A DNA stretch of 50,189 nt from Muribaculaceae bacterium (GTDB lineage Bacteria > Bacteroidota > Bacteroidia > Bacteroidales > Muribaculaceae), in NCBI GenBank assembly GCA_023667285.1, contig JAMPAK010000001.1:866401-916589 (forward strand). The letters run 5' to 3'. The translations under genes and the position numbers were made by a program. The notes beneath the pieces are model-generated. The model ran no database searches and was not told the DNA's origin. It saw nothing but the letters and a program-made list of their open reading frames with translations. Positions 1 through 50,189 of this stretch are shown here, piece by piece (position 1 is the first letter of the stretch; every line of letters starts with the position of its first letter).

Positions 1-10
1 GCCCCTCTTT

Positions 11-238
11 GACCACCTTGGCGTTTAGGGTGACGCAATGACGAAGTCAGGAAATGGTAGTCCACTCGGCCTCAGACCCTGGACTATATGGAGTTCAGCT
101 CCGTGACAAAGCCGGCGCGATGTCAGGGACGTCCCGCAAGGGGGACTGACAGACACCTCACCGGTTACCAAGAAGGTCTTTAGCCGTAAAGACCTTGGGA
201 TGGCAGACATTTACAGTCCATCCCCTACACAACACCCA
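11..238 (+). other. Hairpin-rich stretch, possible structured RNA (unidentified)
   Basis: There is no convincing gene here. The stretch is rich in potential helices: GGAG-TTCAG-CTCC near 90-102, GTCCC-GCAA-GGGGGAC near 131-147, a 10-bp hairpin AAGGTCTTTA/TAAAGACCTT at 173-196, and GGGATGG/CCATCCC at about 197-224. Bases 11-21 could also pair with 168-178 (9 of 11 positions), which would exclude the 173-196 hairpin, so two alternative folds are possible. A terminator follows directly. I compared it by eye with RNase P RNA, tmRNA, 5S rRNA and common riboswitches and found no match. It may be the 3' part of an RNA that begins before the window. Confidence 0.3.
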
Positions 239-285
239 AGACCCGGCCATAGTGGTACCAGCGACCCAAGGCCGGGTCTATTTTT
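239..285 (+). terminator. Intrinsic terminator
   Basis: A perfect 10-bp stem, AGACCCGGCC (239-248) with GGCCGGGTCT (270-279), has a 21-nt loop and is followed by ATTTTT. It ends whatever is transcribed rightward from before the window, probably the structured stretch just upstream. A second hairpin, TTCCCCG...CGGGGAA, lies at 311-342. Confidence 0.7.
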
Positions 286-409
286 GTGTGTCAGTCCCGG
301 GAGATGAAAATTCCCCGGCATCGCGGATGCGGTGTCGGGGAATCGTCGAATTATTGTTGAGGAAAGAGAAGAGGTTCCTATGCTAAGAACTTAGGGGAGA
401 GAAGATAGA

Positions 410-451
410 GAGGGGCGGCGGCCGCTGCTGTTGACAGCGTCGCAGCCCCTC
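410..451 (-). terminator. Terminator of the OmpA-like gene
   Basis: On the minus strand, eight bases after the ompA-like stop, GAGGGGC...GCCCCTC forms a long GC-rich hairpin with inner CGCTG/CAGCG pairing, followed by a pyrimidine-rich tail (TCTATCTTCTCT). Confidence 0.6.
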
Positions 452-459
452 TGTGAGGT

Positions 460-1671
460 TTATTCGGGAACGGCGAAGATGACGATGCGGTTCCAGTTGT
501 TTGTCTCGTAAGGCTGGACGTCAGAGCCTTCAGCGTCGAGGACGAGGCGAGAAGCGTCGATGCCATAGTCGCCAGTGAGGATGTCGGCAACAGCCTGTGC
601 GCGGCGCTCTGAGAGCTTCATGTTGTAAGCGGAGGTGCCGGTGTCCTTGTCAGCATAGCCGCGGATTACAATCTGGGTGTTGGGGTTGGCCTTCATGTAC
701 TCGGCGATGTTGTAGACATTGACCATTTCCTCAGATGAAACGTATGCAGAGTTGATTCTGAAGCGTACGGTGGGGAATATGGTGGTTCCGTTGACGACGG
801 TCTGCTGGACAATCTGAGTCTCGGGGCATGGGAGTTGAGCCTCAGCGGCAGCGAGGGCGGCAGCTGTTGTGGCGAGAGCGCCGCGGAGCTCGTTGACCTG
901 AGCGTTAGCCTGGTTGAGGGCGTTGATATAGTCGCAAGCGTTGTATTTCTCGAATTTCGAGCCAGTGAAATGGATGGCTATGCCACCGATGGCTGAGAAG
1001 TCGACGTCGACGGGCTTGCCGAAAGCGTAGTTGTTGAAGTTGTCGCCATAGAGCGATGCGCGTCCCTCAGCAAAGATGTCGATGTAGTCGCTGCAGCGGA
1101 AACGGAGTTGCAGACCTGCTGACACGGGGAAGAGCCACTGGTTTGATTTGGTTCTGCCATCGAGGTCGCTGATGTTGCCAACACGGGGCTTGTAGTCCCA
1201 AACGAATGTTGAGCCAAGACCGATGAACGGGACAATTGAGAATACACGTCCGGGGCGGTAGCCGCCGATGGAGTTGAACATATCCCACATGAAGTCAACG
1301 TTGAGGTTGGCGGTCTGAGCCTTTGCGGTGAGACCCTGGTTCCAGTGCATCTTGCCGTAGTATGCAGAGAAGCGGAATCCGAGATAGGGTGATATCCAAC
1401 GTCCTACGCCGAGATTGTAAACAGCAGTGAGTCTGCGGTGTGTGTCAGGTGAGCTAGGGTCGTTCTCCACGAATGGGGAGCGGATGCCGGCGCCAAGCTG
1501 GAGATACCAGTTGTTGCGCCATGAGCCGGTTGTGTAGATGTCCTTGCACTTCACCTCGTCTACAGTGGTGAAGGTGGCCTCCTCGACAACGAGGTTTTCT
1601 TGAGCCTTGATTTCATTGGCAGCCGCGAGTGTAGTAGCCACGGTGGCCAGAAGTAACAGTTGCTTTTTCAT
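460..1671 (-). CDS. OmpA family outer-membrane protein
   Basis: A 403-residue envelope protein. Residues 1-24 are a signal peptide ending near IKAQ. The middle, about 45-240, has alternating aromatic and polar segments typical of a small outer-membrane beta barrel. A short Ala-rich helical linker (about 255-285) follows. The C-terminal OmpA-like domain (about 295-403) carries GYADKDTGTSAYN and LSERRAQAVADIL, the pattern that binds diaminopimelate of peptidoglycan. Its role is anchoring the outer membrane to the cell wall. It is a single-gene unit with its own terminator. The start is fixed by the signal peptide. No good TAnnTTTG box was found in the 190 bases upstream. Such proteins are usually abundant; that is family knowledge, not seen here. 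Confidence 0.9.
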   Translation of the reverse strand: MKKQLLLLATVATTLAAANEIKAQENLVVEEATFTTVDEVKCKDIYTTGSWRNNWYLQLGAGIRSPFVENDPSSPDTHRRLTAVYNLGVGRWISPYLGFRFSAYYGKMHWNQGLTAKAQTANLNVDFMWDMFNSIGGYRPGRVFSIVPFIGLGSTFVWDYKPRVGNISDLDGRTKSNQWLFPVSAGLQLRFRCSDYIDIFAEGRASLYGDNFNNYAFGKPVDVDFSAIGGIAIHFTGSKFEKYNACDYINALNQANAQVNELRGALATTAAALAAAEAQLPCPETQIVQQTVVNGTTIFPTVRFRINSAYVSSEEMVNVYNIAEYMKANPNTQIVIRGYADKDTGTSAYNMKLSERRAQAVADILTGDYGIDASRLVLDAEGSDVQPYETNNWNRIVIFAVPE

Positions 1672-1858
1672 ACTCTCATAAGTTAGAGTGAAACATGAAA
1701 GTTTGTTAGTAAACTAGGTGATGTTAGTCAGTTTGTATGTCTGATAAACGTTAAACAATCTTTCTTTGTTCAAACCAAATCAAAAGGGAGTGTGTTTTTT
1801 AACATGTAGTTGTTAAAAATGTTAATTGCAAGGGCTTGAGAGTGCGTGTAAGGGCATG

Positions 1859-1962
1859 AAAAAAGGGTAAGCTTACTACATCGCACCGCTACGACCCGGT
1901 ACCGTTGCTTCGATCAAGACCTGGCGGAGTTCCCGGGGAGCTGGTCGTGTAGGACTTACCCG
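1859..1962 (-). ncRNA. ffs: Signal recognition particle RNA (4.5S, bacterial small type)
   Basis: On the minus strand a roughly 100-nt hairpin RNA starts GGGTAAGTCC and ends GTAAGCTTACCC followed by TTTTTT. The two ends pair (GGGTAAG/CTTACCC). The apical region reads CCAGGTCTTGATCGAAGCAA, matching the conserved SRP domain IV (CCAGGnC...GAAGCA) that binds Ffh. A TACCTTTG -7 box sits just upstream of the 5' end, and the U-tract at 1859-1864 ends transcription. The RNA forms the SRP with Ffh and targets inner-membrane proteins to the translocon. The exact 5' end is uncertain by a few bases. Confidence 0.85.
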
Positions 1963-1966
1963 GCTG

Positions 1967-1998
1967 CAAAGGTACGACTTTTCGCTGAGATGGCAAGC
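1967..1998 (-). promoter_or_regulatory. Promoter of SRP RNA
   Basis: The -7 box TACCTTTG (1967-1974) matches the Bacteroidetes TAnnTTTG consensus. A CTTG near 1994-1997 is a near match to the -33 TTTG. Transcription would start about 1962, which agrees with the RNA's base-paired 5' end. From here to the dcp terminator at 2187 I see nothing else. Confidence 0.65.
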
Positions 1999-2186
1999 GT
2001 TTCGGGCAAATTTTTTATCAAACTAATCGGAATTGAGTATTGGGGAGGTGGCGAAGGGGTGAGAAAATCATTGGTTTTCGGTATTTTGTAAGACCAATAT
2101 AAGCAGTAATTTTGTATCGGAAAAATGTTATCGCCTGCGGCTTGACGCCCATGGCACCTCATAGTGAAATAAGAATGTTATTGTTG

Positions 2187-2232
2187 AAAAAAAGGCCGCT
2201 GGCTCTGGTTGTGACAACCGGAATCAGCGGCC
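2187..2232 (-). terminator. Terminator after the M3 peptidase gene
   Basis: On the minus strand GGCCGCTG...CAGCGGCC contains an inner GGTTGTGACAACC hairpin and is followed by seven T residues. This is a strong intrinsic terminator for the TPR-peptidase operon. Confidence 0.85.
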
Positions 2233-2253
2233 TTGATGGTGAGAAGTGGTAGG

Positions 2254-4386
2254 TCAGTCTTTGTCGTGGAGGTCAGAGGGGAGAGTGGGGGCGGGGGTGC
2301 TGATGCCGTCGCGCTTCAGGAGTGCGTCGATGGTGGCGTCGTGGCCGCGGAAACGACGATATAGGTCGCCGGGATCCTCTGTGCCTCCACGCTCAAGGAT
2401 GTTGTGGCGGAATGACTCGGCAGTGGCGGGGTCGAATATGCCGTTCTCCTTGAAGTGGGCGAATGCATCAGCATCGAGGACTTCGGCCCACTTGTAACTA
2501 TAGTATCCGGCGGCATAGCCTCCTGAGAAGATGTGGCTGAAAGTGGGTGATGACATTGTGCCGTCGACGGGGGCGAAGATGGCTACGGAGGAGCCGGCCT
2601 CGCGCTCGAAGGCCACGGGGTCGTCGACGGGAGATGTGACGGTGTGCCATGCCATGTCGATGAGGCCGAAGTTGAGCTGACGGAGGCATGCGTAGGCCGC
2701 TCCAAACTGAGATGATGCGATGATGCGGTCGACGAGCTCGGCCGGGATAGGCTCTCCGGTCTGGTAATGACGGGCGAAACCGTCAAGGAACTCCTTCTCG
2801 GTGAGGTAGTTCTCATTGAACTGAGAAGGGAGCTCGACGAAGTCGCGCAGCACATTGGTGCCTGAGAGTGAGGCGTAGCGGGTGTTGGCAAGGAGGCCGT
2901 GGAGGGCATGGCCAAACTCATGCAAGAAGGTCTCCACCTCATAGGGGGTGAGGAGGGATGGCTTGGTGTCGGTGGGCTTGGTGAAGTTCATGACAATGCT
3001 CACATGCGGGCGAGAGTTGAGGCCGCTATCTGTGGTCTCCTGAGGCTTGAACTCGGTCATCCATGCGCCTGGACGCTTTGAGGGGCGGGGATAGAAGTCG
3101 GTGTAGATGACACCAAGATATGAGCCATCTTTGTCTTTCACCTCAAAAGCAGTGACGTCCGGATGATAGACGGGGATGTCGGGGTTCTTCTCGAAGGTTA
3201 TGCCATAGAGCTTGCCCGCGAGGCCGAAGACGCCGTTGATGACATTGTCAATCTCAAAGTAGGGACGCATCTCCTCCTCATTGTAAGAGTATTTGGCGTT
3301 CTTGAGTTTGTTTGAGTAGTAACTGTAGTCCCAGGGCTTGATTTCAACGGGCTTGCCCTCGAGGGATGAGGCAAATTCGGTGAGTTCCTTGAGTTCGGCG
3401 TCGAGGGCGGGGCGATATGCATCGCGCAGGGAGTTGAGAAGTTTGTAGACGTTTGCCGGTTTCTTGGCCATTGTCTCGGCGAGGGAGTAGTCAGCATATG
3501 TCTTGTAGCCAAGCAGGTTGGCAATTTTCAGTCGGGTCTCGGCAATCTCCTGCATGACGGGGAGGTTATTGTATTCGCCCTTCTGATTTCGTCCGCTGTA
3601 GAGGCGATAGAATTTCTCACGCAGGTCAGGACGGTCGCTGTATTTCATGAATGCCATGTAGACTGGCTGGTCGAGGGTAAAGAGATATTCACCCTCACGT
3701 CCTTTCTCCTTAGCAGCCAGAGCGGCAGCCTCTATGGAACTCTCCGGGAGACCGGTGAGGTCATCTTTGCCCAACCATATCTCGTAAGTGTTGACCTCCT
3801 TGAGGACGTTCTGGCCGAAAATTGTGGTTAGTTCGCTGAGGCGGCTAGTGAGGTTTCTGTATTTCTCGCGATCCTCGCCCTGAAGGAGTGCGCCGCTGCG
3901 GACAAAGCCCTGGTATGTGCGGTGGAGGAGCATCTTGTCCTCTTTGTCGAGGTTGAGGGTGTCGCCTGAGTCGTGGACAGCCTTGATGCGCTCCCAGAGG
4001 CCGGGATTGAGCGAGATGGCGGTAGAGTATTCAGAGAGGCGGGGAGTTATCTTCATTGAGAGCTCCATCATCTCGTTGTCGCTGAGGGCGGAGAGGAGCG
4101 GATAGAACACATTCAGCACCCTGTCGAGGTCTTGGCCAGAACGTGCCATGGCCTTAATGGTGTTCTCGAATGTGGGGGTCTCAGGGTTTGAGACTATAGC
4201 ATCAATCTCCTTGAGACCCAGCTCGATGCCACGGTCGATGGCCGGCTCATAGTCTGCTATGGTAATACGGTCGAAGGGTGCTGTGGAGTGAGGTGTCCCT
4301 TCAAAGTTGCTGAAAAATGGATTTTGTGCTTGTGTCATAAGCGTAGTGGCGGCAGCGGCCGCAATGATTGTTGTTCGTAGCGCCAT
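2254..4386 (-). CDS. dcp: M3 family peptidyl-dipeptidase (Dcp-like)
   Basis: A 710-residue zinc metallopeptidase of the M3 (thimet oligopeptidase/Dcp) family, which trims dipeptides or short peptides. The zinc motif HEFGH is at residues 489-493, followed by a conserved acidic stretch (FVELPSQFNENY) carrying the third ligand. The length fits Dcp (about 680-710). I chose the ATG at 4386: it starts a hydrophobic signal-like segment (MALRTTIIAAAAATTLMTQA), so the enzyme is probably periplasmic. The frame stays open for 57 more codons upstream, but those lie inside the neighbouring TPR gene. The start is 4 bases after the TPR gene's stop, so the two form an operon. Confidence 0.92.
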   Translation of the reverse strand: MALRTTIIAAAAATTLMTQAQNPFFSNFEGTPHSTAPFDRITIADYEPAIDRGIELGLKEIDAIVSNPETPTFENTIKAMARSGQDLDRVLNVFYPLLSALSDNEMMELSMKITPRLSEYSTAISLNPGLWERIKAVHDSGDTLNLDKEDKMLLHRTYQGFVRSGALLQGEDREKYRNLTSRLSELTTIFGQNVLKEVNTYEIWLGKDDLTGLPESSIEAAALAAKEKGREGEYLFTLDQPVYMAFMKYSDRPDLREKFYRLYSGRNQKGEYNNLPVMQEIAETRLKIANLLGYKTYADYSLAETMAKKPANVYKLLNSLRDAYRPALDAELKELTEFASSLEGKPVEIKPWDYSYYSNKLKNAKYSYNEEEMRPYFEIDNVINGVFGLAGKLYGITFEKNPDIPVYHPDVTAFEVKDKDGSYLGVIYTDFYPRPSKRPGAWMTEFKPQETTDSGLNSRPHVSIVMNFTKPTDTKPSLLTPYEVETFLHEFGHALHGLLANTRYASLSGTNVLRDFVELPSQFNENYLTEKEFLDGFARHYQTGEPIPAELVDRIIASSQFGAAYACLRQLNFGLIDMAWHTVTSPVDDPVAFEREAGSSVAIFAPVDGTMSSPTFSHIFSGGYAAGYYSYKWAEVLDADAFAHFKENGIFDPATAESFRHNILERGGTEDPGDLYRRFRGHDATIDALLKRDGISTPAPTLPSDLHDKD

Positions 4387-4390
4387 ATTA

Positions 4391-6607
4391 TTATATCCTG
4401 TGTCCTTTGTTGAGGGCGATGATTGAGGCTCGGTCAGCGATGATCGAGACTGTGAGGGGATTGAGGGCAGCGAGAGCCGGGACGGATGCGATGTCGCGGT
4501 TGAGGTCTGCTCGGAAACCCTCGTTGTCGAAATCGCGTGAGGCGATGGAGTCGGCATATCTTTCGGCTGCCTGAGTGGGGGAGCCTGTGAGGAGTTCCAG
4601 ATGTCCGGCGTTGAGATAGTCTGTGGGTGTATGGTCAGGAAGATCCATGATCCGTGAAGTGAAGGTGCGGCAGCGCTCGTAGTCTCCGTCGAGAAGAGTG
4701 CACCAGGCTATGGCTCTGAGAGCCTTAGGGGAGTCAGCGCCCAGATACTCAGCCTTGAAAAGTTGCTGAAGGGCCTCGTCGAAGCGGCGGAGTTTCAGAA
4801 GGCATAGACCGGTGTTGAGAATCAGTTTGACGTCGTCGGGCTTAGACTCGGATAATGACCTATAGTAGCGGAGGGCGCTCTCATAATTGCCGGCGGCACG
4901 CTGGCACGATGCAAGGCGGCGGCGTGTCCATCGGCTCTGGGGATTGAGCATCTCGCTCTGCTCATAGAAGCGGATGGCCTCACTGATGTCTCCCAGTGCC
5001 TGACGGCAGTAGCCCATCTTTTGGTATAGCTCGGCCTCAGGTGTGACAAGCAGGTCGAGACGCGAGAACACGTCGAAGGCATCCTCGAAATATCGGCGGC
5101 GGAAGTAGAACTCGCCTATAAGGCGGAGAGTGTCGGCGTCGTCAAATATCTCTCTAAGATCAGGGAGAGCCGGGAGGTTCATGGCGTCGGCAAAGGGGTC
5201 GCGGAACTCAGCTTTGCGTCTGAAGAGCTTGTAGAAGCGATAGAGGTTTCTCACATAGTCGGCCGTGAGACTCTCGCGCGAGAGTTTGGCGGTGTTCATC
5301 CCGGCTGCACGTATCTGGTCGAGCTGGTCGGCCTGCATGCGCAGTTGCTGCATCATCATGTCGCGCTGTCCGCTCGGGATGGAGGTCAGAGAGAGAGCTA
5401 CGGAGTACTTGTCGCTGTCGCAGAAGGCAGCGGTGTTGCCGATGACATCGATCAGGGGAATAAGGTCAGCAAGACCTGACACATGGAGCTCAGAGCGACC
5501 GGTGTGGAACGGCATGAACCAGTTGGCGGGGTCGTGGAAGAAAGGGAAAGTCTTGAGTCTTGAGAAAGTGGCCATCATGACATCGCCGCCATCCTCCTGA
5601 ATCTCCTGCAGTTCCTTGAGTTTGTCTGAGAGGCCGCTTTTGTCGAGCAGTTCTGCCCACTCGGGGTTCTCCTCGAGCAGGGCGCTGTCAGGGTCGATGG
5701 GCTTATGGCGGAGTTTCTCAATCTCTGGGCGAAGTTTCATCATCTCAGGCAGGAGCTCATCGTTGAACTTGCGTGTGAGCCTCTCTGTGTCGCGGGCGCG
5801 GATAAACTGCATGGTGGCCATGCGGACATCTGAGGGCCATGACGGGGTCTCGCGCAGGGAGTCGAGACGCAGGCGCAGTTTGCGGCTCTGTGGTCTATTG
5901 CGCCACTGCCACATGCCCATCAGGAGTCCGCAGAGGGAGCGCACGGAGACTGCGGCGTCTGTGGAACAATATCCATCCATGAGCAAGAGCATGCGCCGCT
6001 CGTCATACCACTCCATGAGCCCCAGCGTGAGTGCGCTCACGGCGAGAGACTTGACATGGGATGGCAGGGAGGGGTCAGAGATGAGTGTGGTGTATGTCTC
6101 AGCGTCTGTCGATGAGAGGGGATAACTAATCCACAATGAGTTGAAAATCTCTTTTTCGAGAGCCTCGCTCCTGAGGGTTAGCTCTTTGGAGGCCTCCATA
6201 GGGTTCTCGGCCAGAGCTGCGAGCGAGAGTTTCTGAGCCAGGCGTCCATACTCGGCTTTGAGTTGGGACAGAGAGGGCGGAGTGATGGCCGAGGCAGTGC
6301 GGGCCATGGAGTAGTAGAGTGTGGGGGCGTCCGTCATTGTGACGGCGCGGCTCATGGCGTCAGCCGTACTGAGTATATCACCCTTGAGGGCGTCCATGGC
6401 CTCAGGAAGTCCGGGGTCAGGGAGTCCGCGGAGGGCAAAGTCTGACATGTAGCCATATTGCTGCCTGAGGCGCTCAAGGTCAGCCTTGAAGGGAGAGAGC
6501 ATTCTCAGCCCGTCGGAGGCATTGTCGAGAGCGTTGAGGGCGTCGTTGACGCGCCCGGCCTTCAGGAGGGCAGATATTTCTGTTATATTTATGGGGTTTT
6601 CAGTCAT
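4391..6607 (-). CDS. Tetratricopeptide-repeat protein, cytoplasmic
   Basis: A 738-residue protein with no signal peptide or membrane segment. The N-terminal two thirds are helical, Leu/Arg/Met-rich and not recognised. Residues about 500-690 contain several TPR units (for example LYQKMGYCRQALGDISEAI, then NTGLCLLKLRRFDEALQQL), which normally mediate protein-protein contacts. It is the first gene of a two-gene operon with the M3 peptidase, but no functional link can be read from sequence. A TAAATTTG promoter box lies so close to the ATG that the mRNA may be leaderless. Function unknown. Confidence 0.85.
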   Translation of the reverse strand: MTENPINITEISALLKAGRVNDALNALDNASDGLRMLSPFKADLERLRQQYGYMSDFALRGLPDPGLPEAMDALKGDILSTADAMSRAVTMTDAPTLYYSMARTASAITPPSLSQLKAEYGRLAQKLSLAALAENPMEASKELTLRSEALEKEIFNSLWISYPLSSTDAETYTTLISDPSLPSHVKSLAVSALTLGLMEWYDERRMLLLMDGYCSTDAAVSVRSLCGLLMGMWQWRNRPQSRKLRLRLDSLRETPSWPSDVRMATMQFIRARDTERLTRKFNDELLPEMMKLRPEIEKLRHKPIDPDSALLEENPEWAELLDKSGLSDKLKELQEIQEDGGDVMMATFSRLKTFPFFHDPANWFMPFHTGRSELHVSGLADLIPLIDVIGNTAAFCDSDKYSVALSLTSIPSGQRDMMMQQLRMQADQLDQIRAAGMNTAKLSRESLTADYVRNLYRFYKLFRRKAEFRDPFADAMNLPALPDLREIFDDADTLRLIGEFYFRRRYFEDAFDVFSRLDLLVTPEAELYQKMGYCRQALGDISEAIRFYEQSEMLNPQSRWTRRRLASCQRAAGNYESALRYYRSLSESKPDDVKLILNTGLCLLKLRRFDEALQQLFKAEYLGADSPKALRAIAWCTLLDGDYERCRTFTSRIMDLPDHTPTDYLNAGHLELLTGSPTQAAERYADSIASRDFDNEGFRADLNRDIASVPALAALNPLTVSIIADRASIIALNKGHRI

Positions 6608-6614
6608 TATCGTG

Positions 6615-6622
6615 CAAATTTA
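6615..6622 (-). promoter_or_regulatory. -7 box of the TPR-peptidase operon
   Basis: On the minus strand TAAATTTG is followed by CACGATA and then the ATG at 6607. With only seven bases between box and start codon, the 5' leader would be nearly absent. It is divergent from the dxr promoter about 80 bases away. Confidence 0.55.
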
Positions 6623-6698
6623 CAATAAAATCAAGCAAAAACCATGCCAAAAAATGTGAAAGGGGAAAAACAAGGAAAGTTGTATGGTGCATTTTTTG

Positions 6699-6706
6699 TA
6701 ACTTTG
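6699..6706 (+). promoter_or_regulatory. -7 box of the dxr operon
   Basis: TAACTTTG matches the TAnnTTTG consensus. A TTG at 6680-6682 is a possible, slightly short-spaced -33 element. Transcription from about 6712 would exclude the longer frame that opens at 6644 and supports the dxr start at 6737. Confidence 0.6.
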
Positions 6707-6736
6707 TGGCTTGAAACGCGAAATAATATACCTTTC

Positions 6737-7897
6737 ATGCCTCACAATATAGCCGTGCTGGGCTCTACCGGCTCAATCGGCACTCAAACGTTAGACATAA
6801 TCTCACAATTCCCGGACCGCTTTCGAGCCACTGTCCTCGCAGCCGGCAGCAATGTCGACATGCTTATCCGTCAGTCAGTGGCCCACAGGCCGTCACTGGC
6901 GATAATAGCAGACGAGTCGAGATATCAGGCTCTGCGCGATGCCCTAACTCCCCTGGGCATCGAGACGGCTGCCGGAGCCGAGGCGATGGCCGACGCCATG
7001 GAACGTCCTGACTTCGACACCGTGGTCACTGCCACTGTGGGCTACAGCGGTCTTCTCCCGACGGTCCGTGCCGTCCGCGCCGGTAAGGAGATAGCCCTTG
7101 CCAACAAGGAGACCCTTGTGGTGGCCGGCGAACTTGTGACACGGCTGCTCAAGGAATCGGCCTCGAAGGTCATTCCGGTGGACTCCGAGCACTCTGCCAT
7201 CTATCAATGCATGGCAGGAGAGGATCCGGCCACGGTGGCCAAACTTATAATAACGGCCTCAGGAGGACCTTTCAGGACCTGGACACCTGAGCAGACCGCT
7301 CTGGCCACGGCAGCCCAGGCGCTGCGCCACCCACGGTGGACCATGGGGGCCAAGATTACCATCGACTCAGCCACGATGCTCAACAAGGCGTTTGAGATCA
7401 TCGAGGCGCGCTGGCTCTTCGGGATAGAGCCTGAGAAGATTGAGGCTGTGGTGCATCCGCAGTCGATAGTCCACTCGATGGTTGAGTTTATCGATGGAGC
7501 CGTGAAGGCACAGCTGGGGATTCCTGATATGCATCTCCCCATCCGCTATGCCCTGGGTGACGCAACGCGCCTCCCGTCTGCCGAGCGTCCGTTGAGCCTT
7601 ACTGACTATGCCTCGCTCACCTTCGAGAAGCCTGACCCGGTGCGCTTCCCCTGTCTGACTCTCGCACACAGAGCCTTGAGCGAGGGAGGCAACACCGCCT
7701 GCATCATCAATGCTGCCAACGAGGTGGCTGTGGCGGCATTTCTGGAGGGTCACATCTCATTTCCCGGCATCTATGACACCATCACGGACGCGCTTGTCCA
7801 CATTCCTCATATAGACACACCCTCGTTGGCCGACTATGTGGAGACACATCAGGCCACCATAGGCTACTGTCTCGACCGTCTCGGCCGGACCAGATAA
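6737..7897 (+). CDS. dxr: 1-deoxy-D-xylulose 5-phosphate reductoisomerase
   Basis: A 386-residue enzyme of the MEP isoprenoid pathway, converting DXP to 2-C-methyl-D-erythritol 4-phosphate with NADPH. The NADPH-binding motif GSTGSIG is at residues 9-15. Further family signatures are ANKETLVVAGE, PVDSEHSAIYQC (metal and substrate ligands), TASGGPFR, and HPxWxMGxKIT followed by DSATMLNK. The start at 6737 places the nucleotide-binding strand at the N terminus, as in the family, and lies downstream of the predicted transcription start. It is followed by rseP after 41 bases, so co-transcription is likely. Confidence 0.97.
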   Translation: MPHNIAVLGSTGSIGTQTLDIISQFPDRFRATVLAAGSNVDMLIRQSVAHRPSLAIIADESRYQALRDALTPLGIETAAGAEAMADAMERPDFDTVVTATVGYSGLLPTVRAVRAGKEIALANKETLVVAGELVTRLLKESASKVIPVDSEHSAIYQCMAGEDPATVAKLIITASGGPFRTWTPEQTALATAAQALRHPRWTMGAKITIDSATMLNKAFEIIEARWLFGIEPEKIEAVVHPQSIVHSMVEFIDGAVKAQLGIPDMHLPIRYALGDATRLPSAERPLSLTDYASLTFEKPDPVRFPCLTLAHRALSEGGNTACIINAANEVAVAAFLEGHISFPGIYDTITDALVHIPHIDTPSLADYVETHQATIGYCLDRLGRTR

Positions 7898-7938
7898 AGA
7901 ATCAATAACAATCAGAATCACACTCACTACGTTCCAAG

Positions 7939-9381
7939 ATGGAATCATTTCTCATAAAGGCACTACAGTTTCTGGTGGCACTCGGGCTCCTGGTGTTCAT
8001 CCACGAGTTCGGTCACTATCTATTCTCGCGCCTGTTCGGCATCAAGGTGAACAGGTTCTATCTATTTTTTAACCCCTACTTCTCGTTGGTCAAGTATTAT
8101 CCTCGAGAGGGTGTGGTGAAGTTCATAGCCCACTCCAAGGGGGAGGGTGAGAACGAAAAGGAGGTGGCGTGGAAGACCATCCGCGTCTCCAAGCCTCATC
8201 CGGCGGAGTCAGACGGCAAAGCCTCATGGCGCGACACAATCTATGGCATCGGATGGGTGCCTCTGGGTGGCTACTGTGACATAGCCGGAATGATTGATGA
8301 GACCAAAAGCGCCGAGGACCTTGCGGCCACTCCCGAGCCTTGGGAGTTCCGCACGAAGCCCGCATGGCAGCGTCTGCTCGTTATGGCCGGAGGTGTCCTG
8401 TTCAACTTCCTTCTCGCTGTGATCATCTATGCCGGGATAGCCTTCCACTGGGGCGAGAAATATATCCCCTTCGATGTGGCCTATGAGGGATTTGACTATG
8501 TCCCGGCGGCTCAGGCTGTGGGATTCCGCAACGGAGACATCCCGCTGACGGCTGACGGCGTAAAGCTCGATGCTGCCGACTCAGACTATCAACTGAAGAT
8601 CATCGAGGCCAAAGAGGTGACCGTCCGCCGCAACTATGGCGAGATTGTCACCATCTCGATCCCATCAGATTTCATATTGCGACTGAGCGAGGAGAAGGGG
8701 TTCATGACATATCGTCTGCCGGTGTTCGTAGACAAAGTGGTGAACGGTAGCCCCGCCGCCCGCGCAGGAATCGAGCCGGGCGACAGGATTGTGGCGATAG
8801 GCGATACACCGACTCCGTCATACACCGAGTTAGAGGCGGCACTGAGGAATTCGGCCGGGAAGGAGACCACCGTCACCGTCTATCGCGACAACGAACTCTA
8901 TCTCTATGCCGTCACCCCTACTCCCGGCGGAAAACTGGGCTTCAATCTGCGCCCCATCACGGATGTCTACAAGACTGTCTCGAAGCAGTATGGCATCTTT
9001 GAGTCAATCCCGCGCGGATGGGCGCTAGGCACCCAGACCCTCTCAAACTATGTCACCTCCATGAAGCATGTCTTCTCGAAGGAGGGTGTGCAGCAGGTGG
9101 GGGGCTTCGGCGCTATCGGAAGCATGTTCCCGGAGAAGTGGAACTGGCTCTCGTTCTGGGAGATCACAGCCTTCATCTCGCTGGCGCTCGCGTTCATGAA
9201 CATCATCCCCATCCCTGCTCTCGACGGCGGACACATCATGTTCCTGCTCTGGGAGGTGGTGACGGGACGCAAAGTGCCTCTCAATGTGCTTGTCACAGCG
9301 CAGTATGTGGGGATGGCTTTCCTGTTCCTCCTGCTCATCTATGCCAACGCCAACGATATCTTCAGAGCATTCCTTAAGTAA
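7939..9381 (+). CDS. rseP: RIP site-2 metalloprotease (RseP family)
   Basis: A 480-residue inner-membrane zinc protease. HEFGH at residues 22-26, inside the first membrane helix, is the zinc site. The second active-site motif, NIIPIPALDGGH, ends near residue 432 in the C-terminal membrane region. Between them, a periplasmic segment contains a PDZ-like domain (about 265-330, GSPAARAGIEPGDRIVAIG). Family role: intramembrane cleavage of anti-sigma factors and remnant signal peptides. The order dxr-rseP, close to cell-envelope genes, is common in bacteria. It ends two bases before the methyltransferase gene. Confidence 0.95.
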   Translation: MESFLIKALQFLVALGLLVFIHEFGHYLFSRLFGIKVNRFYLFFNPYFSLVKYYPREGVVKFIAHSKGEGENEKEVAWKTIRVSKPHPAESDGKASWRDTIYGIGWVPLGGYCDIAGMIDETKSAEDLAATPEPWEFRTKPAWQRLLVMAGGVLFNFLLAVIIYAGIAFHWGEKYIPFDVAYEGFDYVPAAQAVGFRNGDIPLTADGVKLDAADSDYQLKIIEAKEVTVRRNYGEIVTISIPSDFILRLSEEKGFMTYRLPVFVDKVVNGSPAARAGIEPGDRIVAIGDTPTPSYTELEAALRNSAGKETTVTVYRDNELYLYAVTPTPGGKLGFNLRPITDVYKTVSKQYGIFESIPRGWALGTQTLSNYVTSMKHVFSKEGVQQVGGFGAIGSMFPEKWNWLSFWEITAFISLALAFMNIIPIPALDGGHIMFLLWEVVTGRKVPLNVLVTAQYVGMAFLFLLLIYANANDIFRAFLK

Positions 9382-9383
9382 CC

Positions 9384-10562
9384 ATGGACATTATTCTCAA
9401 ACGCGGCAAGGAGGATTCGCTCCTGCGCTTTCATCCCTGGGTGTTCTCAGGTGCAATATATTCACTCCCCGAAGGGCTTGAGGAGGGGGATATTGTTGAT
9501 GTGCTTGCCTCTGACGGCTCATTTCTGGGGCGTGGACACTATGAAATAGGCTCCATAGCGGTGCGCATCCTCACCTCGGACGCCGGGGAGATGGTCGACG
9601 ACTCGTTTTATGCCGCCCGTCTCCGTGCGGCCTGGGCTCTCCGCGAGCGCCTGGGGTTGATAAGGCCCGACAACACTACATTCCGTCTGGTTCACGGCGA
9701 GGGGGATTTCCTGCCGGGATGTGTGGTGGATGTGTATGGCGACACCGCTGTTCTTCAGGCTCATAGCCCGGGAATGCACTATGCTCGCCACACCATAGCC
9801 CGCGAGCTGACCCTACTGCCGGGCGCCGGAATCAGGAATGTGTATTACAAGAGCGAGACGACCCTCCCATATAAGGCGCGTCTCGACCCTGTCAATGACT
9901 ATATAATAGGTGGTTTCCACACCAACATTGCCGTGGAGAATGGTCTGCGGTTCAACATCGACTGGCTCAAGGGTCAGAAGACCGGATTTTTCGTGGACCA
10001 GCGCGACAACCGCTCGCTTGTAGAGCGCTATAGCCGCAGCGCCCGTGTGCTCAACATGTTCTGCTACACGGGGGGCTTCTCCGTGTATGCCATGAGGGCC
10101 GGAGCCGAGTTGGTCCACTCCGTCGACTCATCGGCCAAGGCTGTGACGCTCACGGATGCCAATATCTCGCTCAATTTCCCGGGCGACACGCGCCACAAGT
10201 CGTTTGCCGAGGATGCCTTCAAGTATCTGGCCGATATGCCTGACAGCGCCTATGACCTCATTATCCTCGACCCGCCTGCCTTCGCCAAGCACCGGAGCGC
10301 CCTGAAGAACGCCCTTGTGGGCTATCGCCGCATCAATGAGGCCGCGTTCCGCAAGATAGCGCCAGGCGGCATCCTCTTCACCTTCTCATGCTCCCAGGCC
10401 GTGAGCCGCGAGCAGTTCCGTCTGGCGGTCTTCACGGCAGCGGCGCGCTCAAGGCGGCGTGTAAGGATTCTCCACCAGCTCACACAGCCTTCAGACCATC
10501 CTGTCAACATCTATCACCCCGAGGGCGAATATCTCAAGGGACTTGTACTTGCGGTCGAATAA
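9384..10562 (+). CDS. Class I rRNA methyltransferase, RlmI-like
   Basis: A 392-residue SAM-dependent methyltransferase of the RlmI/YccW type, which makes m5C in 23S rRNA. An N-terminal PUA-like RNA-binding domain (about 1-75) precedes an EEHEA-like linker and the Rossmann domain. Motif I is NMFCYTGGFSVYA. LDPPAF and FSCSQAV are the catalytic-loop and cysteine motifs, and FFVDQRDNR is the family signature. The start follows the rseP stop by two bases, indicating an operon. The exact target base is inferred from the family. Confidence 0.88.
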   Translation: MDIILKRGKEDSLLRFHPWVFSGAIYSLPEGLEEGDIVDVLASDGSFLGRGHYEIGSIAVRILTSDAGEMVDDSFYAARLRAAWALRERLGLIRPDNTTFRLVHGEGDFLPGCVVDVYGDTAVLQAHSPGMHYARHTIARELTLLPGAGIRNVYYKSETTLPYKARLDPVNDYIIGGFHTNIAVENGLRFNIDWLKGQKTGFFVDQRDNRSLVERYSRSARVLNMFCYTGGFSVYAMRAGAELVHSVDSSAKAVTLTDANISLNFPGDTRHKSFAEDAFKYLADMPDSAYDLIILDPPAFAKHRSALKNALVGYRRINEAAFRKIAPGGILFTFSCSQAVSREQFRLAVFTAAARSRRRVRILHQLTQPSDHPVNIYHPEGEYLKGLVLAVE

Positions 10563-10589
10563 ACCCATCATCACCTCTTTTATATAAGT

Positions 10590-12605
10590 ATGCTTAAATC
10601 CTTAATCCCGGCCCTGGCCGGCACAGCCCTGATGCTCGCATCGTGCTCAGGAGCCAAGACCACCGGCGACCAGGCCGAAAACTTTGACTACAACGTGGAC
10701 CGTTTTGCCGACATTGAAGTGCTCCGCTACAAGGTGCCAGGCTTCGAGGAACTCACACCTCAGCAGCGCATCCTCATCTACTATCTCACTGAGGCCGCCA
10801 TCTCCGGGCGCGACATCCTCTGGGACCAGAATGGCCGCTACAACCTGGCCATACGAGACCTGATCGAGAATGTCTACACCAACTATCAGGGTGACCGTGA
10901 GTCGGAAGACTTCCACGGGCTCGAGCTCTATCTCAAGCAGATAGAGTTTGCCAACGGCATCCATCACCACTACTCCATGGACAAGTTCCAGCCGGCGTTC
11001 TCACAGGAATTCCTCGTGGCGCAGGCTGAGGCGCTTCCCGACTCGCTCAAGCCCGCCGGGCTAGACGAGCTTCTCCCCGTCATCTTCGACCCCACAGTCA
11101 TGCCCAAGCGTGTCAACCAGGCCGCCGGACAAGACCTCATAGCCACCTCGGCCAACAATCTCTATGCCCCCGGCATCACGCAGAAGGAGGTCGAGGCATA
11201 TTACGCTGCCCTCAAGGACACCACGGATCTCACCCCGGTCTCATGGGGTCTCAACACCCGCATAGCCAAGGAGGACGGCACGATTGTCGAGCAGACATAT
11301 AAGGTGGGCGGCTATTATTCACCGGCCATCTCTCGAATAGTGTCACTGCTGCAGAAGGCGTCGGAGTATGCAGAGAACGACCGTCAGCGCGACATAATTG
11401 CCAAGCTCATCTCCTATTACACCACCGGCTCGCTCAAGGAGTTTGACGATTACTCCATCGCCTGGGTCGAGGACACCGACTCGCGTGTCGACTTCATCAA
11501 CGGCTTCATCGAGAGCTATGGCGACCCCCTGGGGATGACCGGCTCATGGGAGTCAATTGTCAACTTCAAGAACAACGAGGCCTCTCACCGCACAGAGGTG
11601 ATAGCCTCAAACGCCAAGTGGTTTGAGGAGAACTCCCCTGTAGACCCGCGCTTCCGCAAGGAGGATGTCAAGGGTGTATCGGCCAAGGTGATCACAGCGG
11701 CCATCCTCGCCGGCGACTCCTATCCCGCCACACCCATCGGCATAAACCTTCCCAACGCCAACTGGATCCGTGCGGCCCACGGCTCAAAGTCTGTCACACT
11801 CGAGAACATCACCGAGGCATATGACAAGGCCGCCCAGGGGAATGGCTTCAACGAGGAGTTTGTCATCGACAAGGAGACCTCCGACCTCATGGACAAGTAT
11901 CTCTTCATCACCGACAATCTCCACACTGACCTCCACGAGTGTCTGGGCCACGCCTCAGGCCGTCTGCTCCCCGGAGTTGACCCTGATGCCCTCCGCGCCC
12001 ACGGCTCCACCCTCGAGGAGACCCGCGCCGACCTCTTCGCGCTCTACTATCTGGCCGACCCCAAGCTTCTTGAACTCGGACTGCTCGACAATCCGGATGC
12101 CTACAAGGCTGAATACTATAAATATATCCTCAACGGCCTCATGACCCAGCTGATGCGTGTCGAGCCGGGCAAGGATATCGAGGAGGCCCACATGCGCAAC
12201 CGTCAGCTCATAGCCCGTTGGGTCTACGAGAAAGGGAAGCCCGACAATGTAATCGAGCTCGTGAAGCGCGACGGCAAGACCTTCATCCAGATCAACGACT
12301 ACGGCCGCCTGCGCGACCTCTTCGGGCAGCTCCTGGGCGAGATCCAGCGCATCAAGAGCGAGGGCGACTATGCCGCCGGAGAGGCTCTCGTCGAGACATA
12401 TGCCGTCAAGGTTGACCCCGAGCTCCACCGCGAGGTGCTTGAGCGCTATTCTCACCTCGACATCGCCCCCTATAAGGGCTTCGTCAACCCCGTCTATACC
12501 CCTGTCCTCGACGCAGACGGCAACATCACCGACGTCACCGTCTCCTACACCGAGGACTACATCCCCCAGGTGCTCCGCTACTCACGCGAGTATCGCACAC
12601 TGTAA
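10590..12605 (+). CDS. Dipeptidyl-peptidase III (M49), lipoprotein
   Basis: A 671-residue zinc exopeptidase that removes dipeptides from peptide N termini. The zinc motif is HECLGH (449-454), the HExxGH form seen in Bacteroidetes DPP III. The second ligand motif is EETRAD (476-481), a variant of EECRAE. The N terminus is a lipoprotein signal with lipobox LASC (Cys at about 19), so the enzyme is predicted to be membrane-anchored in the periplasm or on the surface, unlike cytosolic eukaryotic DPP III. It follows the methyltransferase after 27 bases and has a terminator-like hairpin downstream. Confidence 0.93.
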   Translation: MLKSLIPALAGTALMLASCSGAKTTGDQAENFDYNVDRFADIEVLRYKVPGFEELTPQQRILIYYLTEAAISGRDILWDQNGRYNLAIRDLIENVYTNYQGDRESEDFHGLELYLKQIEFANGIHHHYSMDKFQPAFSQEFLVAQAEALPDSLKPAGLDELLPVIFDPTVMPKRVNQAAGQDLIATSANNLYAPGITQKEVEAYYAALKDTTDLTPVSWGLNTRIAKEDGTIVEQTYKVGGYYSPAISRIVSLLQKASEYAENDRQRDIIAKLISYYTTGSLKEFDDYSIAWVEDTDSRVDFINGFIESYGDPLGMTGSWESIVNFKNNEASHRTEVIASNAKWFEENSPVDPRFRKEDVKGVSAKVITAAILAGDSYPATPIGINLPNANWIRAAHGSKSVTLENITEAYDKAAQGNGFNEEFVIDKETSDLMDKYLFITDNLHTDLHECLGHASGRLLPGVDPDALRAHGSTLEETRADLFALYYLADPKLLELGLLDNPDAYKAEYYKYILNGLMTQLMRVEPGKDIEEAHMRNRQLIARWVYEKGKPDNVIELVKRDGKTFIQINDYGRLRDLFGQLLGEIQRIKSEGDYAAGEALVETYAVKVDPELHREVLERYSHLDIAPYKGFVNPVYTPVLDADGNITDVTVSYTEDYIPQVLRYSREYRTL

Positions 12606-12627
12606 GGCACAGCAATTAGGATAGTGT

Positions 12628-12674
12628 TATCGCGTCAGTGCTTCCCCGTCAGGCCCGGGGGCGCTGACGCGATA
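12628..12674 (+). terminator. Hairpin after DPP III
   Basis: An 11-bp stem, TATCGCGTCAG (12628-12638) with CTGACGCGATA (12664-12674), has a GC-rich loop. The following bases (TGCATTTACTT) are only moderately T-rich, so it is a plausible but not ideal terminator. Confidence 0.5.
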
Positions 12675-12701
12675 TGCATTTACTTAAATATCCTGAAATT
12701 G

Positions 12702-12733
12702 TTTGTCAATTTCGTGACTTTATATTACTTTTG
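12702..12733 (+). promoter_or_regulatory. Promoter of the M6 protease gene
   Basis: TTTG (12702-12705), a 20-base spacer and TACTTTTG (12726-12733) fit the Bacteroidetes housekeeping promoter. The predicted start is near 12740, giving a leader of about 30 nt. Confidence 0.8.
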
Positions 12734-12768
12734 TCACCCGAAAATCAAAACATTTCCTGCAGGAATCT

Positions 12769-15552
12769 ATGAAAAAGAACATAAGACAGGTGTTGGCCTC
12801 CGTGATTATGGCCACATCCGCACTCTCCTCACTCGCTGTGCCAGCTAAGCCCGGACTGATCGAGATGACCCGCCCTGACGGCACCACAATCAATGTGCGC
12901 ATCCACGGCGACGAATTCCACCACTTCCTCACCACTGAGGATGGCTACTATATTGTCGAGGACAAGGGGGACTTCTATTATGCCGATGTCAACCCCCTCG
13001 GCGTCACTGTCAACTCCGGCATCCGCGCCGCAGCCCCCGCCGCCCGCACCGCCGAGGCGCGCGCCTATCTCGCCGGCGTCGACATGGACCAGGTCCGCGC
13101 CACAATGACCCGCACCGCCGAGGCGCGCCTCAGCGCCATGGCCCAGACCCAGCAGATCGCCGCCCCGGCCTTCGCATCGTCTGAGGCATCAGGCCCCCAG
13201 CGCGGCCCCGGCCTCTTCCCCGGCTCGCACTTCCCCGCCACAGGCAAGCAGAAAGGCCTCGTGATTCTCGTGGAGTATACCGACGTCAAGATGTCCGTCT
13301 CCGACCCTCACGACTATTTCACCCGCATGCTCAATGAGGAGGGCTTCAGCTCATATGGAGGCACCGGCTCCGCCAAGGACTTCTTCCTCGAGGTCTCGGG
13401 CGGCAAGTTTGACCCCGACTTCGACGTGTTCGGCCCCGTCACTCTTCCCCAGAACCAGGCATACTACGGCGGCAACAACTATTCAGGCGATGACCAGCGT
13501 CCGGCCCACATGGTGCGCGACGCATGCGACCTCCTCGACGACCAGATCAACTTTAAGGACTATGACCGCGACGGCGACGGCATTGTCGATAACGTCTTTG
13601 TCTTCTATGCAGGACGCGGCGAGGCATCAGGCGGCTCGGCCAACACAGTCTGGCCCCACGCATGGAATGTGGAATATGGCATCGGCTACCAGCCCACCTA
13701 CGACGGCGTTAAGGTGTCGCGCTATGCCTGCTCAAACGAGTGGGAGGGGAGCCGCCCCGACGGCGTCGGCACCTTTGTCCATGAGTTCTCACACGTCATG
13801 GGCCTCCCCGACCTCTATGCCACCAGCTATACCTCCTCCTTCACCCCCGGCTCATGGTCGTGCATGGACTACGGCCCTTACAACAACGGCGGCTGCACAC
13901 CCCCGCTCTATGGCGCTTTCGAGCGCTATGCCCTCGGGTGGCTCGAGCCTAAGGCAATCAGTGAGCCGGAGATGGTCACACTCCCTGCCATCGGCGAGAA
14001 TGTGGCCGCCATCATCAAGACATCCAAGACCAACGAATTCTTCCTCCTGGAGAACCGTCAGAAAGTCTCATGGGACAAGTATATTCCAGGCCACGGCATG
14101 CTCGTGTGGCACATAGACTACAACTCAAGCGTCTGGAATCAGAATGTTGTCAACAACACCCCCTCTCATCAGTATGTAGATATCGAGGAGGCCGACGGCA
14201 CACAGACAGAGGGCTCGCGCGCCGGCGATGCATTCCCCGGCACAGCCCGCAAGACCTCATTTACCGACACCACAAACCCGTCCATGAAGACATGGGCAGG
14301 GCAGTCACTCAACAAGCCCCTCACTGACATCACCGAGACCGACGGCATCATCACCTTCGCTGTCAGCGGCGGCACACCAGTCGACGTTGTTGTCCCTGCC
14401 GGACTTGAGACAATCACCTTCGACGAGAACAGTTTCACAGCCTCATGGGAGACTGTCCCCGGTCTCTCCTATATAATATCGGTGTTCACACGCCCCGGAG
14501 CCGAGACTCAGGTGAGTGACCGTGTCTATGTGGAGGGCTATGAAAACCTCAACATCGGCAAGGTGTCATCCTATCGTGTCACCGGGCTTCAGCCTGAGGT
14601 GACCTACTACTACACTCTCCGCTCCTCAGCCGGCTCCAAGGTGTCCGATGAGTCGGCCGAGGTTAAGGTCACCACGGGGAAGACTCCATTCAACACGCTG
14701 GTTGTAAATGCTCTCGATCCGACGAATGTGGGCGATACATCATTCACCGCTGTCTGGGAGCCTGTAGCCGGCGCCACAGACTATATCCTCAATGTCTTCA
14801 CCAAGTCACCCCGTGGCTCCATGACAGATGTCTGCAACTTCAACAAGGGTGCTGACAACCTCCCCGACGGTTGGGAGGCAAACACCACCGCCTCTTACGC
14901 CATGGACAACTATGTAGGTAAGGCATCACCCTCGCTGCGCTTCAGCCAGTCAGGCGAATATATAGCGTCGGCCACCTATGAGGCCGATGTCCTTGAGGTC
15001 TCTTTCTGGCATCGCGGCTCCAACACAGCCGCCGGCGATGAGATTCTCCTCCGTGTCAGCGTCAACGGCCATTGGCAGACCGTCAAGTCCATCCCGGTAG
15101 TCACCGACATGGGCGGCTCAGTCACAACAGTGACCCTCAATGTGGCCGGTGCAAACAGGGCGCGCATCGAGTACCGTCCTCAAGGCAACAAAGGCTCTGT
15201 GGCCATAGACGATATCGCCGTCACTTATGGCATTCAGCCTGAGCGAAAAGCCGTGCAGGGCTACAAGGATCTCCGCACCGGGAACGTCACATCTTATGAG
15301 GTCAGAGGTCTTGACCCCTCAACTCTCTACTACTACACTGTCCAGGCAACCGATGGCACCACCAACTCCATCTCTTCCAACGAGATATCCGTTGAGACTA
15401 CCTTTGACTCCGCCATCAACAGCATTGAGGCCATCGACGGCGACGCCCCGGTTGAATATTTCAACCTTCAGGGAATCCGCGTTGACAATCCCACCACCGG
15501 CATCTACATCCGCCGCCAAGGAAGCAAAGTGACCAAAGTGCAGGTGAGATAA
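12769..15552 (+). CDS. Secreted M6 family metalloprotease with FN3 domains and sorting-like tail
   Basis: A 927-residue secreted zinc protease related to immune inhibitor A. It has a signal peptide (1-24) and an N-terminal prodomain-like region. The catalytic domain contains HEFSHVMGLPD at 338-348, matching HExxHxxGxxD, and a calcium-type loop DYDRDGDGIVD at about 264-274. Then come a fibronectin type III-like module, a cleaved-adhesin/MAM-like beta module (about 680-825) and another FN3 piece. The last 30 residues (EYFNLQGIRV...GIYIRRQG...VTKVQVR) resemble a type IX secretion tail and nearly match the tail of the 22459-24153 protein. Codons strongly prefer C in third position. Substrate unknown. 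Confidence 0.88.
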   Translation: MKKNIRQVLASVIMATSALSSLAVPAKPGLIEMTRPDGTTINVRIHGDEFHHFLTTEDGYYIVEDKGDFYYADVNPLGVTVNSGIRAAAPAARTAEARAYLAGVDMDQVRATMTRTAEARLSAMAQTQQIAAPAFASSEASGPQRGPGLFPGSHFPATGKQKGLVILVEYTDVKMSVSDPHDYFTRMLNEEGFSSYGGTGSAKDFFLEVSGGKFDPDFDVFGPVTLPQNQAYYGGNNYSGDDQRPAHMVRDACDLLDDQINFKDYDRDGDGIVDNVFVFYAGRGEASGGSANTVWPHAWNVEYGIGYQPTYDGVKVSRYACSNEWEGSRPDGVGTFVHEFSHVMGLPDLYATSYTSSFTPGSWSCMDYGPYNNGGCTPPLYGAFERYALGWLEPKAISEPEMVTLPAIGENVAAIIKTSKTNEFFLLENRQKVSWDKYIPGHGMLVWHIDYNSSVWNQNVVNNTPSHQYVDIEEADGTQTEGSRAGDAFPGTARKTSFTDTTNPSMKTWAGQSLNKPLTDITETDGIITFAVSGGTPVDVVVPAGLETITFDENSFTASWETVPGLSYIISVFTRPGAETQVSDRVYVEGYENLNIGKVSSYRVTGLQPEVTYYYTLRSSAGSKVSDESAEVKVTTGKTPFNTLVVNALDPTNVGDTSFTAVWEPVAGATDYILNVFTKSPRGSMTDVCNFNKGADNLPDGWEANTTASYAMDNYVGKASPSLRFSQSGEYIASATYEADVLEVSFWHRGSNTAAGDEILLRVSVNGHWQTVKSIPVVTDMGGSVTTVTLNVAGANRARIEYRPQGNKGSVAIDDIAVTYGIQPERKAVQGYKDLRTGNVTSYEVRGLDPSTLYYYTVQATDGTTNSISSNEISVETTFDSAINSIEAIDGDAPVEYFNLQGIRVDNPTTGIYIRRQGSKVTKVQVR

Positions 15553-15592
15553 TCGCCCCCACCACCGGCGCCCGAAGAGCGCCGAATTACAC

Positions 15593-15638
15593 GTAGCCCC
15601 GGCCATGGAGGCTGCCACCGGCGCCGACATGTCCGGGG
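15593..15638 (+). repeat. Palindromic intergenic repeat, core copy 1 (forward)
   Basis: The core reads GTAGCCCCGGCCATG at its left end and ACATGTCCGGGG at its right end. The two ends can pair (CCCCGGcCATG / CATGtCCGGGG) around a GCC-rich centre. It is flanked by GAATTAC on both sides. It lies 40 bases after the M6 gene's stop and may serve as its 3' hairpin. The same core recurs in both orientations at 20.7-21.1, 21.8-22.1 and 24.3-24.5 kb. Confidence 0.75.
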
Positions 15639-15719
15639 TGACGAATTACGGATTGAACAATCATTTATATTATCTTTTTTGTTAAACCGTGAAATTTCAA
15701 TAAAAAAACAATTAAAAAG

Positions 15720-15751
15720 TTTGCACAATTCACAGGGATGGCTTAACTTTG
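15720..15751 (+). promoter_or_regulatory. Promoter of the 1505-residue adhesin-like gene
   Basis: TTTG (15720-15723), a 20-base spacer and TAACTTTG (15744-15751). Transcription would start near 15757, about 330 bases before the start codon. Confidence 0.75.
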
Positions 15752-15756
15752 CATTG

Positions 15757-16088
15757 CCGTTTATTCAATGCGGCGTATTGTGTCTTGTTGTATGAGGCTC
15801 GATAGATTCATCATTAACCAACCGTTAAACCCTTAAACCACATTAACAATAGCCTGTAACTCCTCTCTTTGACCTCAGAAGGTCGCGCCCTGCCAACACC
15901 CTTGGCCCGCGTGGCCGATGTGTGTACCTTCACACATCACACAGTGCCAAACCAACATTCATCCACGGCACACAAACCATAGAAACAAACAAAAACAAAT
16001 AAATAATTTAAGTTTCGGCGGCCCGGTCGTTAACGGTTTCGGCACCGGGTTAGCATCTAATCTTTTGAAACCATTTCTTCAAATTTTT
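15757..16088 (+). promoter_or_regulatory. Long 5' leader of the adhesin-like gene
   Basis: About 330 untranslated bases are predicted between promoter and ATG. They contain small hairpins GACCT-CAGA-AGGTC (15871-15884), GGCC-CGCGT-GGCC (15904-15916) and the perfect GATGTGTG-TACCTT-CACACATC (15917-15938), then an A-rich tract. No known riboswitch motif is recognised. An open frame from 15918 runs into the gene in frame, but its product has no signal peptide at its start and is low-complexity, so I treat it as leader. Confidence 0.45.
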
Positions 16089-19000
16089 ATGAGAACAGTT
16101 CTTACACGAATTCTCTCATCGGCACTCATTGCTTCGGTCGCCGCCACTGCGTGGGCCGACAATAATTTGCCGAAGATAGTCTTTGAAGGTCCCAATCCTT
16201 ACAGGATTGAGAACGCGGGACTTAAGAATGCACCTGTGAGAGTGGGACGTCGCGGTTCCATCGGTTTCGCCTCTCGCGACATGTCTTTGCTTTCCCAGCG
16301 TGCCGCTATGGCCAAGGTGCCTTTTAGGGCAGCTGCAAGCATGCCTGAGATTCTTGGCTCAGTCATCGCTTCAGATGCATGGACCACAACTGCAAATGTA
16401 GGCCTCTACAAGGTTCCCACAGCAAAAGACCAGACTTTTACTGAGGTAATCAAGGGTCTTGACGCTTCCTATGGTGGTGTCCTCGTTGAGGACACATATT
16501 GGGCTGTAGGCACAAAGGCAACAGAAGGACGTAATGTATTTTGGATTACCGGATATGATATCAACTCCGGTGAAGAGGTTGCTAGTTACGCTGCTGAGGC
16601 ATATCCGCAGATTGCCATTGGCGGTATGACATATGATGCTACTACCGGTACTGTGTACGCTCTCAGTCCTGCAGATGAGGATGCATTTGATAGCGATGCG
16701 CTCTCGCTCGTGACGCTCAGTTTCGGCCCTACATCAACTACTTACAATGTGATTGCCAGTGTCGCTGACCAGTATGCATGTATTGCTGCGGCTGCAGATG
16801 GCACACTTTATGGTGTTGTTGAGAATGATGCCAAGACATCAACTCTCGTTAAGATTGACAAGACCACAGGTGTTGCAACTCCTGCTGTAACTGACTCGAA
16901 GACTGGCAAGGCTGTCACCACAGGCATCAAGCCCTGGGATGCAGCATCTGCAATCATCGATCCCACCACCGGCCGTATGTTCTGGACTGTATACGACGCT
17001 TGGTATAAGGGCTATATCGCTGAAATCGACCTTAAGAAAGGTACTGCTACAAAACTTTATGACTTCCCCGGCAATGAGTGGGTTATGGGTCTTGCTATCA
17101 AGAAAGAACTTGATCCCGGAGTCCCCGGCATTGGTACAGATCTCGCTCTGACATATGATAAGGGTTCACTCTCCGGCAAGCTCACTTTCATGGCTCCCGC
17201 CAAGACTCTTGATGATAAGGCCGGTACAGGCGCTCTCACATATGTAGTTGAGTGCAATGGCCAGGTTATCTCAACAGGTCCCACAGTCTATGGCGCTAAG
17301 GTTATCGTGGACTACAACGTTCCTGCTGCTGACAACTACACATTTATTGTATACTTCACCAACGCTAAGGGTCAGGGTCCCAAGGCCACTATCTCCAAGT
17401 ATATTGGCCAGGGTATCCCCTCTGATACTGAGTATGTAACCCTTACTTATGTAGGTGGCCGTATGACTGTTGAGTGGGCTGCTGTAAAGACCAGCGCGGA
17501 TGCAGGCTATCTCGATCCCTCAAAGGTGACATATACCGTTACTCCTTATTATAATGGTGTAAAGGATGCTTCAAAGGCTGTCACAACCTCTGAACTTATG
17601 TGGGCAGAGCGTATCACCGAACCTCAGGGCACCTATGAGACTTATGCTTATGGTGTAAGCGCTACTTACAACAACATCACCTCAAGAGAGGTTATGTCTA
17701 ACACTGTTGCTCTTGGCTACTACAACATTCCTTATACAAATACTCTTGCTACAGCCGCTGACTTTGATAAGATGACCGTCATCAATAGCAACGAGGATAA
17801 AAATGCTTGGTCTTATGATTCTGCATCGAAGGCAGCCAAGATTATGTACAACACTTCAAAGGATATGGATGACTGGATGATCACTCCTCCCGTCCGTCTT
17901 GAGAAGGGTAAGACATACAAACTCTCATTCAAAACTTTCTGCGGTCTTGCAAGTTATCCCGAACGTATTGAGGTTAAGGTGGGTACTGCAGCAACTGCAG
18001 AGGCAATGACCTCAACGGTTGTAGCTCCTGCTGTTGTGGCAGCTGCTAGAGCAAGTAATGCCATTGAGCTTTCAGGCTATTACGAGGCAGAAGCCACAGG
18101 AGACTACTATTTTGGTTTCCATGGCATTTCGGACGCCAATTCATATTATCTCTGTGTAAACAATATTGAAATTGTAGAGGGTGAGGCTAACATTCCTGCC
18201 GCTGTCAAGAACCTTGTTGTAACTCCCGCAGTCAACGGTGACCTGAAGGTTTCTGTATCCTTCACTGCTCCCTCAACTGATTTCGGTGGCACTGCTCTCA
18301 CTGATGCAACCAAGATTACTGAAGTCAAGATTTCACGTAACGGCACGGATCTCGATCAGGCTGTTGACTTTGTTGACGGTGTCGCCACCTATACTTTCAC
18401 TGACAATGTTCCCGCTGTAGGTGAATACACTTACACTGTTTCTTGCAAGAATGTGAACGGTTGGGGTGTAGAAGAGAGCAAGACAGTATATGTCGGCATC
18501 AACTATCCCGAACCAGTGGCAGAGGTGTTCATTGAGGAACTTAGCACACCCGGTGAGATTTCAATCCACTGGCCCGCTGTGACTCAGACTATCACAGGCC
18601 AGCCCCTTGAGGCTTCAGATGTAACATATACCGTTACATATTGGGATTATGATGGTGGTACATCCACACAGACAACTTCTGAGACTGCAATCACAGTGAA
18701 GATGTGTGAACCCGATGGCCAGGCATTCGCACTCGCTCAGGTTGTGGCTAATACACAGCGTGGCAGCAGCGATGCTGTTCAGGCAGGCCCGACTCCTGTA
18801 GGTGTACCTTACACAGACTACCTCAACACATTCAGTCTTGAGGATATGAACAAGTATGCATACTATACGAACTCAACTTTTGTGTCATGGTATATTGGAA
18901 TTAATGGAGGTCCGGCAGGTGTCGATGGAGACTCAAACTATCTAACATGTAAAGCCTCTCTTGCCGGTGCCTATGGTAATTATGTCACAGGTGTCATCTC

Positions 19001-20606
19001 GCTTAAGGACATGAAGGCTCCCAAGCTCTCTTTCTATACCTATAATTTAGGTGAGGAAAACACTAACACAATTTCTGTGTGGGTAAAGACTCCTGATCAG
19101 GATCAGTTCTCAGTTCTCATGGCTGAGACCACAATTCAGGCTATCGGCGAGCAGGATATGTGGAGTCAGGTACTTCTTGATCTCTCGAAATATGCAGGCA
19201 AGGATATCCAGATTCGTCTCCAGATTACTAATAAAGCATATGTCTACACCCTCGTTGACAATCTCCAGGTGTTCTCACCTCTTGCTAACGATCTTGAGGC
19301 TAAGATTATCGCTCCTCAGTTCGTAAATGCCGGTATGGACTACAATGTCCAGGTTGAGGTGACCAGCAATGGCTACGAGACCGCTAAGGACTACACTGTA
19401 GAACTATATGCTGACGGCAAGCTCGCTGAGACCAAGGCCGGTGACGCTCTGACATATGAGAAGTCAACTGTCGTTGATTTCGAGCGTACATTCGACATCA
19501 ACGCTACAACTCCTGTTCTCTACAAGGCTGTTGTCAACTTCAAGGCTGATGAGGATCTCCTCAACAACACAACTGAAGAAGTTTCTGTAACACCTATCGT
19601 AGACGGTTCACCCGTTGTCACTACTCTCGATGCCAACTCAACTCCTGCAGGTGTTGAACTGACATGGACAGAGCCCGACACCAAGAACGCTGCTCCCTGG
19701 CAGATCACTGAGGACTTCGAAGATGCTGCTGAGTATGCTACTGTTTACGGTGACTGGACATTCCAGAGCCTTGACGACTCTCGCAACTATACACTTGAGG
19801 AAACAGCATTCCCCACTGCTCCCAATGCATATCTGGTAGGTGATGCTAATACCCTGTATGTTCCAGGTAAGTCAGGGGACAAGTATCTTGTAGCTCTTCC
19901 AGCAGTTAAGGGACCGAACGATGACTGGGCAATCTCACCCGAGCTCTCAGGCAAGCGTCAGATTGTTTCGTTCTACGTTCGCAGTTATTCCGTTGGTCAT
20001 CCTTCATTTGAGTTCTACTATTCAACTAATGACAACAAGCCTGAGTCATTCAAACTTGTTGAGGCTATCTCAAATGTTTCTACCGCATGGTCTCAGTATG
20101 CTTACATCATCCCCGAGGGTGCTAAGTACTTCGCAATCCGTTGCACATCCAACAATGTTTGCGTATTCCTCCTCGATGACGTATCCTTCACTCCGAAGGC
20201 TATGAAGGCTGCTTACCTTGCCATCAAGGGTTACAATGTATACCGTGACGGTGTCAAGATCAACGACGCTCTCGTGACAGAGACCAAGTATCTCGACGCT
20301 ACTGCAGTTGACAAGACTCGCTACAAGTATACAGTGAACGTAGTATATGAGAAGTCAGTATCAGGTGCTTCAAACGCTGTCACCATCATGTTCAACGACA
20401 TCGATGAGATCGCAGCTGACAACCTGGCCATCAACACCGAGGACGGCGCTATCGTAGTGACCGGCGCTGAGGGCATGATGGTGACTGTAGTCGCAGTCGA
20501 CGGCAAGACTCTCTATGCTGCTGAGGGCAACGCCCGCGTATCTGTTCTCCCCGGCGTTTACGTAGTGAAGGCTGGTGAGAAGGTAGCTAAAGTTCTCGTT
20601 AAATAA
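16089..20606 (+). CDS. Large secreted cleaved-adhesin/FN3 protein with C-terminal sorting-like tail
   Basis: A 1505-residue protein beginning with a signal peptide (MRTVLTRILSSALIASVAATAWA). Residues about 70-350 have propeller-like repeats (TTGTVYAL, DGTLYGVV, TTGRMFWTV). FN3-like strands follow. Three cleaved-adhesin / choice-of-anchor-J-like modules come next, marked by DDWMITPPV, a MAM-like stretch near GNYVTGVISL, and DDWAISPEL, as in gingipain and HagA adhesin regions. A CARDB-like module lies near 1070-1170. The last 40 residues (VVAVDGKTLYA...GVYVVKAGEKVAKVLVK) resemble a type IX sorting tail. Predicted to be surface-exposed or shed; ligand unknown. T-ending codons (GCT, GTT) dominate, unlike the C-ending M6 gene upstream, which suggests high expression or a different origin. 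Confidence 0.8.
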   Translation: MRTVLTRILSSALIASVAATAWADNNLPKIVFEGPNPYRIENAGLKNAPVRVGRRGSIGFASRDMSLLSQRAAMAKVPFRAAASMPEILGSVIASDAWTTTANVGLYKVPTAKDQTFTEVIKGLDASYGGVLVEDTYWAVGTKATEGRNVFWITGYDINSGEEVASYAAEAYPQIAIGGMTYDATTGTVYALSPADEDAFDSDALSLVTLSFGPTSTTYNVIASVADQYACIAAAADGTLYGVVENDAKTSTLVKIDKTTGVATPAVTDSKTGKAVTTGIKPWDAASAIIDPTTGRMFWTVYDAWYKGYIAEIDLKKGTATKLYDFPGNEWVMGLAIKKELDPGVPGIGTDLALTYDKGSLSGKLTFMAPAKTLDDKAGTGALTYVVECNGQVISTGPTVYGAKVIVDYNVPAADNYTFIVYFTNAKGQGPKATISKYIGQGIPSDTEYVTLTYVGGRMTVEWAAVKTSADAGYLDPSKVTYTVTPYYNGVKDASKAVTTSELMWAERITEPQGTYETYAYGVSATYNNITSREVMSNTVALGYYNIPYTNTLATAADFDKMTVINSNEDKNAWSYDSASKAAKIMYNTSKDMDDWMITPPVRLEKGKTYKLSFKTFCGLASYPERIEVKVGTAATAEAMTSTVVAPAVVAAARASNAIELSGYYEAEATGDYYFGFHGISDANSYYLCVNNIEIVEGEANIPAAVKNLVVTPAVNGDLKVSVSFTAPSTDFGGTALTDATKITEVKISRNGTDLDQAVDFVDGVATYTFTDNVPAVGEYTYTVSCKNVNGWGVEESKTVYVGINYPEPVAEVFIEELSTPGEISIHWPAVTQTITGQPLEASDVTYTVTYWDYDGGTSTQTTSETAITVKMCEPDGQAFALAQVVANTQRGSSDAVQAGPTPVGVPYTDYLNTFSLEDMNKYAYYTNSTFVSWYIGINGGPAGVDGDSNYLTCKASLAGAYGNYVTGVISLKDMKAPKLSFYTYNLGEENTNTISVWVKTPDQDQFSVLMAETTIQAIGEQDMWSQVLLDLSKYAGKDIQIRLQITNKAYVYTLVDNLQVFSPLANDLEAKIIAPQFVNAGMDYNVQVEVTSNGYETAKDYTVELYADGKLAETKAGDALTYEKSTVVDFERTFDINATTPVLYKAVVNFKADEDLLNNTTEEVSVTPIVDGSPVVTTLDANSTPAGVELTWTEPDTKNAAPWQITEDFEDAAEYATVYGDWTFQSLDDSRNYTLEETAFPTAPNAYLVGDANTLYVPGKSGDKYLVALPAVKGPNDDWAISPELSGKRQIVSFYVRSYSVGHPSFEFYYSTNDNKPESFKLVEAISNVSTAWSQYAYIIPEGAKYFAIRCTSNNVCVFLLDDVSFTPKAMKAAYLAIKGYNVYRDGVKINDALVTETKYLDATAVDKTRYKYTVNVVYEKSVSGASNAVTIMFNDIDEIAADNLAINTEDGAIVVTGAEGMMVTVVAVDGKTLYAAEGNARVSVLPGVYVVKAGEKVAKVLVK

Positions 20607-20638
20607 TCCGTAAGATTAGATAACCCCGAATACACCCA

Positions 20639-20669
20639 AGCCCCGGAGGCTCCAAGCCCCCGGGGCTTA
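20639..20669 (+). terminator. Terminator of the adhesin-like gene
   Basis: AAGCCCCGG (20639-20647) pairs with CCGGGGCTT (20661-20669), followed by ATTATATA. The hairpin starts about 30 bases after the stop codon. Confidence 0.7.
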
Positions 20670-20709
20670 TTATATACCCATCACCCCCCCCTCTGACATG
20701 TCGGCCTCT

Positions 20710-20761
20710 CCCCGGCCATGTCGGCCTCTCCTGCGGAATCGGCCTACATGGCCGGGGCTAC
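20710..20761 (-). repeat. Palindromic repeat core copy 2 (reverse)
   Basis: The core in reverse orientation: CCCCGGCCATGTCGG at the left and CATGGCCGGGGCTAC at the right, with a TCTCCTGCGGAATCGG centre. The centre is longer than in copies 3 and 4 and matches the variant seen in copies 7, 8 and 9. Confidence 0.75.
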
Positions 20762-20948
20762 GTGTAAATCGGCGACCTAACGGGCGCCTTTCTGATTGGG
20801 ATGCCTATTCCCCGGACATGTCGGCGCCAGAGGCAGCCTCCATGGCCGGGGCTACGTGTAAATCGGCGACCTAACGGGCGCCTTTCTGATTGGGATGCCT
20901 ATTCCCCGGACATGTCGGCGCCAGAGGCAGCCTCCATGGCCGGGGCTA
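20761..20948. repeat. 94-bp tandem direct repeat, two copies (cores 3 and 4)
   Basis: Two near-identical 94-bp units begin at 20761 and 20855 (each CGTGTAAATCGGCGACC...). Each contains a reverse-oriented palindromic core, at 20810-20855 and 20904-20949. A third, partial unit (CGAGTAATTCGGCGACC) starts at 20949. Near identity suggests a recent duplication. Confidence 0.85.
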
Positions 20949-20969
20949 CGAGTAATTCGGCGACCTAAC

Positions 20970-21050
20970 GGGCGCCATATCGGCCTTCGGCCGCGGGATT
21001 GCTGCTAGACTACCGAGATTATGTAGTGTCCGGAGGACACTGATTTACAC
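20970..21050. repeat. GGCC-hairpin module plus AGTGTCC hairpin
   Basis: GGGCGCC, then CGGCCTTCGGCCG (a short hairpin), a diverged relative of the 52-bp unit at 22119-22302, and AGTGTCC-GGA-GGACACT leading into TGATTTACACGTAGCC. The same order recurs at 24355-24490. Confidence 0.65.
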
Positions 21051-21196
21051 GTAGCCCCGGCCATGGAGGCCGCCACCGGTGCCGACATGTCCGGGGTAAC
21101 GAATTACGAAAACCCAAAGGCGTCCGTAGGCCGCCGAATTACGATGCCGGATTGTCTCCGCGTTGAATCAATGATCATTCACTCCCGTAAATCGGG
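21051..21196 (+). repeat. Composite repeat, left copy (core 5 + TGATCA module)
   Basis: A forward core (21051-21096) is followed by GAATTACGAAAACCC and then an imperfect palindrome (21119-21196) running GGCGTCCGTAGG...GAATTACGATGCCGGAT...AATGATCATT...CGTAAATCGG. The same composite occurs after the transposase (21788-21940) and at 24491-24650, all in the same orientation. Confidence 0.75.
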
Positions 21197-21249
21197 GGTG
21201 GTAATGTGAAATTCTTTTGTTTCGTATATGGGGGATGGAATTTATTGTG

Positions 21250-21257
21250 TATCTTTG
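21250..21257 (+). promoter_or_regulatory. -7 box of the Y1 transposase gene
   Basis: TATCTTTG matches TAnnTTTG and lies 33 bases before the chosen ATG. No TTTG is found at the usual 20-base spacing, so the promoter is probably weak. Confidence 0.4.
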
Positions 21258-21290
21258 TGGTACGTGTCACGTGGATTAATTGTCTATAAT

Positions 21291-21737
21291 ATGAGCCATA
21301 TTGCCATCACATATCATATCATTTTCTCGACCTCATGTAGGAGAAACGTCATCAACATGGATCATGAGCGCGAATTGTATAAATTCATCTATGATTTTTC
21401 TAAGGATAGGGGTGTGAAGATATGGCGGATCGGTGGGATGCCTGACCATGTGCATATCCTTTGCGATATTCCGCCGCGGATTTCTGTGGCCGATTATGTT
21501 AGGTTGGCCAAAGGGGAGTCGAGTAAGTTTCTGAAGATGAATCCGAATTTTCCATATTGGGAGAGGTGGGCAGAGGGATATTGCGCCTTATCGGTAGACG
21601 CCGGGAGTCGCATGACCAGGATTAACTATATAATGAATCAGAAGCAACATCATGCGAGGTTTTCGTTTGAGGATGAGTTCAGGCGGATTTTGGAGGAGTA
21701 TGGTTTGTCTACGGATGACCCGATGATAGGTGAATGA
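21291..21737 (+). CDS. IS200/IS605-type Y1 transposase (TnpA), possible RAYT
   Basis: A 148-residue single-strand DNA transposase of the HUH family. The metal-binding HUH motif is HVH in GMPDHVHIL (about residues 51-59). The candidate catalytic tyrosine is in INYIMNQKQHH (about 114-124). The length matches IS200 TnpA (about 150). I chose the ATG at 21291 because MSHIAITYHIIFST aligns with the family's first strand. No accessory TnpB is present. The gene stands alone between two direct copies of a palindromic composite repeat and is the only transposase in the window, the arrangement expected of a REP-associated transposase. It appears intact. Whether it mobilises the repeats is inference. Confidence 0.85.
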   Translation: MSHIAITYHIIFSTSCRRNVINMDHERELYKFIYDFSKDRGVKIWRIGGMPDHVHILCDIPPRISVADYVRLAKGESSKFLKMNPNFPYWERWAEGYCALSVDAGSRMTRINYIMNQKQHHARFSFEDEFRRILEEYGLSTDDPMIGE

Positions 21738-21787
21738 GATGGGGTGCGCCGACAGGCACAATGGCGTCCGTAGGACGCCAATTACAC

Positions 21788-21940
21788 GTAGCCCCGGCCA
21801 TGGAGGTCGCCACCGGCGCCGACATGTTCGGGGAACTAATTACAAAACCCAATGGCGTCCGTAGGACGCCGAATTACGATGCTGGATGGCTACCGCGTCG
21901 AATAAATGATCATTCAATCCGTAAATCGGCGGCCTACGGA
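21788..21940 (+). repeat. Composite repeat, right copy (core 6 + TGATCA module)
   Basis: A forward core (21788-21833), an AATTACAAAACCCAA linker, then GGCGTCCGTAGGACGCCGAATTACGATGCTGG...AATGATCATT...GTAAATCGGCGGCCTACGGA. It is a direct copy of the composite at 21051-21196, on the other side of the transposase gene. The palindromic half closes well here: CCGTAGG near 21860 pairs with CCTACGG near 21933. Confidence 0.75.
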
Positions 21941-21945
21941 CTGGA

Positions 21946-22098
21946 CCCCGGACATTCTCGGCCTTTCCTGCGGATACGGCCTCCATGGCCGGGGCTACGT
22001 GTAAATCGGCGGCCTACGGACGCCTTTATTGAGGGCAACCCGGCCACCCCGGACAGTCTCGGCCTCTCCTGCGGAGGGCCTCGCATGGCCGGGGCTAC
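21946..22098 (-). repeat. Palindromic repeat cores 7 and 8 (reverse)
   Basis: Two reverse-oriented cores, 21946-21998 and 22047-22098, each running from CCCCGGACA to CATGGCCGGGGCTACGTGTAA with the TCCTGCGGA centre. They are joined by ATCGGCGGCCTACGGACGCC. Confidence 0.75.
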
Positions 22099-22118
22099 GT
22101 GTAATTCGGCGACCTAAC

Positions 22119-22302
22119 GGGCGCCAATGCGGCCTTCGGCCGCGGAATGCTGCGTATCCGAGGCTGTGTAGGGCGCCAATGCGGCCTGTGGCCGCGGAAT
22201 GCTGCGTATCTGAGGCTGTGTAGGGCGCCAATGCGGCCTTCGGCCGCGGACGGCTGCGCATCCGAGGCTGTATAGGGCGCCAATGCGGCCTGTGGCCGAG
22301 GG
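22119..22302. repeat. 52-bp tandem repeat, 3.5 copies
   Basis: Units start at 22119, 22171, 22223 and (partial) 22275. Each reads GGGCGCCAATGCGGCC, then TTC or TGT, then GGCCGCGGA...GCTGCG.ATC.GAGGCTGT.TA. Each unit has a GCGGCC-TTC/TGT-GGCCGC hairpin. Only a few positions vary, so expansion is recent. The array ends about 60 bases before the promoter of the next gene. Confidence 0.85.
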
Positions 22303-22360
22303 GTGGGGATAAAATTTGTTAAATCGTGTTAACTTATGGCATGTATTGTAAATTAATGCG

Positions 22361-22368
22361 TATATTTG
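22361..22368 (+). promoter_or_regulatory. -7 box of the Ig-like protein gene, with 5'-terminal hairpin
   Basis: TATATTTG sits within ATTAATGCGTATATTTG, which is identical over 17 bases to the promoter at 28841-28857. No good -33 match is seen. The transcript would begin near 22374 and at once form the hairpin TGGCCGT...ACGGCCA (22377-22401), followed by about 58 A/T-rich bases to the ATG. Confidence 0.55.
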
Positions 22369-22458
22369 CACTGAAATGGCCGTGGTATATTCCTACGGCC
22401 ACCTAAATCGCTAAAATAATAATAAATCACATTAAATCTAACTTCAAATTTTTCATCT

Positions 22459-24153
22459 ATGAGAAAAATTTTTACCCTGCTGGCTGCTTGTGTCGTGGCA
22501 TTCTGTGCTTCGGCTGAGGCAGTTAAAGTTAGTTGGCCACTCGACGATACAGGTGAGGGCGTCAACTACGCAGCGCCCACTGTTACAGGTGATGGGGCCG
22601 CTTCAGTAACAGCATCGAATCTTGTCATCCCTTCTAGATTCACTTACAAAGAAGGCAAAACGACTAACGGTGTGAGAGGACAGGAATTTAACCCTGTTAC
22701 GGCACTTAATAGCGGCACTTCTACTATCGGTGAAGAGTGCTGGTTTAGGTTTCCTATAAAAGTCGCTGACGGAATGAAACTTACAATAACAAAGGTTTCA
22801 TTTAAGGTCGGAAAAACTGGTACTGGTGATGCCAGTTATATAAATGCTTTTTTCCTTTATGATAGCGATAAAAAGGGAACTCTTGGTAACAAAATAGCGC
22901 TTAATAGGAATAATGAAGCTGGCGGTTGGTTTAATGATTGCTCATATACATCTTTCGAGAACTATGATGGCGTTGTTGAAGGCGACGGCGCTATTGTTCT
23001 AAACGTGTATGGGAAACTCGCTACTAGCAAGGGTTTCTGGGTGTCATCAGTTGTACTAGAGGGTACTGTTGAGGCTGCCGGCACTCCGGCTCCAATCTCT
23101 TATCCCAATCCTGTGATTGCACTTAAGATTCGTGATGCGTTCACATCTCCCGTGCTGACAAACACTGAGAATCTCCCCGTTACCTATGCTTCAAGCAACA
23201 CTTCTCTCGCTACTGTTGATGCCAATACAGGCGTTGTGACTCTCAAGGAGGGTGTACTTGGTGAGACTGTCATCTCTGCTACTTTCGCAGGCAATGATAC
23301 ATATGTCAAGACAGTTGCCGAGTGCAAGATTACAGTTGCTTCAAATGTAACTTATGTATATGCAGGCAATCCTGCTCTGAAGGTTCCCTCAACTTTCCCC
23401 TGCGATGTAATCATCGATGCAAGCTACACCACTGAGGGCACTCAGGTGCTGACAAAGAAGGGTGTGTTCCTTGATGATGACTATGTAGTGATGGAGACTG
23501 TAAATGATGGTGCCAAGCTGAACGGCTATGCTCAGACATATCTCGGCCAGACTTTCACCAAGAGCCTCCAGATGCTTGTTGATGCTGCTCCCTCTGCTTC
23601 TGCCCCCACAGGCAAGGCTCACAAGGAGACTACCGCTATCCAGGTGACTCCCAAGGCTGACCTTACTCTGGTAATCTTCGGTATGCGCAAGGTGGAGATT
23701 GACCCCAAGCTCACTGTGACTGAGGATGACCTGCCCAACAATAACCTCACAATGACTCAGTATTTCTCATTTGCTGCAAATGACAAGTATTCAGTGATGG
23801 TGATGGAGCAGGGTGCATATTCGGCTCCTCTCGACCAGAAGGTTTCGCTTGGCGCATGGGCTCTCGCTGCTGACCAGACTGTGAAGGATCCCCGCAACAA
23901 TGCTTATGTAGGTACAACTGTTGAACTGAAGAAGGATAAGGTTTACACCGTGTATGCTACTCAGACCTACAACATGAATGGTATCGGTTACATTCGTCCC
24001 GCCGGAGGTTCTGTGGCCGTTGAGACCATCGAGGTTGATGAGAATGCTCCCGTTGAGTATTACAATCTCCAGGGCATCCGTGTTGAGAATCCCGAGAACG
24101 GTATCTATATCCGTCGTCAGGGCAACAAGGTGACCAAGGTGCTCGTGAAGTAA
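22459..24153 (+). CDS. Secreted Ig-like protein with C-terminal sorting-like tail
   Basis: A 564-residue protein with a clear signal peptide (MRKIFTLLAACVVAFCASA). Residues about 22-210 form a beta-rich domain of unknown identity. About 213-295 is a bacterial Ig-like (BIG2) module, shown by LPVTYASSNTSLATVD and TGVVTL. The remainder, about 300-515, is unassigned. The last 40 residues (EYYNLQGIRVENPENG, then IYIRRQG and KVTKVLVK) almost match the M6 protease tail and fit a type IX sorting signal. Role unknown; likely exported or surface-attached. Its gene lies between two blocks of palindromic repeats and has its own promoter and a strong terminator. Confidence 0.8.
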   Translation: MRKIFTLLAACVVAFCASAEAVKVSWPLDDTGEGVNYAAPTVTGDGAASVTASNLVIPSRFTYKEGKTTNGVRGQEFNPVTALNSGTSTIGEECWFRFPIKVADGMKLTITKVSFKVGKTGTGDASYINAFFLYDSDKKGTLGNKIALNRNNEAGGWFNDCSYTSFENYDGVVEGDGAIVLNVYGKLATSKGFWVSSVVLEGTVEAAGTPAPISYPNPVIALKIRDAFTSPVLTNTENLPVTYASSNTSLATVDANTGVVTLKEGVLGETVISATFAGNDTYVKTVAECKITVASNVTYVYAGNPALKVPSTFPCDVIIDASYTTEGTQVLTKKGVFLDDDYVVMETVNDGAKLNGYAQTYLGQTFTKSLQMLVDAAPSASAPTGKAHKETTAIQVTPKADLTLVIFGMRKVEIDPKLTVTEDDLPNNNLTMTQYFSFAANDKYSVMVMEQGAYSAPLDQKVSLGAWALAADQTVKDPRNNAYVGTTVELKKDKVYTVYATQTYNMNGIGYIRPAGGSVAVETIEVDENAPVEYYNLQGIRVENPENGIYIRRQGNKVTKVLVK

Positions 24154-24174
24154 TCGGAATCCACACCAAATCAT

Positions 24175-24214
24175 AACAATCCCCTGCGCCGAATGGTGCG
24201 GGGGATTGTTTTTT
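24175..24214 (+). terminator. Terminator of the Ig-like protein gene
   Basis: AACAATCCCC...GGGGATTGTT with an inner GCGCC/GGTGC pairing, followed by TTTT. A strong intrinsic terminator 21 bases after the stop. Confidence 0.9.
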
Positions 24215-24283
24215 CCGGGGGGGATGCCTTGCGGAATGGTAAATCGGCGGCCTCCGGGCGCCTTTCTTGGGGCATCCGGTCCA

Positions 24284-24334
24284 CCCCGGACATGTCGGCC
24301 GCTCCTGCGGAGGGCCTCGCATGGCCGGGGCTAC
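24284..24334 (-). repeat. Palindromic repeat core copy 9 (reverse)
   Basis: CCCCGGACATGTCGG...TCCTGCGGAGGGCC...CATGGCCGGGGCTAC, the same variant as core 8, preceded by an ATCGGCGGCCTCCGGGCGCC flank. Confidence 0.75.
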
Positions 24335-24354
24335 GAGTAAATCGGCGTCCGATG

Positions 24355-24490
24355 GACGCCAATGCGGCCTGCGGCCGCGGGGTTGGCCGCGTATCCGAGG
24401 CTGTGTAGGGACGCCATTGCGGCCTTCGGCCGCGGGGTGGCTTCTAGTCTGCCGATACGATGGTAGTGTCCGGAGGACACTGATTTATTC
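24355..24490. repeat. GGCC-hairpin units plus AGTGTCC hairpin
   Basis: Two degenerate relatives of the 52-bp unit (GCGGCCTGCGGCCGC, then GCGGCCTTCGGCCGC) followed by TAGTGTCC-GGA-GGACACTGATTTA. The order matches 20970-21050. Confidence 0.65.
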
Positions 24491-24650
24491 GTAGCCCCGG
24501 TCATGCGAGATCCCGTCAGGGTCGAGAATGTCCGGGGAACGGTGGCCGTCCCCCGGGTTGGCGTCCGTAGGCCGCCGAATTACGATGCCGGATGGCCTTC
24601 ACGGGGAATATATGATCATTCAATTCGTAAATCGGCGTCCGATGGACGCG
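24491..24650 (+). repeat. Composite repeat, third copy (core 10 + TGATCA module)
   Basis: A diverged forward core (24491-24537) is followed by GGCGTCCGTAGGCCGCCGAATTACGATGCCGG...ATGATCATT...CGTAAATCGGCGTCC. This is the third copy of the composite that flanks the transposase, about 2.7 kb from it. Confidence 0.7.
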
Positions 24651-24675
24651 ATTGCTGTTTGTAACGGGTCGGAAG

Positions 24676-24818
24676 TTATTAACATTCATAGGGGGTATGC
24701 CTTGGAAGTTATTAACATTGTAATTGGTTGTTGGTGAGGTTTGTTATGCCTAGGCGAATAGAGTTATTAACATTGTGTTGATATTGATGAGTGGGGATGT
24801 TGATAATTGTGTTGATAA
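24676..24818. other. Cluster of five TGTTRATAA nonamers (DnaA-box-like)
   Basis: TTATTAACA occurs at 24676, 24709 and 24764 on the plus strand, and TGTTGATAA at 24798 and 24810. Read on one strand all five fit TGTTRATAA, two bases (or one) from the classical DnaA box TGTGGATAA. The stretch is AT-rich, has no gene, and lies between the repeat block and tRNA-Met. It could be a replication-related or regulator-binding cluster. dnaA is not in the window. Confidence 0.4.
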
Positions 24819-24844
24819 GTTTTTGAAAAGATTTGGTGGTTTTG

Positions 24845-24876
24845 TTTGGCTGTTTGGTGAATTGTTGCTAACTTTG
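24845..24876 (+). promoter_or_regulatory. Promoter of tRNA-Met
   Basis: TTTG (24845-24848), a 20-base spacer and TAACTTTG (24869-24876). The start would be near 24882, nine bases before the mature tRNA. Confidence 0.8.
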
Positions 24877-24890
24877 CAGCGCAAAATGAT

Positions 24891-24967
24891 GGCGAGATAG
24901 CTCAGTTGGTTAGAGCGTCGGATTCATAACCCGGAGGTCCCGAGTTCAATTCTCGGTCTCGCTACCA
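24891..24967 (+). tRNA. tRNA-Met (CAT anticodon)
   Basis: A 77-nt cloverleaf with CCA encoded. Acceptor GGCGAGA pairs with TCTCGCT (first pair G-U), the D arm is GCTCAGTTGGTTAGAGC, the anticodon loop is TTCATAA (CAT) and the T arm is CCGAG-TTCAATT-CTCGG. It lacks the C1-A72 mismatch and GGG/CCC anticodon stem of initiator tRNA, so it is an elongator Met. A CAT-anticodon tRNA-Ile read through lysidine cannot be fully excluded. Confidence 0.9.
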
Positions 24968-24989
24968 AGATTTAAGATTCCACATCAGT

Positions 24990-25028
24990 CCCCTCTTATC
25001 CGTGATGGACGAGAGGGGTCGCTTTTTT
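24990..25028 (+). terminator. Terminator of tRNA-Met
   Basis: CCCCTCT (24990-24996) pairs with AGAGGGG (25012-25018), followed by TCGCTTTTTT. Confidence 0.8.
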
Positions 25029-25040
25029 GTTGGGCGATGT

Positions 25041-25072
25041 TTTGGACGGGTGGAAATTGTTTTGTAACTTTG
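25041..25072 (+). promoter_or_regulatory. Promoter of the DUF4301 gene
   Basis: TTTG (25041-25044), a 20-base spacer and TAACTTTG (25065-25072). The leader is about 22 nt. Confidence 0.8.
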
Positions 25073-25100
25073 GCCAAGAATCAATCAATTCCTTAAATAA

Positions 25101-26624
25101 ATGCTAAGACCTGAAGACAAAGAGCTGCTGGCCCAGAAGGGTATCAGCGAGGCCGAAGTGGAGGCCCAGCTCAATCGGTTTGTGACCGGTTTCCCATATC
25201 TGAAAATCGAGGATTCGGCGCGTGTTGGCGCGGGTATCTTCCGTCTGTCGGAGGAGGATATCAACGGTGCGCTGGAGCGCTGGCATGAGTATCTGGAGCA
25301 TGGCGGCGAGGTGTGCAAGTTTGTGCCTGCGTCGGGCGCTGCCTCGCGTATGTTCAAGGCTCTGTTTGAATATGTAGACGGCGGGACTGATGAGCTGAAG
25401 GAGGGATCGACTGTGGCTCAGCTGCTGGGGCAGGTGGAGAAGCTGCCGTTCCTGCCTGAGCTGCGCGAGGCTTGCGAGAAACTCTATGGGAAGTCGCTCG
25501 AGGAACTCATGGCCGAGGGGCGGAACCGCGACATCATCGCGGCTATCGTGAAGCCTGAGGGTATGAACTATGGGGGCCTGCCGAAGGGTCTGCTGAAGTT
25601 CCACACCTATGCCGGCGGTGCGCGCACACCCATCGAGGAACATCTCACCGAGGGGGCGCAGACGGCGGCTAACTCGAAGGGTGTGGTGAACCTGCACTTC
25701 ACCGTCTCGGCCAACCACCGCAAGCTCTTTGAGGAGAAGCTCAAGGAGGTGATCCCGGCCACGGAGGCCAGGACGGGCGTGAAGTTCAATGTGTCGATGA
25801 GCGAGCAGAAGCCCTCGACTGACACTATCGCTGTGAATCCGGACAATACCCCATTCCTGGAGGATGGCAAGCTGCTGTTCCGTCCCGGCGGTCACGGCGC
25901 GCTGATTCAGAATCTCAACGATATGGAGAGCGCTGTGGTCTTCATCAAGAATATCGACAATGTGGTGCCTGACTCGCGCAGAGCTGACACAGTGAAGTAT
26001 AAGGAGGTGCTGGGCGGCCTGCTGCTGGAGGTGCATGACCAGATTGAGGAGGACCTCATTGCGCTGGAGGAGAAGGTGTATACCGCCGACGACCTGAAGC
26101 GTATGGCCGACTATCTGAAGACGGTGCTGAATGTGCATGACGAGCGTCTGGACTCGATGAAGGACGAGGAGGCTGCGGAGTATATCAAGGCCAAGCTCAA
26201 CAGGCCCCTGAGAGTGTGTGGAATGGTGCGCAACGAGGGTGAGCCCGGCGGCGGCCCGTTCATAGCCTATAACCCCGACGGGTCTGCCTCGCCCCAGATC
26301 CTGGAGAGCAATCAGGTTGATCTCTCGAATGCTGAGTATAAGCGTATGATGTCTGAGGCGACACACTTCAATCCGGTGGACCTGGTGTGCTACATCAAGG
26401 ATATCCATGGGAAGAAGTTTGACCTGCCGAAGTATGTCGACCCGGCCACGGGTTTCATCTCGTCGAAGTCGAGCCACGGCAAGGAGCTGCGCGCCATGGA
26501 GCTGCCCGGCCTCTGGAACGGCGCCATGAGCGACTGGAACACGGTGTTTGTGGAGGTGCCCATCTCGACATTTAACCCTGTCAAGACTGTCAACGACCTG
26601 CTCCGTCCCGCACATCAGGGATAA
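25101..26624 (+). CDS. DUF4301 family protein
   Basis: A 507-residue soluble protein without signal peptide. It matches my recollection of the Bacteroidetes DUF4301 family: an N-terminal helical region (1-70), VPASGAASRMFKAL (about 76-89), a central part with GLPKGLLKFHTY and GGARTPIEEH, then FRPGGHGALIQNLNDM and a C-terminal NEGEPGGGPF. The Gly-rich loops and GGHGAL resemble nucleotide-sugar transferases, but no activity is established. It has its own promoter and a hairpin terminator. Coding-strand composition is G-rich, unlike the C-rich plus-strand genes at 7-15 kb. A long open frame on the opposite strand is a shadow. Confidence 0.85.
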   Translation: MLRPEDKELLAQKGISEAEVEAQLNRFVTGFPYLKIEDSARVGAGIFRLSEEDINGALERWHEYLEHGGEVCKFVPASGAASRMFKALFEYVDGGTDELKEGSTVAQLLGQVEKLPFLPELREACEKLYGKSLEELMAEGRNRDIIAAIVKPEGMNYGGLPKGLLKFHTYAGGARTPIEEHLTEGAQTAANSKGVVNLHFTVSANHRKLFEEKLKEVIPATEARTGVKFNVSMSEQKPSTDTIAVNPDNTPFLEDGKLLFRPGGHGALIQNLNDMESAVVFIKNIDNVVPDSRRADTVKYKEVLGGLLLEVHDQIEEDLIALEEKVYTADDLKRMADYLKTVLNVHDERLDSMKDEEAAEYIKAKLNRPLRVCGMVRNEGEPGGGPFIAYNPDGSASPQILESNQVDLSNAEYKRMMSEATHFNPVDLVCYIKDIHGKKFDLPKYVDPATGFISSKSSHGKELRAMELPGLWNGAMSDWNTVFVEVPISTFNPVKTVNDLLRPAHQG

Positions 26625-26640
26625 CGCATAGAAAACCATG

Positions 26641-26677
26641 ACCCATCCCGGGGCGGCTGACCGTCGCCGGGATGGGT
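26641..26677 (+). terminator. Terminator of the DUF4301 gene
   Basis: ACCCATCCCGG (26641-26651) pairs perfectly with CCGGGATGGGT (26667-26677). The tail TGTCTG is weakly T-rich. Confidence 0.65.
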
Positions 26678-26760
26678 TGTCTGCTCACGGCGAGTCCCCG
26701 GGCCACCGGGCAGAACTCTCACGGCCATGAGTTTGTTTATCTTTCAAAGACTGTTTAGTT

Positions 26761-27840
26761 ATGGGCAAGAGAGATGACATAATGAAGATATGGCAGGAGA
26801 GTTTCAAGGATCCGCGCTCATATGTGGCGATGTATTTCGACCGCGTGTATCGCGACGATGAAGCCATGCTTCTCACCGACCCATCAGGGGCGCCGGTGAG
26901 TTCGCTGCTGTTGCAGCAATATTCGATGACGTTTCACGGATCGACGCTTCCGGTGGGCTATATAGCCGGTGCGGCGACGCGGCGGATGCAGCGAGGCAAG
27001 GGGTATATGTCGCGCCTGATGGACGATGCGCTGAAGGCGTCGGCCGCGCGCGGCGATATGCTCTGTGCGCTCATTCCGGCCACGGAGGCATTGTACTGGT
27101 TCTACAGGAGGTATGGATTCTCGACGGTGTTCTACACGAAGGAGCAGCGGTTCACGGCGCTACACCCGTTTCCGGTTAAGGAGGAGTATGGCGACGGGGG
27201 CACGATGCATCAGGATGACCTATGGAGCGCTTTTGACCGCTTCCAGCACATCAGGCCTTGCTATGTTGTGCACACGCGGAGGCAGTTTGAGAATATCCTG
27301 GCCGACAATGAGGCCGACGGGGGTGACTTTGTGGTGGTGACGCGCGACAATCCTGACTCGGGGCCTGAGATAGTCTCGATGGCATGGGCTGTGGGCCGGG
27401 ATGACCTCATCCTGGTGAAGGACCTGATGGGTGTCTCGGAGGATGCGCGCACGGCAGCCATGAGGCGTCTGCGCCAACTGCATCCGGGGGTGCCATTCCT
27501 GCTCTACGGTCGTCCGGGCGACACAACCGGCGGGCGGCTTATGCCCAGGGCCATGGCGCGTGTGGTGAATGCCTCGCTGCTGCTTGGGGCGGTGGCGGCG
27601 TCGCAGCCGAGGTTCAGGTGTAGGGTCAGGGTGACAGACCATATGCTCCCGGAGATCAACTCGCATACATATATCTTAGAGGACGGCGTTTGCACCATTG
27701 ACGATGGACTGGACGCAGACCGGCTCGACTTTGATGTCACCTCGGATGTCCTGGCAGACATAGCCTTCTCATCGCCTAAGATGGGCGAAATTCTCCGATT
27801 TCCGTCGGAGCGCCCCATGATTTCATTAATGTTAGACTGA
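26761..27840 (+). CDS. GNAT family N-acetyltransferase (Eis-like)
   Basis: A 359-residue acetyltransferase. The GNAT core lies in the first 150 residues. The acetyl-CoA loop [14 protein letters not shown] (about 74-87) fits the R/QxxGxG/A pattern, and [18 protein letters not shown] is the strand-helix after it. The long C-terminal half, ending with [10 protein letters not shown] and a sterol-carrier-like fold, resembles the two-domain Eis type. Substrate unknown. An alternative start is the Met at residue 8 (26782). It is followed by engB after two bases. Confidence 0.82.
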
Positions 27841-27842
27841 TT

Positions 27843-28469
27843 ATGATTGTCAATTCTGCACGGTTCGCACTGTCGAGCCCCACATACAAGAAGTGTCCGA
27901 CGGACACGCGCCATGAGTATGCCTTTATCGGTCGGAGCAACGTGGGCAAGTCGTCGCTCATCAATATGCTCACCGGCCAAGCCAAGTTGGCCAAGACCTC
28001 GTCGACTCCGGGCAAGACCCTGCTCATCAATCACTTCCTTGTCAATGATTCGTGGTATATAGTGGATCTCCCTGGCTATGGGTTTGCCCAGAGAGGGAAG
28101 GTGCAGCGCGAGGAACTCGAGAGGATGATAAAGGGGTATATTCTCAACCGGGAGCAGATGACCAACCTCTTTGTGCTTATAGACTCGCGCCACAAGCCCA
28201 TGAAGATTGACCTTGAGTTTTTTGAGTGGCTCGGGGAGAATGGCATCCCGTTCTCGATAGTGTTCACCAAACTCGACAAACTGGGCAACGATGTGGGGCG
28301 GCGCAACGTCAAGGCATATTGCGACATTCTGCTGGAGACATGGGAGGAGCTGCCCCCCATATTCCTGACCTCGAGCGAGGACCGACGCGGCCGCGAGGAA
28401 CTTCTGGACTACATCGAGGAACTCAACCGTCTGCCCGTGGGGTGTGGCGAAGAGGAAACGGCCGAGTGA
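27843..28469 (+). CDS. engB: Ribosome biogenesis GTPase EngB/YsxC
   Basis: A 208-residue TRAFAC-class GTPase required for 50S subunit assembly. G1 is GRSNVGKS (30-37), G2 includes TSSTPGKT, G3 is DLPGYG and G4 is TKLD. Size and motif spacing fit YihA/YsxC. It begins two bases after the GNAT stop, so the genes form an operon. Confidence 0.96.
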
Positions 28470-28527
28470 ACAATGGCGGCTGCAGTGGTGTTTAACCTGT
28501 GTAAAACTCACAAAAACATCACTGACT

Positions 28528-28677
28528 ATGGATAAGAAGACAGCAAAATGTGGCGGCGCGGACTATCGCGGCGCTGATATCAATAAGGGTGACGATTGCA
28601 AGAACACCAAAAGACTCGTGAAAGAGGATATCAAGGATCTCAACAACAATCCTCGCAACAACGAGATTGACAACTGA
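28528..28677 (+). CDS. Small hydrophilic protein, 49 residues
   Basis: A short Lys/Asp/Asn-rich frame (MDKKTAKCGGADYRGADIN at the start; NNNPRNNEIDN at the end), with 30% or more charged residues, two Cys and no membrane segment. I chose the ATG at 28528 because the in-frame extension upstream overlaps engB and looks unlike the rest. It lies 58 bases after engB and is followed by a hairpin terminator, which supports a real transcribed gene. Function unknown. Confidence 0.6.
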   Translation: MDKKTAKCGGADYRGADINKGDDCKNTKRLVKEDIKDLNNNPRNNEIDN

Positions 28678-28714
28678 TCCTCCCCACCGTATCAAGTTTA
28701 GTTCAACAAAGAGC

Positions 28715-28753
28715 GAAAACAGTGCCTCCGGCGATGCCGGTGGCGCTGTTTTC
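28715..28753 (+). terminator. Terminator after the engB/small-protein unit
   Basis: GAAAACAG-GCC-CCGG...CCGG-GGC-CTGTTTTC forms a nearly perfect hairpin whose A/T arms give a T-run on exit. Confidence 0.75.
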
Positions 28754-28760
28754 CGTGTTG

Positions 28761-28820
28761 AGTGACGATTAAAAAATAACATGTTCGAGAATTTTACAAG
28801 TTATTTTTTTAATCGTCACT
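28761..28820. repeat. 20-bp inverted repeat with 19-nt spacer
   Basis: AGTGACGATTAAAAAATAAC (28761-28780) faces GTTATTTTTTTAATCGTCACT (28800-28820), identical apart from one extra A/T, with 19 bases between. It follows the previous terminator directly and lies just before the promoter of the GH28 remnant and sulfatase. It could be a relic of a mobile element's ends, a regulator-binding site or an extra terminator. Confidence 0.7.
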
Positions 28821-28826
28821 TAATTG

Positions 28827-28857
28827 TTGCCGGGTTAGAGATTAATGCGTATATTTG
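28827..28857 (+). promoter_or_regulatory. Promoter upstream of the GH28 remnant and sulfatase
   Basis: TTG (28827-28829), a 20-base spacer and TATATTTG (28850-28857). The box overlaps the first codons of the GH28-remnant frame, so a transcript started here (about 28863) would lack that ATG and would mainly serve the sulfatase and anSME genes. Confidence 0.6.
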
Positions 28858-29117
28858 ACAGCGGTTTTTCACGTCTAAACAGCAATCCCGTCATCAACAA
28901 TATCACATGCACTGATGCCGACAGGGCAATCGTCATAAAAGGTCTCCCCGAGATGAATGTGCAGCAAATCACCATCTCCAACTCCATATTCGAGGCCCGA
29001 AACAAAAGTGTCATAAACTACGCTTCAGATGTGACACTCAGGAACGTCAAATTCACAGACGGCACTGAAAATCCAATCATTTTAAATCACTCAAACAATA
29101 TAAATCTTTTACCATGA
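28845..29117 (+). pseudogene. 3' remnant of a GH28-like glycoside hydrolase gene
   Basis: A 90-residue frame that resembles only the C-terminal right-handed beta-helix end of GH28 (polygalacturonase-type) enzymes: NPVINNITCTDADRAIV, KGLPEMNVQQITISNS and VTLRNVKF. All catalytic parts are missing. Its first codons overlap a promoter box, and no upstream GH28 sequence remains, so a deletion seems to have joined a promoter region to the gene's 3' end. Its stop overlaps the sulfatase ATG (ATGA), showing that the intact gene was once translationally coupled to the sulfatase. Confidence 0.65.
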
Positions 29118-30562
29118 ATGGCAAATCTTTACTTCTCGCAGCGGGGAGTGTAAGCGGACTTATTCTCTCAGGATGCGCAAAGGATAAAGCTGCAGAAGCC
29201 AAGGCCGCTTCTCCTAACGTCATCTTCATTCTTGCCGATGACCTGGGCATCGGCGATATCTCACCGTATGGTCAAAAGTTGATCAAGACGCCTAATCTTG
29301 ACCGTATGGAGCGTGAGGGAATGAAGTTCACTCAGTCTTATGCCGGGACAGCCGTCTCGGCGCCATCCCGAGCATCCCTTATGACGGGTCAACACACTGG
29401 CCATACCCACATTCGCGGCAATCTCCGCCACGACCCTGAGGGACAAGTGGCTATGCCTGACTCGACTTATACCCTGGCACGTCTTTTCAAGGATAACGGC
29501 TATGCCACCGGATGTTTCGGCAAATGGGGACTGGGCTATCCGGGTTCAGAGTCTGACCCCACGAAGATGGGTTTCGACCGTTTCTTTGGCTATAACTGCC
29601 AGACACTCGCCCACGACTACTATCCGGACCACCTGTGGAATGGCCTTGAACGTGTGGAATTGCCTCAGAATTATGAACAGGCAGAGACGACATATTCGGC
29701 TGACACAATCCATCAGCAGGCACTCGACTTTATTCGTGCGAATGCCGACAAACCGTTCTTCACGTTCCTCTCATATACTCTCCCCCATGCTGAGCTGGTG
29801 CTTCCGCACGACTCCGTCTATAATTATTATTGCAACGTCATCCCTGCTGAGGATGACAAGGCCTGGAAGGCACGGAATCCGAATGTCGTAGGAGCATATG
29901 GAGCCACAGACCGTCCTCTGGCGTCTTTCGCCTCAATGGTGACACGCCTCGACTCGTATGTGGGAGATGTGCTGGATCTGCTCGCCGAACTGGGGATTGA
30001 CGATAACACAATCGTGGTCTTCACTTCAGACAACGGCCCTCACCGTGAAGGTGGCGCCAATCCCGACTTTTTCGACAGTTACGGCCCATATCGCGGCATC
30101 AAGCGTGACCTCTATGAGGGAGGCATCCGCATGCCTATGATAGTCCGTTATCCCGGCAAGGTGAAGGAGGGCTCAATCAATGACCATATGCTGGCTTTCT
30201 GGGATGTAATGCCCACATTTGCCGAACTTACAGGCACTCAACTTAAATCGCCTACCGACGGTATCTCTTTCCTTCCATCGCTCTTAGGGAAGGAGGGCCA
30301 GAAGGAGCATGACTATCTCTACTGGGAATTCCACGAGGGTGGGGGCAAGCAGGCTATGCGCATGGGCGACTGGAAGACTGTGCGCCTTAATGTCTCAGAC
30401 AGCACTAAGCGAGTCACCGAACTTTACAACCTTGCCTCTGACGTACATGAGGATAACAACGTGGCCGATCAAAACCCGGAACTTGTGGCACGCATGGAGT
30501 TTCTCATGGACAGTGTCCGCACTCACTCGGATCTCTTTAACTTCAAAAGAGGTGAACGTTGA
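29114..30562 (+). CDS. Serine-type sulfatase, lipoprotein
   Basis: A 482-residue family S1 sulfatase that removes sulfate esters, probably from host or plant glycans. VIFILADDLGIGD (36-48) supplies the first calcium ligands. The modification motif is S-A-P-S-R (82-86) followed by ASLMTG; Ser82 would be oxidised to formylglycine, so this is the anaerobic Ser type. A second metal motif, FTSDNGPH, lies about residue 300. The N terminus is a lipoprotein signal with lipobox LSGC (Cys21), so it acts in the periplasm or on the surface. Its maturase follows after three bases. The exact sulfated substrate is unknown; the GH28 relic next door hints at an acidic polysaccharide. Confidence 0.92.
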   Translation: MNGKSLLLAAGSVSGLILSGCAKDKAAEAKAASPNVIFILADDLGIGDISPYGQKLIKTPNLDRMEREGMKFTQSYAGTAVSAPSRASLMTGQHTGHTHIRGNLRHDPEGQVAMPDSTYTLARLFKDNGYATGCFGKWGLGYPGSESDPTKMGFDRFFGYNCQTLAHDYYPDHLWNGLERVELPQNYEQAETTYSADTIHQQALDFIRANADKPFFTFLSYTLPHAELVLPHDSVYNYYCNVIPAEDDKAWKARNPNVVGAYGATDRPLASFASMVTRLDSYVGDVLDLLAELGIDDNTIVVFTSDNGPHREGGANPDFFDSYGPYRGIKRDLYEGGIRMPMIVRYPGKVKEGSINDHMLAFWDVMPTFAELTGTQLKSPTDGISFLPSLLGKEGQKEHDYLYWEFHEGGGKQAMRMGDWKTVRLNVSDSTKRVTELYNLASDVHEDNNVADQNPELVARMEFLMDSVRTHSDLFNFKRGER

Positions 30563-30565
30563 GAC

Positions 30566-31792
30566 ATGGGTGACGCCGGCTTTATAGAATCGCCGTTTCT
30601 ATTCCCTCTACATTTTATGGCAAAACCCGCAGGAGCGATGTGCAATCTCTCCTGCGAGTATTGCTATTACCTTGATAAAAACGAGATTGTCTCCCCCGGC
30701 CGGCCGACGCAATACATGAGCGACGAACTGCTCGAAACATTCATCAGGAAATACATATCATCACAGCCTCAGGAGGATATCCTTTTCATCTGGCACGGGG
30801 GGGAGACGTTGCTTCGGAAGCGCTCGTTCTACGAGCGTGTCCTTGAACTGCAGGCCAAGCATGCCGGGGGACACAGGATTGACAATTGCATCCAGACAAA
30901 CGGTGTTCTCCTCACTGATGACTGGTGTCGCTTTTTTCACGACAATAATTTTCTGGTGGGCGTATCTATTGACGGACCCGGACGTTTCCATGACGAGTAT
31001 CGCCGCGACCGCTACGACCGTCCCACTTTCCTCAAGGTGCTGAAAGGAATACATCTGCTTAATAAGCATGAGGTCGAGTGGAATGCGATGGCCGTGGTCA
31101 ACGATTACAATTCTCATCACCCTCTGGAGTTCTACCGTTTCTTCCGGGATGCTCTTGGCTGCCGGTTCTTGCAGTTTGCACCTATCGTCGAGCGGCTTAA
31201 TGGCAGTCAGCTCTTATCATCCGATGCTACAAAGGGAGAACTTGCGTCTTTTTCAGTCGATGCGGAAACTTGGGGAAGTTTCCTTTGCAAGATTTTTGAT
31301 GAATGGGTGAGACATGATGTGGGTGAGATGTTTGTCCAAATTTTTGACGCCACTTTGGCCAACTGGGTCGGAGTCACACCCGGAGTCTGCTCGCTGGCTC
31401 CAAGATGTGGCTCTTCGCCGGTAATCGAACACAATGGCGATATTTATGTGTGTGACCATTTTGTGTTTCCCGAATATCGTGTAGGCAATGTCAACGACAT
31501 CGACTATCACCGTCTTCTGAACCGTCAGATTGACTTCGGGAATAGAAAACGTTCCACACTCCCCCGGAAATGCCGAGAGTGCAAATACTTGTTCGCATGC
31601 AACGGCGAATGTCCCAAGAACCGCATCATCCCCACTGATACAGATGGGTGTCGCCTTAACTATCTTTGTGAGGGCTACTATCATTTCTTTGACCATGCGG
31701 CTCCCTATATGGAGATAATGAAACAGGAATATCTCAGCTCACGCCCTCCATCAAATATCATCTCAAAGCTCAAATCCCATCCCGTTAAATAA
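30566..31792 (+). CDS. Anaerobic sulfatase-maturating enzyme (radical SAM, SPASM)
   Basis: A 408-residue radical SAM enzyme. The [4Fe-4S]-SAM motif is C26-x3-C30-x2-C33 (CNLSCEYC). IWHGGE follows, and QTNG is the SAM-binding strand. The C-terminal Cys-rich SPASM region (CSLAPRCG, CDHF, CRECKYLFACNGECP) would hold two auxiliary clusters. The family converts Ser or Cys of the sulfatase motif to formylglycine in the cytosol. It immediately follows a Ser-type sulfatase, its obvious substrate. Confidence 0.93.
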   Translation: MGDAGFIESPFLFPLHFMAKPAGAMCNLSCEYCYYLDKNEIVSPGRPTQYMSDELLETFIRKYISSQPQEDILFIWHGGETLLRKRSFYERVLELQAKHAGGHRIDNCIQTNGVLLTDDWCRFFHDNNFLVGVSIDGPGRFHDEYRRDRYDRPTFLKVLKGIHLLNKHEVEWNAMAVVNDYNSHHPLEFYRFFRDALGCRFLQFAPIVERLNGSQLLSSDATKGELASFSVDAETWGSFLCKIFDEWVRHDVGEMFVQIFDATLANWVGVTPGVCSLAPRCGSSPVIEHNGDIYVCDHFVFPEYRVGNVNDIDYHRLLNRQIDFGNRKRSTLPRKCRECKYLFACNGECPKNRIIPTDTDGCRLNYLCEGYYHFFDHAAPYMEIMKQEYLSSRPPSNIISKLKSHPVK

Positions 31793-31854
31793 CTTATAGT
31801 GTGTCTGACGGTAACTATTATGCTGATATTTTAGGCGGTATTGAGAAAAATCCT

Positions 31855-31862
31855 TAAATTTG
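31855..31862 (+). promoter_or_regulatory. -7 box of the lpx operon
   Basis: TAAATTTG, preceded by a T-rich stretch (ATATTTTAGG) about 20 bases upstream that is a weak -33 match. Leader of about 65 nt to the lpxD ATG. Confidence 0.55.
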
Positions 31863-31932
31863 CAGTGAAATTGGGTCATTGTGTCTGCACGTGGCCAAGA
31901 TATTAACCTTCAACCTGCCAACACAAGCAAGC

Positions 31933-32955
31933 ATGGAACTAACAGCATCTCAACTTGCTGCGATGATAGGCGGTGATGTCGAGGGAAACCCTGATGTCAC
32001 CGTCGGGACATTTGCCAAGATAGAGGAGGGCCACGCAGGGGCACTCTCATTTCTGGCTAATCCTAAGTATACACATTACATCTATACGACAGAGTCGTCA
32101 GTGGTGCTGGTGAGACGCGATTTCGAGCCGGAGCAGCCGGTGAAGGCTACGCTCATCCGCGTTGATGACCCATATGCCACCATAGCACATCTGCTCGATA
32201 TGGTCACCAAGATGACCGCGGTGGAGAAGCGCGGTGTGGAACAGCCCTCCTTCATAGCTCCCGGCGTAGAGATTCCCGAGGATGCCTATGTGGGAGCGTT
32301 TGCTTATATAGGGACTGGGGCTGAGATAGGCCGCGGAGCCAAGATCTATCCACAGACTTATGTGGGGGACGGATCCAAGATCGGTGAGGGGGCCATCCTC
32401 TATGCCGGTGTAAAGGTGTATGCCGGTTGTGAGATAGGTTCTCGCTGCATCATCCACTCAGGAGCCGTGATAGGGGCCGACGGATTTGGGTTTGCTCCCA
32501 ATGCTGACGGCCACTATGAGAAGATTCCCCAGACGGGCAACGTCGTCATCGAGGATGATGTGGAGATAGGAGCCAACACGACTGTGGACCGTGCTATGAT
32601 GGGTTCGACCCGCATCTGTCGCGGCGCTAAACTCGACAATCTCATCCAGATAGCCCACAATTGTGGGGTGGGCGAGGATACCGTCATGGCCGCTCAGGCC
32701 GGAGTGGCAGGGTCGACTAAGATAGGCGCCCGCTGCATGGTGGGAGGTCAGGTGGGCTTTGTGGGGCACATCACCATAGCCGACGGCACCCACATCGGGG
32801 CCCAGAGCGGTGTGACCCGTGCCACAGAGCCGGGCGCGCGTATAATGGGGGCACCGGCGGTGGAGATGGGCGAGTATGCCCGCTCGCTGGTCTACACAAA
32901 GCGCCTCCCAAAACTCTTTGAGCAGGTGAAGGCTCTGGAAAGGAAACTGAAATGA
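31933..32955 (+). CDS. lpxD: UDP-3-O-acylglucosamine N-acyltransferase
   Basis: A 340-residue enzyme of lipid A synthesis that adds the second 3-hydroxyacyl chain. The N-terminal uridine-binding domain (MELTASQLAAMIGGDVEGN, FLANPKY) is followed by a left-handed beta helix of hexapeptide repeats (about 100-320). The catalytic His is in LIQIAHNCGVGE. The start at 31933 gives the usual N terminus; an in-frame GTG at 31879 is possible but not needed. First gene of lpxD / lpxC-fabZ / lpxA. Confidence 0.95.
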   Translation: MELTASQLAAMIGGDVEGNPDVTVGTFAKIEEGHAGALSFLANPKYTHYIYTTESSVVLVRRDFEPEQPVKATLIRVDDPYATIAHLLDMVTKMTAVEKRGVEQPSFIAPGVEIPEDAYVGAFAYIGTGAEIGRGAKIYPQTYVGDGSKIGEGAILYAGVKVYAGCEIGSRCIIHSGAVIGADGFGFAPNADGHYEKIPQTGNVVIEDDVEIGANTTVDRAMMGSTRICRGAKLDNLIQIAHNCGVGEDTVMAAQAGVAGSTKIGARCMVGGQVGFVGHITIADGTHIGAQSGVTRATEPGARIMGAPAVEMGEYARSLVYTKRLPKLFEQVKALERKLK

Positions 32956-33010
32956 GCCTCGGAGATGTGGCCATTTACTGTAAACAATGTCACTAAAAAC
33001 AGACAAACAT

Positions 33011-34396
33011 ATGAATCAGATTACTCTCAACGGCGAGTTCACGCTTTCAGGGAAGGGACTCCACACAGGGCTTCAGATCACAGCCCGGTTCCTGCCCGCA
33101 CCCGCCGGACACGGATATAAGTTCAAGCGTGTCGACCTCGAAGGGGAGCCTGTCATCGACGCCCTGGCCGAGAATGTGACCGATACCAACCGCGGCACAG
33201 TGATAGCCAAGGGGGATGTGCGTGTCTCCACCATAGAGCATGCCATGTCGGCTCTCTACGCATCTGGTGTGGACAATGTCATGATAGAGGTGGATGCACC
33301 TGAGATGCCGATACTCGACGGGAGCTCCCGTCCCTATGTGGAGGCCATCGCCTCCACCGGACTGGCCGAGCAGAAGGCCGATAAGGACTACTACTATGTG
33401 CGCCAGCGCATCGAGGTGAGGGATGAGGCGACAGGCTCGTCAATCATCGTGCTTCCCGACGATGAGTTCAGCGTGGATGTCAAGATTGATTTCAACTCCA
33501 AGGTGCTGAACAATCAGTTTGCCACACTTGACCACATTGAGGACTATGCCTCAGAGATAGCTTCGAGCCGCACATTTGTCTTTGTGCGTGAGATTGAGCC
33601 GCTCGTGACCAACAATCTCATCAAGGGTGGTGACCTCGACAACGCCATTGTAATCTATGACTCTCCCATGGCTCAGGCCGACCTCGACCGTCTGGCCGAC
33701 CTAATGGGTGTGCCCCACAAGGAGGTGAGCGAGTTTGGATATATCAACAATATTCCTCTCACATCCGAGAATGAGCCTGCGCGCCATAAACTCCTTGACC
33801 TCATTGGTGATCTGGCTCTTATAGGTCGTCCTCTCAAGGGGCGTGTAATTGCCACCCGTCCGGGCCACTCCATCAACACACAGCTGGCCAAGAAAATCCG
33901 CAAGGAAATCAAGCATCAGGATGTGCAGGCTCCCGTCTACAATCCAAACCGCGAGCCTCTGATGGACAACAATCGCATCCGCGAACTCCTCCCTCACCGG
34001 TATCCCTTCCTGCTCGTCGACAAGATCATCGAGAAGGGCAACAACTATATCGTGGGCGTAAAGAACATCACCGCCAACGAGCCATTCTTCCAAGGCCATT
34101 TTCCTCAGGAGCCGGTGCTTCCCGGAGTACTCCAGATAGAGGCCATGGCTCAGACCGGTGGTCTGCTTGTGCTCAGCACTGTGGATAACCCCGAACTCTA
34201 TTCCACATATTTCATGAAGATAGACAATGTGAAGTTCAGGCAGAAGGTAGTGCCGGGCGACACGCTGCTATTCCATGTGTCGTTCATGACCGAACTGCGC
34301 CGCGGATGTGCGGTGATGAAGGGATATGCCTTCGTCGGAGATAAGATTGTGACAGAGTGTGAGTTCATGGCACAAATCATCAAGAACAAGCAGTAA
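33011..34396 (+). CDS. lpxC-fabZ: Bifunctional UDP-acyl-GlcNAc deacetylase / hydroxyacyl-ACP dehydratase
   Basis: A 461-residue fusion typical of Bacteroidetes. Residues 1 to about 305 are LpxC, the zinc-dependent deacetylase committing lipid A synthesis: GKGLHTGL, TIEHAMSALYASG (zinc His), MPILDGSS and GHSINTQLAKKI. Residues about 318-461 are FabZ, the dehydratase of fatty-acid elongation: LPHRYPFLLVDKI, FFQGHFPQEPVLPG with the active-site His, and IEAMAQ. Fusing them couples consumption and production of 3-hydroxyacyl-ACP. An in-frame Met at 32987 is an alternative start. Its TAA overlaps the lpxA ATG by one base. Confidence 0.95.
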   Translation: MNQITLNGEFTLSGKGLHTGLQITARFLPAPAGHGYKFKRVDLEGEPVIDALAENVTDTNRGTVIAKGDVRVSTIEHAMSALYASGVDNVMIEVDAPEMPILDGSSRPYVEAIASTGLAEQKADKDYYYVRQRIEVRDEATGSSIIVLPDDEFSVDVKIDFNSKVLNNQFATLDHIEDYASEIASSRTFVFVREIEPLVTNNLIKGGDLDNAIVIYDSPMAQADLDRLADLMGVPHKEVSEFGYINNIPLTSENEPARHKLLDLIGDLALIGRPLKGRVIATRPGHSINTQLAKKIRKEIKHQDVQAPVYNPNREPLMDNNRIRELLPHRYPFLLVDKIIEKGNNYIVGVKNITANEPFFQGHFPQEPVLPGVLQIEAMAQTGGLLVLSTVDNPELYSTYFMKIDNVKFRQKVVPGDTLLFHVSFMTELRRGCAVMKGYAFVGDKIVTECEFMAQIIKNKQ

Positions 34397-35172
34397 TGAA
34401 ACAGCCCTTAGCATATGTACATCCGGATGCAAAGATACATCCGAGTGTCGTGATAGATCCGTTTGTGACCATTGACCGCAATGTCGAGATTGGTGAGGGG
34501 ACACGCATAGGCTCTAACGTCACCATCATGGAGGGCGCGAGGATAGGCAAGAATGTCACCATCTATCCCGGAGCCGTAATATCAGGCCCGCCTCAGGACC
34601 TCAAGTTCCGTGGCGAGGAGACCGTAGCCATCATAGGAGACGGGACTACAATCCGCGAATGTGTCACAATCCACCGTGGGACGGCCTCTAAGGGCAAGAC
34701 CGTTGTGGGCTCACACTGTCTCATCATGGCCTATTGCCACGTGGCCCACGATTGTGTGGTGGGCAATAATGTTATCATGAGCAATGCTGTCCAGATGGCC
34801 GGAGAGGTCGTAGTCGACGACTTTGCTGTGCTCGGTGGAGGCGCTCTGATACACCAGTTCTGCCATATCGGCTCACACGTGATGCTTCAAGGGGGCGCGC
34901 TCGTCAACAAGGATATTCCTCCATTTGTCAAGGCAGCGCGCGAGCCTATCGCCTATGCCGGAGTCAACTCCATCGGACTGCGTCGCCGCGGCTACTCCAA
35001 CGAGACCATCCGCGACATCCAGGAAATCTACCGCTATCTCTATCTCTCGGGACTCAACAACTCAGACGCCATCAGCCGCATCGAGGCTGAGCTCCCCGCA
35101 TCGAAGGAGAGGGATGAGATAATTCTCTTTGTGCGCAATTCAGGCCGCGGCATCATCCGCGGTTATGTCTAA
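34396..35172 (+). CDS. lpxA: UDP-N-acetylglucosamine O-acyltransferase
   Basis: A 258-residue hexapeptide-repeat enzyme catalysing the first lipid A step. It has beta-helix repeats over about 1-190 (IGEGTRIGSNVTI, IGDGTTIRECVTIHRG), the catalytic His in MAYCHVAHDC, and a C-terminal helical domain. The ATG overlaps the preceding TAA (TAATG), indicating translational coupling. Confidence 0.96.
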   Translation: MKQPLAYVHPDAKIHPSVVIDPFVTIDRNVEIGEGTRIGSNVTIMEGARIGKNVTIYPGAVISGPPQDLKFRGEETVAIIGDGTTIRECVTIHRGTASKGKTVVGSHCLIMAYCHVAHDCVVGNNVIMSNAVQMAGEVVVDDFAVLGGGALIHQFCHIGSHVMLQGGALVNKDIPPFVKAAREPIAYAGVNSIGLRRRGYSNETIRDIQEIYRYLYLSGLNNSDAISRIEAELPASKERDEIILFVRNSGRGIIRGYV

Positions 35173-36166
35173 ACCCATAGCAGTGGGACGGTCATCCGTC
35201 ATATTGCTGACCATTGTGGGCATCGCCTGTCCGGTTCTGACCGGAGGGGCGGTGTCCTCTGATTTCAATCCTGCGGGGAAGAGCGGGCAGGGGCTTGCAG
35301 ATTTCATCCGCCGAGGCTGCTCGCCTGTGCGTCTGTGCCCATACAGAGAACTGAGTCTCACGGTCTTTGACCCTTTCAGAGGGATAGAGGTCGAGGTGAG
35401 GGAGGGTGTGCTGCCGGCGGGCTACTCGCACGGTGAGGCTGTCCCGGACTCATGGTGGATAACTGAAGAGTATGGCGACACGCTCAGGCGTGACCTTGTC
35501 AACTGGCTCCCTCTGAATGAGGATGTGGTGCGCTATAGGCGTGACCTCCCTCCGGGGCGGATCATAGACACCCCGACATTCTCAGGGGCGCTGTGGAAGG
35601 CAGGCATGACGACAGTAGACGGGATTGAGACGGAACTCTATTCGCCACCTGAGTCATGGCGTGGACCCTTGGCAAGAATCTATTTCTATATGGCTGTGCG
35701 ATATCCATCAGCACGGCGTGCGCCTGTGGCCTATATGATGATGACCGGGCGACATTATCCCGGACTGACCGGCTATGCGGTGGATCTTCTCATGGAATGG
35801 CACAGGGACAATCCTCCGACAGAGGCTGAGAAGCTGGCCAACGACTTGTGTGAACGGCTCCAGGGGAACCGAAATCCCTTTGTGGATCGTCCGGGGCTTG
35901 CTGAGTATCTGTGGGGTGAACATAAGGATGAGGCATATGCCGATGAGGGGGAGACGGTGCCTCTCCACTCCACTTACAGGCTTGATGATGAGTGGGTTTA
36001 TCTAATCTCGCCGCATGTTCCGGAAGGTGTCCGTTGGAGCATCGACGGGAAGGATTATGGCACAGCTGCTAAGGTGAGCACACGTCAGCTCGGAGTGGGC
36101 AGCCATAAACTGAAGTTTACATCGGGGAGTGCCATAGGCCATGTTTTGATAAAAGTAATACATTGA
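35165..36166 (+). CDS. Secreted endonuclease I-like protein, active site degenerate
   Basis: A 333-residue exported protein with a signal-like N terminus (about 1-30). Several parts match Bacteroidetes endonuclease I (EndA) proteins: ARIYFYMAVRYPS, a DLLMEWHRDNPPT segment, and QGNRNPFVDRPGLAEYLWG. The usual catalytic stretch (REHxxPxSW, then DLxHLxPxD and NxRRSNYPFG) is replaced by HGEAVPDSWW, DLVNWLPLN and RYRRDLPPG, so the catalytic His and neighbouring ligands appear lost. A C-terminal Ig-like or sorting-like piece follows (about 280-333). I chose the ATG at 35165, overlapping the lpxA stop by eight bases. It is probably non-catalytic; role unknown. Confidence 0.68.
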   Translation: MSKPIAVGRSSVILLTIVGIACPVLTGGAVSSDFNPAGKSGQGLADFIRRGCSPVRLCPYRELSLTVFDPFRGIEVEVREGVLPAGYSHGEAVPDSWWITEEYGDTLRRDLVNWLPLNEDVVRYRRDLPPGRIIDTPTFSGALWKAGMTTVDGIETELYSPPESWRGPLARIYFYMAVRYPSARRAPVAYMMMTGRHYPGLTGYAVDLLMEWHRDNPPTEAEKLANDLCERLQGNRNPFVDRPGLAEYLWGEHKDEAYADEGETVPLHSTYRLDDEWVYLISPHVPEGVRWSIDGKDYGTAAKVSTRQLGVGSHKLKFTSGSAIGHVLIKVIH

Positions 36167-36203
36167 GAACCACACGAAAAAAATTTAACATCTTACCATA
36201 GTT

Positions 36204-36665
36204 ATGAGAGTACTTCTGCCAATCGTGTCAGTGTTGCTGTTGATGTGTGGCTGTGGAGACGGGACGCCGCGAGGTGCCCGGACTGACAGGCCACAGACAG
36301 GTGACGAAAGTGGACGTCCCGGAATAGACGGGAGCGACAATCTGGATAAGGAACTTGATGATGAGGTGTGGCGCATCACCGGTAACTCTGTGTCGCTGCG
36401 CTATGACAGTGGAGGTGTGCTTTTCACTTCGACAGGTGTGTTAGTGAGGATAGTTGATCTGGACGGAGCTGACGTCGTGGATGCGACAATACCGGCAGTG
36501 GGGCGTGATTCTCTCAGTCCGGGGGCATCCATCACCATGAACGGAGGACGCTTGAATCTCCGCCACGTCAAGATGATGAAAGAGAGCGGGGTGAGTGTGT
36601 GGTATGAGATTCTGGCCGCTGACTCTTCAAGACATGTGCTAGTGGTTCCTAAAGCAGGGGATTGA
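36204..36665 (+). CDS. Small lipoprotein of unknown function
   Basis: A 153-residue protein with a lipoprotein signal (MRVLLPIVSVLLLMCGCGDG; the Cys at 15 or 17 is the likely lipidation site). A Gly/Asp-rich spacer (about 20-50) and one small beta-rich domain (about 55-150) follow. No family recognised. It follows the endonuclease-like gene by 37 bases and converges on the GT2 gene, overlapping it by 17 bases at the 3' ends. Confidence 0.65.
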   Translation: MRVLLPIVSVLLLMCGCGDGTPRGARTDRPQTGDESGRPGIDGSDNLDKELDDEVWRITGNSVSLRYDSGGVLFTSTGVLVRIVDLDGADVVDATIPAVGRDSLSPGASITMNGGRLNLRHVKMMKESGVSVWYEILAADSSRHVLVVPKAGD

Positions 36666-37548
36666 GCAGGTAACTGGCAATAACAGCGATTTTGTTTTTA
36701 AGACGCATACGAGGATTTGAGAGAAGTTTTCCACGCAGACGTCTGATTTCATTTCGGCAGAGGTCGTTGGCCTCCTCGTAGCCCGGTCGGCGGTGTGTCA
36801 AAAGATACATGTTGAAGCATGCGCTCAAGCGGCGTGAGCGGGCGGCCGCGAGGAGGCTGGGGTTTGATGAGGACATCTTCTCGATTTTCTCTGTGACGGT
36901 GAGGACGTCAAGACGCGATGGCGTGAACTTGTGGAGGAAACTCTCCGGGTTTGGCCTGTACCAATAGATGGTGTCATGGAGAGAGCAGACCTTGACCCCG
37001 GGCAATAGATAGAGCCTGGCGGTGACATCAAGATCCTCATAGTAGAGGCCATCTGTGAACATGGTCTGTCTCATGAGATCAGTCCTGATGAGTTTTGCCC
37101 AGGCAGAGTTGTGCCAGTGAGGGTGCTGATAGAGGGTATTGATGAGTGCCTCGCGCCCGTCGAGGGTGACGCTCTTGCCGGTCAGCGAGACTTTGAAGCG
37201 GTTTTCGGTGAAACCAGCAGTGACGATGTCGGCATCAGACCGTAGTGCGGCCTTGAGCATGAAGGCTAAGCCGCCGGGCATGAGGGCATCGTCGGCATCG
37301 ACAAAGGTTATCCATTCACCGTGAGCCTTGCGTATGCCATGATTTCGTGCTGATGCCTGGCCATGATTAGAAGTGTTGAAGAGTCTGACACCCGGATAAG
37401 AGGCTGCAATTTGGGGCGTGCTGTCAGTCGAACCATCGTTGACGACAATTGTCTCAATCTCCCCACATCCCTTCTGGGAGATGATGCTTTCGAGACATTC
37501 GCCTAGCCACTTCTCAGCGTTATATGCCGGGACGATTACCGAGATCAT
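36649..37548 (-). CDS. Glycosyltransferase family 2
   Basis: A 299-residue inverting GT-A enzyme. ISVIVPAYNAEKWLGECL is at the N terminus, VVNDGSTDST binds the nucleotide and FVDADD is the DxD metal site near residue 88. The C-terminal part is helical and basic, without clear membrane spans. Acceptor and sugar unknown; probably cell-surface glycan. Last gene of the greA-HIT-menA-DUF4923-GT2 unit, five bases after DUF4923. Confidence 0.88.
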   Translation of the reverse strand: MISVIVPAYNAEKWLGECLESIISQKGCGEIETIVVNDGSTDSTPQIAASYPGVRLFNTSNHGQASARNHGIRKAHGEWITFVDADDALMPGGLAFMLKAALRSDADIVTAGFTENRFKVSLTGKSVTLDGREALINTLYQHPHWHNSAWAKLIRTDLMRQTMFTDGLYYEDLDVTARLYLLPGVKVCSLHDTIYWYRPNPESFLHKFTPSRLDVLTVTEKIEKMSSSNPSLLAAARSRRLSACFNMYLLTHRRPGYEEANDLCRNEIRRLRGKLLSNPRMRLKNKIAVIASYLLNPLL

Positions 37549-37553
37549 TCAGC

Positions 37554-38255
37554 CTACTTTTCAGATGTTGATTTCTTTAGGTCAAACCCGGCCGTGATGC
37601 CGTCATACTGCTCGAGGATGGCAGATGCGCCCTTGATGGTGCTGTTGTTTGTCAGTGTGCCGACTTTCTCGATGATGGTCATGAGTTTGCTGACATCGAA
37701 GGTCAACTCGAGGTTGTCCTTGCTAGAGAGTTTGGCATAGGCAATCATTGTGCCGACGTTAATCTTGCCGAGGGCCTTGAAGTTGAAGGTGAGGTTGTCA
37801 CCTCCCTTCTCAGGAAACTCTGCTGTCCCGCTGATGGTGACAAGACGTGCTTTCATCGTGAAGGTTGAGTCGGCGCCAAAGGTCATCACAAGGTTTGTCA
37901 GGCCGGCTGCCTTGTAGTAGGGGAGGAGTTTGTCCTCGACTGTCTTGGCTGCGGCTGCACCTCCGGCCTTGAGGAGAAGATTATCGCTCTTGAAACTGAC
38001 GGCGGGGGCGGCATATTTCCATGTCCCCTCAAGGGCATCGGCTGTCAGTGGTGTATTGCCAAGGCCGAGAGCACCTGCCACGCCGCCAAGAATGTCGCCC
38101 AGGCCGCTCCCTTTGGTGTCGGATGTGGAATCAGTTTTTTCAGATGAGCCTCCGCCGAGGATGGCACCGAGGACATCGCGCGCGCTTTGTGCGTCTGCAA
38201 GGGGGGCTGAGACTAAACTGAACAGAACAATGATGAGTGTGATGATGTTTTTCAT
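37554..38255 (-). CDS. DUF4923 family exported protein
   Basis: A 233-residue protein with a signal peptide (MKNIITLIIVLFSLVSAPLADA). A Gly/Ser/Thr-rich linker (about 25-60) leads to one domain with LEGTWKYAAPAVSFKSDN near the start, as in Bacteroidetes DUF4923 proteins, a lipocalin-like set of strands. I chose the ATG at 38255, whose ATGA overlaps the menA stop. The frame stays open upstream, but that part lies inside menA. Function unknown. Confidence 0.8.
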   Translation of the reverse strand: MKNIITLIIVLFSLVSAPLADAQSARDVLGAILGGGSSEKTDSTSDTKGSGLGDILGGVAGALGLGNTPLTADALEGTWKYAAPAVSFKSDNLLLKAGGAAAAKTVEDKLLPYYKAAGLTNLVMTFGADSTFTMKARLVTISGTAEFPEKGGDNLTFNFKALGKINVGTMIAYAKLSSKDNLELTFDVSKLMTIIEKVGTLTNNSTIKGASAILEQYDGITAGFDLKKSTSEK

Positions 38256-39148
38256 TTTCCAATAAGGGCAAAAATCAGGAATGTTATAGAGAAAAGCAGC
38301 ATTAGCATGGCCGTCATGCCGAGCAGCGGATTGAGTTGGCGTCCATGGCGCGTCACTAGCATGCGGTAGAGGCACATGTGAAGCACAAGATAGACACATG
38401 GGGCTATCCATCCCCATTTGACGGCCGATATCCAGGCCGGGATGGTGAGAATTACTGCAAGAAATCCATTGGTGACGTAGAGACTCGCGGTGGCCGGAAG
38501 CCCTATCCTGACGGTGAGGGTACGTTTTCCGACTGTCATGTCGTCCTCGCGGTCGCGATAGTTGTTGACAAGGAGTACATTAGCTCCCATCAACCCGATG
38601 GCCACTGAGACGGCGAGTATATACCACGACCATGTGCCGCCTGAGAGAAGATATGTGAGTGAGACGGGTGCTATACCGAAAAAGCATACCACAGCAACCT
38701 CCCCGAGGCCATGACGGCTGAGAGGCCATGGGCCTGTGCTGTAAGCCATGGCTCCGAGGGCAATGGCCACGCCGGCGCCAAACATCCACGGGGAGCCGTA
38801 GAGCCACACGGTGAGACATCCAACCAGACAGGCCAAGCCGAGGGTAAGGAATGTGGCTCTCTTCATGGCCGGGGGTGTGATATCTCCCTCGGTGACACCT
38901 CTGCGTGGACCATCACGCCCCGCTTTGTCGAGACCGTCGCGGAAGTCGTAATACTCGTTTGCGAAGTTTGAGGCCACCTGGGCCAGGACAGCGAAGGCCA
39001 GACACAACAGAAGTGCGCCCACAGAGACTGACTCTGTGCACACGCTCAGTCCGGCCGCGAAGACAACTCCTGCCACTGAGACAGGGAGGGTGCGGAGGCG
39101 CATTGCCTCAATCCAGCTCCTGATGGCAGAGGGGTGTCCGGCTGTCAT
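38252..39148 (-). CDS. menA: 1,4-dihydroxy-2-naphthoate polyprenyltransferase
   Basis: A 298-residue UbiA-family membrane enzyme that prenylates DHNA in menaquinone synthesis. It has about eight to nine membrane helices. The prenyl-diphosphate/Mg motif is N64-x3-D68-x3-G72 (NEYYDFRDG). A second Asp motif is NNYRDREDD. The ATG at 39148 lies two bases after the HIT stop; a GTG at 39154 overlapping that stop is the alternative. Confidence 0.92.
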   Translation of the reverse strand: MTAGHPSAIRSWIEAMRLRTLPVSVAGVVFAAGLSVCTESVSVGALLLCLAFAVLAQVASNFANEYYDFRDGLDKAGRDGPRRGVTEGDITPPAMKRATFLTLGLACLVGCLTVWLYGSPWMFGAGVAIALGAMAYSTGPWPLSRHGLGEVAVVCFFGIAPVSLTYLLSGGTWSWYILAVSVAIGLMGANVLLVNNYRDREDDMTVGKRTLTVRIGLPATASLYVTNGFLAVILTIPAWISAVKWGWIAPCVYLVLHMCLYRMLVTRHGRQLNPLLGMTAMLMLLFSITFLIFALIGK

Positions 39149-39150
39149 TG

Positions 39151-39543
39151 TCACTCGAAGTTTGCGGCTATAGCGTCGGCAATGACCTGCATCTGCTCTG
39201 CCGGGAGTGACTGTTTCTTGGTGAAGTCCATGTCTGCCTCAGAGTTGATTGGGAGCAGATGGATGTGGGTGTGAGGAACCTCGAGACCCACTACTGCAAC
39301 ACCGATGCGCTCACAGGGGACGGCTTTCTCCAGGGCCTTGGCCACACGGCGGGCAAACGCCATGAGCGACAGATATTCCTGCTCAGAGAGGTTGAAGAGA
39401 TAACTCTCCTCCTTGCGTGGAATCACAAGCACATGGCCGGGAGCCACGGGGTTGATGTCGAGGAATGCATAGTGGTCCTTGTCCTCGGCAACTTTATAGG
39501 AGGGAATCTCTCCGGCGGCTATCTTGCTGAATATTGTAGACAT
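39151..39543 (-). CDS. HIT family protein
   Basis: A 130-residue histidine-triad nucleotide hydrolase. The triad motif is H91-T-H93-I-H95-LL. GHVLVIPRKE is the upstream family motif. Likely an HINT-type purine phosphoramidase. It starts two bases after greA. Confidence 0.93.
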   Translation of the reverse strand: MSTIFSKIAAGEIPSYKVAEDKDHYAFLDINPVAPGHVLVIPRKEESYLFNLSEQEYLSLMAFARRVAKALEKAVPCERIGVAVVGLEVPHTHIHLLPINSEADMDFTKKQSLPAEQMQVIADAIAANFE

Positions 39544-39545
39544 GA

Positions 39546-40016
39546 TCAGAAGTTGATTTCGACGATTTCAAATTTCATCAGTCCGGCGGGGACGCGAATC
39601 TCAACAATCTCATGGAGTTTGTGGCCAAGGAGTCCCTGGGCGATAGGTGTTGAGGAGCCAATTTTCTTGGCCTTGAGGTCTGCCTCAGAGTCGGCCACGA
39701 TGGTGTATTCCATCACCATGCCGTTGGCGGTGTTCTTGATTTTTACACGATTGAGAATCTGAACCTCCTCGTTGTTGAGGTTGCTCTCGTCGATGATGCG
39801 GCTTTGTGCCACGAGGTCCTTGAGTTTCGCAATCTTCATCTCGAGCATTCCCTGTGCTTCCTTGGCGGCGTCATACTCGGAATTCTCAGAGAGGTCGCCT
39901 TTGTCACGGGCCTCGGCGATGGCGGCTGATATGCGGGGACGTTCCACTGACTCGAGGAACGCGATTTCTTCCATTTTTTTCTTATAACCTTCCTTGGTCA
40001 TATAAGTAATAGCCAT
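39546..40016 (-). CDS. greA: Transcription elongation factor GreA
   Basis: A 156-residue factor that rescues backtracked RNA polymerase by stimulating transcript cleavage. It has an N-terminal antiparallel coiled coil (about 1-75) with the acidic tip in ARDKGDLSENSEYDAAKE, then a C-terminal FKBP-like domain with SSTPIAQGLLGHK. First gene of a five-gene operon with overlaps or gaps of five bases or less. Confidence 0.96.
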   Translation of the reverse strand: MAITYMTKEGYKKKMEEIAFLESVERPRISAAIAEARDKGDLSENSEYDAAKEAQGMLEMKIAKLKDLVAQSRIIDESNLNNEEVQILNRVKIKNTANGMVMEYTIVADSEADLKAKKIGSSTPIAQGLLGHKLHEIVEIRVPAGLMKFEIVEINF

Positions 40017-40137
40017 GGCTGCAGAAGTTTTGTTTGGGTGGTTGTTGGTTTTAGTTGATACAGATTAAAAAAGATAGAATCCCGAGGCTGAGGCTACGAG
40101 ACTCCTAAAGAAATTGTCTATGTTTTGTTTCTCACTG

Positions 40138-40145
40138 CAAAGATA
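40138..40145 (-). promoter_or_regulatory. -7 box of the greA operon
   Basis: On the minus strand TATCTTTG, about 120 bases before the greA ATG. The -33 region (TTTC) is a near match. Confidence 0.55.
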
Positions 40146-40192
40146 ATCAATTAATTCCACTCAATGAAAGGTTTTAACAATCTTTAGTGATG

Positions 40193-40234
40193 GAAAAGAC
40201 CCCCGTGCCTCTCCGAAGAAGGGCGCGGGGGTCT
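40193..40234 (-). terminator. Terminator of the glycogen genes
   Basis: On the minus strand AGACCCCCGCGCC...GGCACGGGGGTCT is followed by TTTT, 24 bases after the phosphorylase stop. The hairpin is nearly symmetric and could also act rightward. Confidence 0.85.
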
Positions 40235-40257
40235 GAAGTTGTTTCGGTGTGTGGAGA

Positions 40258-42819
40258 TTAGATCCAGCGCACGTATGCGAAGTCCTGACGGTGTGGCAGG
40301 AGATCATTCTTGGGATAGAGGCGGTAGCCATAGCGGAACACACCCGGATCGCGGAGTTTATCCTTGACCTCGAAGGTGACGATGTTGCCGTCGCGGGCCA
40401 CTTCTTTGAACTGGAGTTTAGACCAGAGCTTTGGCTCGTTGTCCTGAATCTTGTCAATGACAAGTTCGAGGCCAAGGTCGTCAGCAAGGCCGTTTGTGTC
40501 AATCTTGACCACATTGGTGAAGGGCTGACCTGTGATGCTGTTTTGGTGGATATCCTCCTTGGTGTAGACGTCGAGAACCTTGATGCCATCCCATGCGGCT
40601 GCCACTTTCTGCTTCCATGCGGCGAGCTCGCGAGCCACCTTGAAATCGTCGGCGGTGAGGAGGGTGAAGCGCTTGGCCTCGGGCTCGTAGAAGCGTGACA
40701 CATAGTCCTCAATCATGCGCTGCATGGTGTACTGGGGAGCGATGTGGCCGATGGAACGCTTTATATACTGAATCCATTCGGGTGAATATCCCTTGGAGTT
40801 CTTGGCGAAGTAGAGGGGGATGATCTCGTTCTCGAGCATCGAGTAGATGGTGGCGGCGTCAAGTGCATCCTGCTGACCCTGGTCAGTGTATGTGCGCTTG
40901 TCGGTGAGGGCCCATCCTGCCTTCTCGTCGAGGCGATAGCCCTCATACCACCAGCCGTCGAGCACTGAGAAGTTGAGCACACCATTCATCTCGGCCTTTT
41001 CGCCGGATGTTCCAGATGCCTCAAGGGGACGTGTGGGGGTGTTGAGCCAGATGTCGACACCTGTGACGAGGCGCTTGGCCACAATCATGTTGTAGTCCTC
41101 GAGGAAGATGATCTTGCCCTGGAACTGAGGCATCCTGGAGATCTCCATGATGCGCTTGATGAGACCCTGTCCGGCGCCGTCGGCGGGGTGAGCCTTGCCT
41201 GAGAAGATGAACTGTACGGGGAACTGCTCGTTGTTGACGATGCGGGCCAGACGGTCGAGATCAGTGAAGAGAAGGTGAGCGCGCTTGTATGTGGCGAAGC
41301 GGCGGGCGAAGCCGATGATGAGGGCGTTGGGGTTGATCTTCTCGAGAATCTTGATGACTGCCGAGGGATCGCCCTGGTTAGCAAGCCATTTGGCCTTGAA
41401 GTCGCGCTTCACGAAGTTGATGAACTTGTTCTTGAGCTGTGTGCGCATAGCCCAGATTTCCTCGTCCTTCACCTTGAAGATGCCTTCCCACGCCTTGGGG
41501 TCGCTCTGGTGTGAGAACACCTGCTGGCCGAGTTTCTCAGCATAGAAAGCCTTCCACTCAGAAGCAGCCCATGTGGGCATGTGGACGCCGTTTGTGACGT
41601 AGCCTACGTGGCTCTCCTCCCATGTGTAGCCCTTCCAGAGACCGGCAAACATCTTCTTTGACACTTCGCCGTGGAGCCAGCTCACGCCGTTGGCCTCCTG
41701 GCAGGTGTTGAGTGCGAAGACACTCATCGAGAAGCGGTCCTGGCTGTCGGGATTCTCGCGGCCCATGTTCATGAGATCCTGCCATGAGATGCCCAGACGT
41801 GCGGGGAACTCGTTGAGATATTTGTGTGCCAGTCCCTCGTCGAAGTAATCGTGGCCGGCAGGGACGGGAGTGTGGACTGTGTAGAGCGATGATGAGCGGA
41901 CAACCTCGAGGGCGGTGTTGAAGTCGAGGCCCTTCTCCTGGACATAGTCAGTGAGACGCTGGAGGTTGAGGAGCGCAGCGTGGCCCTCGTTTGCGTGATA
42001 GATTGTGTGGTTGATGCCGAGGCGCTTGAGGGCGAGGACACCGCCGATGCCGAGCAGGTACTCCTGCTTGATGCGGTTCTCCCAGTCGCCGCCATATAGT
42101 TTGTGGGTGATGGGGCGGTCGAACTCTGAGTTCATGTCGAAGTCAGTGTCGAGGAGATAGAGTTTCATGCGGCCCACATTCACACGCCATATGTGTGAGT
42201 AGATGATGCGGCCGGGGAACGGTACCTCGAGGATGACGGGGTGGCCGTTCTCGTCGACAACCTGCTCGATGGGGAGCTGGTTGAAGTTCTGAGGCTCATA
42301 GTTGGCTATCTGCTGACCGTCGACGCTGAGTGTCTGGGTGAAGTAGCCATAGCGGTAGAGGAAGCCGATGGCGGTCATGTCGACACGCGAGTCTGATGCT
42401 TCCTTGATATAGTCGCCGGCAAGCACACCGAGGCCGCCGGAGTAGATCTTGAGGCAGTTGCAGAGGCCATACTCCATTGAGAAGTATGACACTGAGGGGA
42501 TGTCCTTTCGCATGGGCTCGGCCATGTATGCCTTGAACATGTCGTAGACACGGTTGATGCGGTCCATCATCTCTTTGTCGGCCATGATTTCGTCAAGACG
42601 CTCAGAGGGGAGCTGCTGGAGGAGCATCACGGGATTCTCGCCGGTGGCGCGCCAGATGTCATGGTCGAGGTCGCGGAAGAGGTTCTTGGCGTCGCTGTTC
42701 CAGACCCACCAGAGATTGCGGGAGAGTTTCTCGAGTGGTTTCAGCGCCTCAGGCAGCTGCGACTTCACAGTGATGTCGCGCCACTGGGGGGCGTTGGTGT
42801 TGCTTACAGGAAGTTTCAT
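40258..42819 (-). CDS. glgP: Alpha-glucan (glycogen) phosphorylase
   Basis: An 853-residue GT35 enzyme releasing glucose 1-phosphate from alpha-1,4-glucans. It is of the short-N-terminus alpha-glucan phosphorylase type: [17 protein letters not shown] near residue 35, FSMEYGL and [36 protein letters not shown] belongs to the phosphate/PLP region, and a C-terminal extension (about 700-853) follows. The PLP lysine is expected near this motif. It starts 37 bases after the glycogen synthase gene, so synthesis and breakdown are co-transcribed. Confidence 0.93.
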
Positions 42820-42856
42820 GTAATCTATGATATAATGAGAAATTTTTTATTCTGAA

Positions 42857-44563
42857 TTATTTTTTGCTGAGCGCTATGCAGTAGGCTTCCTCATAGTATT
42901 TTATGAAGTTGCCCCATGAGGCGCGAGTGGCTGTGGCGCGGGCTGCCTGCGATATCTTGGCGATGTCGCGGGGTGATGCGCATGTGAGGTAGCGGAGGGA
43001 GCGTGAGATGCCGGCCACGACGTCGGCATAGTTGGAGTCTCCGCGTCCGATGACGTTGACACCGCTCTCCTCAAAGAGGCTCTCGGAACTTCTGAGCACC
43101 CACTGCCCGAAGCCTGAGAGGGATGTGGTGACTGTGGGGACTCCGAAGGCCACGCTCTCGAGAGGGGTGTAGCCCCACGGCTCATAGTAAGAGGGGAAGA
43201 CGGTTGCGTCTGCGCCTATGAGGATGTCGTAGTACGAGCGGTTGAAGATGCCGTCGGTGCCGTTGAGGTAGCAAGGGACATATATCACACTGACGCGCGG
43301 GTCGATTGAGCAGAATCCCAACTGGCGGATGCGGTTGATGATGGGGTCTGTGTCAGGATTGTGGAGCGCGTGGGTGATGACCGGCTCTCCCAGAGGTGTG
43401 TCTGAGGGGGCGGATGGGTTATCCAGACGTTCTCTCAGGTCTAAGCGTGCCTCGCCGGCCCATGCAGGCACCATGACGAAGGCCACGATGTTGCGGCAGG
43501 CTTCTGCTGTGTGGCGCAGGGTAGCACATGTGTCAAGGAAGACATCGATCCCCTTGTTGCGATACTCGCAGCGGCCTGAGGTGATGACAATGAATGTGTT
43601 GTCATCATACTTGTGGCCTGTGAGGGCGTGAGCCACCTCGAGCATTGAGCGCCTGGCTGCAGCGCGTGTGTCGGCAAACTCCTTTGTGGCGGGGACAAAG
43701 CCCTTTTCAAACCCGTTGGGGGTGACGACGTCTGGACGTCGCTCCAACAGTTGCTCGCACTCGCGGGCTGTGATCTCGCTGACGGTAGTGAATGCGTCGG
43801 CCTGGTGGGCAGCGGCTTTCTCGAGGGAGTGTTTAGCCTCCATGTTGAGCTCGCGGGCCATCTGGTCGCCATTATAGTTGCCCATCTGGTCGTAGAGGGG
43901 CTTGTTGTTGCCACATATGCTGCGGCCTATGCTTGTGGCGTGGGTGGTGAAGACGGTCGCTACCTTGGGGAGTTTCCATTTCACATAGAGCAGACCCATG
44001 CCTGTGGTCCATTCGTCGAAGTGGGCCACGACATCAAACTTGACTTTCTTGGGACGTCCTTTCTGACCGGGCTTGCGGATGGCTTCCTCGGGGAGGCCAT
44101 ATCCGGACGAGAGGATTGATTCGATAACGATGCCTGAGGCGTGAGCGAAGGCGCAGCCTTCGTCATAGTCGCCATAGGCGTGGAGTGAGTCGACGCCGAA
44201 ACGGCTCCACATCTCTCCGTAGAACTCATCTTTGACAGCATACATGCCGTCAAATTTCACAAGTATCGCAATGGGACGTCCGGGTACTTCCCATCGTCCC
44301 ACCCTGACGCTAACGCCTTCGGGCAGTTTTGCCTCTCTGGCCCATTTGCTCAATCCATGTACGGCAGATTCCGTGAACCATGGCGAGGGGGTCTCTTCAG
44401 ACCAAACATCGGGACCGATGAATATGGTCTTGTCCTTGTTGACTTTCTGAAGTGTCTTGGCCTTTGTGGATAGCACCGTGTAGATGCCTCCAATCTTGTT
44501 ACACACTTCCCAACTTACTTCAAACAGCAGGTCGGGGATGCATGTAGCAGAGTTGTTGTCCAT
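42857..44563 (-). CDS. Glycogen synthase, GT3 (eukaryote-like) type
   Basis: A 568-residue glucosyltransferase. The N-terminal signature FEVSWEVCNKIGGIYTVLSTKA is that of GT3 glycogen synthases (yeast/animal type), not bacterial GT5 GlgA. HFDEWTTGMGLLY, TTHATSIGRS, TVSEITAREC and PSYYEPWGYTPLESVAFG are further GT3 landmarks. Donor (UDP- or ADP-glucose) cannot be read from sequence. It forms an operon with the phosphorylase. Confidence 0.92.
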   Translation of the reverse strand: MDNNSATCIPDLLFEVSWEVCNKIGGIYTVLSTKAKTLQKVNKDKTIFIGPDVWSEETPSPWFTESAVHGLSKWAREAKLPEGVSVRVGRWEVPGRPIAILVKFDGMYAVKDEFYGEMWSRFGVDSLHAYGDYDEGCAFAHASGIVIESILSSGYGLPEEAIRKPGQKGRPKKVKFDVVAHFDEWTTGMGLLYVKWKLPKVATVFTTHATSIGRSICGNNKPLYDQMGNYNGDQMARELNMEAKHSLEKAAAHQADAFTTVSEITARECEQLLERRPDVVTPNGFEKGFVPATKEFADTRAAARRSMLEVAHALTGHKYDDNTFIVITSGRCEYRNKGIDVFLDTCATLRHTAEACRNIVAFVMVPAWAGEARLDLRERLDNPSAPSDTPLGEPVITHALHNPDTDPIINRIRQLGFCSIDPRVSVIYVPCYLNGTDGIFNRSYYDILIGADATVFPSYYEPWGYTPLESVAFGVPTVTTSLSGFGQWVLRSSESLFEESGVNVIGRGDSNYADVVAGISRSLRYLTCASPRDIAKISQAARATATRASWGNFIKYYEEAYCIALSKK

Positions 44564-44596
44564 AACCTATTGTCAATTATATTCTGTTTCAGTCGG

Positions 44597-44604
44597 CAAA
44601 GATA
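44597..44604 (-). promoter_or_regulatory. -7 box of the glycogen operon
   Basis: On the minus strand TATCTTTG, about 33 bases before the synthase ATG, preceded by an A/T-rich stretch without a clear TTTG. Confidence 0.5.
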
Positions 44605-44705
44605 GTAATTTTTTTTGGATTACTACCTATATGGACTGAAAAATTGACATGGCTTCACACTCATTTACACTTGCTTTAACACTTGTGGGTTTCTCGGCTC
44701 TGCGT

Positions 44706-45644
44706 TTACTTTGTCCCTCGGTTGCCGTGGATGAAGTCTGGGGCCGACATGCGGCGTTTGCTCTGTGGCTGTAGAGACAGGACCTCAAGCATGTAGTCGC
44801 CGCAGTTCATGAAGAGCCGGTCTCCATCAACAACCAGAGTGCCTGAGGCTGCGGATGAGGGGCGTTCGGTGAGGCGTGTCTCGAAGATTTTGGTGGTGCC
44901 TGTGCCGATTCTGTCTGTCCATGCGCCGGGGTAGGGGGAGAGACCCCTGACCTGGTTGTGTATCTCGAGAGCGGGATGGCTCCAGTCTATCATGCAGTCT
45001 TCTTTGAAAATCTTAGGTGCGGGAGTTGGGATGGTGTCGCCTATCAGTTTGTCCTGAGCGATTGGGGTAACGGTTCCGTCGATTATTCCGGCTATGGTCT
45101 TGAGCGTGAGGCGTGCGCCTATTTCCATCAGGCGGTCGTGGACACTCCCTGCATTGTCTTCGGGGGTTATCTCTATGCGTTCCTGGTCGATGATGTCGCC
45201 GGTGTCAATCTCGTGCTTGAGGAAGAAAGTGGTGACTCCTGTCTCAGTGTCGCCGTTCATCACGGCGCGGTTTATGGGGGCGGCTCCACGATAGCGTGGG
45301 AGCAGGGAGGCGTGGAGATTGAATGTGCCCAATGGTGGCATGGTCCAAACGACTTCAGGCAGCATCCTGAAGGCGATGACCACGAACAGGCCGGCATTGA
45401 GCGAGCGGAGGTCAGAGACAAATTCAGGATCCTTAAGACTGACGGGCTGCATGAGCCGCAGGCCGCGCTCCTCGGCAAACTGCTTGACGGGTGATTGAAA
45501 CATCTTGTGGCCGCGCCCGGCGGGTTTATCGGGCATTGTGACCACTCCGACCACATTGTAGCCTCCGTCGACTATGGTGCGGAGACTCTCAACGGCAAAC
45601 TCAGGTGTGCCGAAAAAAACTATGCGGAGGTCCTGCTTATTCAT
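44706..45644 (-). CDS. fmt: Methionyl-tRNA formyltransferase
   Basis: A 312-residue enzyme that formylates initiator Met-tRNA with 10-formyl-THF. It has FGTPEFAVESL at the N terminus, HASLLPRYRGAAPINRAVMNGD (catalytic Asn/His/Asp area) and LSPYPGAWTD in the C-terminal OB-like domain. I chose the ATG at 45644; the upstream open frame overlaps porU and is not family-like. One base separates it from the porU stop. Confidence 0.96.
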   Translation of the reverse strand: MNKQDLRIVFFGTPEFAVESLRTIVDGGYNVVGVVTMPDKPAGRGHKMFQSPVKQFAEERGLRLMQPVSLKDPEFVSDLRSLNAGLFVVIAFRMLPEVVWTMPPLGTFNLHASLLPRYRGAAPINRAVMNGDTETGVTTFFLKHEIDTGDIIDQERIEITPEDNAGSVHDRLMEIGARLTLKTIAGIIDGTVTPIAQDKLIGDTIPTPAPKIFKEDCMIDWSHPALEIHNQVRGLSPYPGAWTDRIGTGTTKIFETRLTERPSSAASGTLVVDGDRLFMNCGDYMLEVLSLQPQSKRRMSAPDFIHGNRGTK

Positions 45645-45645
45645 A

Positions 45646-48600
45646 TCAGTGGACAATGATAAATTCAACTGAAGGGGTGGAGCCGTTGCGGCCGGGATGA
45701 GCAAGGAGAGCGGATGCGTGATATGTCCCGTCAGGGGCGGGTGTCCCGTCGGGAAGTCTAAGGTCCCAGTGATATGGGAAAGTGGCGTTTCGGACTGTGT
45801 GGACGGTCTCTCCGGCTGAGTCGAGTATGAGGAGCGTTGTCTCTGGGGCTGACTCAGCGTCATGGGTCAGGAAAAGGTCTACACCGTCGCGGGCAATCTT
45901 TGTCGAGGTGGAGAGGCGTCCGTTCATGGGTGTGCCCTCCACCTTGAAGTCGAGATAACTGTGGCCTGTGTTCCCGGCATTGTCGCGCGCGCTGACTTCA
46001 AGGCGGTGATGGCCTGCCTGGAGTGGGCCAAGGGGGTGAGTGAGGGTGTAAGTACCGTCAGAAGCACTTCTGAGAGCGTATGCGAGACCGCTGACAGTCT
46101 TGCCATCGATGCTAACCGTCGGGATGGCTCCTATCGATGAGCGGTTCATCATGACGCCGCTCCCCTTGTCGGAGATGGCCAGAATCATGACAGGCTCTGT
46201 GCCGGTGACTCCTGCGGCTGTTACTTCAGGGGAGTCTAGCATCAGGGAGATTTCAGGAGCCTCGTTGTCGCTGATCGCTGATGTGCTGCTAATAGGGTCG
46301 GTGATGGTCAAGCCTTGGTATGCCCCATATGCCACCCTCCTGTCTGAACTTATGGCATGCATGTTCATTCGACACAGCCCGGGGTTGTCCATGGCAGGAG
46401 GGATGATGGTAACGCTCCATTTTCCGGCGGTGACGTCGGCTGAGGCCGAGAGTATCTCATCGTCATCGACGTTAAGCAGAATCGCACCCTCAGTGACATC
46501 GCTGGCGTCCGGCGAGCAGGTGACCACGGTCTTCTCCGGGGCATAGAGGGTCACCTCTATTCGGCCATTGAATGAGGTGTCGGTCTTGCCATTATTGCCT
46601 TTGACGGTGCCCTGTATCTTGAATGGCTCAAGGGATGGCGAGGTGGATGTCTCGGGGAGGGAGGTGTCGATGATGCCCGAGGGGGCGTAGCAGGGCATGG
46701 CCGGATCGCCCAGGAAGTTGAAGAGGAGATTGTTGAGCATCTGGTCGCGTGTGGCGGCTGATGTGGATTGGTTGTGCGAATTGTTGAGAGCCTTTGTGAA
46801 TATCTCACCTATGGTCTGGCCTGGCTTAGCGCTGAAAAGATACTCCGTGAAGAAGTTATTGAACACATGATTGTTGGACATGTAGACCTCTCTAGCGGTG
46901 CCGATTGCCACTATGGGGCCGCGCTCTGCTACAGCCATGACGACGCCGAGGCTCGGTGTGGGACGGTCGAACCATCCTGATCGACACCCGGCCATGAAGA
47001 TGATGGGAGATGATCCATAATCGACGGTGAGCGCCTCGCCGAGAGTGAAGTCCATGTCGAGGATGGCGTTTGTGGCGTGGCCGGAGTAGTTCATAAAACG
47101 TGGCTGGCCACTCAGCCTGGACTTTATGAACGAGAGTTGGAGCGGCGATTTGGACTGCCGGATGCTTGGGAAGCGTGAATGATAGCCCTGATGGATTGTG
47201 GCACCCGGGAGGAGGCGCTTTATGGCATCGGCCTGACGGCGGCCTGACTCAAGATGGCCGTTCGTGTCGCCATAGCCTGTGAATATTATGGCCTCGGCGG
47301 TGCGCCCGGCCTCTGATGGATCGGCAAGATAGCGGATGCACTTGTCGACAAACGCCTTGGCCTCGGCAAGATTCCGGACGGGGGCGCGCCCCACGTTGAG
47401 GCTTATTTTCATGTCAGGCACCGCAAGGCGTGGCTCTATACGGTCAGAGAGTATGCCAAAGTATTGGTCGGAACTGTGGTCCCGTGAGTTATAGCGGTCC
47501 TCATCGGGATATTCAGTATGGAAAGTGACAGCGACATTTGCTGCCAGTTCCTCGCCGGGAGCCAGTGGCTTAGGCTGACCTGTGCCTATCAGAAGCACAT
47601 GACTCAACCCTCTTCCTGCCAGCATCATGTTGAGGTGGCGCAGGGCGTTGGGGTGATAGGCACCTGAGGAGAACTCATTGAAAATCTGCTCTTGGGTCAC
47701 CACGGCTACCTTCATTCCCTGATACTGGCGATGTGCCTCGGCCAGTCTTTCAGCCTCGCTGACGGCCATGTCTGATGAGACTATAAGCATGTCGATGCCT
47801 GAAAGCGAGTGGAGATTCTGAGGTGCGACAACCCCTTCATAGACCGGCTCGGGGACGGAGGAGCCCCTGCTGAATAGCGCCAGACGGGTATTCCCGCCAT
47901 TGATTGTCCTGATGGCCATCTTCCCGTCGGCCACAGTCGATGGAATTATCTTGACGGGATTGAGCGGCGTGGTGACATCCCATACATCTATGTCGGCTTC
48001 CATGGTTGATATGGAGAGCGGAGTGTCTGCTGCGACGTTGCTGAAATCCCAGAGTTCGGGGCTTCCGTTGAAGTCGTTGCTCTTTGTGGTGATGAGGGTC
48101 ATGTGGTCGAGGGCCAGGACTGAGAAGTCTTTGGCCGGGTCGGTGATGGTAGCGCTGACCTCATTGCCTACATTCTTCAACTGATGCCTCACAGTGCTTG
48201 AGGAGAGATACATGAGGTTCTCTGTGTTCCCCAATGCTATGCCGCTCGAACTCATGTCAGTGTATGTAGCGCCTTCGACCGTGAGTGTGGGGGCGACCAC
48301 TGCCTGAGAGGTGGGATAACCGATGTATTGGAAAGATATCTCCACCGGGCCGTAGACGCCTGCGGTCTTCCAGGTCTCAGTGACAGGCAGTGGATTGTCG
48401 GCTATGTTTCGTGAGAAGTAGAACGCCCCGGTGCTATAGGGGTGGAAGTCCAAGTAACGGCGCCTGTCAATCTCGATGTGGGAGTCGATGGCGCTCTCTG
48501 AGTCGGATACTGATGCGTTGATGCTCTCTATCTCAGGTGAGCGTAGTGATGACGAGCCCTCAGTGAGGAAGTAATATGAACTTGATGAGTAGTAGTTGCG

Positions 48601-48972
48601 ATGCTCAAGTGGGTCTGAGCCTGCGTCGCCGGGGGTGACCCTCGACGCCCCCTCACCATAGAAATATATGGCGTCTGAGCCGTGGACGACGGGGATGGCC
48701 GGGAGGTCGTCAGGGGCAGTGTCGAGTGAGTGGGCTCTCTCGACGCTGCCGTAGCCGGCTATGCTTACGGACGATGGATTGCTGAAACCCCACAGTCGCA
48801 GGGTGGAGTGGCTGATGCGGTAGACTCCGGTGTGGTCGACACGGACCTTCACCCATCGGCCGTCGGAGAGGACAGACGCAGAAGCAAAGCCGGCCTCTGC
48901 TGCGGCCTGCTCACTGAAGGGCAATGCTGTGAGCAGCATTGCAAAGAGTGTGGCTTTAAGTTTGAAGTGCAT
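45646..48972 (-). CDS. porU: Type IX secretion sortase PorU (C25 peptidase)
   Basis: A 1108-residue gingipain-like cysteine peptidase that removes the C-terminal signal of type IX cargo at the cell surface. Signal peptide about 1-24. N-terminal beta-rich region about 25-400. The C25 domain has catalytic His632 (NYSGHATN) and Cys663 (FMAGCRSG), 31 residues apart as in gingipains. C-terminal Ig-like domains (about 770-1108) include a FlgD-like end (LRLPDGTPAPDGTY). The ATG at 48972 begins the signal peptide; a longer frame would run through tRNA-Leu. It lies six bases after that tRNA and one base before fmt. Its presence supports a working type IX system, though the other Por genes are not in view. 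Confidence 0.9.
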   Translation of the reverse strand: MHFKLKATLFAMLLTALPFSEQAAAEAGFASASVLSDGRWVKVRVDHTGVYRISHSTLRLWGFSNPSSVSIAGYGSVERAHSLDTAPDDLPAIPVVHGSDAIYFYGEGASRVTPGDAGSDPLEHRNYYSSSSYYFLTEGSSSLRSPEIESINASVSDSESAIDSHIEIDRRRYLDFHPYSTGAFYFSRNIADNPLPVTETWKTAGVYGPVEISFQYIGYPTSQAVVAPTLTVEGATYTDMSSSGIALGNTENLMYLSSSTVRHQLKNVGNEVSATITDPAKDFSVLALDHMTLITTKSNDFNGSPELWDFSNVAADTPLSISTMEADIDVWDVTTPLNPVKIIPSTVADGKMAIRTINGGNTRLALFSRGSSVPEPVYEGVVAPQNLHSLSGIDMLIVSSDMAVSEAERLAEAHRQYQGMKVAVVTQEQIFNEFSSGAYHPNALRHLNMMLAGRGLSHVLLIGTGQPKPLAPGEELAANVAVTFHTEYPDEDRYNSRDHSSDQYFGILSDRIEPRLAVPDMKISLNVGRAPVRNLAEAKAFVDKCIRYLADPSEAGRTAEAIIFTGYGDTNGHLESGRRQADAIKRLLPGATIHQGYHSRFPSIRQSKSPLQLSFIKSRLSGQPRFMNYSGHATNAILDMDFTLGEALTVDYGSSPIIFMAGCRSGWFDRPTPSLGVVMAVAERGPIVAIGTAREVYMSNNHVFNNFFTEYLFSAKPGQTIGEIFTKALNNSHNQSTSAATRDQMLNNLLFNFLGDPAMPCYAPSGIIDTSLPETSTSPSLEPFKIQGTVKGNNGKTDTSFNGRIEVTLYAPEKTVVTCSPDASDVTEGAILLNVDDDEILSASADVTAGKWSVTIIPPAMDNPGLCRMNMHAISSDRRVAYGAYQGLTITDPISSTSAISDNEAPEISLMLDSPEVTAAGVTGTEPVMILAISDKGSGVMMNRSSIGAIPTVSIDGKTVSGLAYALRSASDGTYTLTHPLGPLQAGHHRLEVSARDNAGNTGHSYLDFKVEGTPMNGRLSTSTKIARDGVDLFLTHDAESAPETTLLILDSAGETVHTVRNATFPYHWDLRLPDGTPAPDGTYHASALLAHPGRNGSTPSVEFIIVH

Positions 48973-48978
48973 TGATTG

Positions 48979-49062
48979 TGCTCGAAGCGGGACTCGAACC
49001 CGCACGGTCGCAATGACCAAAGGATTTTAAGTCCTTCGTGTCTACCATTCCACCATTCGAGC
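48979..49062 (-). tRNA. tRNA-Leu (TAA anticodon)
   Basis: An 84-nt class II tRNA: acceptor GCTCGAA/TTCGAGC, anticodon stem-loop AAGGA-CTTAAAA-TCCTT (TAA), long variable arm TGGTCATTGCGACCG, and T arm GCGGG-TTCGAGT-CCCGC. CCA is not encoded. It shares a promoter with porU, whose start codon is six bases after the tRNA's 3' end. Confidence 0.95.
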
Positions 49063-49074
49063 GGCTTAGTGGTG

Positions 49075-49106
49075 CAAAATTAGTTGATATTTTTCTTTTT
49101 TGCAAA
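49075..49106 (-). promoter_or_regulatory. Promoter of tRNA-Leu (and porU)
   Basis: On the minus strand TTTG (49103-49106), a 20-base spacer and TAATTTTG (49075-49082). The transcript begins near 49069, a few bases before the tRNA. No other promoter fits between tRNA and porU. Confidence 0.75.
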
Positions 49107-49205
49107 TCCGCATGCCAAAATGAGGAAATTTGAACAATTAGGCGCGTAGGAATGTTTGATTCAAAAAGGGATATCAAACCATCGCAAACTTAAAAAACAT
49201 CAGTC

Positions 49206-49424
49206 ATGAACATCCTTGATTCACACGACCTCCTGATGTGGGGTGTAGTCATCGCCCTTGTCATCCTAGCCTCGCTGACCGGGATGTGGCTCAACAGATT
49301 TTTCACTCACCGCGCTCACAGACGGGCGTTGGCAGAGTTGCGGCGCCGTGCCGTGATGGCTGAGAAGGGTGCAGGACGCGAGGCTGTGGCCACGACCGTG
49401 GCTGCTGAGGTCAGAGAGATCTGA
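49206..49424 (+). CDS. Small single-pass membrane protein
   Basis: A 72-residue protein with one membrane helix (LLMWGVVIALVILASLTGMW, about 9-28), then a basic, Arg/His/Ala-rich cytoplasmic tail likely to be helical. No family recognised. It converges with recO and overlaps it by 14 bases at the 3' ends. Confidence 0.55.
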   Translation: MNILDSHDLLMWGVVIALVILASLTGMWLNRFFTHRAHRRALAELRRRAVMAEKGAGREAVATTVAAEVREI

Positions 49425-50127
49425 GAATCTCCAGCGACTTAAGCCCTTGCATGGGCGAGATGTGTATTGAGAGGTATCTCAAGGCCACATCCAGTGTGCG
49501 GCGTCGCCCTTCAGGGGTGAGCCGGAAACAACCCATATTTGAGAAAGTCATTCTATTTAGATGTGCCACCCATTCTGCCTCATGAGGCGGGAGGGTGTCA
49601 GTGTGTAGGGGGGATGTGGATCTCCACACGCCGTCGCGCATGTCGAAGACACGTCCCGGCGAGAAGGTCGATATGTCAGGCTCGATGCCAAGGACCTCGG
49701 CCAAGTGTATGAGAAAACATATGTGGAAGTTGGCTGTCTCGCGTTGTGTGGCAGAGTCGAGACGCACGGCTGCGGAGGCGACATAGTCGAAAAGCACCGG
49801 GTCGCCACCCCCCTGGCGCAATGTGACGTCGAGGATCTCTGCCACAAACATCGCCATCATCTGTTTTATGGGGTTTGAATGGAGCGAGGCTGTCACTCTG
49901 AGCGGTGCCGGCTGACGCATCGGGTAGACCTCCTGCCCGGGTCGTTTCACGGTCTCGCAAGTGAGCAGCGATAGGGGTGTTGTCAGCGCTCGGAGCCTTG
50001 CTGCTCCACGCCCTGTCCCTGCCGGGACGCCCAGGGCTATCCTGCCGGCCTCGCGGCTGAAAGCGGTCAGAATGGAGCGGCTGTCAGAGTGACGTGTGAG
50101 ACGCAGGCAGATGAGAGATAGTTTCAT
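49411..50127 (-). CDS. recO: DNA repair protein RecO
   Basis: A 238-residue recombination mediator that loads RecA with RecR. It has an N-terminal OB-fold part (MKLSLICLRLTRHSDS, SREAGRIAL), then a helical domain in which FHICFLIHLAEVLGIEPD and FDMRDGVW are typical of Bacteroidetes RecO. The zinc cysteines of some RecOs are absent, as is usual in this phylum. The ATG lies five bases after a TAAATTTG box, so the mRNA may be leaderless. Confidence 0.85.
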   Translation of the reverse strand: MKLSLICLRLTRHSDSRSILTAFSREAGRIALGVPAGTGRGAARLRALTTPLSLLTCETVKRPGQEVYPMRQPAPLRVTASLHSNPIKQMMAMFVAEILDVTLRQGGGDPVLFDYVASAAVRLDSATQRETANFHICFLIHLAEVLGIEPDISTFSPGRVFDMRDGVWRSTSPLHTDTLPPHEAEWVAHLNRMTFSNMGCFRLTPEGRRRTLDVALRYLSIHISPMQGLKSLEILRSL

Positions 50128-50132
50128 AATTG

Positions 50133-50140
50133 CAAATTTA
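50133..50140 (-). promoter_or_regulatory. -7 box of recO
   Basis: On the minus strand TAAATTTG then CAATT then ATG. The -33 region has no good TTTG match. Confidence 0.5.
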
Positions 50141-50189
50141 GTAATCGTTAAAAAATAACTTGGGACAGTTTTTCCATCACTTTGACAAT

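Follow-up and report, generated by a model that had tools for sequence, protein, structure and literature searches.

Does the lone transposase gene at this locus act as the partner of the palindromic repeats that surround it and, if so, to which enzyme lineage does it belong? The window (the whole stretch of 50,189 nucleotides analysed here, from a Muribaculaceae bacterium) holds one such gene, tnpA, with repeats on both sides. The best reading of the evidence is a REPtron of a previously unrecognised kind that derives from an IS200-derived lineage. The features of the window are listed below; bit scores refer to R1, a covariance model described further on, and the palindromes without a score come from the sequence, a half-site search, and a genome-wide pattern search.

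15567..15661, + strand: unit in the gap 3' of an M6-peptidase-like gene, palindrome 15597-15638 (34.6 bits)
20710..20761, - strand: GTAG-tagged palindrome 20710-20757
20771..20882, - strand: three-hairpin unit, palindrome 20810-20851 (54.7 bits)
20904..20949, - strand: GTAG-tagged palindrome 20904-20945
21025..21135, + strand: three-hairpin unit 5' of tnpA and pointing at it (69.1 bits); hp1 21025-21041, GTAG 21051-21054, palindrome 21055-21096, hp2 21119-21135 (one mismatch)
21250..21257, + strand: TATCTTTG, which resembles the Bacteroidetes -7 promoter box
21291..21737, + strand: tnpA, intact Y1 transposase gene of the TnpA-Y1 subclass 1.2 type by its motifs, 148 aa, with DHVH and YIMNQKQHH
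21763..21870, + strand: three-hairpin unit directly 3' of tnpA, in tnpA's own direction and not in the usual inverted one, palindrome 21792-21833 (64.1 bits)
21946..21998, - strand: GTAG-tagged palindrome 21946-21994, pointing back at tnpA
22008..22125, - strand: three-hairpin unit pointing back at tnpA, palindrome 22047-22094 (44.9 bits)
24246..24360, - strand: three-hairpin unit, palindrome 24284-24330 (45.5 bits)
24465..24576, + strand: three-hairpin unit, palindrome 24495-24537 (52.9 bits)

The window contains ten whole imperfect palindromes of 42-49 bp in both orientations. A sequence-only reading of the same DNA had rightly counted at least ten in both orientations, had put their length too high at 46-53 bp, and lacked the GTAG that stands at the 5' foot of all ten. 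Its statement that the repeats are confined to four gaps is correct within the window, where four intergenic gaps (15.6, 20.7-21.1, 21.8-22.1, and 24.3-24.5 kb) hold all ten palindromes and the half-site search found only isolated half-sites in the rest, for example at 38864. It does not extend to the genome, where the tagged palindrome pattern occurs at 29 places with at most one mismatch, against none for the reversed pattern. The ten window places are among these 29 and have zero mismatches; one other place (L029) is without the palindrome. Half-site CCCCGGNCATG matched the window 29 times with at most one mismatch, compared with 5.3 expected, and none of 100 shuffles gave 29 or more. The hairpins also fold better than shuffled sequences (z -2.1 to -4.9). 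A chance origin of the palindromes was rejected on the half-site shuffles, the reversed controls, and their absence from genus-mates. A known RNA family was likewise rejected, since the only Rfam match in 15400-25100 was a tRNA.

The amplification of this repeat is specific to the genome. Exact GTARCCCCGGYCATG occurs at 27 places in it, in none of 26 genus-mates, and as a single copy in seven of 270 other family genomes; with the reversed control, two family genomes had a match, one apiece. In the count of intergenic and coding copies, 24 of the 26 exact places examined (all but the one on contig C1) are not overlapped by an ORF of at least 150 aa. The REPtron arrangement, in which GT[AG]G-tagged palindromes flank the gene and are dispersed at intergenic sites, is therefore found here. 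The units of the window are mostly tandem or mixed in arrangement, and a tandem, BIME-like array of six repeats lies near C11:842 kb. A recurring stretch with TGATCATTCA between small hairpins joins window units at 21120-21200, 21870-21960, and 24555-24640. The neighbouring genes at 12769-15549, 16092-20603, and 22459-24150 encode large proteins, one with an M6 peptidase domain, one with domain matches below cut-off only, and one without a Pfam match; by eye, the C-termini of the three resemble a common sorting domain.

A 226-aa orphan gene is also multi-copy in this genome. It has no Pfam or NCBIfam match and occurs as 25 pieces, many of them cut by 100-N gaps: C11:1208731-1209408 (L141), C11:533082-533756 (L142), C19:7456-8133 (L143), and 22 more. 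Codon differences between L141 and L142 are mostly synonymous (21 against 6). A repeat unit lies directly upstream of the gene at eight sites, and two of the three whole copies have none. The gene is present in 13 of 297 family genomes, some of them without TnpA. It constitutes a mobile gene family.

What kind of enzyme is TnpA? The earlier description of an intact, lone IS200/IS605-type TnpA with HVH and YIMNQ was borne out, as the window tnpA is the only PF01797 match in the genome. The protein passed the IS200/IS605 model NF033573 (75.3 bits, cut-off 55) and failed the RAYT model NF047646 (28.4 bits, cut-off 80). Its signature is Y---Q--HH, and the YIMNQ stretch does not fit the RAYT motif Y---NP. 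On this score and signature, a plain RAYT identity was rejected. The traits of subclass 1.2 (DH[IV]H, Y---Q--HH, and a length of ~148 aa) are all present, and by motif, length, and taxon the protein would be filed under that subclass, although its W motif reads WA and not the WQ of subclass 1.2; the W itself is invariant in 15 of 15 rows. The prediction of its structure gave a confident fold (pLDDT 89.5). A profile of 15 relatives matched eight distinct solved sequences, all of them transposases. The nearest chains were of IS200 type, one of them named ISHp608, and RayT was not named among the eight.

In a tree of 49 proteins, for which 28 of 89 family proteins (the window's included) and 14 of 27 phylum proteins were taken, a branch (92/86; 94% of bootstraps) sets apart 42 such TnpA proteins, and a different branch (98/85) sets apart six IS200/IS605 transposases. 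E. coli RayT sits on a very long branch and its place is unsure. The separation from ordinary multi-copy IS200 that had been predicted thus appeared in the tree and in the single copy of the gene. An ordinary multi-copy IS200 element was rejected on these two grounds and because no TnpB domain (PF07282) scored over cut-off in the genome, where one match lay below it. Relatives are common. TnpA homologues were found in 150 of 297 family genomes and, by a profile search, in 164 of 345 sampled Bacteroidota genomes. Scanning public genome contigs yielded 80 loci, nearly all with titles that name Bacteroidales, Bacteroidetes, or a family or genus within them; two read Clostridia and Lachnospiraceae. 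Of 110 loci, 89 distinct proteins were retained, and 87 of them carry Y---Q--HH; the other two are truncated.

The tnpA loci of these relatives reveal the anatomy of the unit. In a strict test for a tagged hairpin (TA[AG]CC and at least 8 of 10 pairs within 300 nt of the gene), 49 of 88 upstream flanks scored, as did 41 of 89 downstream flanks in the inverted sense and 31 of 88 loci on both sides. Controls gave 9 and 13 in the other orientation, 0.7 and 0.4 in shuffles, and 16 in 2206 distant pieces. In other words, roughly half of the flanks fail the strict test. The unit reads in the order of a hairpin with a GNA loop (hp1), a TA[AG] tag, a mismatched palindrome, and a small hairpin (hp2). 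The first hairpin is present in 71 of 88 units, in 64 of those 7-12 nt before the tag, and hp2 in 59, in 54 of those 17-27 nt past the palindrome. They occur together in 56 of 88 units compared with 4.8% of 1180 random positions. In 86 units (L133 and L136 dropped) the first non-pair falls 6-10 bp from the palindrome foot in 73, and the base preceding TA[AG] is G in 51%, A in 26%, and T in 23%; TA[AG]CC was imposed by the search itself and is no result of this count.

A looser test, in which hp1, a gap of 5-13 nt, TA[AG], and a second hairpin were sought and the palindrome was not required, was passed by 51 of 86 upstream flanks, 60 of 89 downstream flanks, and 44 of 86 loci on both sides. The corresponding figures were 2 and 3 for shuffles and 15 and 22 for the opposite orientation; of 3188 distant pieces, 88 passed. 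Among the hp1 triloops of this test, 200 of 288 were GNA, compared with 45 of 590 in other triloop hairpins, some flanks contributing several overlapping calls. GNA triloops are unusually stable in DNA. The hp1 loop is strand-specific, and therefore the strand that reads hp1, tag, and palindrome is likely the working strand of the unit.

The looser test was also applied to 30 phylum loci (29 from the Bacteroidota profile search and one Persicobacter plasmid), in 27 of which the gene was located. It was passed by 20 of 27 upstream flanks, 18 of 26 downstream flanks, and 16 of 26 loci on both sides, but this set is weaker evidence because distant pieces (12 of 168, 7.1%) and the opposite orientation (12 and 12) score high. 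Visual inspection of several phylum loci, such as L264, showed no palindrome following the tag. The complete series of hp1, tag, palindrome, and hp2 flanks the Persicobacter gene on either side. Inward-pointing units thus bracket tnpA in many Bacteroidales and, less clearly, in other Bacteroidota.

The orientation rule was examined with the covariance model. For alignment, 37 of 88 units were retained in which both small hairpins were found and the main hairpin was at most 45 nt; a 32-unit alignment combined 26 of those with six others chosen by eye, and R1 was built on 16 units picked for aligning well. In these 16, both partners vary in 17 of 23 pairs, and covariation scores 0.53 compared with 0.18 when shuffled, for rows that had been chosen for having hairpins. 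RNAalifold paired the main hairpin of a mixed alignment (A3) only partly because two groups of rows were offset by one column. R1 gave 229 matches in the window and 85 tnpA loci (the 89 less L065, L075, and L077), including the loci from which it was built. Among the best 150 of the 229, matches within 250 nt pointed at the gene upstream in 47 of 84 loci and downstream in 35 of 85. Within the same 150, inward matches stood on both sides at 28 loci, a wrong-way match was present at eight, and only ten matches in 400 kb lay more than 1 kb from the gene; hp2 ended a median of 47 nt before the start codon and, downstream, began a median of 10 nt past the stop. The upstream unit of the window conforms to the inward rule; downstream, the same-way unit at 21763-21870 precedes the inverted ones.

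The palindrome arms are specific to each locus and vary with the enzyme. Between the two copies at one locus, arm identity was 0.88, compared with 0.52 between loci (31 loci; 0 of 10000 permutations). Furthermore, arm identity tracks TnpA identity over 46 loci (Mantel r 0.51, 0 of 5000), the trend being absent among those 46 where TnpA identity is below 60%. L133, L136, L097, L111, and L074 were dropped from the arm comparison.

Do units and TnpA occur together? With at most 13 candidates scored per genome and stricter filters, R1 matched 108 of 297 family genomes. Any TnpA homologue and a unit were both present in 78 genomes, TnpA only in 72, a unit only in 30, and neither in 117 (odds ratio 4.2, p 2e-8, a statistic that ignores shared ancestry). 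For at least five units the numbers were 44, 106, 9, and 138 (odds ratio 6.4). The expectation that repeats would be missing where TnpA is missing held for the genome's own repeat, which is absent or single in genomes without this TnpA, and failed for units in general, which are many in some genomes without a Y1 gene. Nine of the 297 genomes have at least five units and no PF01797 match, four of them at least 95% complete; thus, units can persist without a Y1 gene. Loss of the gene can account for this, and a second mover would look alike.

Among the genomes compared, the closest relative (G104; 86% identity over one gene) lacks TnpA, lacks the window's own type of repeat, and gave no R1 match. 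The three genes that surround the block stand in the same order in G104, and where the window has 1.66 kb of tnpA and repeats, G104 has 178 bp bounded by a terminator-like hairpin and a promoter region that both genomes share. A large part of these 178 bp fails to align; therefore, the two sister species differ by presence and absence of the block, and this is not a clean empty site. The comparison yielded no empty site with exact ends, and loss of the block in G104 is possible. The L002 site is divided between two contigs in that genome.

Units also occur as pairs. A survey of 55 places, picked among the matches listed to include neighbours on one contig, gave 20 close R1 pairs, of which 15 were convergent, four divergent, and one tandem. 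Among these same listed matches, 12 of the convergent pairs were spaced 28-112 bp without tnpA and three enclose tnpA. The convergent dimers look like the tnpA element minus tnpA and are REPIN-like; two inverted REPs with a short spacer, in dispersed positions, are found in relatives. A search for empty sites by comparing flanks among the dimers found none. Three convergent dimers (L223, L224, and L225) are themselves flanked by inverted repeats, those of L225 about 40 bp long and near perfect, and look like insertions into the middle of pre-existing palindromes. A larger element contains the dimers in three species:

L235-L253 (G142, G201) and L215-L221 (G170): ~330-bp MITE-like element with a convergent dimer

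This element has the ends GAGGCTGTGTCAAAA/TTTTGACACAGCCTC and is found at many unrelated sites. Its having ends of its own means that another transposase may have copied the dimers there. The tnpA genes of G142, G201, and G170 have homologous flanks, which fits a gene that stays put.

How might such a system work? By analogy with IS608, ISDra2, and the RAYTs (available part of PMC8266576), TnpA would recognise the three-hairpin unit on single-stranded DNA. The TA[AG] tag at the palindrome foot (GTAG in the window) may act as a guide for a nearby cleavage site, and through strand transfer, units and convergent dimers would then move into intergenic sites or be amplified there. Binding, guidance, cleavage, and mobilisation by TnpA are thus proposed by analogy.

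We consider it probable that the locus is a REPtron whose enzyme comes from TnpA-Y1 subclass 1.2, a lineage related to IS200 and distinct from the RAYTs, and whose single and probably domesticated TnpA acts on the three-hairpin unit. This reading is favoured because of the signature, length, and HMM scores of TnpA, because inward tagged hairpins and R1 matches bracket tnpA and are rare at a distance, and because hp1 and hp2 co-occur, GNA triloops are in excess, and arms agree within a locus. The 27 copies in this genome against none in the 26 genus-mates, the co-occurrence, the convergent dimers, and the absence from G104 argue for it as well. Counted against it are the 72 genomes with a homologue and no R1 match, the extra same-way downstream unit of the window, the weaker phylum set, and the lack of a clean empty site. 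An unlikely alternative is that a different transposon (MITE hitchhiking) or general recombination spread the units, tnpA being a passenger or past inhabitant of those palindromic loci. The shared ends of the ~330-bp copies at unrelated sites, the units of the nine genomes without any Y1 gene, and the own-genome units that adjoin the multi-copy orphan gene all suit it, and the first two argue against a strict dependence on TnpA. However, the GAGGCTGTGTCAAAA/TTTTGACACAGCCTC ends were not seen around the dimers shown from G031, G002, G281, G117, G230, and G034, the arms follow TnpA identity and match across tnpA, and the units stand on either side of tnpA at short, constant distances and in a single orientation.

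Terminators or RNA-stability elements that serve the host and have nothing to do with TnpA would explain intergenic sites and folding better than shuffles, and a host role may exist on top of mobility. As the whole explanation this is very improbable: Rfam offered only the tRNA in 15400-25100, the hp1 loops are strand-specific, and the layout recurs around tnpA with different sequences in a fixed orientation. The least credible account is an ordinary IS200/IS605 insertion sequence whose end hairpins were repeated by happenstance. The passed IS200 model and the IS200-type solved chains, ISHp608 included, speak for it, but the gene is single while 27 repeats stand without it, the composite flanks are inverted in many relatives, the protein branches apart from the six IS200 proteins, and the genome has no TnpB domain over cut-off.

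If the REPtron reading is right, what does it mean? The like layout and different hairpin sequences of the relatives suggest that hairpin-spreading partnerships came from more than one enzyme lineage. It is tentatively proposed, as a nearly even call, that the REP/transposase partnership arose at least twice, in the RAYTs (class 2) and in an IS200-related subclass 1.2 domesticated across Bacteroidota, with a three-hairpin GNA-triloop substrate, a TA[AG] guide, and convergent dimers as the mobile unit. If true, REP systems would be built from two Y1 branches. This would offer an independent example with which to ask why genomes retain enzymes of this sort, as well as hundreds of natural enzyme/substrate pairs on which guide-directed cleavage of single-stranded DNA could be studied. 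The homologues are common, and the 2018 Y1 classification, in the accessible part of PMC6006769, lists subclass 1.2 without REPs or IS features.

The same part of PMC6006769 describes subclass 1.2 as mostly from Cyanobacteria and Bacteroidetes, low in copy, and generally without IS200 ends, with REP given as 'no'. In its account, subclass 2.4 (Cyanobacteria, Bacteroidetes, and others) has REPs, single or double-foot, and subclass 2.6 (Bacteroidetes) has atypical structures. The accessible part of PMC3733652 reports CGTC repeats in Bacteroidetes and GTAG repeats in Proteobacteria, Cyanobacteria, Chloroflexi, and the PVC group. The mere presence of REPs in Bacteroidetes is already known from these two sources, and the suggestion that a Bacteroidales version would be notable has to be narrowed accordingly: with subclasses 2.4 and 2.6 on record, it is not the first report of a Bacteroidetes REP. 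A literature search, with most subscription journals outside its scope, found no paper describing REPs for subclass 1.2, and the parts of the literature examined report no binding, cutting, or movement by a subclass 1.2 protein.

How does the locus compare with known systems? It resembles the REPtrons of RAYT/TnpAREP (class 2; E. coli RayT) in its lone Y1 transposase amid dispersed intergenic GTAG-tagged palindromes and, as in RAYT REPtrons and REPINs, each enzyme has its own repeat family, inverted dimers form, and repeats occur elsewhere in the genome without the gene. The earlier comparison with REP/BIME elements thus stands as far as the layout is REPtron-like (a lone Y1 gene, genome-specific tagged palindromes, a BIME-like array, and REPIN-like dimers in relatives) and falls on the enzyme, which is class 1 (Y---Q--HH) and under the RAYT cut-off. 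Unlike in RAYT REPtrons, the unit has three hairpins with GNA triloops on hp1, and the tag in relatives is [G/A/T]TA[A/G] instead of GT[AG]G. Bacteroidetes REPtrons of subclasses 2.4 and 2.6 share the phylum and the repeats beside a Y1 gene, whereas their enzymes are class 2 with Y---NP (accessible part of PMC6006769). Closest to the window TnpA by HMM and solved-chain profile are IS200/IS605 elements (IS608, ISDra2), which likewise have a hairpin with an adjacent guide-like tag; the locus differs from them in its single copy, inverted composite flanks, dispersed gene-less repeats, and a genome with no TnpB over cut-off. Finally, TnpA is like subclass 1.2 of Quentin et al. 2018 (PMC6006769, accessible part) in DH[IV]H, Y---Q--HH, 148 aa, low copy, and occurrence in Bacteroidetes, and it departs from that subclass as listed there (REP 'no', WQ) in the WA of the window protein and in the tagged repeats that flank its gene.
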